From contig NC_049994.1 in assembly GCF_000003815.2 (NCBI RefSeq), positions 5,142,392 to 5,206,391 of the forward strand: 64,000 nucleotides of DNA, given 5' to 3'. Positions within the stretch are counted from its first letter, which is position 1. The number at the start of each line of letters is the position of its first letter. The translations under genes were made by a program, and so were the position numbers. Below the pieces are notes generated by a model. It saw nothing but the letters and a program-made list of their open reading frames with translations, was not told the DNA's origin and did not search any database. Source of the DNA: Branchiostoma floridae (lineage: Eukaryota > Chordata > Leptocardii > Amphioxiformes > Branchiostomatidae). Shown piece by piece: positions 1 through 64,000 of this stretch.

Positions 1-155
1 ATCCGCAGGGTAACTGTATAAAAAAATTATCCATTGTTTTTAAAAAGTATGGTATTTAGGGATGTCAATTTGTCCTTTGACATGATATCCCTAAATACCC
101 CGTTCTTCAATACATCGGATATGGGTTAACCCACGGATAAAGGTGAACTAGCGTT
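1..155. mobile_element. MITE family A, copy 1 (cut by the window edge)
   Basis: The right end CGGATAAAGGTGAACTAGCG at about 134-153 is the family's terminal inverted repeat, and the body has the same TTTAGGGATGTCAA and CCCTAAATA blocks. The left end falls outside the window. Six copies were found, all within the CSPP1-like gene. Confidence 0.7.
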
Positions 156-329
156 AGACTGCTCACAGTTGAAAAAGACCTATAGGCCTTTTGATTCTAC
201 CGTTCTTTCATGAAACGTAAGCTACTCTTCAAAATCACTTGGTACATCAAACTTGGAGATGCCCCTGCATTTTACAGTATGTCCCAGGGTCTGAATAATA
301 CTAAAAACTTTCATGTTTTCTTTAAATAG

Positions 330-3300
330 CACACATACGAGGATGGGTTTGGTAAGCCCGGGGGTGGGGCTCCTTATCGCACGGAGTCAGGCAAGATAAA
401 GACGACCTTAAAGCAGGACCCAGTTCTGAGGTTCAAGGACAACAAAGCATCAGCGAGGGAACTTGAGCAGATCGAACGCTACAGGCTGGATCCAAGGGCT
501 GCTATGGAATACAAGTCTGAACTTGGTGAGTTACTGTAAATGTAGAAATGTTTGCGGTGAATTAATGTTCACGGTTTTCGCGGTGACCACTTCACCGCGA
601 ACTTAAAACCACCGCGAACATTTTTCTATAATGGTATTAGACTGCAGTCTATGGTGTTACCGCGAAATTAAATCCACCGCAAAAAGTCCTTTTTCCCGCT
701 ACCGCCAAATTAAATCCCCGCGAACTTAAATGCATTTACCGTACAGTATTACTTCCATTAAAATTGGATTCATACTTTTTGCCATGTCTGTTTATATGCT
801 TTTGTGTGTATTGTGTTTGCTTGTTTGAGTTTCCAAATACTTTTGGTCAACATACTTTAGTTTGATGGATTGCGATGAAATTTAGTGTGCGTAGGTCTTG
901 GGAAGACGAAGGTCAACATCAAGTTTGGCCCCCTGGTATCTGACCTTGGTACTGAAGTTACTGTACAACTTATGATAACATTTTTTATATCTTTTTCCTG
1001 GACAATTGCTAACATTTTGCTTTTTTTGCTGTTTGTCTTGAAAAATAAAAGGAAGAAGACAAGATACAACATGTCCCAATTTTCAGATTTGACGTTTTCT
1101 AATCCTTAAAGTTTGAATCTTTGATATTTTGGAGTTTATCATTCTGAGTTAGATATAAGCATGTCCTTAGGGGTGGGTACCAGTACAGAAAAGTCAAGTC
1201 CAGGTACAGTCAATATCTTGAGGTCCGAAACTGAACTTGTACATGATTATAACATATTCTAGAAAGCGAAATACAAGCACAGCTCTATTTATTTTTTAAT
1301 CAGTCCAAAAACCAGTTCACTACATCTTTTTAGACTGGTCAACAAGAAATACTGGTTTCTTATCATGGCAATAACATGCATCTACTAGTACTGGGCACCC
1401 CTTCATAATGATTACACAATACATGTATTAAAAAAATTGTTACTTGCAGATATTGCTGTGTTTGGAGATGAAATTGTTCTGATTTCTTGTCATTTCTCAT
1501 CAGCACGCTTGATGGATGATAAGAAACATCAGATGCAGCAGGAGTACCAGGCAGATATCGAGGCAGACAGAAAGATGGTAAATTTCTTTGTTTCATTCAG
1601 ACTCTTGTAGTTTCTAGTGGTACATAGGGCAGCAAGTTTCCCTGCTGTAGCAGTAGCATTTTTACAGAAAGGGGTAGCTAGCCCTTTCCCTTTAGCCTGC
1701 TTGAGGCACCTCCTTGAACATGGGACTCCCGTTGTACGTCCCTTTCAAAATACTGGTGCAGCCCCCAACTGAGAGGCTGCTACCAGTTGAGCTACAGGGA
1801 CATCCCTAGATGGCACAGTTACATGGAACCTTTGAATTCACTACTTGTCTGCATGGAGTACACGATATCATAGAAGCTTTGCAAGATTGAAGAACCAACT
1901 TGAAGTTTTAGTTTTTTTTGTATATGCTACATTTTTCTCCAAGTAGTATGTATTTATGAACTGCAATAGATTTTAGCAGATGAGTTTAGTACAAGTTTTG
2001 CAAAATAAATTTGTTATTGACAAATTACCCACATTACAGAAACTATATATGAGATACAGGTAGTTGACTATGATTTTTCTTCGCATATCATGATGTCTGG
2101 TATAAGGTTATCATATTTGATGTCTTCAAACAAACAAACCAACAAATGAATTAATTTATCGTTCATAATATATGTAATATATATTTTTGTCATCTGCAGG
2201 CTGAATTCAACCCCTTTGGGAAGCCAGGAGCTGGGGCGCCACTCAGGGATTACCATGGTAACCAGATCGTTTTCATAAAGATTATTAAAGACACAAAAGT
2301 CACATTAAATTTTACATGACATTGTATACATGTACATAACATGTACATTGTATATAAGATCATGTCATAAAAGAGGGGATCAAAATTCAAATCTATAACC
2401 TGATTCAACGTTACAGTGGCCATTGTTTTTGTTTTTATTCATAATGTATCATTTTGTTTGTTTGTCTTTTATTTTAAAGCCTTTGTTGTGTTTTGTACGA
2501 TTCTGGGTTTGTTTGATTTCTTTTGTTTGACCGTTTGAGATTATTTTTGCTTGATTTATGACACGTTTTGCATTTCTTTTTTTATATGCATGTTTCCCTG
2601 CATGTCAACTAAAGGGAGGACTCGGTCATATTTTGGTGCGTGGCTGTGACATTGACGTCTGCCGCAACTTCTTAAGTAGAAGGCTACTAACGTAACAGTA
2701 TAGCCTGGGTACCATCCAGATAGTAGTTTGCTCCTATGTCCGTTTCTGCTACCCGTCTGGAGACCTGTGCATTCAAACCTTTTGGTGGTGATGTCAATTA
2801 ATGGGCGAATTAAAGGATGGGTTCTAGAGCGCTTGTTCGATAACAATAGGCCTCCAAAAAGCGGACGGAGGGCGTTTCGGATGTTGGAACGCCTGTTCGA
2901 GCGAGCTCTTGAACCCATTCTTTTATTTGCTGATGTATAGGGACTAATCAGGGCTCTCGTCCAAAATTTTGGACGATTCCAAACATTAGAGATGTCAAGG
3001 TTCCCAGACATAATAGCAGAGAATCGACTGTATATATCGTGTAATAAAAGTCGGAGCGAGAAGCGACTGTATATAGTTTGTAAGAAACGTCAGAGCAAAC
3101 TACTATCAGGATAGTACACAGGCTAGTAACAGTACATGCCAAAAATGTAGTCATTGGATAACTGTACTAACCCTACAATAATCTTTAAATTTACTAATCT
3201 CTAAGCCTTGGTGGCAAAGGGACACTTCTTGGCTGGCTGGCTGGCCACACTCCTTGGCCAGCCTTGATACCATCTTATGTCACCGTAACATCTGCTTGGA

Positions 3301-6300
3301 GATTTATATTTTTCTACAAAAAGATTAGCAAGGTTATCTTGAAAAATAGAAAAAAAGATGACACACACAATCTCAAAAATTTGGCTAGTATTTCACAATA
3401 CGTTAGTGAAAGCTTACAATTTGTACAACAGTTACTGTAACAGTTACAATATTGTGTAATGTGTATGGCTTAATTCCAGTCTTTCCAACATATTCTACTG
3501 AAGGAATATTCCATCATTTTCATGAAATTTCAACATTACATTTATCTGATGACTACATATTGGAGCAGTACATTATGTTATGTCAATAACTTAGAGGCTC
3601 TCTTATAAGTCAGAGTTGATGATACGTATGACACGTTTGGAAACAGGGCAGTTGAAACTGAAACGCGAACAGCACTTGGCTCGGATGGACGATCTTTACG
3701 AACAGAGAAAGGTGGCAGAAAAGGAGAAAATTAGGAAGGAACAGAGGCAGAAGCTACTGGAACAATTGATTCAAGAAGGTTAGGGTACTAGGCAGTGGTG
3801 GCTGGTTGTGGATTAGTGGTGTTAGATCAAACTTGTTAAAGGGCGTTGGTGAACACTTGGTGTTTAGTTACTAAGTTAGTGACATCCTTTCTTCTAGAAG
3901 GTACTGCTATACACCTTTCTCATGCGGCGAACATGATAGATCGAAAAAGAGGTCAATGAGGCAAACAGACAAACTTGTCTCTAAAATCAGCTCCCATTTA
4001 GTTATCCCCCAAACCACACAAATTTTCACAATATAAGATCAAATAACAAATGATACAACTATAGTGTGATGCATCGAAAGATGTAGCAATGTAGAGTAGA
4101 GTAGACTGGTCTCATAGTCCCTTAAGAGATGCAAAATAAAAACAAATTAATGCAAATATTTGACGGACATGATGCAGCCATTCTCTTATTGTTCGATTTC
4201 CTAATTGCCATGCTATCATTGGTTGAACTGCTAATTATGATGATGGTCAGTCTTTTGTTTGCCACAATTGCCTAAGTTTCAATCTTTCAAGGCTGCTGCA
4301 GGACAAAGGTGTATTGTATGACATAATACACCAGTAGTATCAGCCTTAGCAAATATACCTACTATCCATCCTTTTGGGACAATTACTAGCACTAACTAGC
4401 TGTGAGCCAATCAAGTACCTTGTCATTGTTTCTGACAATGTTGCCAGCCAATCACATGACTGCTGACAGGTAAATTTGCAAGAGGTCACATGATTGGCTG
4501 GTGACTTACCTACTAGGAACAATTACAGGGAACAAACTCTGCTAGATGGAAGGAAGTTTAGTTGCTTTTATGAGGATGTATTTGTTGCTTTAGGGCAAGT
4601 CTGTGGTGGTCTTTGTTAACTTAATAATGTGTAAGACTTAGTCACAAAGCTGTGTTATAAGCAAACTACATCTCACGATATTACATTCAAATGCTCACAA
4701 AAAGTCATGTTCATGCAAAGGTGTTGTTTGTTCAAAGTACTGAGTATCATATTAGATGAAAGCCTATTGTATACCATATTAGATAATAGAACATTGTATA
4801 TTCCGTACTCACTAATATCTTACTTAATCTGTTGCAGATCCAACTAAGCCCAGACTAGTGGACAAAGTGGATAGATCACAGGTAAATTTTCCCTTCCTTT
4901 TCAAGAATGTACAAAATGGTGCTGATTGGCTATCCAGTTCCTTCTTCCTTGGTGCTGATTGGGCTATCCAGTTCCTTCTTCCTTGGTGCTGATTGGCTAT
5001 TCCATTCCTTCTTCCTTGGTGCTGATTGGCTATCTAATCAATTCTTCCTTGGTGTTTATTTGCTATCCTATTAATTCTTCCTTGGTGCTGATTGGCTATC
5101 CAATTCCTTCTTCTTTGGTGCTGATTGGCTATCCAATCCATTCTTCCATGGTGCTGATTGGTTATCCAATCCATTCTTCTTTGGTGTTGATTTGCTATCC
5201 CATTCCTTCTTCCTTGTGGCTGATTGGCTATCCAATCCACTCTTCCCTGGTGCTGATTGGCTATCCTATTCATTCTTCCTTGGTGCTGATTGGCTATCTA
5301 ATCAATTATTCCTTGGTGTTTATTTGCTATCCTATTACTTCTTCTTTGGTGATGATTGGCTATCCAATTCCTTCTTCTTTGGTGATGATTGGCTATCCAA
5401 TCCATTCTTCCTTGGTGCTGATTGGTTATCCAATCCATTCTTCTTTGGTGTTGATTTGCTATCCCATTCCTTCTTCCTTGGTGCTGATTGGCTATCCAAT
5501 CCATTCTTCTTTTGTGCTGGTTGGCTATGCAATCCATTCTTACTTGGTGCTGATTGGCTATCCCATTCCTTCTTCCTTGGTGCTGATTGGCTATCCAGCT
5601 AATTCTTCATTGGTGCTGATTGGCTATCCAATCCATTCTTCCTTGGTTCTAATTGGCTATCCAATTCATTCTTCCTTGGTGCTGATTGTCTATCCTATTC
5701 CTTCTTCCTTGGTGGTGACTGGCTATCCAATCCGTTCTTCCTTGGTGCTGATTGGCTGTCCTATTCGCTCTTTCTTTGTGATGATTGGCTGTCCTATTCA
5801 TTCTTCCTTGGTGCTGATTGGCTATCCTATTCATTCTTCCTCGGTGCTGATTGGCTATCCTGTTCATTCTGCCTGGTTGAGTCATATGCAAATATCGATA
5901 ATAACAGTGCCTTATTTCTCCCTAGGGTGGTGGTGACGAGTACGACCCCTGGGGGAAGGGTCAAGGGGCACCGATGTGGGACAAGTCCGGAAATGTACGC
6001 AGGTTCAAACGGACAGACGTCTATGGAGTCCCAGAGACCTACCAGTCAGATGTCAAGGTAGGTGCCTCGTTTTTGTTGTTGTTGCTTTTTTCCTTGCAAT
6101 TTTGGTCCTCATGTCAAATCTTTCTAACAATATTATAAGATCTTGTTTTTGATTAGAATTACTTCATTCTGTAGGACATAGCACATATTAGATAGAACAC
6201 TTGATCATGTGCATGATCTTTTCAACAGTTGTTCTTAATTTGAATGAAATGTGATTTATTGGGTGTATTGAATATCTAAAGAACCATGATTTTTGTGGCG

Positions 6301-9300
6301 GTAGACAGTTTTACCAAAAATTCCCATGTAATGCTAGTTCACCTTTATCCGTGGGGTGACCTTTATCCGTTGTCTTTAAAAACAGCATATTTAGGAGTAT
6401 TAAGTCTGCTGACAGTGGTTTCACATTTGCAATATTTTCAAAATAATCCGATTTGAAACCACCATCCGTTGACTTTATATCCCTCAGTGCGTTTTTTCTT
6501 ACAAAAAACGAATATAGCTTACCCTCGGATAAAGGTGAACCAACATTACAAAGTAGTAACAGTTGAATGTTGTTTATCAATGCTTTTCTTTTTCTCCCTG
6601 CTGCTCTTCCATTTGAGAAGAAGGAAAACATTCAGGTGCAGCAACTTTTATGTAGATTTCACCAGTTGTAAAACCATTGTGCTAACCAATGTGTGAGATT
6701 TTGGTCTTTTGCTGTTTTAAATTTTGATCTACTGTAATTTTAACATCCAGTGTAACAGCCCATACTTTACCCCTGGCCAAAACAAACCCAAATATATCCT
6801 GGACAGGAGTACACAATATACATGTATTCTGGCATGTTACACTGGTATTCTAAATTCAATCCCCAAGTGACATGTAGGTTATGTACTAGGATGTGTGGGT
6901 CTAATACAAGAATGTACCTTGAATTGTGAACGTCGATAAAATTCTACCGTTTAGAGTGTTGTGCATGAAACGCTCCTTGTCTTTAGTATTCTTCCTCTAG
7001 CTCCAAGATTACAAGCCTAAAGGTTAGCGATTTCATCACAAAAGTTTTGAATGTTATTTTTTTGGGGCATTACCACAGGGAGGGACCCTTGACCTGAAGC
7101 CTACTGGTGGTGGCGGGCCTCTACTCGATGATAGTGGCAAGGTCAAGTCCAAGGTCAAGAAGACAATGGTGTATGAGAATGGAGGTAAGGAATAGAACAC
7201 TATCTGACGAAGCAGCGATTCATAGTCATAGCTAAGTTCACCTTTATCCACTGGGTAACCTACATCCATGTTTTGAAAACCATGGTTTCAAATTGCAATA
7301 TTTTCACAATATTTCAGTGGACCCGACATTTTCAAAATATTGCAGTTTGAAACCACCGCCTGTCGTTGACATCCCTAAATGCCGTTTTTAAAAACAACGG
7401 AAATAGGTTACCCCTGGAATAAAGGTGAACTAACAATATACATTTGTATGTAACATCATAAACCAAAATGGATGTCTTGCCTCAAATATTACTCTTACTT
7501 TAAGTCAACTTAAACTTTCTTTTCCTGGATTAGTAACAGTAATCCCAAGCTAGTTTAGATTATCAAGATAACGGTTACTCAAGCAAATGCATAGATTTTG
7601 AGCTTGAGTATATGTCATCTTGTGTTTTTCATTACCTCGGGATATCTAGCTTTCTTTGAGTTTTGAAATACTAAATAATTTCCCTCTAGCCCATGTAGCT
7701 TTTGTTTAGTCTTTCAGTCTTGCCCATATAACTTTCATTTAACCCTTAACTCAATAATACTTTTATACCTACACTATTTTCTGTTAGCCTGGGTACCATC
7801 CGGATAGTAGTTCGCTCCGACGTTTATAATACACTATGTACAGTCACTTCTTGCTCCGACTTTTATTATATGCAATTGCTTCTCTGCTATACCATCTTGG
7901 AACCTGGACATCTCTAATGTCTGTAAGTGTCCAAATTTTGGACGAGGGCGCTGATTGGCCCTTGCATATCAGCAAATTAAGGAATGGGTTCAAGAGCTTG
8001 CTCGAACAATTGTTCCAACACCCGAAACACGCACCCAATGGCTGCTTGTGGTGGGCCTGTTGTCATCGAACGAGCGCTCTAGGACTCATTCCTTAATTCG
8101 CTCATTAAATGACGTTACCACCAAAAGGTCTGAATACGCAGTTCCCCAGAAAGGTAGCAGAAACAAACATAGCAGTGAACTGCTACCCGGATGGTACCCA
8201 GGATAATTTTCCATACCATAACCATTCCATCTTCCATCCTGACTCATGTGTGATCCCTTCTTTCCTACAGCGTGCATCACTGATCGTGATGGTAAGCCTA
8301 GTGCAGAGTCGGGCAGGTAGAGATGGGTGCAGTGCAGTGGGCACAAAACACAGGCAGCCGTAACGTAGTCACTCTAGCTGTAGGCATAGCAAGGCATTAA
8401 AGTTAGGCAATGTGTTTATCTCATGATCAGTAGCAGAATGGCAAATTTTCAAATTTTAATGACAGAATCAGTAAAAAAGGGAATAAACCCAGCTAAATTT
8501 GACGTATTGTTTGTTGGACTTACGCCAAGGTACATACAAAATTTTGGAAGAATCCATTCACAATTTATGAGCAAGTTTTATTAAGAAATTAAAGAAAAAA
8601 TGGTCGTGGTGATTATCCTGTTAGTGAGGATATTGTTTGTTGGACTAATAGCAAGGTAACTCTTAGTTTACCTTTATCCGTAGGGTAACCTTTATCCGTT
8701 CTTTTAAGAACAATGTATGTACTAGTAGGGATATCAAGTCGACAGATAGTGGTTTCAAACTACAATATCTTGAAAATAGTACAATTTGAAACTACCGTTC
8801 ATTGACTTAATATCCCTGGGTACCCTGTTAAGCAACACAATGGATATGGTTAAAGGCGGATAAAGGTGAACTAGCGTTACATACAAAATTTATGGAAGAA
8901 TCCATTGACAATTTTGATCAAATTTTGATCAAAAAATGGTCGTGATAATTATTCCTGTTAGTGAGTTCCTGTTCACTTTAAAATGAATGATAAAGAAACA
9001 AGCTGAACATGTTGTGCATAATTTATGCAAAAGCTTCACTGGTGTGCTTTCAACAGCTCCATTGCTAATTGCACAGAGTAGATAGATCACCAAAAAAGGG
9101 ATCATTGCACTGACTTCAAGTAGTTGTAGCCAGTTGGGCACAGGACTTTGAATCAGGTGATTTGGGGGACTGCAAATTAAGATGTTATCTACAAAATCAA
9201 ATTGTTGTGGCATTACACAATACACTATATAATCCTATTTGCTGTGTAGTGGGTTGCAAAACTTGAAAAATGATTTAGATTGAAAAATGAATTTTTTACA

Positions 9301-12300
9301 TGTATCCTCATTTTCTGACAGAATATGTTGCGAAGGCTACCTCCGCTGAGATACGCCGAGAGTCAGAGAGAGACTGGTGGGGTAAGCCAGGAGGTGGCGC
9401 CCCGGTTGTGAACGATAAAGGGCAGATCGTTCGCTCCACACGTGGGAAATTTCTTAAGGATGCTACTGGGGTGAGTACCGAATCTCCGGCGAAGAAAAGC
9501 ATTTGGTTTTTTCAATAGCTAGATTTGAAGGACAATATTTGAAAGTTGAAGAAAGACTTCTTGTATTCCACATTATTTAGAAATACTGTTAAAGCTTTAA
9601 ACAGCTCATGTAGGAATGTGTGGTAAACACATTCTTACATTGTATGTTCAGTTTATACTCTCTTGTACAACGTATATAACCTGTATAGCACTACTTCACC
9701 TTTATCCACGGGGAACCTTTATCCAATGTTTTAAAAACATGATATTTAGGGGACATTGGACGGTGGTTTAAAATTGCAAAATTTTCAAAATATTGCTGTT
9801 TAAAACCACTGTCTGTCTACTTGACTAGTTGACATAGTTGAATGCGTTATTTTTAAAAACAACGAATATAGGTCACCCACGGATAAAGGTGAACTTTCAT
9901 TACAAATGTATTTACAATATGATGTTGGAAATACCAGTGCCCTAATGCATTTCATTTTTACATCAAATTATTAGAGATAATTGGAACATTTGGGTCAAAA
10001 TGTTTAAAAAAATGAGAAAGAAAACAAAGGGAATTCCAATAGTATTGACCCTTTTTTTTCAGGACCACAACACAAACAAAAAATTTTTCCGTGGCCTGAG
10101 TAAAACTGTGATGGTAGATTGTGTATGACTAAAGCTTCCTTTCTTCTTTCATACAATGTTAGTTGCATGAATAATGTATATTAGGAACAGATTTAGATTG
10201 TTTGGCTGAAACTGCCATCAGCTAGTTGCATGAAGTTTGATGATAGACTTTGCCTTTTTCCTTCCCCAGGGAGAAGTGATAGTGAGGGTAAGGCCACTGT
10301 AACACAGTTTATATCTGGGTGAAAGTCAGCACTGTTGTGGTGTGGTGTGCCTTTGGGGAGAAGGCCATATCAACTCAGTTTCTTCCTTAACTCTTCACCT
10401 GACAGTCTGTACCTTTGTGAAACTTTGATCAAACTTGAGAAACCATTATATAATTAATTGATCTAAAAATTTAGTTAAGATATTTAATTGGCAAATGTGA
10501 CCTAAGAAAGACATCAAAATGATTATTTGCACAATCATGTATATTCGGAATAAAACCTTTGATTTTCGGTAATTTTTTAACTTTTCACAGTGATTTCTTC
10601 ACTGTGAACTTAAACACAGGTGTTTCTATGTAACTGTACATTGACTCACCACCACAGACTTATTAGTTGAAATCACTGCAAACACTACCAGAAACTTGAA
10701 GGCATTCGCAGTATTCTTTCAGTTTTTCCCACATTTGAATCCACAATGCAGATCATTGAAGTTCAACTTGCATTTTTCATTCTTACTTAAGGGCTTCAGG
10801 TTTGCTTTCACTTTCAAAGTTTAGAATACCAGACATTTTGATGGTAGGTTTATGTTTCTATCTAGACCTTTGAAGAAAGAAGTACATGACATTGTAGCAA
10901 TTCATAGAGCAGGCGGTCTTGGAGTTAGTTAACCATTTTAATGCCAAAACTCTACATTTCCTCCCTTTTATCCAATGGATTCCTTACAACTGAGTTGATA
11001 TGGCCATCTCACCTGTCTGTTCACAGCACTGATAATGTTGGTGATGGGCTCCCTGCTCTACATTGTATTTCATTGATACAGAATGAAGGCATTTTCTGTA
11101 TCCCATAAAAGGCAGATGCAGTTACTGTAACAGTAGTGAAGTGTTCACGCTCTTTTTGGTGACACCACAGGGAACGAGACATTCCTAATATAAGTTTTGC
11201 AATCTATCTGAAAAAGAAAACTTTTTAAACTGTACCTATTCATCATGAAGTTTAACTTTGGTATCATTTTGCACAAACTATTACAATGTTTTATCCATGT
11301 TTAAGGTAAAGCTAATTTTTTTTTTTCTGGAAAGGAGAGCATCATATTGAAAAAGTGTAAGAGGCAAACCTGACCTGACATTCTCCTCTGAACCGAGACA
11401 ACTTCCCAATGCCCCCTTGCTTACTTGAAGGGAACTGCACCAAGCTTTGCTGCTGTGAACATTGTAGATAGTGACATGGAGGAGCCATTTCCAGGCAGAA
11501 TCCTGCAGAGGCATCCACTTTAATTTCACTTTGTTGATGTGTTCACTTTCTCTGGAGTGCAGTGCATTATGGGATGCTTTTGCATGATTCTGTGAAATGG
11601 CTGTCACCATGTTTAGGTTCTGAATGGTGGTTGTGAACTATTTGACCCTGAGTTATGCCGGCTGTGGCATCTAAATACATAGTCACAAAAATATATCACA
11701 ATAAGCAGCGTTCTTTGCACTCAACCAAGTGTTTTATTGAAGCTGATGTGTCAGTGACCGTCTGTCACCTTCCTCAGGGCAGTTCTGACTGACTATAGTA
11801 TGCACTGCAGCTAAGTGTCACTAGGTGTCACTTCTAACAGATGCAGTCTGATTTGATTTAATTATTCACCTGTTCATACAATTTGAATAGTTAGTTCATG
11901 CATTGCAAAATGGAATCAGTCAGTATTGCTGTGAAGAAGGCAGGGATAAACAAGTCCACTAGCCCTATTGTCCAGGGCAAGTGAAAGTGCTGTTCGGGCA
12001 AGTGCATGTCCTACCCCACTTGTCCGATCGGGCAAGTAAGATTTTTCCATTGATTTTAGTGCAATTTTGATATACTTGTTACTTTTTTCAGTCATGACAT
12101 CAAGCAATTGTCTAGAGAATTCCATTGCTGGAAGTGAAAATGCATATACTAGTAACAGTGACATTTGAATTTTGGGCAAGTGAAAAATTGGTTCGGGCAA
12201 GTACATTTTTTATGTGCTTGCCCGATAGGACAAGTGGATTTTAGAAAACTTGTTCAACCCTGGAAGGTGACAAATGGTGAACAAAATGTCGGTTTGAATA

Positions 12301-15300
12301 AAACAGGGCTTGGTTGTGTTATCCAGTGATTTACCCATCTGATGAAAATTTACAGAAACAGTATTATTGACAGATTCAGGGTCACTTCACAACTGCTGTT
12401 ACAGCTACTGTATGATACTCAAAAAGGAATCTGTTATTTCTACAAGACATTGATACATTGTGTATTGATTATTTGATTGCTCATTTCTTTCTTCAGCCTG
12501 TGTCTGATACATCCAGGACTATATTGGCCAACAGCAAGAAATCGTACTTTGAGGATCTTAGTAAGTACATGTATCTGTCTTCAAGAACTCTCCAATTATG
12601 CCTTCTCCTGTCTTTGCAAAATTTTGTGAAACCAAGACATCTAAATGCACTGTCAGCTACAAAGATTGTCAACTACTGTAGATGCAGAAACTTTAGCGGT
12701 AGTTTAATGTTTGCGGTTTTCACAGTGGCTGCTTCACCACCAACTTAAAACCACTGCAAAAAGTCCCTTTTCCCGCTACTGCGAAATTAAATCCCCGCGA
12801 ACTTAAATGCAATTACAGTACTTTCGAGACAAATTCTGTTGCATCTGGATTAAGCTAAGAAAGAATGTTAAAGTCCATGGTTCAGTCAGTTTTTCATTCA
12901 ATGTTGATGGAAAAACTATTATGGAAGACAAGCTTAAAGGTGTCTTTCTTCCTAATAAACTGTAGAAGTTGCAGTCAAAGAGGAAAAGGAGAAGAAGGAA
13001 AAAGAGAGGAGAGAACTGAGAGAGGCAGTAAGTATCATCAAATGCATTCTTTCCCAATGAATCAATGTTGTCACCCAGTTGGTGAGCTTCCCTTAGCAAA
13101 CTATCAGTACTGAAATGAGACTGGCAGTAACTGTTAAGTTACTGACAGTTGCATTTCAGGAGCATTTCAGTAAATCAGCTTAACAGTGCACACCCCAATT
13201 CTTCCTTAACAAGGAGTGGTGCACAACAAAAAAGTGACATAAGGGTTTCGAGGGTCTATAGGTTTGAGTTTACATTTCTCCTTATTTACTGCAAAATGAC
13301 ACTAAATGCTAACATGGCTGAAATGTGTAAGAAGTGGTGTGTTTATACGTATAGGACATGTAAGGGTCTGCATGGGTTTATGGAGTTATCGGAACACACC
13401 ACATGTAATTCACCACATGTGAGGTTGCTGATTGTGAATTCATTGATACATTAAACTCCCTTTTGAAGTTTAGTACCCCTTTGATTTGAAAGATCATGAT
13501 CAGGTATGCTCCATAGTATAACATATGTAGCAAGATTTCCCCCTGACTGAAGTTGTGTGTACTGCAGGGTGGTGATGTAGCCCAGTGGATGAAGGAGAGT
13601 CAGACAGGGAAGCCCAAACGAGATCCCGTCACCGGCCAGCTGATGGGCGCCAACAGGATCATGTCTGATGTCACCAAACAGGTCGGTGGGCAACTCTATT
13701 AGACATTTTCTGGTTTCCATTTCTTCATTAGGCATCAAGGTGCACCAAAAAATTTTGGGGGTGCACCAAATAATTTTGGGGGTACACTAAAAAAATTTGG
13801 GGTACACCATATAAAATAAAGTAGAAAACAGAAAAAAATAAATTGAATAACGATTTACCCAAATTCTTAAACAAGTATACTATGACAGATATATCTTTCT
13901 GACACTACATGTCTAAGATGTAAAGACTATTGTGTAGTAGTATACTTTGATATCTTACATACAACCTACAAAGATATTTCGGTGCACCGGTGCACCCATA
14001 GAAAAAAATTGAGTGCATCAAGGTGCACATGAACCCAGTATTTTGAGCCCTGCCGAGTTGGACAAGTTTTCTAAAATCAACTTGTCCTATATCAGGCAAG
14101 TACCAAAAACATTTACTTACCCAAACCAACTTTTCACTTGCCCAAGATTTAAAATCAGCAGAACTGGAGAAAAACAACAAAAAGATCATCGCATCCAACC
14201 AGCGAGAAATTTATTGGGGATTGGGGGGTGACACTCCTGGAAATCTTGCCTGATCGGGCAAATGGGTAGGACCTAAACTTGTCTGAACGGCACTTTCACT
14301 TGCCATGGACAATCGTACTATTGGACTTGAGGTGTCTTGTTGGAAAGTTCAGAATTTGTGTTTCACCAAAAGCAATTTCTTTATTCCACAGAAAATGGAT
14401 GTGCGCCATGAGAGGGGCCAGGGCAGCCAGGCCTTGTACAACGACCTGGTGGCTCAGGCAGAACAGAGGAGACAACTCCGTCTGGACGAGCGCAGGAGGG
14501 AGATCGAGATGGAGCGCAAGGTGAGTACGATCTGTGCACAAGTCTTGATTTCCATTTCTTTGAATTTCGGTTACAGAAGTACTCTGTTTTCAAAGTTCTC
14601 CAACCTATATGATCTTCAGTTGTGCAAATACATATTCAAGTCTCTGGGAAATGACATCTGCACGTTAGACAATGGTGGCAGCCATTCACTCCACCGCTTG
14701 GATACTCATTAAATTTTTCATTTCTAAAGTGCCAAAATTTTCAATCCTAAAACATAGTTCATATAATAAGGTTCTTTAGGCACAACCAGGGAGTACTTAC
14801 TTCCAACGTTTCGATGTCTATCAGACACCATCATCAGGGTAGAATGACTGGAAACTACTTCTTGCTGCTACTTATAGCCAATGTAGGTGGCGATGCAGCA
14901 GCAAGAATGCTGTCCCAAACATGGCTCAGCTTGTATCCCCCCTCGTCTCTGTTCATGACTGGATCAGCTGATTTTCTGATCCAAACTGAACAGAGACATG
15001 AACAGAGACGAGAGCTGACACTCTCCTACATTGAATTGGTGGGCTTACTTGTAAATTTTCAGATGAAGATTTCATGGGTCATGGCTGACTCGAATCTCAG
15101 TCAAAGCTTCAAAGAGCTTCATTGGACAGAGTTCAAAAGCCGTCATGACTCTTCCAGAACTTCCAGAAAAAATCTTAACCTTCCAAGATTTACTAAGAAG
15201 TCAAGAATCAACTCAAGACAATAATCTTATGTTTGCCCCTTGCAGCACCAGATGACCATGGATAACAGCTGGGGGCGGGAGGGGGGCGGAGCACCCCTGA

Positions 15301-16961
15301 CCCAGCAGAACGGAGGGACCAGGAGGAGTAACCGGGGGCAACCAGAGATCACACCTCTGGGCCAGGTAAGAACAACACATGTCCCTCAGGGTACGGAAGA
15401 AAATGATGTATACAAAATTCTCAGACCTCTAAAAACATCCAGTCTGAGACTGTTTTTGTAAATTTCTCGACAAAATATAGCACAACTATGTCCATTTCAC
15501 ACATTTCAATTGCTCCACTCTCAGATAAATGTACATGCCATCCTTTGGTTCCTGACATATGTCACTTATGGCAATGTGTCAACGTTCACTTCCTGATAGC
15601 CTCAGGAAGAAATTTAGAGAAACAGGCTAGGCCAGGTCAAACTTTGTATCATGCCAGTTTCCGGTTACAACTTGGCCTGGGAATAAACTTAGACCCTCGG
15701 CAGAGGAAATAAACTTGAACACAAACCAAGACAAACAGACAAACAGACAGAAAGCAATACCTCTCTATTTTCACCAAATGTTGAAATTGCAAGAGGGATT
15801 AGTTATCAGTCATCCACATTTACAGTTTTGATGATAGCAAAGACATAATATTGACAAGTAATTAGTCAGTTCATGTCAACATACATACACGGAAGTCTTC
15901 ATTATGAAGTCACCTAGTTAGGCAAGACATTAGATCAGAAAATTCAACCCGTTCTAGCTTCAGACAGGAATAATCGTGATGACGTTCTGTTGAGTAACGC
16001 TAGTTCACCTTTATCCGTGGGGAGACCTTTATCCGTTGTCTTTAAAAACAGCACATTTAGGAGTATTAAGTCTGCGGACTGTGGTTTCAAATTTGCATTA
16101 TTTTCAAACCACCGTCCGTCAACTTTATATCCCTAAATATGTTTTTTTGTTTAAACAACGAATATAGGTTACCCTCGGATAAAGGTGAACCAGCATTACA
16201 GCTATAGACAAGATAGTTTAATGAAAATGAGATTCTAGCTTCAGACAGGAATAATCGTGATGACGTTCTGTTGAGCACAGCTAGGGTGCCGCGTGCCGTC
16301 CTTCAGCCTGTTTGGACACAAGCTAGTTGAGACAGGGGAACTCTGGGCAGGAGCCCCACCCAAGAAGGTGGTTAGATAGACAGGGCAATGGTTGAGAAAG
16401 TGTGCAGCTGTCAGAGTAGTGTTGGGAATCGTCATAATGATTGTTCTACATATTGTCTTGGTTCCTGTCTTGGAACTGGGAGACCCCGGTTCAATCCTGG
16501 GTAAGCCATCTCGGTTTGGGCTGCATCGGTCTTTCGGAAGGGATGTACAATGGGGGTTCCGTGTTCAAAGAGGTTCCTTGAGCACTAGAGGGGATTCAGA
16601 GCTAGCAACCCCTCCCTGTAAAGGAAAGGAAACCTGCTGTCCTACGTGCTCTACAAGGTTCAATGAACACAAGAATGGTCATAATGTTCTGATTTAATCG
16701 GTTAGAAATCTAGAACCTTTTTTCACAGTACAATGCATCAGATATTCTTTACCAAACTTTACGCCATGAATCATCTTTGATTATGTGTTTTGGCGACATA
16801 TTTTGACAAAGTTTTGTTTCTAGCCATCTTAAAAAGCAAAAATGATAATGAATTCATTCTTTTCTTCCACACCTGAAGTGCTTGTGTCACCAATTTTACC
16901 TTTTTTTCTTTTCCAGAGGTCCAACCCAACCCAGCTGCAGCCACCCTTTGCAACCATGTAA
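330..16961 (+). CDS. CSPP1-like repeated-motif coiled-coil protein, 3' part (14 exons)
   Basis: Spliced gene running in from the left edge. Exons: 330-525, 1504-1577, 2200-2257, 3647-3778, 4838-4881, 5926-6057, 7079-7184, 9322-9470, 12497-12560, 12966-13027, 13568-13681, 14392-14520, 15246-15365, 16917-16961 (stop TAA 16959-16961). All are AG/GT bounded and keep phase, giving 474 codons. Six glycine-rich motifs of the form W/F-G-K-P-G-G-G-A-P lie at window residues 7-15, 96-104, 177-184, 221-226 (degenerate), 267-275 and 429-437, mostly followed by a short turn and basic residues. Between them are Lys/Glu/Arg-rich helices (about 111-153, 320-339, 378-420) likely to form coiled coils. CSPP1, a centrosome and ciliary axoneme protein, has one NPWGK-GGGGAPLRD-type motif after a similar helix; the second copy here (NPFGKPGAGAPLRD) is closest to it. 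The six copies and short C-terminus differ from CSPP1, so this may be a separate relative. A microtubule or cilium role is inferred. Exon structure is surer than identity. Confidence 0.72.
533..748. repeat. CCGCGAACTTAAA family, copy 1
   Basis: Element made of repeated ACCGCGAACTTAAA / TTTGCGGTGAATTAA blocks with internal inversion, ending TTAAATGCATTTACCGTA. Related copies lie at 12672-12826 and 62722-62880, with degraded pieces near 10560-10750, 48000-48155 and 49838-49930. Confidence 0.65.
1600..1809 (-). mobile_element. tRNA-derived SINE (family S1), copy 1
   Basis: The minus strand begins CCCTGTAGCTCAACTGGTAG, which has an A box (TAGCTCAACTGG), and ends with the family tail CAGCAGGGAAACTTGCTG and GTACCACTAGAAACTAC. 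The B-box region is lost in this copy. Other copies: 16465-16670, 24598-24868, 50340-51115 (interrupted) and 52541-54398 (interrupted). Confidence 0.7.
2702..3125. mobile_element. inverted-repeat element family B, copy 1
   Basis: Ends AGCCTGGGTACCATCCAGAT ..and ..CAAACTACTATCAGGATAG TACACAGGCT form about 40-bp imperfect terminal inverted repeats. Internal text includes a shared AAATTTTGGACGA block. No intact protein. Confidence 0.7.
3215..3320. repeat. dispersed repeat shared with 29125-29205
   Basis: CACACTCCTTGGCCAGCCTT GATACCATCT..CACCGTAACATCTGCTTGGAGATT recurs with few changes at 29145-29205, and starts with a short (CTGG)n run. The class is unknown. Confidence 0.55.
3911..4312. mobile_element. 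inverted-repeat element family C, copy 1
   Basis: About 400 bp starting ACACCTTTCTCATGCGGCGA ACATGATAG. The right end TTTCAAGGCTGCTGCAGGA..AAAGGTGT is a worn complement. Matches 54932-55354 along most of its length (for example CAAACAGACAAAC, TCCCTTAAGAGATGCAAAAT, TATTTGACGGACATG). Confidence 0.7.
4918..5878. repeat. 33-bp minisatellite, about 29 copies
   Basis: Tandem unit of 33 bp built on TTCCTTGGTGCTGATTGGCT ATCCAATCCA, with substitutions between copies but little length change. Because 33 is divisible by 3, it gives long open frames on both strands; these are by-products and not genes. Each unit carries ATTGG. It lies in the intron just before the exon at 5926. Confidence 0.92.
6329..6549. 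mobile_element. MITE family A, copy 2
   Basis: About 220 bp with terminal inverted repeats TAATGCTAGTTCACCTTTAT and its complement. An inner inverted pair, GTGGTTTCA..TTGAAACCAC around a TTTCAAAAT core, makes a two-level hairpin. It lies in the intron after the exon ending at 6057. Confidence 0.8.
7229..7434. mobile_element. MITE family A, copy 3
   Basis: Ends GCTAAGTTCACCTTTATCCA and AATAAAGGTGAACTAAC with the family's inner GGTTTCAAATTGCAATATTT / TTGAAACCACC pair. It is one of the more diverged copies. Confidence 0.75.
7796..8202. mobile_element. inverted-repeat element family B, copy 2
   Basis: Ends AGCCTGGGTACCATCCGGAT and CTACCCGGATGGTACCCAGG are nearly perfect inverted repeats; the middle shares AATTTTGGACGAGGGCGCTG and TTAATTCGCTCATTAAATGA-type blocks with the copy at 2702. 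It lies between the exon ending 7184 and the possible microexon at 8271. Confidence 0.75.
8271..8291 (+). CDS. possible 21-nt microexon of the CSPP1-like gene
   Basis: A pyrimidine tract with CTACAG precedes 21 nt that end in a GTAAGC donor. Inserted between the exons ending at 7184 and starting at 9322 it fits phase 1 on both sides and adds seven residues without a stop. It is optional: the flanking exons also join in frame without it. No family knowledge supports it; splice signals and phase are the only evidence. Confidence 0.3.
8656..8880. mobile_element. MITE family A, copy 4
   Basis: Ends GTAACTCTTAGTTTACCTTT and GGATAAAGGTGAACTAGCG TTAC, with the same inner inverted pair and TATCCCT block. 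Confidence 0.75.
9687..9902. mobile_element. MITE family A, copy 5
   Basis: Ends ACTTCACCTTTATCCACGGG and CGGATAAAGGTGAACTTTC, internal GTGGTTTAAAATTGCAAAAT and its complement. It lies just after the exon ending at 9470. Confidence 0.75.
10270..10287 (+). CDS. possible 18-nt microexon of the CSPP1-like gene
   Basis: TTCCTTCCCCAG precedes 18 nt followed by GTAAGG. In the reading phase left by the exon ending at 9470 (phase 0) it would add GEVIVR and keep phase 0 for the exon at 12497. The other two frames of the piece are not needed. Skipping it is equally in frame, so it could be an alternative exon or chance. Confidence 0.25.
11941..12262. mobile_element. inverted-repeat element family D, copy 1
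   Basis: Ends CAGGGATAAACAAGTCCACT and TAGAAAACTTGTTCAACCCT G. Body repeats GGGCAAGTGCATGTCCTACC and CGATCGGGCAAGTAAG. Related to 14053-14330, 50572-51049 and 59685-59877. Confidence 0.7.
12672..12826. repeat. CCGCGAACTTAAA family, copy 2
   Basis: Shares TTTAATGTTTGCGGTTTTC, AAACCACTGCAAAAAGTCC and the ending CCCCGCGAACTTAAATGCA with the copy at 533-748. It lies in the intron before the exon at 12966. Confidence 0.65.
13737..14052. mobile_element. inverted-repeat element family E (GTGCACC), copy 1
   Basis: Many GGTGCACC / GGTGCACAT blocks, ending AACCCAGTATTTTGAGCCCT G. The left end starts within GGTGCACCAAAAAATTTTGG and lacks the CAGGGCTCGA terminus of the copy at 46652. Confidence 0.6.
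14053..14330. mobile_element. inverted-repeat element family D, copy 2 (opposite orientation)
   Basis: Starts GAGTTGGACAAGTTTTCTAA AATC and ends CTATTGGACTTGA, with GATCGGGCAAATGGGTAGGA in the body. It directly follows a family E copy. Confidence 0.65.
14770..15020. repeat. fragment related to the GACGTTTCGATGTCTGTCAG element
   Basis: TTCCAACGTTTCGATGTCTA TCAGACACCATCATCAGGGT, then TGTAGGTGGCGATGCAGC and CCCAAACATGGCTCAGCTTG, parallel 30345-30530. Ends are not clear. Confidence 0.5.
15952..15994 (+). repeat. 43-bp direct repeat, left copy
   Basis: Starts TTCTAGCTTCAGACAGGAAT and ends GACGTTCTGTTGAG. It is identical to 16233-16275. Confidence 0.85.
15995..16199. mobile_element. MITE family A, copy 6, between 43-bp direct repeats
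   Basis: Starts TAACGCTAGTTCACCTTTAT and ends GGATAAAGGTGAACCAGC. The same 43 bp of host sequence stands directly before it (15952-15994) and 33 bp after it (16233-16275). Confidence 0.8.
16233..16275 (+). repeat. 43-bp direct repeat, right copy
   Basis: Perfect copy of 15952-15994, 281 bp away; the MITE at 15995-16199 starts at the first base after the left copy. Confidence 0.85.
16465..16670 (+). mobile_element. tRNA-derived SINE (family S1), copy 2
   Basis: Contains the B box GGTTCAATCCTGG and the family body (GGGCTGCATCGGTCTTTCGG, CCTGTAAAGGAAAGGAAACC). The A-box end appears truncated. Confidence 0.6.
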
Positions 16962-18055
16962 AGGGTCTGGACAACCAAGAGTGCAACTCCAATCCGTGGA
17001 CAACCAATCACCAAACTCACCATCACAGGAACTTTTGCCACTTTGGAGCAAAAAGTCATTCCTATCGAGATATGAAATAATACAAAGCCATAGAAATGTT
17101 ATGTCTATACCATGGTCACGATATGAACAAAACTTGATGTACATGTAAATAGTGATCAATTTATGTGTTAAACTTTAGAAACCACTACATCTTGTATATA
17201 GTTTTTAATTTTTCAACCCAGTGTGGTCTTTGCAGTGATAAGTTACTGTAAGATATCTTGATGCAAAACCATAATGGAAAAAGCCATGATTTTAGCACAA
17301 TCACACTCGGTGAAGTAAATCAACAGTATCAATGCGAATCATGGGAAAGAAGCCATAAAATCATCGTTATACTATGTGCATCATGATGTATTGTGTTTAA
17401 ACAATCCTGTATTGTATTAATTGCACAAGGTTCCAATCATTGATTATGCACTTTTTTGTGAGCAGAGGTTGCTGCTATATGAATGTTACGATCAGAATAT
17501 ATAAAAAATATGCACAATACAAAGACACACTTTTACTATATATATCCAAGGCATTTACATGTTTCCAAACTGCAGAAATATTGTATACTGCTGCTAGGTA
17601 TTTGTGAAGCCAGTTCAAAGCAAGAGAATGATCATATCAGTTGTCACAATGAACTGGGCATGGATACAGATACCAATTTGATATCAGGCAGTTTTAAGAT
17701 TTCAGAGCACAAATATATATTTTATCGAACAGAACAAACGTTTACAGATATCTGTTTTGACTAAATATGCACTTTACTATTACAAGACTTACAGGTTTTG
17801 TGGTTCAAATTGTAAATATGGTAAGAAATAGCAAAATTGTCTTGCTTTCAAAGCAACACAATGTATTTTACTATGCAAGCCATGCCCCACTGGAAGTTTT
17901 ATATGTATATATGCTGAATGCCAGTGTTTCACTGTGTGTATGGATGTATGTATTGAAGTTTGGAATTGCAACACACTACACTGCAAATGTGACGTGGTGT
18001 GATATTTGTTGTGTGATATTTTTCTAACACACAGAATAAATAACTATACTTAACA
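16962..18055 (+). other. 3' UTR of the CSPP1-like gene
   Basis: AT-rich sequence follows the stop codon at 16961 with no further coding exon seen. AATAAA at 18035-18040 is the best poly(A) signal and would end the transcript near 18055. The exact cleavage site is inferred. Confidence 0.5.
18035..18040 (+). terminator. candidate poly(A) signal AATAAA of the CSPP1-like gene
   Basis: Canonical AATAAA about 1.07 kb after the stop codon, followed by T/G-containing sequence. No better-placed canonical signal was noticed between the stop and this site. Confidence 0.45.
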
Positions 18056-18414
18056 TTGTTCTGTATATGTCGCACAAGATGTACAATTCGTATAAAGAGA
18101 GAAGTCCATATGGTGATATACATTGTATACTGTTTAGAAAATGTCTGACAGAGTTCAATACACAAAGTGTCGTTTTGTAAGCATTGTTGTGTTGTGTCTT
18201 TCGCTATTGGTAGCAACTACGAAAAGTGATTCAAGACTTTTCAAAATGCTATTCTAATTCTTTATACAAATTTTGAATTAAAATATATCTTTTAAATTAA
18301 AATATATGAAATATAACGTTAGGTATAGTAATAGGTAACGTTACAACCACACACTGTGTCAGATCTTGGAATTAGGTTATGAAATCGTATGAGCTGAAAA
18401 CGTTATGTTACTTA

Positions 18415-19287
18415 GGCCATGTTGATTTGATTATATGGATGACATCCTCCTGGAACTCCAAAACTGATGCGAGCGAGCGAATAAAAAAAAGTTTGGCCCA
18501 AAAAAAAAGTTGCCTTCAGTATGAAATCAAAGTGGCCAGGAAGGTTGAACATAGGACTAAACACACATAGTATGGTATACCAATAGTTAGGTGTAGGGAC
18601 CAGTACATCATACGGGTGCAAAACATTTTTTTCTTCTTGGACCAATCCGAAAAAAACAGACCTGAAAAAAAAAAGGAACAGGTTTCACCAATTACAAAAT
18701 GGACACACTATGTCGGCAGCCATTTGGGGTCTAACCGGGGGGCCAAGAAGACAACAACAACAAGAGCGAAGTCAAGTAGAGTTTATAGTCAATTGCACCA
18801 AGTTTCTACAGTCAAAGGTACAGAGACAGTTAGCCTTTATTACATGGAGATGGGATTTTAAAATGCAGTGGGAGTCCAATAATCCACCAAACAGATTCCT
18901 TTGCAGCAAAATTGACCAATTACCATTGTTTTGAGTATTGCCAGTTCTCCAGTTTCCACAGACAATCAGGTCCAGGTTCATGTCCGGACCTGGAAATGAT
19001 CCTCTGGACCTGAATTTTCTGTACTGGTACCTCCCCCAACCAACAATAGATTTTTTTTTCTTTCTGTCCTTTCACATCTTATTCTTTGACTTTAGATTCA
19101 TTTTGGCATTCTATGGCATTAGTTATCTGTTTTATGATACTTTTTTTTTCAATCTACGGAATATTTGTGCTCATTTTACAGCTGCTTTGCACAATTTATT
19201 GTGTGGTCCAAAACTTTTTTTTTTTTGGAAATGGCCGAAAATTGGTGCGAGCGCGGATGTCATCCATATAATCAAATCAACGTGGCC
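18415..19287. mobile_element. PIF/Harbinger-like non-autonomous element, copy 1
   Basis: Ends GGCCATGTTGATTTGATTAT ATGGATGACATCC and its complement are inverted repeats of about 33 bp. TTA stands directly outside each end (18412-18414 and 19288-19290), the 3-bp TWA duplication typical of PIF/Harbinger. 873 bp with no transposase. The second copy is at 48251-48859. Confidence 0.8.
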
Positions 19288-20110
19288 TTATTAAATAATA
19301 AAGAATTAGACATCCAGGTAGTAAGATGCCAAAAGCAGTTACTCAAGCAACTGGAAATGATTGTGCGATTGTGGAAAGCATCCACTATTTTTCATCAGTG
19401 AACAAACTGTGCGCCTTTTGTGATAGTATCTCCCCTTTTTATACACTGCCCACATTAACATACAAGCTCATTTGCATGACTCCTCTGATTGGTTATCCTC
19501 CAAAATTGAGTTAATTGACCACCTGTAGATGTCTTTGGCGCGCGGTGACAGGTGTAGCGCTGTGAATAGGTACTACATGATTGTAAAAACCTCCTTCTTC
19601 AACCAGATTTCATATGAAATTGTTCCATTTCTAGGTACCTAATCATCCCATTAAAATTCAGTAACAAAATTTCCTGTCCTAAGAGCTGTCAATTTTACTT
19701 TAGCCCAAGCCAGTCGACGTACGTTGATCTGACGAACTTGGTCAGGTTTGAGCAAGGAGTCTGAGACGTTAATTCAAATTTAACCTGTCTGACTACAACA
19801 ACAGATATACCATCAATTAGCCCATCTTGATTCAATCAAATAGTCACATTTATATATCGATATGCTCTCCACTACAGAAACATTAAAACTTCTAACGTTA
19901 CATTGCAAACTCAGTATCCTAGCAAAATTGAACTTGAAGGAGGAACATGTGAGAGTGGATCTACAAATACATATCAAACATAGATAACTCACACTGAGTT
20001 CAACAATAAGCTTTGCCAACATACATCAATCCGTTCTGAGCTCATATTTGAAGATAGAGATTCATACATACAGAAACGTCTAATCGCTATATCAGACAAT
20101 CACATAAGTT

Positions 20111-20419
20111 ATAGTCACTGTAGTACAAGAGCGCCACGCAGTGACTGGTGACGGTACTACAGGCAGGGAACTGTTACAGAGGTGAATTCCCCGCCTGTAG
20201 TACCTACAACATTCACTGGGCGTCGCTATACATGCAATGTTACGGCCAACATTTCAGACTTGAGTGCTGTCGAGCAATGAAAGCTGGAGAAGTTAATTGT
20301 ACCCTTATTTGTTAACCATCTTATGTATGCTGATGACATGTCTTCTTTGCCCTTCAGCTTTAAGTGTTAAAAAAACTAACCATTCTGCATGGTTTGTTGT
20401 TTAAAAAAACTTTGTATAA
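20111..20419 (+). repeat. about 310-bp direct repeat, left copy
   Basis: Starts TAGTCACTGTAGTACAAGAG and ends AAAAAAACTTTGTATA. It matches 22592-22905 in the same orientation, with scattered changes. The first 125 bp fold as a hairpin (GGTACTACAGGCAGGGAA pairs with TTCCCCGCCTGTAGTACC). Confidence 0.85.
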
Positions 20420-21077
20420 CATCATTTGGCATAATACCGGTAGTAAGACTTATACCGGTAGATTAAAAATACTGGAACTTAAAGAGATCTACACATGCAA
20501 CAATAGTTATTTCTGAGCTGTGCACACTTCAGACATCTAGGTGTCCAATACATCATTTACAAAGCATCAATAACAATGCATTCGAAGACAACAAGGCCAA
20601 ACGTTTTCAGTATCTTTTTCGGGGTAGGCAGCTCGTCGTGGGACGAACACACTGTCACATTCATTGCCAAATTTATAGATCATAATTACACATACTCACG
20701 GCACAAGACGAACATGATTCAACAACAATCTTGAATTTCTGTTGGTGACCTACAACTCATGTAAAAGTTTGAAGAACCGTTGCATAATAGCCCGGATCTA
20801 CGACTGAATGGGCAAAATTGAACGTACGCAGCCATTTTCCCGCCATTTTTATATCTACGCTAGCAGTGAAGTGTTACGTCATAGCGGTTGTGACGAACAG
20901 GAGTTTAATAAATGAAAATTCTTGACAGTATACGTCCGTTTTCTCATGACATTTTGTATGCTCATGCAGGTTTATGTTTTATGCATTTACTGACAGAAAA
21001 GGAAGGAACATCAGAGGATGTATAAATGTACATAGCGGCAGTTAATTGTGCCGTGTTTCTTCCTACCGGTATTTTTT

Positions 21078-22327
21078 GAGGGTCTGCATGGGGGGGTCTT
21101 GGTAACGCTTAACGGTGAATTCAGGAGGCCCGGTAACGCCTAACGGTAAATTCAGGAGGCCCGGTAACGCTTAGCGGTAAATTCTGAATGAGTTACAAAG
21201 CATAACACTAAAGTAACATTGACGTGCATTCATGCAACGCTACAGTAGTTATATCAATGGGTGAAAAGCATAACACTAAGGTAACATTGACGTGCATTCA
21301 TGCAACGCTACAGTAGTTATATCAATGGGTGAAAATATCCGACTAATGACATTGTGAGAAGAAAAAGGTGCCCAGAACCCGGAGGAATGACAGAGACAAT
21401 GTCCATGACATCTGTAAATTGACGGAGGCAGAGTTCCCGGCCCGCCACAGAGAGGCGGCAGCAAATTTCTTATGGGGGGATTGAACTATTGTTTCAGCAC
21501 ATGGAGCGCCGAAGGCGCGACGCATTCCAGGGGGGGGGGGGGATCTGGGGGTATGCTCCCCTGGGAAAATTTTAAAATCAAGACCCTCTTAAATGCTATT
21601 TCCTGCATTTTTCAGCAAATTTTGCCAACCGACTAAGCTAGGTTGATTTTGACATATTCATCAAATTGCACATGGTTATAGCTTTGGCCTCCACCCCCAG
21701 AGCCCCCGACATATTTTACCATTTCGAATATAAGTCCGGGGAAATTTTAAAATCTGGACCATCTGAAACGCCATTTACTGCATTTTATTAGAGAGAAAAG
21801 GTTTTTTTTGTGCGAAAACCCACGCCCATAACATATTTTCGCCATGTCGTCGTGAGCGCCAAAGGCGCAAGCCGTTGCAAGGGAGGTCCGGAGAAACCTC
21901 ATTTTCTGTATTCTAGGAGTACTTTTTGCCCGAAACTAAGCTAAGTTCGACACTGAAATCTGTAAGAGTGATAAAGTTTTTGAGGGCGACGCTTCCGCAA
22001 CATATTTTACCCTGTCCAGAGCCGAAGGGCGGGAGGCTCGGAAAAATTTTGAAATCTGGACCCTTTGAAACGCCATTTCCTGTATTTTCAGGGGCTCCAT
22101 CTGACATTCGACTTTGTGTGTATAACGGGTTACGATGAATTTCTTGGTAACGCTTAACGGTGAATTCGGGATAACAAATAACGATTAACGTTGAATTAAA
22201 ACGACCAATAACGCTTCACGATGAATATACCGATAACGATTAACGTTGAATTAGAGAGGGTCGGTAACGATTAACGGTGAATTAAAATGGCTCGTAACGC
22301 TTAACGGAAAAAGGCATGCAGACCCTC
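21078..22327. mobile_element. 1250-bp inverted-repeat element with the same inner modules as 52782-54337
   Basis: Ends GAGGGTCTGCATG and CATGCAGACCCTC are 13-bp inverted repeats. Just inside lie several GGTAACGCTTAACGGTGAAT T units on both sides. The middle repeats TTTTGAAATCTGGACCCTTT, GAAACGCCATTTCCTG and a GGCGCGA block, as in the element at 52782. A 68-bp tandem pair sits at 21197-21333. Confidence 0.7.
21197..21333 (+). repeat. tandem pair, 68-bp unit
   Basis: AAAGCATAACACTAAAGTAA ..TATATCAATGGGTG is repeated once with a single noticed change (AAAG to AAGG). Confidence 0.85.
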
Positions 22328-22591
22328 TTTTTTACCCCCTCCCAACCACGCGCCCGTTCGCCGTGTAATTCCGCGGCGTGTTACAATTACAATATTACGC
22401 TTTTAGCAGGACAAGAGTGGCAGAAAAGTTACACAGAAGAAGTGGCAAGGGTAAGCTATAACAGCAACATGTAACTGGAGAAAATGATGCGTTGACAATT
22501 TGTCAAATCAGTATGGCTAGAGAAATCGTCGTAAACGTACCGGTATTATGATAATAGATGTTACGTCTAATTCCTATAATATAGACAAATG

Positions 22592-22905
22592 TAGTCACTG
22601 TGGTACAAGAGCGCCACGCAGGGACTGGTGACGGTACTACAGGCAAAGAACTGTTAGAGTCCAATTCCCTGCCTGTAAAACCTACGCCAGTCACTGGGCG
22701 GCGCTATACATGCAATGTTACGGCCAATTCGTTCAACATTTCAGACTTCAGTGCTGTCGAGCAATGAAAGCTGGAGAAGTGAGTTATACCCTTATTTGTT
22801 AACCATCTTATGTATGCTGATGACATGTCTTCTTTGCCCTTTGGCTTAAAGTGTTAAAAAAACTAACCATTCTGGTTTGTTGTTTAAAAAAAAAACTTTG
22901 TATAT
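22592..22905 (+). repeat. about 310-bp direct repeat, right copy
   Basis: Second copy of 20111-20419, about 2.48 kb further on. The same hairpin is present but with more changes (CCTGCCTGTAAAACCTACG). The element 21078-22327 lies between the two copies. Confidence 0.85.
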
Positions 22906-23089
22906 GTTCTTGCTTACATATGGAAAACTGCAGCTACTCTCCTTACTGACATTGTACAGATTTTTAAAGACTTTTGCAGCATGTCTCATCTGCCACTTAC
23001 CTTGGACATCAAACCACACTTGATATAGTGTACTACATTTAAATGGAGGTTCGCATATTGGATTAGTTTTACGACCATTATCATCCTGC

Positions 23090-23240
23090 AGCCTGGGTAC
23101 CATCCAGGTAGTAGTTTGCTCCTATGTTTGCTTCTGCTCCCCGTCTGGAGAACTGTATATTCAAGTCTTTCGGTGGTGACGTAAGTAAAATCTAGAGTGC
23201 TCGTTTGAACATAGGTGTTCCAACACGGCTATCAGTTAAT
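23090..23240. mobile_element. inverted-repeat element family B, fragment
   Basis: Starts AGCCTGGGTACCATCCAGGT AGTAGTTTGCTCC and continues with the GGTGGTGACGTAA block of the family, then loses similarity. The other end is missing. Confidence 0.6.
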
Positions 23241-23604
23241 CATTTCAAGTTTCTTGTGAGCGGCGGGGACATAACATCCAACCTTCGCAAGACAGAGAAC
23301 AACGGATGCTAAACCGGATAGTGAGTGAGTGAGTGAGGTGGGGAGCTTTTGTTGGCAAGATCAGATGGTAAGGACCAATCCAAAATTGGAAAGAATCCAA
23401 TATTCCAGGCGTTACAGTTGTTGAAGTTCAAAGACAGAAGAGCCTCTGTACATGTATAGTGTTTTTGTGGTGTTTCCATAGAATGTTATCCACTTTCAGT
23501 ATTGTCTACATGTAAACATACTCTCACACATGCACATGTGTACACACACAGAAGCATAAGGAATACATTTATCCAAATTTTAATCACTCTTTTCGTTCAA
23601 TAGT

Positions 23605-24252
23605 CTGTGCTATTTACATTTTATTTCTACAGCTGTTACAACAAGCGATATGTTTGCAAGATATACAAAAAGTGTCTCCACAATCCACATACATGCAGTG
23701 ACTAATAAAGTACTGATCACTGGACTTCACCTTCATATATTAGAAAGGTAAATTTAGTGCAAAACTACATTGTACATGTGCAAACCTGGCTTTGTTGCTT
23801 ACAGTGAGAAGTTATACATAAAATCAAGTTGGATAAAGCAAAGCATTCAATTTTAAAAATCATTCTATTATAGAATTATTTTTATGGTCATAAATATACA
23901 AATCACATAGCAATTTCAAGCCATATATTCTCTTGCTCTTTTTATATCACAAAATCTACAGTCTTGTCACCCAAAGTTTGCTGCGGCTATATGAATAAAA
24001 GTTTAGTTATCACCAAACAAAAAACACTGGATAAATGCATTTAGCTTTACAGTCACTGCATGTGGTCTTATGTTAGCAGTAGTTTTTAGTTACCTCCTGA
24101 CAAACCTCCACGAATACTCCATTTTCTCCTTACAGCAAAATCAAACCGTTACGCACCTCAATACATTTACATTCAAGACATTTACCCATGTCCATGACTT
24201 AAAATGGTAATAGCTCTGTTGAATCTATCATCTGTTCTCTAACTCCAACAGT
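23605..24252 (-). other. TTC21B: 3' UTR of IFT139
   Basis: Downstream of the stop (24253-24255) the minus strand is AT-rich and non-coding. The first clear AATAAA on that strand is at 23625-23620 (plus strand TTTATT). The UTR end is inferred from it. Confidence 0.4.
23620..23625 (-). terminator. TTC21B: candidate poly(A) signal of IFT139
   Basis: AATAAA on the minus strand about 630 nt after the stop codon. No nearer canonical hexamer was noticed, but variant hexamers were not excluded. Confidence 0.35.
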
Positions 24253-27200
24253 TTAAGCCCTCATCATACTGCGAGCCTTCTCCAGAATGTCCTTTCGTAT
24301 CTTTGGGTAGTTTGGGTGGACGGCCAGCACCTTGTGACAGATGTCCACTGCGTCCACGTAACGCTTCGCTTTCATGTAGTTGAAGCCAAGCTTGTAGCCT
24401 ACACAAATGGAAAGAAACACAAATACACGTAAAATGACTGCTATTCTGAATCAGTGGAATTCACGAAATACATCTACATAACATGCACAATGTATGATTA
24501 TGTGACCTCCATGACAGCCAGATGTTTCTGCTTATATACATTGTACTGCTCTATGGAAAAAAATCATTCAGTGGTGCATGTACATAGACATGTAGATTGT
24601 AAGTTCAGACCCTTGTAGTGCCTAATGGTACATAGGGCAGTGAGTTTACTTGCTGTTTCAGTAGCAGGGTATATTTTTACAAGGTTGCTAGCCTTTATAC
24701 AAAAATGTACCAATGTTTGAGGCACCTCTTTGAATATGGGACCCACATTTTACATTCAATCAGAAAGACGAGTGTAGCCCCAACCAAGATGCCCTCCAAC
24801 TACAATGTAATTGGAACCAGAATTGGAACTGTGCGGCTGCTACTCGTACCAGTTGAGCTACAGGGAAAACAGCATAATCCCTTCAGCATATAGTAGTACT
24901 GACATCAAGACTGTCCAATGAACAAATAAGGATGGAACTATATATATTTCACCAATATATGATTACACCAAAGGCAGTCACATGTTTTATGTTTTTGTCC
25001 TTGGTGCTGAAATGTTTTCAAATGATGCTACACGGCATGTTTTCGTCACTGTCAGTAAAATTTACACATTGGTATCAGTTGTGCAGGTCTCTAAATCTCC
25101 CAATAAACACAATGAAGAAAAAAAGGAAGGACCAGCTGACCTATGGTTGGGTTGGACTGGTTGCTGTACTTCCAGGCCAGTTCGTAGTTGTTGGAGGCGT
25201 CCCTGTATGCCTGCTCCTTCTCCATGATGAACCCCATGTACTCATAGGCTTTACAGCAGGACTGAGTGAAGATACAAGTTAACAATGATGAACAAAAGTT
25301 CATGTTAGATACATTTCTACTGCTGACTAGAAGTTGGACTCTGTAATGTCCATACCCCCTATAGTGTCTGTAACCCTGGTAGTGTCCATACTCCCTGTAG
25401 TGTCCGTTCTCCTTGTGGTGTACGTACCCCCCGTAGTGTCTGTACCCCCAGTAGTGTCCATACCCCCAGTACCATCCGTACCCCCAGTATTGTCTGTACC
25501 CCAAGTAATGTTAGTACCCCCTGTAGTGTCCATTCCCCCATTAGTGTCCGTACCCCTAGTAGTGTCTGTACCCTATTTAGTGCCTGCACTCCCAATAGTG
25601 TTCGTACCCCCTGTAGTGAATGTACATGTACAATGTACATACAATGTAAACCCTATAGTGTCCATACCCCCTAAAGTGACACATGTAGAACACAACACAA
25701 CGGACTTGTACCCAATAAAAATTCTGCTGCAGTTTTACCTTGTTGTGTTGCAGACATTTCTTCAGCAGTTCGCTGGCCATGTCGTACTTCCCAGACTGGA
25801 TGTACACGTCGGCCAGCAGCAGCCAGCTCTTCTCAAAATCCTCAGCATCCTGGACAGAATGGAACAAACAGTGGAACAATGTTACGGGTAAAAAATCATA
25901 CAGTTTCTGTAACTGAAAAGTCTACAACTGAACATCTCCCTGCAGTTCAAAAGAATGATACTAGAGGGACCAACTTATGTCACATCTTCCCAACCACAAG
26001 ACCTACATTGTATATACAAACCAAAAATCTTGACCATACCGGTAGCTTGTCCAGAACACGAGGACTGGTATCAAAACTGGAAGTTCTGCTGCAGTACCAT
26101 AAAAAGCCACTAGCCAAACTCTGAATCAGTTACAGTTTCTTCCTTTTTGCCAACCCAGTACCACCATACCAAATACCATCAAGATCCATCCACAACTTCT
26201 TGAGTTATGCTGTACTCAGACACACTCACCTCAAAACACATCAAATATTCAATAGTTTTTGTGAATGTTTTTGTAGTCATCATTGAGAATTTCTTCTATG
26301 CATTCTTCTGCCTATGCAAGTCAACCTTGGGGACCAACTTTGGACCAGGGCCAATCCAACTTTCCCATCTTGCAAATCGCCAGTTCCACCATCTTTAGAC
26401 TCACATCCTGTCACTCTACAATACTGAAATAATTGCAGACACACACCAAGACTAACAAACACACAGACCAAAAACAACACCAGTCCTCTATTTTCCCAAA
26501 GGTAAAAATAACCAGTTACAAATTGTTTCATTTACAAGGAGCCATCAGCAAGTTGTGTTAACTTTTTGTTCTCTCACCTCAAATGTCCAGTTCATCTTGG
26601 CGATCCGTTTGAGCTGGTTCCTGGCCCGTGGAGTCTGTTTCAGGATCATGTAGGCTGTGGCCATGCCCAGTAGAGAGCCTACATGGTCCCTCTGGAAAAG
26701 GGAACATTTCAGACTTTCAAATCTTCATAAGATTTCAACAAAGCTGAGAGAGGTCTGAGCAAGAACTTCTGTAACTGACCCTGTTCTTTCTCAGCATCAC
26801 AGTTGCTAGAAGGCATTCCAATGAATGGAAAAAGGAGAGTTGAAAAACTCGAAGTTTGTTTTTGCAGCCATACATTGCAATAATTTATCACTGTACACCA
26901 GTGCCTCCTGGCAGAATTGGATGGCAACATAGTTGTTCTTAGCATTGAATGCAGCATTAAACTTACAAGGATTTTGTACACTTTGCAATACATCTCCACC
27001 TATGAAAATACTAAATTACCATCATAATTACATGAATATTTAAATATCAATAATTAACTTTTAACGACTAATGAATCTTTTATTTGTCATAAGTTATTCT
27101 ATACTCTGTACATGATCATATCAAACATCTTAAAAATTGACTTTACAAAAACATGTAGCTGGCTTGACTGTGACAGAATTTGGGTTTCTCCCTACCTCAA

Positions 27201-30200
27201 CAGTAACAATCTCCATGAATGCAGATAGAGCCTTCTCCACATTAGACTTGGACTTTGTGGCCATCAGGACGTAGTTCTCCAAGATTCGCTGCTGGTAAGA
27301 GTTGGGATCTGCCTTCAGGTCCTGTAGGAGACATTCAAGACATTCTTGATATGTAGCCTAATTAGCCTTCTTCACAATATGCACACCATGTCTGAAGAAC
27401 TTTATTCCTGATATGCAACCTGTATCAAAGGCAACCTAGTAAGCAATACTAGTCAAGGTTGTAGACCTTAAGCTATCTAAGTCAATTTTGGGGGTACTTT
27501 TCTATGTTATAAAATGAATCAACTCTTTTCCATTCCATTCAAGGAGCAAAAATTTGATGCCACAGTGTCGCAAGGATGCCGTGAAGTCAGGGCGCTTCAC
27601 TGTCGCATTTTGGATCAGCCATATTTGGATTCTCCAAACACTCCATGACTTCTCCCGACCTCCCATGACCTGATCTGACAAGTAGTCACATGGTTTACTG
27701 TGACCTTTATTTCTGTGTGCAACCAAAACTTACCAAACATTGTCGACGGAAAACGGTTGCCAAAGCCTGGCTCTCTCTTGGAGACCCATTCTCCGTTAAC
27801 TAACATTTATTACACCATGCTATGTGATTTCCTATGTGTACATATTGTACATGATGTATATATATATATACGATGCACATTTGTAAATTTGTAACCATTT
27901 TGCTATGTTAATGATAGTGCTTTTATATTGACAATGTTTACTACAATGATTTTATATGTAACATGTATTGTTCTTTCCCAGGGCTAGCCCTTGGCAATAG
28001 CCTATGGCTAGTTGGGCAGCCCTGGCTGTCTGTAAACAGCCGAACGAATAAATAAATAAATAAAAAAAACGGTTACTGGCTGGATCAAGGCCTAATTTTT
28101 GTGGGGTACCTACCTACCTACCTAGTCCCTTGACCTCCAGGTCGTTGGGGGGACAAGGTAGCCATGAAGATGGAAAGTGGGGTACAAAATAGAATATTTA
28201 GGGAATCCTAGTGCGGCTTGTTTCTGTACCGTCTTTAACCACTTTAGGAATGAAATAATGATGTAGATGTGGGAATATAGTTCATATATTGCCTTATTCA
28301 GATTATTTCCACTGACTTTTAGTGCTATGATATTGCTTACTATAGGTTGCCTTTAAATGTGACGTGGAAAAAGTGCAGTACCTTGATCAGCTTCTCTGCT
28401 GTCTTCACAGCAAGTTGTTCATTTTCTGCAGAGCTGCGCAGAAAACAAAACAGTATATTACATCATGTTACAATTCTTTTAACCTCTCCTTCAATCAATG
28501 TCTGCAAGATATCTAAGAAATAAAGCAACAGATCTATCAAAAGGTATTTGCTTGTATTGCATACCCAGTAAACCGCCATTTACACTGGCTTGTACCGAAG
28601 AGTACAAGCTGCATATCTGAAGAGATCCACTAAAACAGAAATGGACCACTGCTCTTTGACAAGTGTGGGCAGGTGTTTTTTTTCTAATCTGCTCGAGATG
28701 TGGCTCTTCTTAAACACAGCATGCCCTGTTAACATCCTACATTTTTGTATCGGAGGCATGAGCTATGTTCTCATTTACACCTGAGTGTTTCTGTGGGTGG
28801 AGTAGTTGGTCATGGATATTAGCTATGTTTCCAGTGGGTTTTTCATGTGTATCCTTCAGTCATACATTGGAATCACTATAGAAAAGTGTACCAGTATGTG
28901 TCTACTGTATGACAGAGCACTTTGTGCGAGGGATTCCCAAGCGTACAAAATCAGGACCTGAACAACATTGGGCTCGAACTCAGCATCTCCAAGTTCTGAG
29001 TCAACTACCCTACCCACAAGGCCACTGTGCAACAGTAACACTAACAGTGGTCACAAGAGTGTTTGATAGAGTCAACTTAATCTCTAACCAGATCCACAGT
29101 GCGTAATGTATAGTATCAAACTCCGACTCCCTTAGTCGGCTACACTCCTTGGCCAGCTTTGATACTATCTAATGGCACCGTAGGATCTGCTTGGAGATTA
29201 GAGTTGACTAGTCATACCTTGCATCGTCAGTCACACTCTCGAAGGTCTCTCCCCCAATGGTCTCGTTGTCAGGGTTCAGACAGATCTCAATCATGTTCAC
29301 CACGGCCTTCTGACTCCACTGACGGTCCTTCCGCCCGATGTTGAACAGTTTGAGGGCGTTGTTGGGGTTTCCTGTGTACCTGGATGTAGAATCAAATTTT
29401 ACATCAATATGGTGCAGAAATATGAAGATATGTACAAGAATAAAATATGTACAAGAAGAACATTGTGATATTGTGCCCTCGTGAAGAAGGAAGGGGGTCA
29501 GCAGTTGTAAATCTAGTCTATACTATGTAAAAAGAAAAGTCAAAACGTTTTGCAGTGAAACCTGTTCAGAGCATGCTAGTTTCCATATTGTTTCTGGTCT
29601 TAAGGCCAATGCATTTGACATTCTAAAGCTGCAGTAATGTCATGAATTACTAGAGGGCTCTTTGGTATCACCAAGTTGTTATACTGAAGGATTGCCAGGA
29701 TTGCCTGAAAAACAGGTCTAGGTTTGACCTGAGCCGTATTACTCCTGGTTAAATGAATAAAGTGAAAGTGAAGGCACACTCTCTGGAATTCTGTCAGATC
29801 ATTACAGTAAAAGTTACTTACAATTTAGCTTCAAGTGAAAGTGATTAAAAAACATATTTAACATAATGAAAAGTACTCATTATCAATACATAAAATAATG
29901 TTGTAATATTGCAATCCTACAAATCATGTCTTACTTTCAATTTTCTCTACCATAAATCACACTATAATGCAAATCTGCTCGTCTTTGGTAACGCTAATAT
30001 CTAAACATTACAGTGACAAAATGGGTTAACACTGACCACTCCTGCAGCCCCTTGCAGTAGTTGAATCCGGGGTCCATGGGTGCGCGGGACGAGGCGCTCT
30101 CCGCCTGGGACAGGAACTTGGGGACGTCATCTAGCCGACCCGCCCTACGGAGCAGGTCGATCAGTCTGGACAGCGCTTCGTAATGTTCTAAATAGGGAAA

Positions 30201-33200
30201 AAACAAAGTTAACGTTTCATTTATCAAAATATATTTCTACTAAGTTAACCCAACAAAAAACTGTAGATCTCATACCTCAAACTGTGAAACAGCTTAAGTT
30301 GTTAGGATATAGGAGTATTCTTTTACACAATCAGTTAGTCTTATCTAATGACGTTTCGATGTCTGTCAGACATCTTCCTCAGAGCTTCTAACTGGAGTTT
30401 TCTGCTTCTCACCACTACATGTAGCCGATGTAGGTGGCGCTTTTGCGGTGAGAAAACAATCCCAAACGTGGCTGACTTTGTAGCCCCCTTTGTCCAGGTT
30501 CATCGCTGGGGTAGACTAGTTAGAACCTCTGAGGAAGATGTCTGACAGACATCAAAACGTCAGCAGGTGAGAATAACTGGTTGTGTAAAAGAAAACTCCT
30601 ATGTCCTATGACCTACAACCTGATGAAACTATTTTCGGAAGCTAAAGATGTTGTGAATTTCTTCAAAATCTGCCTTACCTGGAGACCTCTCCAACAGTTG
30701 TTGGTAGTGGAAGGTGGCCTGGTCATACTCATTCTTACGGAACATCAGATCAGCCATCATCTAAAACATATCAGAACCACATTAATTGACGAATCATGGG
30801 ACATAAATTATCATTATTACATAACTTAAATGCATCATGTATGTACACCAAACAAGCCAGTCGAATCATTTTTGGATCAAATCAAAATAAATCAAATCAA
30901 ATCAAATAATGGATTTTCACTTAGAAAGATCCCAAAGCTATGGACACAGATGCAACTGTCCTATTGCTGTTGTAAGACGTGATAAAATACTACAATATAA
31001 TTATAATGGTCATGACGTGTTAACATCAGGGGATAAGTTTACCATAGTGGCAGCATCATTCTCCTTGTCTGTCTTCAGCAGGATGGCACACTGGTGCTGA
31101 CAGGCATCCAGGTCATCCTGGGCAAGGTACAGGCGAGCCAACTCCAGCATAGCCTGGAACACAGGACAGTGGGGATAACTTAGCAAAGTTTTACTCTAAC
31201 ATTGTCTGTTTTCAGCAGGATGGCACACTGGTGCTGACAGGCATCCAGGTCATCCTGGGCAAGGTACAGGCGAGCCAACTCCAACATAGCCTGGAACACA
31301 GGACAATTACATGACTGTGTAGAACAACTTAGCAAGGTTTTACTCCAACATAGCCTGGAACAGAGGAAAGTTGGGACATTAAGGTTAGGTTGGAACAAAG
31401 GACAGTAGTGACAACTTAACAACATTTTACTCTAACATAGCCTGGAACATAGGACAGTTGGGACAACTTCGCAAGGTTTTACTTTAAGATAGCCTGGAAC
31501 AAAGGACAGTTGGGACAACATAGCAAAGTTTTACTCCAACATAGCCTGGAACAAAGGACAGTAGGGACAACATACATGTAGCTTGAAACTGTGAGCAGCA
31601 AAATGCACCCGTCCTGCATTCAGAATTGCCCTGAAGAAGGTGACAGATGGTCACGAAAACGTTGGTGCGAAGAAACCAATGTAAAAATAGTATCTTTATT
31701 CAGTGACGTACCAACCTGGTGAACCTATTCGTGGATGATAAGATTAAGTTTTTTTGCAGCCTTACCTTGCCATCGTTATCACTGTACACCAGCGCCTCCT
31801 TGTAGAATTTGATGGCCTTGTCATAGTCCCTCTGCTCCTTAGCATGCTGGGCCATCTGGCTACAGATGCTGTATGGAGGAAAGGAACAAAGGCCTTTATT
31901 GTTAACACCTCAGGCCTGTATAGAGCAGGTAGAACCTTACAGTCCCTTCTTCTTTTCTTATCATCAATTGAGGTGAAGCCTGATGTTTTTTTTCAAGTAT
32001 TACTGCAGTTTTGCTATGACTTGCGTTTTCATATAGAATACCCCGCTAACCCAAGAAAAATATCATTGAATAAAAACATGAGAATAAAAAAATGATATCC
32101 TGACCTGGTAGCCAACTGTTTCTGAGCGGGTACACCATCCGGCTGCTCCACATGGACTCTCTTCAGCACCCTACATGTCACAGAGAATATTTACATTACA
32201 TACATGTACCTGCATGTTTATCAGGGTAGAGAACAACAAAGTAATACTAGAAAGGCCGACATTTGCTTAAGAGCAAATACAGCATATTTCAGCCATACCC
32301 CTTCCTACGCAACATTGGACTGTTCCAAATCACCCCTGCGCAAAAATGGAACATCCTCTTAACAGTACATTATCCCCCCAAGTGGACTGGTATTGTGAAT
32401 TGATTCCAGGTAAAAACAGAGCTTGCTTCTATTTTTCAGAAAATGACAATAATCACACCTTCCATTCAGAAAATTTTCATCATGACTGAAAATTGTTGAA
32501 TGACTTCATGTAATGTCATTAACAATTTTCAGTACGATAACTAGGTGTAAGTTTAAAAAAGTATAAGCTCCTTGTAATGTGGGTACATTTATTATTGCAG
32601 TGAACTTTTTTTATTCAAGTAGGGCATACGATTTAATAATTATCAAGCAGGTGCAGGTACTGTAGGAGCGTTTGTTTTCTTCAAGCTGTAAAACTGTTAA
32701 ACTGTTTTACTTTGTATGCAATCAGCCATCGAGCCTATTCTTATTTTAGTTTAACAACTCAGTCCTGCCAGACCCGGAAGATGCGATTGAACCTTGTTCG
32801 AGGATTTATTTTCGTCTGTCTGGTCAGTCTGTTCATACCCTGGCGCTGAGAGTGTTTTATTGGGCTGAAACTCTGGCAGTTTAAAGTTACTTACAATTTA
32901 AATGTTCAAAGTTTATGTCAAACAACAACAGCACTAGGAACACATACATTTGCTCTGGAGAAAATACAGCAGTTTTCGCAAGTTCCAGTCCAGTGATAGA
33001 AATGTGGCCACTATAGACAGGTGGTCACTATAGAGAAAAATGCTGATCTATTGACTAGGAGCCATACGTTACACATGATTTCAGTGTACACTGATCATTA
33101 ATCATATAAACATTGCACAGGTAAGCCAATTGTTTAGATGTACAATTAAGTTCAAATAATTCTGAATGGAAATATTGATGAGAAAATAATCATTCTCGCC

Positions 33201-36200
33201 ACTGTCTAACTTATAATTACGTATCAAAACTAAACGCAGATTTTCTAACTAACGCACCTTTCGCCGACTTCATCAAAGGACCGCCGGCTATCAATCAAAC
33301 ACGGCTGTTGATTAGACTTAGAGTTTCAAACAGTCATGTGCTGTGTGCCAGTTGACAGCGAACTTCATGCTACGTGATGTTTTACATTGCTTGGACCTTC
33401 TTTCCTACAGCGGTGCTTCTACAAAATATTTAGACTGTAACACTGAGTCCCACATGTTTTATAAAATAGAATTTGACGCAGAACAGCGTTTTTTGCTGGG
33501 TATTTTTCTTGAAACATGTCCGTGGGAATATCAGCGAGGCGGCGACGTAGGGATATCAGACCGTCAACAAAAGTCGCACGGCGGCTAACGGCGCAGCGAA
33601 GATACTAGCGCTATAAATAAGCGCTTCAACTAAGGATGGCAACCCGTACAATATTTTTGTATACTGTTGAGCTAAGTAAAGTTTGTTGTTTATGAGGTTT
33701 TAGTTGTCTTTGAAGCTTTGACCCGAAATATTTTAAAGTCAAACTGCTGAAGAGAAGTAAGTGACTGCTACGATTATCGTAGATATGGCCCTAAAAAAAC
33801 TGATAAAAGAAGCCTTCTCAATAGTCTAAAATGCAAGAGCTTCCGGGGGGGCTTTGCCCACCTGGGTCTCCCCTACAGTGGCCCTGCCCCTGGACCCCGC
33901 CAGGGACATTCGGCGGCCCCCGGACCCCTGTCCGACGCTTTGAAAAAATCCTGGCGAGAAGTCTGTACGGCCTGAGTCTTCAAGTTAACGTATTGTGTGG
34001 CCCCGCTTATGAATATTAATAAGCCTTCGTTTTCCTCTTCGCTGATTGGCTGAACCATTAATTGAATTAACTCTTCCTGCCGGCTAGACGCAGGTGCAGA
34101 TGTCGGCTCTGTGGGGTGAACGTCCGAAAGGTCATGGCATGGAGAACGAAAGAAAACCAATTTCCCCTTTAAAAAGTGCTGTAATTAAGCCTTTTACAGT
34201 ACTTTATGCCAAAAATTTTACTTGGATCATTTTACCAACTATCTTATGCCTATCTATACCAAATGTTACTCATACCAGGGTACAGGGGTGCAAAATATAT
34301 CGTTATAAGACCGTCAACAACAGTCGCACGGAGCTAACAGCGCAGTGAAAATACCATCGCTAGCGTTTCAACTTCGGATAACAAGTTATAAGTACTGTTG
34401 AACTCAGTAACGTTAAAGTTTGTTTTTAGTTGCCTTTGACGGTTTGACCTGAAATAGTGTTACGCTAAACTCCTGAAGAGAAGTTAAGTGACTGCTGAGA
34501 TTATCATCGATATCACCTAAGAACTAAATAAATACAATATAAAGCCTTCTGAATAGTCTAAAATGCGAGAGCCTTAGGCGGGCTTCGCTCCCCCTGGCGG
34601 GAACACTGCTATATACGGGATCATGAGGCCCCGCTTATGAATATTAATTAGCCTTTGGCCTCCTCTTCGCTGATTGGCTAGGTCTTTGATTCAATTAACT
34701 CTCCGGCTGACGCGCACAGGTGTGGCTCTGTGCGGGGTCACGGAAGGTCACGTCAGGAGGCCAAAAGAAAACAAATTTCCCCTCAGAAAAGTGCCAAAAT
34801 TAATCATTCTAAAGTTGTTTATGTCAAAAATTTTACTTGAATCTTGTTACCAAGTATCTAATGCCTATCTATACCAAATGTCAGGTCATTTAATTGTAAT
34901 ACCAGGGTACAGGAGCCAAAAGTGTCCTTTTTTGGTCAAAAATTGGCCAAAAATCGCAAAAATAAGCATTTTGTTGCACTGTACACCAAAAGTGTTATTG
35001 AATTTATATGAAGAGATTATCAAGGCACATCTGTGTCAAATTTCAGCTCATTCGGTTGCAATACCAAGGTACAGGAGCCAAAAGTGTCCTTTTTTGGTCA
35101 AAAATTGGTCAAAAAATCGCAAAAATAAGCATTTTGTTGTACTGTACACCAAAAGTGTTATTGAATTTATATGGGGGCATTATCAAGGCACATCTCTGTC
35201 AAATTTCAGCTCATTTGGCTGTAATACCAGGGTACAGGGGCCAAAGGTGTCCTTTTTTGGTCAAAAATTGGTCAAAAAATCGCAAAAATAAGCATTTTGT
35301 TGTACTGTACACCAAAAGTGTTATCACATTTATATGGGAGCATTATCAAGGCACATCTCTGTCAAATTTCAGCTCATTTGGTTGTAATACCAGTGTACAG
35401 GGGCCAAAATACACAGTTTTGGTCTAAAATTGACCAAAAAATCTCAATAAAATCATTTTAGAGGCAGATATGAAAAAACTGAGAAAAAAGCACCAAGGTA
35501 TTGGCCCTTTCTACCCCTGTGCCAAATTTAAGGTCATTCAGTCCAGGAACGGCGGAGATGAATCACTTTGAAGATTTGACAGGAGAAAGAAAGAAGAAAG
35601 AAACACTAGAAAGGCCGACATTTGCTTAAGAGCAAATACAGCATATTTCAGCCATACCCCTTCCCACACAACATTGGACTGTTCCAAATCACCCCTGCGC
35701 AAAAATGGAACATCCTCTTAACAGTACATTATCCCCCCAAGTGGACTGGTATTGTGAATTGATTCCAGGTAAAAACAGAGCTTGCTTCTATTTTTCAGAA
35801 AATGACAATAATCACAACTTCCATTCAGAAAATTTTCATCATGACTGAAAATTGTTGAATGACTTCATGTAATGTCATTAACAATTTTCAGTACGATAAC
35901 TAGGTGTAAGTTTAAAAAAGTATAAGCTCCTTGTAATGTGGGTACATTTATTATTGCAGTGACCTTTTTTTATTCAAGTAGGGCATACGATTTAATAATT
36001 ATCAAGCAGGTGCAGGTACTGTAGGAGCGTTTGTTTTCTTCAAGCTGTAAAACTGTTAAACTGTTTTACTTTGTATGCAATCAGCCATCGAGCCTATTCT
36101 TATTTTAGTTTAACAACTCAGTCCTGCCAGACCCGGAAGATGCGATTGAACCTTGTTCGAGGATTTATTTTCGTCTGTCTGGTCAGTCTGTTCATACCCT

Positions 36201-39200
36201 GGCGCTGAGAGTGTTTTATTGGGCTGAAACTCTGGCAGTTTAAAGTTACTTACAATTTAAATGNNNNNNNNNNNNNNNNNNNNNNNNNNNNNNNNNNNNN
36301 NNNNNNNNNNNNNNNNNNNNNNNNNNNNNNNNNNNNNNNNNNNNNNNNNNNNNNNNNNNNNNNTAGGAACACATACATTTGCTCTGGAGAAAATACAGCA
36401 GTTTTCGCAAGTTCCAGTCCAGTGATAGAAATGTGGCCACTATAGACAGGTGGTCACTATAGAGAAAAATGCTGATCTATTGACTAGGAGCCATACGTTA
36501 CACATGATTTCAGTACACTGATCATTAATCATATAAACATTGCACAGGTAAGCCAATTGTTTAGATGTACAATTAAGTTCAAATAATTCTGAAGAGAAAT
36601 ATTGATGAGAAAATAATCATTCTCGCCACTGTCTAACTTATAATTACGTATCAAAACTAAACGCAGATTTTCTAACTAACGCACCTTTCGCCGAATTCAT
36701 CAAAGGACCGCCGGCTATCAATCAAACACGGCTGTTGATTAGACTTAGAGTTTCAAACAGTCATGTGCTGTGTGCCAGTTGACAGCGAACTTCATGCTAC
36801 GTGATGTTTTACATTGCTTGGACCTTCTTTCCTACAGCGGTGCTTCTACAAAATATTTAGACTGTAACACTGAGTCCCACATGTTTTATAGAATAGAATT
36901 TGACGCAGAACAGCGTTTTTTGCTGGGTATTTTTCTTGAAACATGTCCGTGGGAATATCAGCGAGGCGGCGACGTAGGGATTTCAGACCGTCAACAAAAG
37001 TCGCACGGCGGCTAACGGCGCAGCGAAGATACTAGCGCTATAAATAAGCGCTTCAACTAAGGATGGCAACCCGTACAATATTTTTGTATACTGTTGAGCT
37101 AAGTAAAGTTTGTTGTTTATGAGGTTTTAGTTGTCTTTGAAGCTTTGACCCGAAATATTTTAAAGTCGAACTGCTGAAGAGAAGTAAGTGACTGCTACGA
37201 TTATCGTAGATATGGCCCTAAAAAAACTGATAAAAGAAGCCTTCTCAATAGTCTGAAATGCAAGAGCTTCCGGGGGGGCTTCGCCCACCTGGGTCCCCCC
37301 CCCCCCACACACACACAGTGGCCCTGCCCCTGGACCCCGCCAGGGACATTCGGCGGCCCCCGGACCCCTGTCCGACGCTTTGAAAAAATCCTGGCGAGAA
37401 GTCTGTACGGCCTGAGTCTTCAAGTTAACGTATTGTGTGGTCCCGCTTATGAATTCGCTTTCCTCTTCGCTGATCGGCTGAACCATTAATTGAATTAACT
37501 CTTCCTGCCGGCTAGACGCAGGTGCAGATGTCGGCTCTGTGGGGTGAACGTCCGAAAGGTCATGGCATGGAGAACGAAAGAAAACCAATTTCCCCTAAAA
37601 AAAGTGCTGTAATTAAGCCTTTTACAGTACTTTATGCCAAAAATTTTACTTGGATCATTTTACCAATGGAACTATCTTATGCCTATCTATACCAAATGTT
37701 ACTCATACCAGGGTACAGGGGTGCAAAATATACCGTTATAAGACCGTCAACAACAGTCGCACGGAGCTAACAGCGCAGCGAAAATACCATCGCTAGCGTT
37801 TCAACTTCGGATAACAAGTTATAAGTACTGTTGAACTCAGTAACGTTAAAGTTTGTTTTTAGTTGCCTTTGACGGTTTGACCTGAAATAGTGTTACGCTA
37901 AACTCCTGAAGAGAAGTTAAGTGACTGCTGCGATTATCATAGATATGCCCCTAAGAACTGATACAATATAAAGCCTTCTGAATAGTGTAAAATGCGAGAG
38001 CCTTAGGCGGGCTTCGCTCCCCCTGGCGGGAACACTGCTATATACGGGATCATGAGGCCCCGCTTATGAATATTAATTAGCCTTTGGTCTCCTCTTCGCT
38101 GATTGGCTAGGTCTTTGATTCAATTAACTCTCCGGCTGACGTGCACAGGTGTGGCTCTGTGCGGGGTCACGGAAGGTCACGTCAGGAGGCCAAAAGAAAA
38201 CAAATTTCCCCTCAGAAAAGTGCCAAAATTAATCATTTTAAAGTTGTTTATGTCAAAAATTTTACTTGAATCTTGTTACCAAGTATCTAATGCCTATCTA
38301 TACCAAATTTCAGGTCATTTAATTGTAATACCAGGGTACAGGAGCCAAAAGTGTCCTTTTTTGGTCAAAAATTGGTCAAAAATCGCAAAAATAAGCAATT
38401 TGTTGCACTGTACACCAAAAGTGTTATTGAATTTATATGAAGGAATTATCAAGGCACAACTGTGTCAAATTTCAGCTCATTCGGTTGCAATACCAAGGTA
38501 CAGGAGCCAAAAGTGTCCTTTTTTGGTCAAAAATTGGTCAAAAAATTGCAAAAATAAGCATTTTGTTGTACTGTACACCAAAAGTGTTATTGAATTTATA
38601 TGAGGGCTTTTTCAAGGCACATCTCTGTCAAATTTCAGCTCATTCGGTTGTAATACCAGGGTACAGGGGCCAAATGTGTCCTTTTTTGGTCAAAAATTGG
38701 TCAAAAAATCGCAAAAATAAGCATTTTGTTGTACTGTACACCAAAAGTGTTATCAAATTTATATGGGGGCATTATCAAGGCACATCTCTGTCAAATTTCA
38801 GCTCATTTGGTTGTACAGTTTTGGTCTAAAATTGACCAAAAAATCTCAATAAAATCATTTTAGAGGCAGATATGAAAAAAATGGGAAAAAAGCATCAAGG
38901 TATTGGCCCACTCTACCCCTGTGCCGAATTTCAGGTCATTCGGTCCAGGAACGGCGGAGATGAATCACTTTGAAGATTTGACAGGAGAAAGAAAGAAAGA
39001 AAGAAAGAAAGAAACATTACGAATACAATATATTTCACCATACTATGTATGGCTGAAATATAAATATCTGGGACAACAGCAAATTTGAACCATCAGCCAA
39101 CAGTAGTCCTATTAATAATCTAAACAACCCAGCCTTACAAATGTACCTAACCTGTGTGTTCCTAGCCTTACCTAACCTGTATGTTCCTAACCTTACCTAG

Positions 39201-42200
39201 CCTGTGTGTCCCTAGCCTTACCTAGCCTTTGTGTTCCTAGCCTTACCTAGCCTGTTTATCCCTAGCCTTACCTAGCATGTGTGTCCCTAGCCTTACTTAG
39301 TCCTTGTGTCCCTAGCATTACCTAGCCCGTGTGTCCCTAGCCTTACCTAGCATGTGTCCCTAGCCTTACTTAGTCCTTGTGTCCCTAGCCTTACCTAGCC
39401 CGTGTGTCCCTAGCCTTAGCTAGCCCGTGCGTCTCTAGCCTTACCTAGCCCGTGTGTCTCTAGCCTTACCTATCCTTGCCTAGTCTGTGTGTCCCTAGTC
39501 TTACCTAGCCTGTGTCTCCCTAGCCTTAACTAGCCTGTACCCAACATTCAAAGCCTGTGTGTCCTAGCCTTAACTAGCCTGTGTGTCCCTTACTAAGCCT
39601 TAACTAGCCTGTGTGTCCCTTACTAAGCCTTACCTAGCCTGTGTGTTCCTTACTAAGCCACTTAGCCTGTGTGTGATCCCTAGCCTTACCTAGCCTGTGT
39701 GTTCCTTACTTAGCTACCTAGCCTGTGTGTGATCCCTAGCCTTACCTAACCTGTGTGTCCCTTACTACGCCACCTAGCCTGTATGTGATCCCTAGCCTTA
39801 CCTAGCCTGTGTGTCCCTTACTAAGCCTTACCTAGCCTGTGTGTTCCTTACTAAGCCACCTAGCCTGTGTGTGATCCCTAGCCTTACCTAGCCCGTGTGT
39901 CTCTAGCCTTACCTATCCTTGCCTAGTCTGTGTGTCCCTAGTCTTACCTAGCATGTGTCTCCCTAGCCTTAACTAGCCTGTACCCAACATTCCTAGCCTG
40001 TGTGTCCCTTACTAAGCCTTACCTAGCCTGTGTGTTCCTTACTAAGCCACTTAGCCTGTGTGTAATCCCTAGCCTTACCTAGCCTGTGTGTCCCTTACTA
40101 AGCCTTACCTAGCCTGTGTGTTCCTTACTTAGCTACATGGCCTGTGTGTGATCCCTAGCCTTACCTAGCCTGTGTGTCCCTTACTAAGCCACCTAGCCTG
40201 TGTGTGATCTCTAGCCTTACCTAGCCTGTGTGTTCCTTACTAAGCTACCTAGCCTGTGTGATCCCTAGCCTTACCTAGCCTGTGTGTCCCTTACTAAGCC
40301 TTACCTAGCCTGTGTGTGATCCCTAGCCTTACCTAGCCTGTGTGTCCCTTACTAAGCCTTACCTAGCCTGTGTGTTCCTTACTAAGCCACCTAGCCTGTG
40401 TGTGATCCCTAGCCTTACCTAGCTTGTGTGTCCCTAGCCTTACCTAGCCTGTGTGTGATCCCTAGGCTTACCTAGCCCGTGTGTTCCTTACTAAGCCTTA
40501 CCTAGCCTGTGCGTCCCTAGCCTTGTTCAGGGCTCCTAAGGCCTCCTCGATCTTCCCTGCCTTGTGGTGCACCTTGGAGAGGAGAACCTGGCAGCGAGTC
40601 TCGTCCATCAAGGCCTGCAGGTCTGAGGCTACAGGAAAAAAATATAGAAATATAATATATTAACATAAGGAATATAGGAGTACATTATGGAATATTTCCT
40701 TTCTCTACTACCTCTGCTTGAATAGTTCAAATGTATCATCAAGAAAAATGATTTCTTATTGATGAACATTTGCAAAATGGCAGATGAGCCTTATTATTTT
40801 CCAGCTTTTTTGGTGAATTAAAAGGTTGCAATATAGTGACATAACATCAAACATTCTTAGTATTACTAAGATTGTTTATCAATATCAATATCATCATACA
40901 AATTTCATATGGAAAAGTTATTTTCAACATTATAGTTTATGTTCTTATTAGCTTATATGTAAGCACAGGTTTTAGCCATTTTCAAGAAAATGTAAGGCCA
41001 CTTGAATTGAAATGAGGATTTTCAGGTGGGGCTGACCTTTCAACTTTGACCTTACCTGTTTCCTTCTCCAGTGCCACCCTCAGTACTTTCTCTGCCTTGT
41101 CGTACTGTCGCAGTCGCAGCAGCAGCTCTGCCAGGTCGTACCGCAGGAAGTTCTGCCCGCCAGACTTCAACGCAGCCTCGTAGTAATTGATTGCCTGAAA
41201 CATTTTTCAACAAAAAAATCGACCATTATAACATATTTTCTTGCTTCATTGATAATTGTGAATTTCTTACTGATTCTGTTTAATGCATTTTACTGGCTCG
41301 CATGAGGCAATAAACATGTAGCAGAATATTGAAGGCAGGAAATGAGATAGCCTATTCTCAGACCTTTCTAGGACCTTTGACCTAACTTCCTGTCAGTGTT
41401 CTCCACATACCCAGCATGTAGAAACCAACCCCTCTATAGCATTCAAGCAACTTTGGACAGTCGGACACACAAGTAAACAAACACACAGACATGCTGAAAA
41501 CAAAACCTTCATACATGGAAGTAACATGTCTCAGACTGTTGAGTAGAATAGCTAAGTTGGTAATGAAACAAGAAAAATATATTTGTTCACATTCTGGCCA
41601 TGAATAAACAAACTGTTACACACATATTCAAGTTAACACCGGGTACTATACCTTGCCATAGTTGTGAGTCTTCACCAAAGCCTGCCCAATCTTGCTGGCC
41701 AGGGTGGCATCCCGTGGGTTCCTCTTCAGAGCAGACTCGTACACCTCTATTGCCTTCTCAGGCTGGAAACAAAGAGACATGAGTCACATATTAAACAACA
41801 TAGAAATAGGAGGAATACATCTGATTCATTAACTGTAGGGGTGCCACACAAAAAATTCAAACAATACTAGTAACTGTTTGAACCTTACAGTATATCTGAA
41901 TGTGTTTTGTATCTATGCAATAGATTTTGAAGAAAGCAGGCCCCTCCAACAGTCATGCCAAAGAAAATTGATGTTGGGTTTCTAATTACTTTCCTGAAAA
42001 AGATTTTTGTAGGTACATGTATGTAGGGATTTTTTTTCTTTTTCATATTTCAGCCAGCAACTACAATATAAACTGCATCAGGACACTGGTATTTTCAACA
42101 CCTTTTATGACTATTGTCAAACATAATTATACATTACACAATTGCCTGTGGTCAAAAGGTTAGGGCTAGCAGGTACATGTGTTTGCTTGTGTCGGTCAGG

Positions 42201-45200
42201 CTTCTGGAAACACAACATTTTATTTAGACCTTACAGGTGAGAAACCAAAGTAAACTGACCTCCTGGATACTCATATAGGCATCCCCTAGCAGCAGGGCAG
42301 TGTGTGGACTGGGCTGTTTCTCATGAAGCTCCCTGGAAAATATCAACATCAAGTGTCAGGCTTTTTTATTACTTTGATGCTAAAAATCAATGTAAATTAT
42401 TATGCTAACCAAGAATGAAGACCATATCCAACAAAGCATGACAAGAAAACATAGGCCGGGCCATACGGAAAAATGCAGATCATATAATTATCTTCATCTT
42501 TGTTTATAGAGATTGTAACTAGCAGGCATACTTGTGTCCAACCTACATTTTGTATTTCAGAATCGAAAACTTTTTCAAACAAATTTTTCAATTAGAACGA
42601 CAGAATTTTTTTTTAGTTGGAAGGACATGAATTGTATAATTCAGACTAAGATTTACTAGAATATAAAAATTGTGGGAGGGAAATAACCTGTAGCAGCTGG
42701 CGAATAGTCTCTTGTCCTTGCGGTGGTTAAGGTAGATGTCGGCCATTTTCTCCTTGGCCTGGACGTAGTACCTGTAAAAATATACAATCATGTAGGTGTC
42801 ATATGATAAATGCAACATTCACCTTATATGACTCTTCTGAAAGTAAAACCCCACACTCTCAAAAAGTTTTGCAACAGTAACACCTTAGTCTTGAATCTTA
42901 GCTGTGAATCTTTACAATAAGTCCTACCAATTCAAGGTTGGGTTGTAGATCCCTATAACTTCGTGTTCATTTATTTGCTATGGTTAGGCCTAGGAATAAA
43001 ATGTCATGTTTCTTGTTTCTCTATCTACCCTACAGAAAAACCTGCCAACCCTAGACTTTTTTGGGGATAGGCAGTAGAGTCAGATGGCTTTCAGAATTTT
43101 TACTCAGCCTGCTTCCTATTGAAGTAAAAACACTGCTACTCCTATCTAAATTAAATGAAGGATAAATCAATGCATCTATTATGCACAAAGTTTGACATTG
43201 AAAGACAAGCGTCCTCAAGCATTTTAGTTTACTTTGTACAACTGTATTGTAATATATCTCACTAAGGTTCTGGCCAGCCTAAAATAATTAAAAGAAGAAA
43301 GATAATCCCTTACTATCGAGCCTACGTTTTTTCAGGCCTGAAACAGGAAACACAACCTAGGCGTTAATATCCGAAGTGTACTGAAAGTCATAAGTCTTAG
43401 AGTAGACTCACGGCTGCTCAGGTGTGATGTTTCGGAGCATGCTCAGTGACATCTCGATGTCTCCACGGTTGAGTGACAGGTCGGCGTTAGCGATGGTGAT
43501 GCGGATTTCCTCCGGGGTGCCCTGGAAGTCGTTGATGGCATCCTGCATAACCTTCGCAGCTTCATGCTGTTCAAAACAAAGGATGAGAAAGAAAGGATGT
43601 TCAAAGTCTCTCAAGAAAATAAAGTTATCAGTAATATCAGTTACAGTGCAAAGTCAAAGAGAGCATGCCTATAAGAGTTTTTTGGGAATTTCTTGTTCTA
43701 ACGCAGGGCTCTAGCCAGCATCCGTTTTTCCCGTCATTGACGGAAATTTGCTGCGTGTGACGGAATTTTTTAAAAACCAATCCGTCAACCTTGACGGGCA
43801 AAAATTATTGGTGGAAGCTACAGACAGCTTGGGGACGCTGTCCACGGTCGGAAAGCCACACATTGTTTTTTTCCTATTGTTATGATTATTGACTAAGTGT
43901 GTCGGCGGCCTTTAGCATACAATAATCTCATTAAAAACCTGTTTTTCAAGGCCTCAGTTTCGTCTTTCTAACTTGATTTTTGCGTTTTTTGCGACAATGG
44001 GAATTGGCTGACGGAAAAAAATTTCGAGCTGCCTAAAGCCCTGTTCTAAAGTCAACGTGAACTTCTCACTTATTCTGTCTAATACACATTTCTTGGCTTC
44101 CAGTAGGACATAGAACCAGGACCAAGCCTGCAGCAACAACTTTGGAACAGGGCCAAACCAGCATTCCCATCCTGCAAGTCTCCAGTTACACCATAATCTG
44201 ATGGCAGACCTGGCGCATTCCTGTCTTACATTCAGCTAGAAGAAAGGCTATGCCACCCCTTAAGGGGTGGTATAATTGCAACAGTGCTCTAATACACCAT
44301 ATGACTACTACTACTACTGCACCGGGCCCAACCTTAGACCCAGGTCAGCACAAACAAATTTGCACATACGAAGACAAACACACAAAGAAACTGAGACCAA
44401 TACCTTTATTTTCACGCACGTAACAAAATACTGTTGCAAAATGTACTTTTGTTTTAGTACCTCTGAGTCAGATTTTTAGGAAATACAAAATGTGCTACTG
44501 AAGTTGGAGCAAGAAGAGTTTCACAGGGACTGTGAGGTGATAAACTGGATAGTGAGTATTTCAAGGTTCCAGCCAGCTTCTGTTCTTCCATCCTTCGACA
44601 GAATTTTTCTGCTGGGGACGGACAAAAATTTGGCCCACTCCGTCCCCTGTGACGGACAAAATTGGCATGTAAAAATTCTCATTGCAATTGAACCAAGTAG
44701 AGTCTACCAGCAAAATTTGCCCCTCAAAGTAAAGGACAAAGCATTTCAGAGGGTCTAGATTTCAATTTTTTCCCCAGGGAGCATACCCTGCACCTCTCTA
44801 GGATCATCACACCTTTGACAGGATTTCCATTCAAAATCCATGCAGGGGACGGAAAACAATTTCAGGCTGGCTAAAAGACTGGAGTGTGCGCATGAGTGTG
44901 AGACTTCTAACCTGTTGTCCCAGCATCCTGTGTGCCTCAGCCAGTTCCAGGTACACAGACACCTTATCTGTGGTGCTGATCTTCTCAACCTTACTCCTCT
45001 TGGTAGAGGCACTGCCTGTAGGAGCAAACAACAAAATTACATCTTCATCATTTCTGAATAGAGACGGAGGACGCCACAGATTATCTGCTATTATGATATT
45101 AGATACATCTTTAAACAAGAAATTAACAATCCCATACCTTCAATTTTTGGGAACTTGTTTGATTCATTGTGAACTTATTGCTGATTCTGTTCAACGCATT

Positions 45201-48200
45201 TTCCCCACTAGCTCTCATAAGGTAACAGACATGTATACAATGTCATGTAGTATGAAATTGAAGACAGGAAATGAAATAACCTAGAACTATACTCTGGGAC
45301 CTTTGACCTAACTTCCTGTTAGTGTCCCAAGCTTAGAAACCAGCCACTCTACTACACACAAGCAAACAAACTGATTACACCAAAAACAAAGCCTAAGTGC
45401 ACGGAGGTTATCAACAGTTGAACAATTCAAAGTAGGGACGTGTACCGGTACACAAAATTCAGGTACACTTTCGGTTGTTAGATTGTCTATGAAAACTGAA
45501 TTGTGAATGGGTAATACTTACAATGATGGTCTATTTTGCTACAAAGGAAACTGTTTGGTGGAAAGTCTACTTCTAAAATCTTGTCTTTATGTAAACAATG
45601 CTACATGTACCTGTCAGTTTGACTGTGAAAGTGACTTGTTTGTTCTTGACTGTAAACTCTTAGACTAGTTCATTCTTGTTATTTTCTTGAACCTGTAAGT
45701 CCCAACATGTGTGGGCACCTGCCGATATAATGTGTTGAACTTCATTTTTCTAATCAGTCCAAAATCCAAATTTTGCCAGCCAAGAAGGAAAACGGCTTGT
45801 ACCATTTCCATAAACTTTAAGGACATTGTCTTACCACTCCTCTTCAGCCCAGGAAGGTTCATGGCCATCTGTAGAGTCTTCACTGCCTCCTCATGCTGAC
45901 CCATCTTCTTAGAGGCACGAGCCTTGATCAGGTGGTACTTGGGAGATTCTCTGATCTGCAAGATGAATCATAATTAATATAACAGGAAATAATATTATTA
46001 TATATTTTATGACACTATCAAGGGCACTTAATGCACAGTTTCTTTATATCTGAAAAGGATGTTGTATTTGTAGCAAAATTTCAACTGATGCTTTGTGACA
46101 ACACTAAGGTTCAAAACTGCCAAGTAACAATGAAGTCTAATATTTCATGTAAAATTACTAAAACAGCCTGCATTATACATTGTATGGGTGTACTTGCATA
46201 GTGCAATATACACATGTCATGTACGTGCCTGACTTCAGATCTTTTGGACATTACCCAAAATGGTGGATATTCAGTGCTTGCATTTTCTTCTACCAGAGAT
46301 GACCATAAACTTGGTATGAAAAATATCTTAACAATGTCTCTAGTTCATTTCAACAAAGAAAGCCTAAATATCAATTTGAAAACAGATATACCCTGAAGCA
46401 TTCCATGGATTGTAACTATGTATACTGACCTCGAAGTTGTAGCTGAGAGCCATCTCCAAAGACTGGGAGGAGAGTTTAAAGTTCCCCTGGTGGAGGTGGA
46501 TCTGGAACATAGCGGAGAAACATTACATTGTGAGAAATACATTCAACACGAATGAAAATGTACTTAGTAAAACCTACAATCATTATGGGAAATGTTAAAC
46601 AGCATTGCAGCATGTAACAACAGACTTTCTATAAACTATGTTGTAATGGTTCAGGGCTCGATATTCATTTTTGGGATTAGGTGCACTGGTGTACCCAGCT
46701 TAAAAAATTTGGTGCACCAAAAATTTTTTGGGTGCACCACTTAAATTCAAGTATAATGTAAAAAAAAAAACCTAGTAACAAAACTTAGTTACAAGCTACC
46801 AAATTCTTAAACAAGTAACATAACAGACATTTTTATTATCTTTCTAACACTTAGATGTCAAGAATATGATGTATACTAGTATACATGATATCTTTCTATA
46901 CATAAACCTAAGAAAATAATCGGGTGCACCCTGTGCACCCACTGAAAATAATTGGGTGCACAGCTCCAATTTTGGGTGCACCTGGGTGCACATGCACCCA
47001 GTATTTCGAGCCCTGTGGTTATACAAGTTTTGCACTCCACTTCAATCTACAGAATGACAATTTTTCCTGTCTTTTCCATCCAATTTGAAGGTTCTATTCA
47101 AAGCTCATTGTTTTGAGCTGAAGAAAATTATAAGCCAGTAAGACGTAGGAAGACTTATGACATGTGACATTCTCATCAGTCATTCTCATCTTTCCCTTTG
47201 CTTCACTATTTCACTGTTGGGACACCACAGAACATCTGGCAACCAGCTTTATCCCATCCTCCTAATGCCCGGTCCCCAACGGCATTAGCCTATGGGGCCC
47301 TGCTATCTCATGCCCTATCAGTGGTTATTACGATTGTCGCCACAAACAAGCTGTCAACCAATTAGAGAATAGGCCTTTCTTGGGCTTGTTGTTGTCGCAA
47401 GCTGTCTCGCAAAGGCCGCTGGGAAGCTATCAGCCAATCATGTTACGTCTTACATAGCACCATCCTCCTACGCCCAATCCCCAATGGCTGACTGCCCATA
47501 TAAGGGCAAACTCATTAATATTCATAAGTAGGGCGGTCCCTAACTGGTCTGAGTGCACAAGATAGCAGAGGTAAACACAGTCGAGTTTTGACACAACTGT
47601 GGTCCCTCTGCTTAGGAGAATGGCTTTATCCACCCTTCTCAGTTTCTGTTCTTTTTAATGTGTCACTTAGTGTCATCTAGATGGGAGGATGATAAAATAT
47701 CTTTTCCGTTGCCTCTTTCTTCTTCACTGGAAGGTTCCTTGTAAGAGAGTTCTTGCTAGTTCTGATAACCGTGACACATTGCCGAACCACTTATTAAGTT
47801 GTTTGCTTTTTGTTATAATGTGACATTACCTCAGCCATCAGCAGATGTGCATCTGAATATGTGGGCTCCTGCTCCAGTACATGGTGTAGGGTGTTGAAGG
47901 CAGAGTCCACTTCTCCTACAGGGGGGATACATGCAAACAACGTTTCGAATTCAGATATGTCCCTGGACAAAGTCTGTACTTATCCTTGTTTATACTGTAA
48001 AATGTTATAAGTTTTGCAGAAGTTTAATGCCCTAAAACTGGGGCAAAAATTCTTGTTCTGTCTTTTAACAGTGACCTAAAATTACCAAGAACTCTCCATT
48101 TTGTCCCAACTGCAAAACTAAATCCCTGTGAACTTAAAGACATTTACAGTGCACTGAAAACATCTGAATGACTTCACCCTACAAATTAGCACAAAAGCCA

Positions 48201-51200
48201 CTAAATGTTATTTTGATAGATGATGAAGATATTGACCAAACTCCTCGTAAGGCCATGTTGATTTGATTATATGGATGACATCCGCGCTCGCACCAATTTT
48301 CGGCCGTTTTCAAAAACAAAAAGTTTTCGACCACACAATAAATTGTGCAAAGCAGCTGTAAAATGAGCACAAATATTCCGTAGATTGAAAAATAAGTATC
48401 ATAACTAGTGCCATAGAATGCCAAAATAAATCTAGGCTAACTGTCTCTGTACCTTTGACTGTAGAAACTTGGTATAACTGACTATAAACTCTACTTGACT
48501 TCGCTCTTGTTGTCTTCTTGGTTCCCGGTAAGACCCCAAATGCCTGCCGACATAGTCACTAGTGTGTCCATTTTGTAATTGGCGAAACCTGTTCCTCTGA
48601 TTTTTTTTCATGTCTGTTTTTTTCGGATTGGTTCAAGAAGAATAAAAATGTTTTGCACCCGTATGATGCACTGGTCCCTACACCTAACTGTTGGTATACC
48701 ATACTATGTGTGTTTAGTCCTATGTTCAACCTTCCTGGCCACTTTGATTTCATACTGAAGGCAACTTTTTTTTTGGGCCAAACTTTTTTTTATTCGCTCG
48801 CTCGCATCAGTTTTGGAGTTCCCAGAGGATGTCATCCATATAATCAAATCAACATGGCCTAATAGAAACTTCAAAGAATGATAAGTAGCAAAAAAAAATC
48901 TGAGAGTGCACATACCTGAAAGGAATTTACACTTGGACAGCAGATATAGCCCCTCCAGCAGGCCTGGTACAGCCTTGGTTAGAGGGTCCAGCATACCCTG
49001 GCATCTCTTCAGGACAGGGCCCACAGGCTGGCCTGGGGAGCTAGGCTAAAAATGTAGTGCACAGAAATTGAAATTTTTGGTTTAGCATGTTTGGTCATCT
49101 GAATTACATTTCAAGAATTCAACTCTTTTTTTTTTTGCTATACTATAACGGCATACAGCAGTGTACTAGCCAGCCTGAAATTTTTTTCCATCCCCTTGAT
49201 TTTGAATGGAAATCGTGTCAAAGGCGTCCAGGGGCATGCTCTATTGGGTTGATTTTTTCTAAATTTAGACTGTCTGAAACGCTATTTATTTCATTTTTGG
49301 GGCAAAGTTTGCTGGTAGACTCACTGACAGCTTGGTTCAATTACTGTCTGTCACAGAGGACGGAATGGGCAAAATTTTTGTCCGTCCCCAGCAGCAAAAT
49401 TCCGTTAAAGGACAGAAGGATGGATGCTGGCTGGTATCATGGCATACAGTACAATAATACTGTTGCTGAAAATGGAAAACAGCAAAATAGACTGAGTAGC
49501 AGCTCCCCCTACCTGTGTGGGTGCAAACAGCATGAAGTCGTTGATGACCTCCAGTAGAAAGTCTGGATTCAGTCGGGTGAAGTACTCAGGGCCTAGAGGC
49601 AGACCCTGTTAAAACACAAATTACGATGTCAGATCTTCTTTAAAACACTTAGATAAAAAAGACAAAAACAACTGGTCTAACCTGAATAAATTACTTGTAC
49701 AAACTAAATCATATGTAGCATTTAAGGCGACTACAGTAATTTGTCGGTCTGTACACGTAGCTCTCATGGTCATTGTCGAGTGGTAAGTAGTAGTACTTGG
49801 TGGTTTTGTAAAGGTGCCAGTGTTTCCATAACTGCACAGAATGTGACTATAGCACTATTGCAAACTTAAAACCACCACCTTTCCACAGAATGAAATCACA
49901 AAATGCAAACTTCAACGTATTTACAGTGCAGTAGAAGCCACTTAATTGACTGTCTCCCCATTTGCCAGCACATTTTGTGCAATTACCTGAGTGGTACAAC
50001 AAACCAAAGTTGTTCAGCTGGGCCGCATCACTAAAGGACTATGGGATTTTGTGTAATTAACAGAAGGGTGCAGTTATCCGTTGTGCTTCTACTGTATTAC
50101 AAAAAACTTTTTAAAAGTTTGACACAGAACTGGTCACTAACCTTGAGGGTGGAGAAATGAGCCTCGACTGATTCATTCAGCAGTGCCAGGACCTTCTCTG
50201 GGGGCTGGTGTCTCTTCCGGGCCAGCACAGAACTCAGGTACGACAGCTCCTACAGGTGTGAAGATAACAAAACTCATCTTTACATCAAACTCCGTTATGG
50301 TCAATGCATGATTGACCTATACATGTACATGTATCTTAATGTGTGGTTTGGTATGTCCCTGTAGCCAAACTGGTAGCAGCCTCAAACAGTTGAGCTTGTG
50401 GTTCAAATTAGTTAGTAATTGGGAGACCCAGCAGGTTCAAATGCTGGGTAGGGCACCTCAGTTGGGGCTGCACAAGACTTTTGGAAGGAATGTTAAATTG
50501 GGGTCCGTGTTTGACCACATTAACGGGGAAGGGCCAGCGACCCCTCCTGACGTGTAAAAATATACCATCAGAATTGGACAGGTTTTCTAAAATTTACTAA
50601 CTGATGACTGATCAGGCAAGAACAATCAATGACATGAACATTTACTTGCCAGAGCCAACTTTTCCCTTGCGACAATGCCCGAAATTTAAACGACATTTCT
50701 CTATTTATTTTCACTTCCAGTAATGGAATACTTTTATTACTGACTCTACTTTTCTGTGTTGACCAATTCTTGATACCCCGACTGTCACAAGTAACAAACG
50801 CTGCTATAACTTCTGCCATTTATCATTACTTAGTTCATTGCCTAGAAGTGGCCAAATGGCCTTGCTTTGAACAAACCAGTTAAAAAAATCTATATCATCG
50901 TATATGATGAAACTGCAGTACATGATGCTGAACAATGTATATCAAAATGTCACTCATGGAAAAATCCGACTTGCCCAATCGGGCAAATATGGTAGGACAT
51001 GCACCTTCACTTTTCCGGGACAATTGGGCTAGTGGACTTGTCCAACCCTGACCCTGCTACTGAAACAGCAAGGAAACCTGCTGCCTTTTGTGGTACTTTG
51101 AGGGTCTGAACAATCTAATGAATAACTTTCCAACTTACCCCAGACTTGCCGATGGACTGTTGAATCTCAGTCAGGAACTCCAGCTGTTGTTCTGCATCTT

Positions 51201-54200
51201 CAAGCTGACCATCTAGCAGCTGGCACTTTATAATGCCTGGAGTTTAACAACAAAAGCTTCTTACAGTCCTTGTTTCTACACTCTTTTGGATAATATTCTC
51301 CTTAGTTACTGTTCTGAAGTTAGTTTTCTGTGGCTTACACATTGTACATGACTCAGATGCTTGGAATGAGAGATATGGTACAAGACTTTAAAATTACAGA
51401 AGAAACAACTGTCAGACATCTGCAGGTAAATGTGCCACTAATTGTGCAAGAGGCCACAAAGGCGGCAACAGTAATTTCACAATCAATCTATGGTTCATCA
51501 AAAATTATTGATTCTAAATTCATCTACAGGCACAGAGATAATCTCAACTACATGTACATGTACTACAAACCATTGGACAACTTTGTGAACAAAACACAAA
51601 AGTGAAAATCAAAAACATAAACGAAAAATGCAAGACTTTGAGAATTTTGAAGGGAAAAGAAAAGAAACATTGTCAGAAAAGAAATGACAAAGCATACTGC
51701 CAAACGTGTGATGACCTGTTTGCAAGATGAAAGCATTGTATGCATAAGATATACAATACATGTGTATGTCTTAAAAGGAAAAAAGAAGAATAGATAAAGA
51801 ATGTCCAAGGTGGGACATGAACCTCCGTGCCACTACGTCATAGGCAGTTGCTTTGTCGGTTGAGCTACTTGTACCAGCATTACGTAATGATGATTCTTTA
51901 AAGTTACACATTGTACAAAGTTCAGCCTACATCACGGTAACCGTTCTGAGTTTGGACTGGCTGTCAATGGAAGAAACAAAATAGAACACAGGCTAGTAGG
52001 CCAGTGAAAATGGATTCTGAAACAAAAACCAGTTTGTACCAGTCAGAGCGGCCACGCTGGTCTCGTCCAGTTTCATGGCGTTCCTGTAACACTTGACTGC
52101 CTCCCTGATCTTCCCCTGGAGTAGGAACTCATACCCCAGCTCGGTGGCGATCTCTGCACTGTTCTGTGCCATGCCCAGTGCACGGTCCACCAGGGTGAAG
52201 GTCTGCTGTAGGACCTGGATGTTACGTCCTGCCTACATGCCAGATGAGAATAACACTTAAACATCAACACAGGAAAACAGGCTTTTAACCAAGCATGCGC
52301 CATGCGATTTAAAAACCGGTGAAATGGCCGAGTGGGTAGAGTGTTTGCCTTGCATTCGGTAGGTCCTGACTTCGATCCCCGGCCGAGTCATACCAAAGAC
52401 TCTAAAAATGGTACATGCTGCTTTCTCTGCTTAGCACTCAGCACTAATGAGGAAGAGTATGGGAGTTAAACACACATCACTACCAGCGGACCAGCCCCCT
52501 GCTGTAATGACTCTTCAAAATTGGGTATACTTTTTTAGGGATGTCCCTGTAGCAACCAAACATTAAAGCTCCTGATTCTAATTATTTGTTATCTAATTGT
52601 TGGTAATTATTAATGCTCTGGGAGACCCTGGTTCAATTCTGGGAGGGACATCTTGGTTGGGGCTGCACCAGTCTTTCAGAAGGAATGTAAAAGGAGGTCC
52701 CAAATTCGAGAAGGTGCTTTAAGCATGTTAAAGATGAATGGCAAGAAAAGCATCCCTGTAAAGATAAAGCCTGCATACTAAGGGACCGTACGGCGTTTAG
52801 TGAGGGGGGAGGGCCGGTCGCCAGAGGGTCGGGTCAAAAAATTTTTGCATGGCCCTCCCCCCAGGTAATTTTTTTTTTGCTAGGCCCTCCCCTCAAGACA
52901 AAATATTTTTGCTTGGCCCTCCCCCCTCCTATCAACTTTGAAAAAAAATATTCAAGACGCCAATAAAACACTGCGTTCCCGCATTTGGAAATGTGCTTTG
53001 CGTCATACTTTTTCATGATTTTCATCGAGAAGCAGATCTCTCACCCCTAGTAAAAAAAGGAAAACAGAATGGCTCAAAATATCTGCTTAATAGAGGGATA
53101 AATATCTGCTTCATAGAGGCATAAATATTTGCTTTATAGAAGCTATTTCATTGTTTTGATATTAAAACAACACCTAAAAATGCATTTGTACCTGGATTTC
53201 TAGTAGATTTGCGCCACGAAGCGGCGCGCGCCCCGCTCCCTAATGTAACGTATTGCAAGTTCGCGGGCCTGAGCGGCTTGACGGAAACTATTTTCAATTT
53301 ACATATATTTTGGACTTTTTCTTGGTTCTGTGGTGTAATAACTTACGGTAAATCGGGGGGGGGGGGGGTGGCGGAATGAAAACCAAAACGACAGCACGAT
53401 TCGACTTCCAAAACTGTAGTGGGGAGGGGGGCGCCGACGCGTGACGCTGATTTTCCCACGGCGGGGTAAGACCGGTCGCCTCTCTCTAGCCGCCGGCGGG
53501 CGTGAGACCGCAGACTTGCAGGAGAAATTATCTGTTAGAAATGCCACGCTTTTTTTGCCACGATTTCCTGCATTGCTTTTTTATGGGAAAATTTGCTGGT
53601 TAGATGACATTTCTATGAAAAAAAAATAAAATACGAGGGTTTCAAGTTTTTGAGAACGACGTTCCGAACACCATGTTCGGCACCAAAGGCACGAAGAATC
53701 GCAAGGTAGGTCCGGGAGAATTTTGAAATCTTGACCCTCTTAAAAGCTATTTCCTTCAGTTTGAGGAGATATTTTGCTGACAAACAAAGCTAACTTTAAT
53801 AGCATTTCAATTTAGAAATACAAAATTAAATCCCCCCCAAACACATTATCACGATGTCGGTCATCAAAGGCGCGAGGCCGGTCACGTCAAAAGGGATCCA
53901 GGGAAATTTGCAAATATTCACCCTCGAGCTTTGAACGCCATTTCTTACATTTTGAGGGCAATAAGACAGGGGTAAATTTTGCTGGCAGACTAATCTAGAG
54001 TTTAATAACATTTCTGTACGTGAAGAAGGTTTTCGAGGGCGTCATGCATAAGCCCCGCCCCCTTCCTTTCGCATTTTCACTGTATTCCGAGCGCCAACCT
54101 CGGGCGATCCCTTGCAGAGGTCCAGAAAAATTTTGAAATCTTGACCCTCTGAAACGCCGTTTCTTGGATTTTAAGGGACATATTTTGCTGGCAGACCAAG

Positions 54201-57200
54201 CTATTTTTTTTTTGCTTGGCCCTCCCCCCAAGTAAAAAAAAAATTGCTAGGCCCTCCCCCTGGCAAAATATTTTTTTGCTTGGCCCTCCCCCCCCTGGCG
54301 ACCGGCCCTCCCCCCTCGCTAAATGCCGTACGGTCCCTAAAACAGCAAGGAAACTTGCTGTCTTTTGTGCCACTAGGCACTACAAGGGTCTGAACGAACG
54401 TCTGGTTTTCTTACCAGTCTACAGAAGGCCTGGGACATGTCCATGTACAGGTATGGGTTCTGGGGCTCAAACCTGTCCAAGTACTGTATCAGCTCTCCCA
54501 GCTTGTTACTGGCCTGCATGGGAAAACAGGAAAACATTTCAGCACTTCAACCAAACATACATGTACTATACAAGGTCATATTTGTGTACACAACTACAAG
54601 GATGGCACCTTGTCTATAGTTATTGAATGTTGTGTCAGAAAAGATATTATATTCATTAGACAAAACTGAACATGTTGTTCAAGGTCATGTTTGTGTATAT
54701 AATGATGATATGTTTCCACACATCATAGGACTAGTCCATTCAAAGTGTATGGGAGGGTGATCTAAAAAAATTATTTCCTAATACTTCTGCCAATGTACTG
54801 TGAGTACAAATGTAGATCCTTCTGTTTTTTTATCTCTTCTTCCCAGTGACTGAAAATCTTTAAATATGACTGGATTCCCCATCACACTGTTGGAATGGAC
54901 TTGTCCTGAAAAACTGCACCAGTACAGTATTCACCTTTCTCATACAAAGGCCTTGATAGTTACATGTGTAGAAGACGAGGTTAATGAGGCAAACAGACAA
55001 AACTTATTTCTAAAATTGGCTCCCATTTAGTTTTCCCCCAAACCACACAAATGTTCAAAATATAAGACCTTATAATAAATATTATAACTAGTGTTATGCA
55101 CCAATAGATATTAGCAATTCTAGAGTAGCATAGACTGATCCCATAGTCCCTTAAGAGATGCAAAATAAATATAAGTATAATAATGCAAGTATTTGACGGA
55201 CATGTAGCAATTCTGTTAGTAGTCTATTTTCTGATTTCCATGCTATCATTGGTAATTAGCTACAAATGTACTTAGCAACTACTAATTATGATGGTCTTTT
55301 GTTTGCCTCATCAAACTCGTTTTAGATCTATCATGGCCACCGCATGAGAAAGTTGTAATATTAAGTCATTCCACACCTCACTATAGCTTCCCTCCCTACA
55401 CAGCATGTGTAGCACCAGCATACGGTGGGCCTCCAGGCAGTGGGAGTCCTTAGCCTGAATTCTGTAGTACAAGAGCACAAGTGTGTTATTTTGATGAACC
55501 ATGCAGACATAGCTTAGCATATCTACAGCATTTGCGCTTTTGACTTAGCCACATTTGGGATTGTATTCTTGCCACAAAAGTGCAACATATATCAGCTACA
55601 TGTAGCGGCAAGAGGCAGAACTCTAGTTGAGGAACATGTCTAATACTAGGCATCGAAACGTCAGCAGGTTTATTAACCGGTTGTATAAAAGAAAACTCTA
55701 CTTCCGATATCCAGTGTACAAGGTAGTAGAACACAGTTTTTTGTCTATGGGGATTTACATTCTTAAGGAAGCCAAAGTGAGGATGTTCGATGCCTCAAAA
55801 TTTATAGCAGGGTTCAAAAGTTGAAATTCAGGGTAGAATCTACAAAATATGTGAAAATGAGCTCAAGTTTGTCTGCTTGTTCTCTTATAAAATCCACTTT
55901 TATTTGACCCCCCGCGGAAGTCACCATACTCAAGCCAACACACGGAAGTAGCGGGAACAGGATTCATGCGCAAAATTCTACCTAACCAAACAAACATTGT
56001 AATCCAAAGTCATAGTCTCATACAGCCTCAAAACTGACATATTCCTCTACTATCCATCACAGTTTCCGACTCGCTGACGCGCACAAAATATTTCAATGGC
56101 TCTTTCAAGAATGGTGATGCACTAGTTTGTGCCCAAACTACTATTGACTATGGGGGTTGCCCATACATACGGTGTTATGCGACCACAACATAGTTTGCAA
56201 CTATGCCCCCCTCCCACATGTCTGACCTCTGTGCAGTTTCTATGGTCTGTTCCCAGTCCTGTAGTGCCAGCTGGACCCTCATCTTCTCCACCAGGGCAGG
56301 CAGGAAGCTGGGGAAGGCAACGATAGCCTGGTTCACGACCTCCAGAGCGCCGCTGTAGTTGTGCCGCATCCCGTAGTACTCCGCCTTTCCCAGGAGAGCA
56401 AAGGCATCCTGGGAACTCCTGAAAGGTTGTCACAAAATACAGGGTCAATGGAGAACTGTAAATCGTGAACTTTTTGCAATCATGTTTAATTTCATGAAAT
56501 TCATGTTTTTTTTGTGTGACCTCTCTATCGCAATTGATGACACTGAAAACATCTTTTTTTACTACTGTACTACAGAACATATTTACAACTGCAAGACTGA
56601 AACATAGCAAAAAAACTCATTTTTTCTTCTACTGCAAACTAGTACCACAATAAAGAAGAGGAATTTAACAGTACCTTGAAGTAAAAAGTTAAAATTTCTG
56701 ATAAATACAATATGTGCACTTTTATGATCTTACATTGTATGATGTAAGAGGTAAAAAAATTTGTTGTTGAGAAAAAAAGTATTTCACTCCATTACTCAAA
56801 TCTTTTGTCTACATGTACATGTAGATTAGTACACAGTTGGCGTCTACAGGTATACCGTACAACTGTCATGTAGTCTATACTATACACATGTAGCTCAACC
56901 TGAATAAGACCAACACATTTGTTTGTACTTACGACATGCCCTCATCAAAGTACTTGGCAGCCTTCTTGACATACTGGTCCCTGCCACATGTTAGGTCTAT
57001 CCAGCCTCGGAGGATCAGGCCCTATGTGAAAAATTATGTCACAATCATAGCAAATTAAGATAAATTCATGCAAAAATGGATGACAACTTCCATACTAGTT
57101 TGTTTGTCAACTTTGTTTCCTCTATGCTTAGAAAATATAGGCAAATGTTCTTTTTTCTTGCAATTGATACTTCAAAGTGGAATTAAAGCAAGATTCCAAC

Positions 57201-60200
57201 ATGAAAACAGAGGTCTGAGAAGAAAACATGAATCTGACAACACACAGAAACTGTGACTACCAATATCAAGATATATATATATATTTTCTAAAATTGCATA
57301 GCTAAATTGGTGTTACAATTATAGTACAGTAGCTTAAGTTGACCAATCAGAGAGGAATGACAGAATGTGACTGTAGCTGACCAATCTGATTCAGAAGTGT
57401 TGACACAGACGACACAGAGAGTTGCGACGGTGTGTGACTGTATTTGACCAATCAGAAGTATGAAAGGGAAGAGGTTTCACAGAATGTGACTAAAGCTGAC
57501 CAATAAGAAGCTTACACACAGACAAGAGGTGTGACAGTGTGTGACTGCAGTTGACCAATCAGAAGTATGAAAGGGAAGAGGTATCACAGAATGTGACTGA
57601 AGCTGACCAATCAGAAGTGTGGAGAAAGAGACCGAGATGTGACTGTAGCTAACCAATGAGAAGTGAAGTCACATAGGAAGGTGGTTACAGGAAGCCTTAC
57701 ATCTTTGGCCCCGTTGGATATCTTGAGCATCCTGTCGATGTACTCTCTAGCCTTGTCATGTCTGCCTGTGTGCCACAGGAATAATCCAGCAAAGTACAGG
57801 GCCTGGGGAAGGGAAAAAAACAGTTACAAAATCTTCATATTTATCAGAATTTATAAATACACGTGTGTCAACATCTTAATAAGTTTTCCTTCCACATACT
57901 AAAAACCAACAACATCATCAACAATACAGTACTAGTATACAGCTAACAATAGTCATATACAAGTACCAAAGGTACATGTATTTTAAGAACTGTATTTACA
58001 ACTCAGATTATACTTAGTACCATAAGTGTGGAAGAAGAAAAAGCTCACTGGAATCTTGGGGGAGTACCCACAAGAAATTGTCCATCAGTATGGGAGTCTA
58101 AGTTACAATGCACATGGAATTTGTATTATAAGTACATTTTACGAGCTCCTGAAATATGAACCTGAATCACAGAATCCACATATCGACAGAACAATGTCTT
58201 TGTTTTCATGTTCAAAATACATTGTGGTAGAACTTAGCACCAGTACTATACCTTTTCCCCAGCTTGCTTCCTCTCATCTTTCAGCTTTGCATCCAATTCT
58301 GCTACTGCTTCACGATCTGGGAACAATCAATCATTGATGATCAGTTCACCATGTTGCATGTCTACATAGAGCAAACCTTTATAACTGACTGTCTTCAAAT
58401 TTACATCTCCAGTTCATTAGGTCAATGACCTGGGCCAGACAGCTGTCACCATGGTTACCAGTAAAGTAGCAGGCACCCTGTGGTTTTTGGTTACATGATG
58501 TAGCAGATGTCTTGAACAGAGCTAGAGGGGCTCAGGTCACTAAATTTAGAAATGTGTTAGAATAAGAGTAAACAAAACAGTTGTCAGTATTAGACTATGA
58601 CATGTGAAGGTAAACATTATATGTTTGCTTACAAATGTTACCTTTCTAGTTTTGACATATATACAGAATGTAGTATTCCGCTTCTCAGACTGCTTTGAAT
58701 GTTTGCAAAAGTTTGAATTTTTGTACCTCTCATGATCAAACAGAATGGCATTTTATACAGAATTTTGTACAACTGTCTCTTTTGTGAACAGCAAGATTGT
58801 TTGCACGTACTTTACAATGTTTTTTTTTCTATCTTTCCCAGTAATATCTACGATTGTACAGGTACTTACCAACAGTCTTGCACTTCTTGTGTGCATACAT
58901 CAGTGCCAAGGTGGAACATAAGTTCACATCCCGCTTGTCCTTGATGGCCTCAAGTTCTCGCATGGCTTCCTGCAGGCGATCTGAAGTATGGGTGTGCAAC
59001 AAAACTTCATTACAACCAACAAAGTTGGTGACATGTGAAATGATTAAGAACAAGAGGTGGACAAACATAAACATTCATTCCAAGAGAATCTGTAATATTA
59101 AGGCTATCTTATGTTATACCTGTGACACAAAAACGTTCGATACGGGTGTTCCGGACCGGGCCGTACGTTTCCGTATCCGCACAGGTTCGAAAGGCATATC
59201 ACACAGGCTCCATTCAAATAAATCAAACTGTTTCGAGCGGGCCATTCGAATACCTGATTCGGACGTTGGAACATTGCTGTTGCAACACTTATTGTTCGAG
59301 GGCACCAAATTTGTTCAACTTCTGGCGCATTTCGCATCAAAACATGGGTTTTCTCAGGTGGGTATGACATAAATAAGATACAACACGGTGTATTCCGCAT
59401 CACCCTCGGTCTCAGCCCTTCCGCGGGTCGGATCACCCTCCGGCCTTCGGGCGATCCGACCCGCGTCGGGCTGATACCTTGGGCGATACGGAATACACCG
59501 TGTTGTATTCTATATATACGTTACCTTCTAGGAGGATGCCGTAAGCCTTGAAGAAGATGAGCACGGGATCGTTGCCGTACTTCTTCAGTCCCTCCATGGA
59601 AGTTTTCTGCATGGTTCTGAACAGCCTCTCACGGCAGTAGTAATTAAGAGTTGCCTGTGAAAGATGTAGAACAAAATCAACTTTAGGGTTGGACAAGTCC
59701 CCTAGCCCTGTTGTCCAGGGCAAATAAAATTTGCTGATCAGGCAAGCGCATGTCCTACCCCACTTGTCTGATCGGGCAAGTAAGATTTTTCCATTGAGTG
59801 AGATTTATATATATTTGTTATTTTTTTTCAGTCATGACAAAAAGCAATGGTGAATTTTAGAAAACTTGTCCAACCCTGTTAATGCACCCTTGCTTCCATA
59901 CAATGTATTTTATGATGCTATATTATTGAAGCAGAGAATTAAAGAGGTACCAAACTATGCGAGCTTTTACGATCCAGACGTGCTATCTTAACTTGTGGTG
60001 TGTATTTTTTTTTTTTTTTCTGTCCGACAATAAAAGATGGCAGCTGCACAAACTGCTACGGTTTTAAAAGTTAAAACAAGGTAAGTTACACAAAAAACTG
60101 AAAATCACCATGACAATATATTAGGTAAGGTCAATATTTAGTTGTTGCCTATGATTGGTACTTCCAAGATCGTTGCAGAGAGCCAAAATTAACCACAACA

Positions 60201-60327
60201 AAGTTCTGGGAAAGGCATGACTTTTTATTCTTTGGTGCAAACAAATTTGAAGTGACAACGTAAAACTGTAACACACGTAATTTGGTAAAATGTAACTTAC
60301 CAAGGTGGTTGCGTCTTCGTCCGCCAT
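24253..60327 (-). CDS. TTC21B: IFT139 / tetratricopeptide repeat protein 21 (TTC21A/B), complete, 36 exons
   Basis: Exons in gene order: 60327-60301, 59654-59525, 58980-58870, 58316-58252, 57802-57701, 57021-56933, 56418-56227, 55461-55377, 54513-54415, 52232-52040, 51236-51139, 50249-50142, 49605-49513, 49045-48916, 47915-47830, 46501-46430, 45955-45835, 45015-44912, 43566-43412, 42771-42688, 42332-42260, 41762-41652, 41194-41056, 40628-40502, 32170-32105, 31859-31766, 31153-31043, 30760-30679, 30187-30037, 29379-29218, 28433-28382, 27321-27196, 26691-26578, 25849-25739, 25261-25141, 24398-24253. All junctions keep phase: 3930 nt, 1309 residues plus TAA; human TTC21B is about the same length. 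Start MADEDATTL is followed by a family-typical LNYYCRER helix. The chain is TPR helix pairs throughout; near-invariant pieces include [29 protein letters not shown] (1160-1175) and [17 protein letters not shown]139 is a subunit of the IFT-A complex for retrograde ciliary transport and membrane-protein entry. Invertebrates usually have one gene for the vertebrate TTC21A/B pair, so the symbol denotes the family. Confidence 0.95.
24598..24868 (-). mobile_element. tRNA-derived SINE (family S1), copy 3
   Basis: The minus strand starts TCCCTGTAGCTCAACTGGTA and ends with GTACCATTAGGCACTACAAG GGTCTGAAC. It lies between IFT139 exons 35 and 36. Confidence 0.7.
25340..25680. repeat. 18-bp minisatellite in the intron between IFT139 exons 34 and 35
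   Basis: Unit GTGTCCGTACCCCCAGTA (18 bp, with variants) repeated about 18 times. The multiple-of-three period gives proline/valine-rich open frames that are not genes. Confidence 0.88.
26866..26955 (-). pseudogene. decayed copy of IFT139 exon 26 inside the intron after exon 32
   Basis: The minus strand reads [20 protein letters not shown], clearly related to exon 26 ([21 protein letters not shown] at 31859-31766). Homology continues past the donor into the intron (a shared GCAGCC on the plus strand), and the donor has changed from GTAAGG to GTATGG. Exon 32 joins exon 33 in frame without it, and the finished protein matches the family there, so I call it a relic of an exon copy rather than a used exon. 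Confidence 0.6.
27945..28071 (+). mobile_element. LINE-like 3' tail with (AAAT)n end
   Basis: CCCAGGGCTAGCCCTTGGCA ATAGCCTATGGCTAGTTGGG CAGCCCTGGCTGT, ending GAATAAATAAATAAATAAAA. The same text is present on the other strand at the right edge (63882-63975). A short tandem A-rich 3' end is typical of retroposons; no reverse transcriptase is near. Confidence 0.55.
29125..29205. repeat. dispersed repeat, second copy of 3215-3320
   Basis: Same text as 3245-3310 (CTCCTTGGCCAGCTTTGATA and GGATCTGCTTGGAGATTAGA), ending 13 bp before the exon 30 donor of IFT139. Confidence 0.55.
30308..30602. mobile_element. inverted-repeat element family G
   Basis: About 295 bp. Left ATAGGAGTATTCTTTTACAC AATCAGTTAG..ACGTTTCGATGTCTGTCAGA, right ..TCTGACAGACATCAAAACGT ..GGTTGTGTAAAAGAAAACTC CTAT, giving imperfect arms of about 80 bp. 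Fragments at 14770-15020 and 55630-55712. Confidence 0.7.
31043..31153 (-). CDS. TTC21B: IFT139 exon 27 (TPR pair), parent of a neighbouring partial duplicate
   Basis: 111 nt, phase 0 on both sides, residues 919-955, beginning [14 protein letters not shown], a TPR helix pair strongly conserved in the family. The acceptor on the minus strand reads GTTCCAG|GCTATG. A 96-nt partial copy with the same acceptor lies immediately upstream in the gene (31195-31290). Confidence 0.92.
31195..31290 (-). CDS. in-frame partial duplicate of IFT139 exon 27 (possible alternative exon)
   Basis: The minus strand repeats exon 27 nearly base for base from its acceptor through the codons for ILLKTD, then diverges into NVR followed by GTAAAA, a plausible donor. 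This gives 96 nt, phase 0 at both ends and no stop, so it could be spliced in beside exon 27 or replace it. It lacks the last five codons of the parent. The identity suggests a recent copy. Whether it is used is unknown. Confidence 0.45.
31285..31565. repeat. minisatellite of the IFT139 exon 27 acceptor region
   Basis: About five imperfect units of 50-90 bp, each with CATAGCCTGGAACA..GGACAGT and TAGCAAGGTTTTACTCCAA. On the minus strand every unit restores GTTCCAG|GCTATG, the acceptor of exon 27 with its first codons (near 31291, 31353, 31441, 31495, 31546). Confidence 0.8.
32245..35604 (+). repeat. 3.4-kb tandem duplication, left copy
   Basis: Starts ACTAGAAAGGCCGACATTTG and ends in (GAAA)n; nearly identical to 35605-39014. 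It contains no exon of IFT139 and lies in the intron between exons 24 and 25. Inside is an older duplication (about 33590-34200 resembles 34330-34800: CCGCTTATGAATATTAAT, CTCTTCGCTGATTGGCT) and a 162-bp tandem array (34895-35430). Confidence 0.92.
34895..35430 (+). repeat. 162-bp tandem array, left duplication copy
   Basis: About three units, spaced 162 bp (34916, 35078, 35240), each with CCAAAAGTGTCCTTTTTTGG and CAAATTTCAGCTCATTCGG. The period is a multiple of three, which explains the long open frames across it. Confidence 0.88.
36264..36363. other. assembly gap (100 N)
   Basis: A run of exactly 100 Ns in the right copy of the 3.4-kb duplication. The left copy has 30 bp between the same flanks. 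Confidence 0.98.
38320..38830 (+). repeat. 162-bp tandem array, right duplication copy
   Basis: Same array as 34895-35430 within the second copy of the duplication; its last unit is shortened. Confidence 0.88.
39130..40501. repeat. minisatellite seeded by the donor edge of IFT139 exon 24
   Basis: About 1.37 kb of units based on CCTAGCCTTACCTAGCCTGT GTGTCC (about 26 bp) and a variant with CTTACTAAGCC, arranged in higher-order blocks. Read on the minus strand the unit is GGACACACAGGCTAGGTAAG GCTAGG: the end of exon 24 plus its GTAAGG donor. Several dozen copies of the donor-like CTAG|GTAAGG follow the true one. Confidence 0.93.
40502..40628 (-). CDS. TTC21B: IFT139 exon 24, whose 3' edge seeds a minisatellite
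   Basis: On the minus strand this 127-nt exon ends with codons for ARDAQA plus the first two bases of Arg 865, then GTAAGG; exon 25 (32170-32105) continues [10 protein letters not shown] as expected for the family. The last about 20 coding bases (GCTAGGG..CACAGGCTAG) are the same sequence as the unit of the minisatellite that starts at once on its downstream side. The donor is thus the first of dozens of near-identical potential donors. Confidence 0.9.
41250..41525. repeat. dispersed repeat H, copy 1
   Basis: Shares TTGTGAATTTCTTACTGATT CTGTTTAATGCATTTT, GACCTTTGACCTAACTTCCT GT and an AACAAACACACAGACA tail with 45170-45412. Less similar pieces with the same AC-rich tail lie near 15565-15770, 26220-26500 and 44056-44410. 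It may be the 3' part of a retroposon. Confidence 0.6.
43704..44043. mobile_element. inverted-repeat element family F (GACGGA), copy 1
   Basis: Ends CAGGGCTCTAGCCAGCATCC and GAGCTGCCTAAAGCCCTG. The interior alternates TTGACGGAAATTTGCTG and its relatives. Related to 44565-44880 and 49160-49440. Confidence 0.6.
44565..44880. mobile_element. inverted-repeat element family F, copy 2
   Basis: GTTCCAGCCAGCTTCTGTTC at the left, TTTCAGGCTGGCTAAAAGAC at the right; interior GGGGACGGACAAAAATTTGG and CCCTGTGACGGACAAAATTG. It ends 31 bp before the exon 18 donor of IFT139. Confidence 0.6.
45170..45412. repeat. dispersed repeat H, copy 2
   Basis: Same order of blocks as 41250-41525: TGAACTTATTGCTGATTCTG, GGGACCTTTGACCTAACTTC CTGT, AAACCAGCCACTCTACTACA. 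Confidence 0.6.
46652..47015. mobile_element. inverted-repeat element family E (GTGCACC), copy 2
   Basis: Ends CAGGGCTCGA and TCGAGCCCTG are perfect 10-bp inverted repeats. The interior has GGTGCACCAAAAATTTTTTG and GGGTGCACCTGGGTGCACAT. It lies between IFT139 exons 15 and 16. Confidence 0.7.
48251..48859. mobile_element. PIF/Harbinger-like non-autonomous element, copy 2
   Basis: Same inverted ends as 18415-19287, body in reverse orientation and about 260 bp shorter. TAA flanks both ends (48248-48250, 48860-48862). It lies in the intron between IFT139 exons 14 and 15. Confidence 0.8.
49160..49440. mobile_element. inverted-repeat element family F, copy 3
   Basis: Left CTAGCCAGCCTGAAATTTTT, right AAGGATGGATGCTGGCTGGT. 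It lies in the opposite orientation to 44565-44880, with a shared GATTTTGAATGGAAATCGTG block. Confidence 0.6.
50340..51115 (+). mobile_element. tRNA-derived SINE (family S1), copy 4, split by another element
   Basis: The head (TGTCCCTGTAGCCAAACTGG, 50354 onward) and body run to about 50571; the tail (CTGCTACTGAAACAGCAAGG ..GAGGGTCTGAAC) resumes at 51050. The intervening 50572-51049 is a family D inverted-repeat element inserted into the SINE. Confidence 0.65.
50572..51049. mobile_element. inverted-repeat element family D, copy 3, inside a SINE
   Basis: Starts AATTGGACAGGTTTTCTAAA and ends AGTGGACTTGTCCAACCCT. It splits the SINE at 50340-51115. Longer than the other copies through extra AT-rich sequence. 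Confidence 0.65.
51803..51885 (-). other. tRNA-like sequence, probably a SINE head or tRNA pseudogene
   Basis: The minus strand reads GTAGCTCAACCGACAAAGCA (A-box-like) then GGAGGTTCATGTCCCACC (B-box-like) at about tRNA distance. The stems do not pair as a complete cloverleaf, so it is not called a working tRNA gene. Confidence 0.4.
52310..52535 (+). mobile_element. second tRNA-derived SINE family (S2)
   Basis: The head has an A box TGGCCGAGTGGG and a B-box-like CTTCGATCCCCGGC at tRNA spacing, followed by a non-tRNA body and no clear acceptor stem. It lies between IFT139 exons 9 and 10, directly before the S1 copy at 52541. Confidence 0.6.
52541..54398 (+). mobile_element. tRNA-derived SINE (family S1), copy 5, split by a Harbinger-like element
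   Basis: The SINE runs from GGATGTCCCTGTAGCAACCA (about 52540) with B box GGTTCAATTCTGG to 52781, and its tail AAACAGCAAGGAAACTTGCT GTC..CACTACAAGGGTCTGAAC resumes at 54338. Removing 52782-54337 and one TAA restores a continuous SINE. Confidence 0.75.
52782..54337. mobile_element. 1556-bp inverted-repeat element with TAA target duplication, inside a SINE
   Basis: Ends GGGACCGTACGGCGTTTAGT GAGGGGGGAGGGCCGGTCGCC and its complement form terminal inverted repeats of over 40 bp, followed inward by repeated GGCCCTCCCCCC / AATTTTTTTTTTGC blocks. TAA lies outside both ends (52779-52781, 54338-54340). The middle has about four degenerate tandem modules (TTTTGAAATCTTGACCCTCT .. ATATTTTGCTGGCAGAC). The small frames inside are not recognised as transposase. 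The TSD fits PIF/Harbinger. Confidence 0.8.
54932..55354. mobile_element. inverted-repeat element family C, copy 2
   Basis: Same body and orientation as 3911-4312. Here the right end AGATCTATCATGGCCACCGC ATGAGAAAG is intact and complements the left end of copy 1. It ends 22 bp before the exon 8 donor of IFT139. Confidence 0.7.
55630..55712. repeat. right-end fragment of element family G
   Basis: GGCATCGAAACGTCAGCAGG TTTATTAACCGGTTGTATAA AAGAAAACTC matches the right end of 30308-30602. Confidence 0.55.
57318..57665. repeat. minisatellite with CCAAT in every unit, between IFT139 exons 5 and 6
   Basis: Units of about 50-60 bp, GTGACTGTAGCTGACCAATC AGAAG.., in a dimeric pattern of about 115 bp (compare 57436-57550 with 57551-57655). 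Six or more GACCAAT copies. It ends 35 bp before the exon 5 donor. Confidence 0.85.
59378..59508. mobile_element. 131-bp near-perfect hairpin element in IFT139 intron 2
   Basis: Arms start ATACAACACGGTGTATTCCG and end CGGAATACACCGTGTTGTAT; about 60 bp on each side pair, with a few mismatches, round a small CCTTC-type loop. It looks like a foldback MITE. The exon 2 donor (GT at 59524-59523 on the minus strand) is 15 nt from its edge. Confidence 0.8.
59685..59877. mobile_element. inverted-repeat element family D, copy 4
   Basis: Shortest and cleanest copy: ends AGGGTTGGACAAGT and ACTTGTCCAACCCT are perfect 14-bp inverted repeats. Body has CGCATGTCCTACCCCACTTG and GATCGGGCAAGTAAGATTTT. It lies in IFT139 intron 1. 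Confidence 0.75.
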
Positions 60328-60455
60328 TTTTCTTCGCAGCTTTCAGATGACAGACAGTAAAACTTGAACCATTAACAGTCTTTAAAAAGAAATCCACCAG
60401 TGAGTTTTGAGAAGGGGAGGGGGGCGCTGCAAACAACCGGCAGGTCCACCGTTTG

Positions 60456-60469
60456 GTCTCCAAGGAAAC
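60456..60469 (+). promoter_or_regulatory. RFX X-box-like site, 128 bp upstream of the IFT139 start
   Basis: GTCTCCAAGGAAAC fits the X-box pattern GTHNYY-AT-RRNAAC at both half-sites, with AA instead of AT as spacer. RFX factors bind this motif in promoters of IFT and other ciliary genes from worms to mammals. Position close to the IFT139 start codon is typical. Function is inferred. Confidence 0.55.
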
Positions 60470-60656
60470 GACGCGTCGACGCAAGGCATATATTCAAATA
60501 TCTTCACGGAAAAAAATTGTTTACTAGTGGGAAAGCCCTAGTATCACCAAATCTTCGGAATTACAAAAATATGAGCATTCTGACTCCGCCTAGGAACTCC
60601 CTAAACGGCAAAACTCAAACCTCGGAAAAATTTTGTATTTCGGAATCTCATCCAAA

Positions 60657-60665
60657 GCGCATGCG
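60657..60665 (+). promoter_or_regulatory. NRF1-like GCGCATGCG core
   Basis: GCGCATGCG matches the palindromic centre of the NRF1 site (YGCGCAYGCGCR). It lies in the middle of the divergent promoter, 265 bp before the TMEM101 ATG. NRF1 sites are common in TATA-less bidirectional promoters. The outer bases are not a full match. Confidence 0.4.
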
Positions 60666-60929
60666 TTATCCTTAGTGGTTCTGGGTACTCATTTTTAGGG
60701 GTGCAAAGGGAAAATTGACTTTAATAAACCTATCAAATGAGCTTAGATTTACTAAATATTACCTTTTATGACAATAATAATAAATTTTAGTAAATATAAT
60801 TATTTGTTGTATTGATAAATAATTTACTTCTATAATATATAACGAATTACTTCTCACCCCTTTCTTTTAATAGAACATTCTCAATAACTTATCGACCAAC
60901 ATATGACCTATGACCCAGAGTGAGAAAAC

Positions 60930-62293
60930 ATGGCCGCCTCTAACATGAAAATGGACCGAAAGCAGCTTCTTTCGACCTGTTTACGGGTCGCCGGCTTCGT
61001 CGTGACCAGATATCCCTTCTGGCATGCTCTGGTGCTGATCATGAACTTTGCAGAGCGCTCAAAATCCAAAAAGTAAGTCTTTGTTCGGCAAAGTTATGAC
61101 CATTTTACTGTAGCCCCGCCCATGGCGCCCAGTACATAATTTTGCCATGCTTGCATGTGGATGTTCACAAAATTTTCATATGTGTAGAAGGCATTCTTCC
61201 GAAGACGACTATGCATCCATTAATCGACCTTCTTCTTCTACTCCTTGGATAGCCCTAGATGACCCAATCAGGGGCAAAGTTAGGGGTAATATGACGTAAT
61301 AACATTGATTCCTGAAATACATTTTTCCCCCACAATGCAATGATAGACTTTATTACAAGGTTGTAATTGCCTACATGTTGCTATAACATAGAAACTTTAT
61401 TGACAAGAGTTTGAAGGTCTTTTCTCTTCTATGTCTTGTTTAAATTTCAGTTCATCGTTTGTGTGTCAATTGTACTCTCCTGAAGCAGAGGATAGGCTCT
61501 GGCTTTTTTCAACGTTTTAAAGTCGTTTTTATCTGCCTTTTCATTTTTTACTGTTTTCTTGATGTCTTGCGAGCCGGAGCCTAACCTCTGCTTGGAGAGT
61601 ATGTCAATTGACCTGTCTGACCTTCTATATGAATCTCGTTTTCTTTTATCTTCCAGATATCCTGACTTGGAGATTCCATGGGTGTATGCAGACCTCGGAG
61701 CCTATGTCCTGCTGGCGTCTTTCACCTCCTTCAACATTAAACGCCGCTGGTTTGCTATCGCTACCGCCGTACAGCTAGCCATCAGTATAACCCTCTCTCT
61801 CACCAGCCAACATGCTCCGTACTCTGAGTGGCTGTCTATCCGAATCTCCTCCAAAAGCCTCGCTATCATCGGAAGCTACCTGACAATCGGAAGCGGCATC
61901 GGGGAGATGTATCGGCGGAAGCCACGCGACCGATCAACCCAGCAAATCTCCCTAATGTTCACGGGCCTCCATCTTGTGTGCCAAGCATACGCACTGTTCT
62001 ACAGTAGAGAGGACAAGCAAGCGTTTCTTGAACACATTTTTGGCGGTCAGCCTATGCTGTCTATCTTCACGTTTCTCCACGTGGCGTTAGGACTAGCGTT
62101 TCTTTCCGGATATGAACCCAAACTTTTATCCCGAGCTCTGATGGTCATTCTGTTTGTTACGGCCACTTTTCTGGACACGGACATCAACTATTGGACGAGG
62201 GGTAGACATGTGGAATTTTGGGTACAAGTACGACTACTCACAGATAATTTGTGTATCTTTGCAGGCTTGTCCATGATGGCTATAGATGGGTAG
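60930..62293 (+). CDS. TMEM101: TMEM101, complete, two exons
   Basis: Exons 60930-61072 and 61657-62293 (AA|gtaag, ttccag|A; phase 2/1) encode 259 residues; human TMEM101 has 257. The ATG at 60930 has A at -3 and G at +4; an in-frame ATG five codons later is an alternative. Family matches are spread over the chain: R-x-P-F-W and AERS near the N-terminus, KRRWFA at 76-81, GxxxRRKPRxRS around 130-141, AFLSGY at 195-200, and VEFWxQ near the end. Several hydrophobic segments indicate a multi-pass membrane protein. The human protein was found as an activator of NF-kappa-B in overexpression screens; its molecular activity is not known. It shares a divergent promoter with IFT139. Confidence 0.93.
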
Positions 62294-62690
62294 AGGCTTG
62301 AATACTGTACTAGGCAGGCTTTTAGCCAGGCATGCATCCAGGCGTCATTTGGACGCGCTTTTCTTAAAATAACAAGAAATTGGACGCACTATATACCCTT
62401 ACACTGGGGGAGCAGATCCTCTGACAAGCATGAAATTTTTATTGACCAGGGATGCCACCAGGTCATTTGTGGTTGAAGTCTTCTACTGTGACCTCTTTCA
62501 CGGTATATTTGCCCTTCAGGATACCTTGGAATGCATCATTTTACCTTGAGATTCTCCAAAACTCTGCAACATGGAAGGTGGATGCCCAAAGAACCCGCTA
62601 CAATAGTCAATTACTGCGACTCCCCAAGATAATTGGACCCCCTAGAATAAAATCTAAGCTAAAAGCCTGCTTGAATACTGTACAAGGAAA
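62294..62690 (+). other. TMEM101: 3' UTR of TMEM101, largely an inserted element
   Basis: Four bases after the stop a 359-bp insertion begins (62311-62669), flanked by 14-bp direct repeats. The first AATAAA (62646-62651) lies inside it, so the element may supply the poly(A) signal. Later alternatives cannot be excluded. Confidence 0.35.
62311..62669. mobile_element. 359-bp insertion with 14-bp target duplication in the TMEM101 3' UTR
   Basis: CTTGAATACTGTAC occurs at 62297-62310 and 62670-62683, exactly bracketing the segment. Ends carry a short inverted repeat (CAGGCTTTTAGC at 62315-62326, GCTAAAAGCCTG at 62658-62669). A 14-bp duplication is more typical of retroposition than of cut-and-paste transposons, while the inverted ends suggest the latter, so the class is undecided. 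It contains AATAAA at 62646. Confidence 0.6.
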
Positions 62691-62721
62691 ATGCTAGCTG
62701 TAGTTATCTGTAGTTACTGGT

Positions 62722-62880
62722 AATTGTAAGCTGTGAATTCAAAACCACCGCAAAAAGTTTTCTTCTGTCTTTTGTCACTCTACGCCCTTGTTCCAACTGC
62801 AAAGTTAGAACCACCGCAAGCACTCCATTTTTTCCCTGCCGCAAAATTAAATTCCTACAAACATTTCCCCTCTTATAGTA
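62722..62880. repeat. CCGCGAACTTAAA family, degraded copy
   Basis: AAAACCACCGCAAAAAGTTT, AACCACCGCAAGCACTCC and CCGCAAAATTAAATTCC match the blocks of the better copy at 533-748. It lies after the TMEM101 gene. Confidence 0.5.
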
Positions 62881-62883
62881 TGT

Positions 62884-63881
62884 ATTCTTACCATTTATGG
62901 TACCAAGGAGGTACTATTCTAACCTCCTTGATTGTACCAAAATCAAAACTTGAGGAAAGCAAAATCACATCAGTAGTTTTTATTGTTGCAAGTCGACATG
63001 TAGTTAAGATGAAGCCTATGGCCTAAATAGTTTCTGAAAAATACTGTGTCTGTTGGAAAAGCAATTATTAGTGGATCTCTAGTGGACTTTCTAGCTACCT
63101 TGAAATATTTCCTGTAAATTGTATACAGTAGAATAGATACATCTACATGTATAACGTTACAAAGACTAGCAGCTGGTTTTGCATCCATGTAAGACTGTAT
63201 TATGTATGTTAACATTAAGCTAGTTCTGTTTCTCATGAATTGTTGTCAAAGCAAAATATTAACATTTATTTTATACTTTTTGTGTTAGTTATGACACAAA
63301 ATGGCTTGTACTCTTTGTCACCATATGATCTTTGCACTGATTTACGTATACATGGAACCTGTTCCTTGTGTTCTTTCTGATGATTCAACCTTAAGAGTAA
63401 TACTAACTTAAAGTAGAATGGACTCATTCCTCAAGCTACCAACATCTTTTGCACCACAGTCATCCCTCGGTGATTTACATCTGGAGCCACATAGTTCCCG
63501 TTTGGAACTTTTCTTCAGACTTGGTCACCCAGACCAGGTTTTGTTGCGTACAACTTCTTCTGTGGCTATAGGCATAATGAAAAAATGACATGAAGTTGGC
63601 ATTTATAAATCTTTCCAGTGCATACTTGATATCATGTATGCATAGTATGCTGCAGCAGGTATATAGCGTTAAGTGCAAACTTCAATATTTGTGTCATTAA
63701 GCCTCTAGCCACTGAAAAATGTTGGTAGCTTGAGTAGGTGGGTAGATCACCATACCACTGTACTTTGGATAATGTAAACTTAAGACACTTTCACAACCAA
63801 GGAACACATAATGTTTTCAAAGTCAGGATCTTTCATGTGCAATCATTAAGATGACATACATGAAAAGACCAGAAGTTGTTG
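62884..63881. other. sequence right of TMEM101, nothing recognised
   Basis: AT-rich DNA with no exon-like segment that combines splice signals, phase and a family match on either strand. Could be further 3' UTR or intergenic. Confidence 0.4.
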
Positions 63882-63988
63882 ATTTGATTTTATTGATTTA
63901 TTTGACTGTGTAGAGAAAGATACAGCCAGGGCTACCCAACTAGCCAGAGGCTATTATCAAGGGCTAGTCCTGGTAACTGTAGAATATA
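63882..63988 (-). mobile_element. LINE-like 3' tail, second copy
   Basis: The minus strand repeats the GGACTAGCCCTTGATAATAG CCTCTGGCTAGTTGGGTAGC CCTGGCTGTA text of 27961-28035 and then runs into an AAATAAATCAATAAAATC tail. Confidence 0.55.
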
Positions 63989-64000
63989 CAAGCTTTACGT

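Follow-up and report, generated by a model that had tools for sequence, protein, structure and literature searches.

The IFT139/TTC21B gene in the 64,000-nucleotide stretch of Branchiostoma floridae DNA that we analysed (the window) raises a question about splice-site choice. One of its exons ends in a sequence that is repeated, together with its 5' splice site, in a tandem array following directly. How could such an array arise at an exon edge, and how would one donor be taken among many that are identical to it? With identical rival sites in a natural gene, site strength is removed and position, exon definition and local context are left. The features at this exon, in window positions and with a slash at the exon-intron boundary, are as follows.

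40502..40629, minus strand: IFT139/TTC21B exon of 128 bp (exon 24 of the original prediction), placed by translation and PDB alignment to TTC21B
40496..40501, minus strand: true 5' splice site GTAAGG (TAG/GTAAGG), directly after exon 40629..40502
39141..40501, minus strand: donor array of about 50 units, ~1.36 kb, delimited by TRF and splitting at the donor
32105..32170, minus strand: next exon, starting G/GTGCTGAAG, placed by PDB alignment and translation, with its probable end at CAG/GTCAGG

The joined peptides of 12 exons of this minus-strand gene matched PDB chain 8bbe_D with an E value of 6.1e-156, identifying it as IFT139/TTC21B. The end of exon 40629-40502 and its donor read AAGGCTAGGGACGCACAGGCTAG/GTAAGG, the exon tail being AACAAGGCTAGGGACGCACAGGCTAG. 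The exon ends with AG, and the G of the next exon completes the split codon AGG. The protein at this edge is kept in the family: 8bbe_D (TTC21B) has ARELQARVLKRV where the lancelet has ARDAQARVLKRV, and the residues across the junction are ARELQAR/VLKRV in human and ARDAQAR/VLKRV in this gene. This is the family fit that had been predicted for the coding copy, which is the genuine edge of an exon in a conserved gene. Because the coding copy is conserved in the protein family, the array appears to have grown out of the exon edge; the exon copy would be the older one and the source of the array.

The repeat unit itself spans the exon-intron boundary. The 25-bp unit AAGGCTAGGGACACACAGGCTAGGT is identical to the last 23 exon bases at 22 positions, and TRF reported overlapping arrays between 39141 and 40524, which bears out the claim that the exon end and its GTAAGG donor are one unit of the array. 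Plain 25-bp units lie at the far end, and repeating 28/28/30-bp composites, which make up most units there, lie near the exon. The 29-base exon/donor segment shares 28 of 29 bases with its closest later copy. The segment recurs at 14 places with at least 25 of its 29 bases matching; most of these are in the far half, and one is near the exon at 40441.

Equal donors do follow the true one, as predicted. The array holds 74 GT dinucleotides, and the donor 9-mer TAGGTAAGG is present at 28 of them, the true donor counted; the 27 identical donors downstream are all within the array. The true donor scored 10.2 with a general donor matrix and 10.4 with a matrix derived from the donors of the IFT139 gene, which was built on 26 donors picked by eye, one of them absent from the sequence as entered. 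By these two matrices, 28 and 31 array sites, respectively, equalled or exceeded the true donor. In the rest of the intron (6,965 bp) no site reached the true-donor score by the general matrix, and no equal donor was found.

A translation check showed what splicing at the later donors would do to the message. Splicing beyond the true donor produces AGG TAA, an arginine followed by a stop. The open frame is kept by one of the 28 identical donors, the true one, and every later donor would add a stop to the mRNA. The same gene carries a second array at a later exon, at its acceptor, so that donor and acceptor repeats occur together in one gene as had been proposed.

31154..31571, minus strand: acceptor array upstream of the later exon (exon 27 of the original prediction), delimited by TRF and copy listing
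31201..31290, minus strand: partial duplicate of the later exon inside the acceptor array, 87 of 90 bases identical, reading into a stop
31043..31153, minus strand: later exon with the true acceptor at its upstream edge, placed by translation and PDB alignment

The acceptor array contains five intact upstream TTCCAG/GC acceptors (31545, 31493, 31441, 31354 and 31290) and one broken copy. Four of the upstream acceptors lead into AMLE-stop or AILK-stop, and the fifth runs through most of the exon before it meets a stop; an open exon is obtained from one of the six intact acceptors, the exon-proximal one. At both arrays, then, the exon-proximal site is probably the sole productive site. Pairing across the exon would pick out just these sites; the opposite ends would be favoured by pairing across the intron. 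The protein family and the open frames together suggest that the true donor is used, and array donors could be used at a low level.

Arrays of this kind have been published in lancelets. Passages of PMC3087553 and PMC3902484 describe "mirages" as minisatellite-like tandem repeats across an exon-intron boundary, with AG/GT signals in many copies, and place them at both 5' and 3' exon boundaries. The mirage genes given there are Adh3, TnC, the globins BflGb6 and BflGb9, and PGBD5, the last added, and TnC named, by PMC3902484. In what PMC3087553 presents of them, mirages occur at both edge types, are unstable in length, and gave RT-PCR results suggesting regular splicing. The 25-30-bp units of IFT139 are within the 10-72-bp range of Adh3 (passages of PMC3087553 and PMC3902484), while the BflGb6 mirage, as described there, has 3-6 units of 150-160 bp as compared to about 50 units at one edge of IFT139. 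The claim that the pattern was undescribed therefore has to be withdrawn in view of these mirages at both edges and of the donor minisatellite of human IFI6 outlined in PMC4526556. Exon-edge arrays are already known as a kind, and there appear to be more of them in this genome. Set against the mirages described in those passages, IFT139 is a new gene with both edge types in one gene, accompanied by a first genome-scale count; we found no genome-wide census of mirages in the literature searched. What is added here is evidence for numerous arrays in the genome and an argument from reading frames for the exon-proximal sites being the only productive ones.

We consider it very probable that the donor array is an exon-edge minisatellite of the mirage kind, grown from the exon end and donor, with the exon-proximal donor kept and the array functionless. 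A 25-bp segment comprising the last coding bases and the first bases of the 5' splice site would have been duplicated in tandem into the intron. Slippage or unequal exchange may then have expanded it to about 50 units and given the observed 28/28/30-bp higher-order pattern, while selection on the protein would hold the exon copy. The spliceosome most likely stays with the exon-proximal donor through exon definition, that is, pairing across the short exon. The array donors would be silent, or would yield mRNA in which a stop immediately follows the exon and which would be degraded. The acceptor array may be the mirror image of this arrangement, only the exon-proximal AG opening the frame. The most likely status of the donor array is thus that of a sequence without function.

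The strongest competitor, which we nevertheless regard as improbable, is that the array is a working splicing regulator that tunes the amount of productive IFT139 mRNA through competition of its units for U1 or through hnRNP A1-like proteins bound to them (UAGGGA); the array donors would then yield stop-containing mRNA. The array strand does carry 23 TAGGGA and 68 TAGG words. TAGGGA begins within 35 nt of 17 of the 28 donors, and the first TAGGGA of the true donor is at +38. According to PMC4932749, a donor in human cells is repressed by hnRNP A1 sites lying 10-40 nt downstream. However, TAGGGA sits within the unit, so its number merely counts units. Four other donors likewise have their first TAGGGA at +38, and the true donor is therefore not special in this spacing. 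The regular splicing that RT-PCR suggested for other lancelet mirages (in the account of PMC3087553) also argues against a regulator. The hnRNP A1-type words may possibly exert an extra influence on donor choice.

We also considered whether the repeats of two haplotypes had been collapsed or expanded in the assembly. The same intron contains a ~3.4-kb tandem duplication (96.8% and 98.7% identical in the two main alignments) with a 100-N gap, so the local assembly may be imperfect and the unit number in it may be wrong. An artefact is nevertheless very unlikely as the source of the array, which has many distinct unit types and ordered composites and resembles arrays at other exons.

The likeness of array and exon end was measured against the other edges of the gene. 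For the 58 edges of 29 exons, a window of 32 bases straddling the edge was compared with some 1.5 kb of adjacent DNA. Many of the edges had approximate positions, which may have hidden weak cases, and one exon of the 29 had been placed manually. Two of the 58 edges gave 30/32, namely the donor of exon 40502..40629 and the acceptor at 31153, as compared to 15-19 of 32 for the other 56. Mid-exon controls gave 14-20, except for one 32/32 that is the partial duplicate of the exon at 31153. The further tandem arrays beside exons of the IFT139 gene had no match to exon edges in this 58-edge scan. A 333-bp array query against the 513-Mb assembly, in a search that ignores simple repeats and very common words, gave six matches, all inside the donor array and none elsewhere. 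Thus, although minisatellites are common in this genome, import of the array or its independent origin in the intron with an accidental likeness to the exon end is hardly credible: the 22 of 23 matching exon bases are adjacent to and in register with the donor, 56 of 58 edges lack any such match, which led us to reject chance likeness, and the lack of matches elsewhere in the 333-bp search led us to reject import. A repeat occurring widely and unlinked to the exon, the observation that the original prediction had named as fatal to it, was not seen.

Outside lancelets, the human IFI6 (6-16) minisatellite was reportedly described with multiple splice donors by Turri in 1995, a work cited in PMC4526556, PMC2572611 and PMC3618361. 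Passages of PMC4526556 state that this minisatellite supplies several donors, of which two downstream repeat units are used. IFT139 is like IFI6 in that a minisatellite at an exon end offers several donor sites. In contrast to IFI6 as portrayed there, where use of downstream repeats gives isoforms, each later donor of IFT139 gives an in-frame stop and only the true one of the 28 is open. Tandem duplication of sequence that bears a donor, as a route to intron gain, is the subject of PMC4974935 and is discussed as a model in PMC3087553. As in that model, a piece with a splice signal was duplicated in tandem; unlike it, IFT139 forms no new intron and the copies remain inside an existing one.

How common exon-edge arrays are was approached in two ways. 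In a sample of 20 stretches of 10 kb placed by hand (196.5 kb without N), we found one donor array (L011) and one acceptor array (L028). The L028 exon has a Pfam NTR domain (E 2.9e-5); the L011 exon, recognized by splice signals and a ~63-codon open frame alone, had no Pfam match. No AGGTAAG excess was present in these 20 stretches, AGGTAAG and its backward control both matching only the L011 array, which contains both words.

The whole assembly (513,431,437 bp, 431 contigs) was then covered by a query of three copies of a word spaced by 12-42 bases. AGGTAAG triples gave 1,231 matches (705+526) as compared to 243 (122+121) for the word read backwards; the same-composition word GGATAAG gave 352 and its reverse 56. 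Among the matches listed (about the first 100 per word), there were 20 separate AGGTAAG arrays in 27.3 Mb and 8 GGATAAG arrays in 104 Mb; the densities differ 9.5-fold, over territories that were not the same for the two words. Because 16 of the 20 AGGTAAG arrays listed fall within the first 9.2 Mb of C1, the evenness assumed by the p-value of 1.2e-8 fails. Single-word frequency (71 vs. 29 per Mb per strand, from a small sample of 37 and 15 occurrences in 259 kb) accounts for part of the 9.5-fold difference and leaves about fourfold. Against GAATGGA, a commoner single word (116, also from a small sample), the AGGTAAG excess by matches was about eightfold. The ratio of rows to arrays gives a rough figure of about 250 AGGTAAG arrays in the genome. 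The acceptor word TTTCAGG showed a weak excess (253 matches vs. 102 backwards), and its 23 arrays in about 319 Mb have a density much like that of the GGATAAG control. Because this excess is weak, the donor enrichment is not extendable to acceptors from the word test.

These counts invite the tentative idea, which we rate as somewhat less probable than its negation, that in this genome 5' splice sites are hot spots of minisatellite birth, with hundreds of genes harbouring arrays built from their own exon end and donor. If this is true, each array would amount to a natural experiment that forces the spliceosome to choose among many identical donors; the exon-proximal pick would be needed each time, and exon definition would become testable gene by gene. 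This would also point to arrays being born in connection with transcription or splicing. If many genes carry such arrays, as the census hints, long-read RNA could serve to measure the exon-proximal rule across genes and to reveal the beginnings of new introns and alternative exons.

As to how an array begins, AAGG stands at both ends of the 25-bp IFT139 unit and could have provided a start for slippage of this seed. The first (30-bp) unit of IFT139 had no short identity of the exon breakpoint to the donor hexamer (0 left-contiguous bases). By this crude test, which for several of the arrays used a wrong unit length or ran across small indels, 0 left-contiguous bases were counted in 15 of 20 other arrays and also in L011; with short identity missing in 15 of 20, no general birth mechanism is supported.

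The 20 C1 AGGTAAG arrays were examined for coding exons by scanning one reading frame each of 17 against Pfam (L031, L037 and L044 were left out) and five of the 17 also against the PDB. Strong homology was found at four of the 20 arrays and weak homology at four more, an association with exons that has no measured background from control arrays. Matches were absent or insignificant for the nine arrays L032, L033, L034, L035, L038, L039, L041, L043 and L046. The homologies are listed below.

TMEM237 exon with donor array: E 7.4e-27, match running to the last residue before the donor
SNF2 exon with donor array: E 1.1e-19, match running to the last residue before the donor
Kynurenine 3-monooxygenase exon with donor array: E 6.8e-20, match running to the last residue before the donor
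Dynein AAA_8 exon with donor array: E 1.2e-10, match ending at most 11 residues from the donor
L042, TPR, weaker support: Pfam 0.0023 (below cut-off) and PDB TPR chains
L045, MAP4K1-like, weaker support: 9.3e-4
L048, RFWD3-like, weaker support: 4.2e-6, yet below the Pfam cut-off
L029, dynein motif, weaker support: 0.0096 and no Pfam match, at a GTGAGT donor lying upstream of where AGGTAAG first occurs

The check on whether other genes here have exon-edge arrays thus came out positive, with the L028 exon and the TMEM237-, SNF2-, dynein- and kynurenine-monooxygenase-like exons. A simple ungapped comparison of the bases on either side of the first AGGTAAG donor showed, for 9 of the 20 arrays, that the first unit following it is at least 80% identical to the bases preceding it.

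In the IFT139 (TTC21B) intron that holds the donor array, a segment of about 3.4 kb is also duplicated in tandem. The duplicated copies and the other features observed in the window are as follows:

32228-35603, first copy of the duplication of about 3.4 kb
35588-39006, second copy of the same duplication
36264-36363, gap of 100 N, within the second copy
31201-31290, near-full copy of a later IFT139 exon, immediately upstream of that exon
26806-27015, minus strand, open frame
4917-5874, minisatellite of 29 copies of a 33-bp unit, outside the mapped IFT139 exons

The two main alignments between the intron copies gave identities of 96.8% and 98.7%. This arrangement may represent either a recent duplication or two haplotypes that were set in tandem.

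The copy of the later exon is identical to that exon at 87 of 90 bases, and it has its own acceptor and is without a clear donor. It is possible that this copy represents an early stage of exon duplication. A run of 10 residues read from the open frame is similar to a stretch of 11 residues of IFT139 from another exon, and the frame is possibly an exon fragment copied to another place in the gene.

Donor arrays were also observed outside the window. Because 16 of the 20 triple AGGTAAG arrays listed up to 27.3 Mb on one contig of the same assembly (C1) fall within its first 9.2 Mb, donor arrays may be concentrated toward one chromosome end. Among the 20 hand-placed 10-kb stretches elsewhere in the genome, L011 carries a donor array at 6075-7455, with about 26 units of 50 bp. 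The exon preceding this array is open, acidic and of low complexity, and the exonic part of the 50-bp unit, as judged by eye, comprises only about 8-9 bases.
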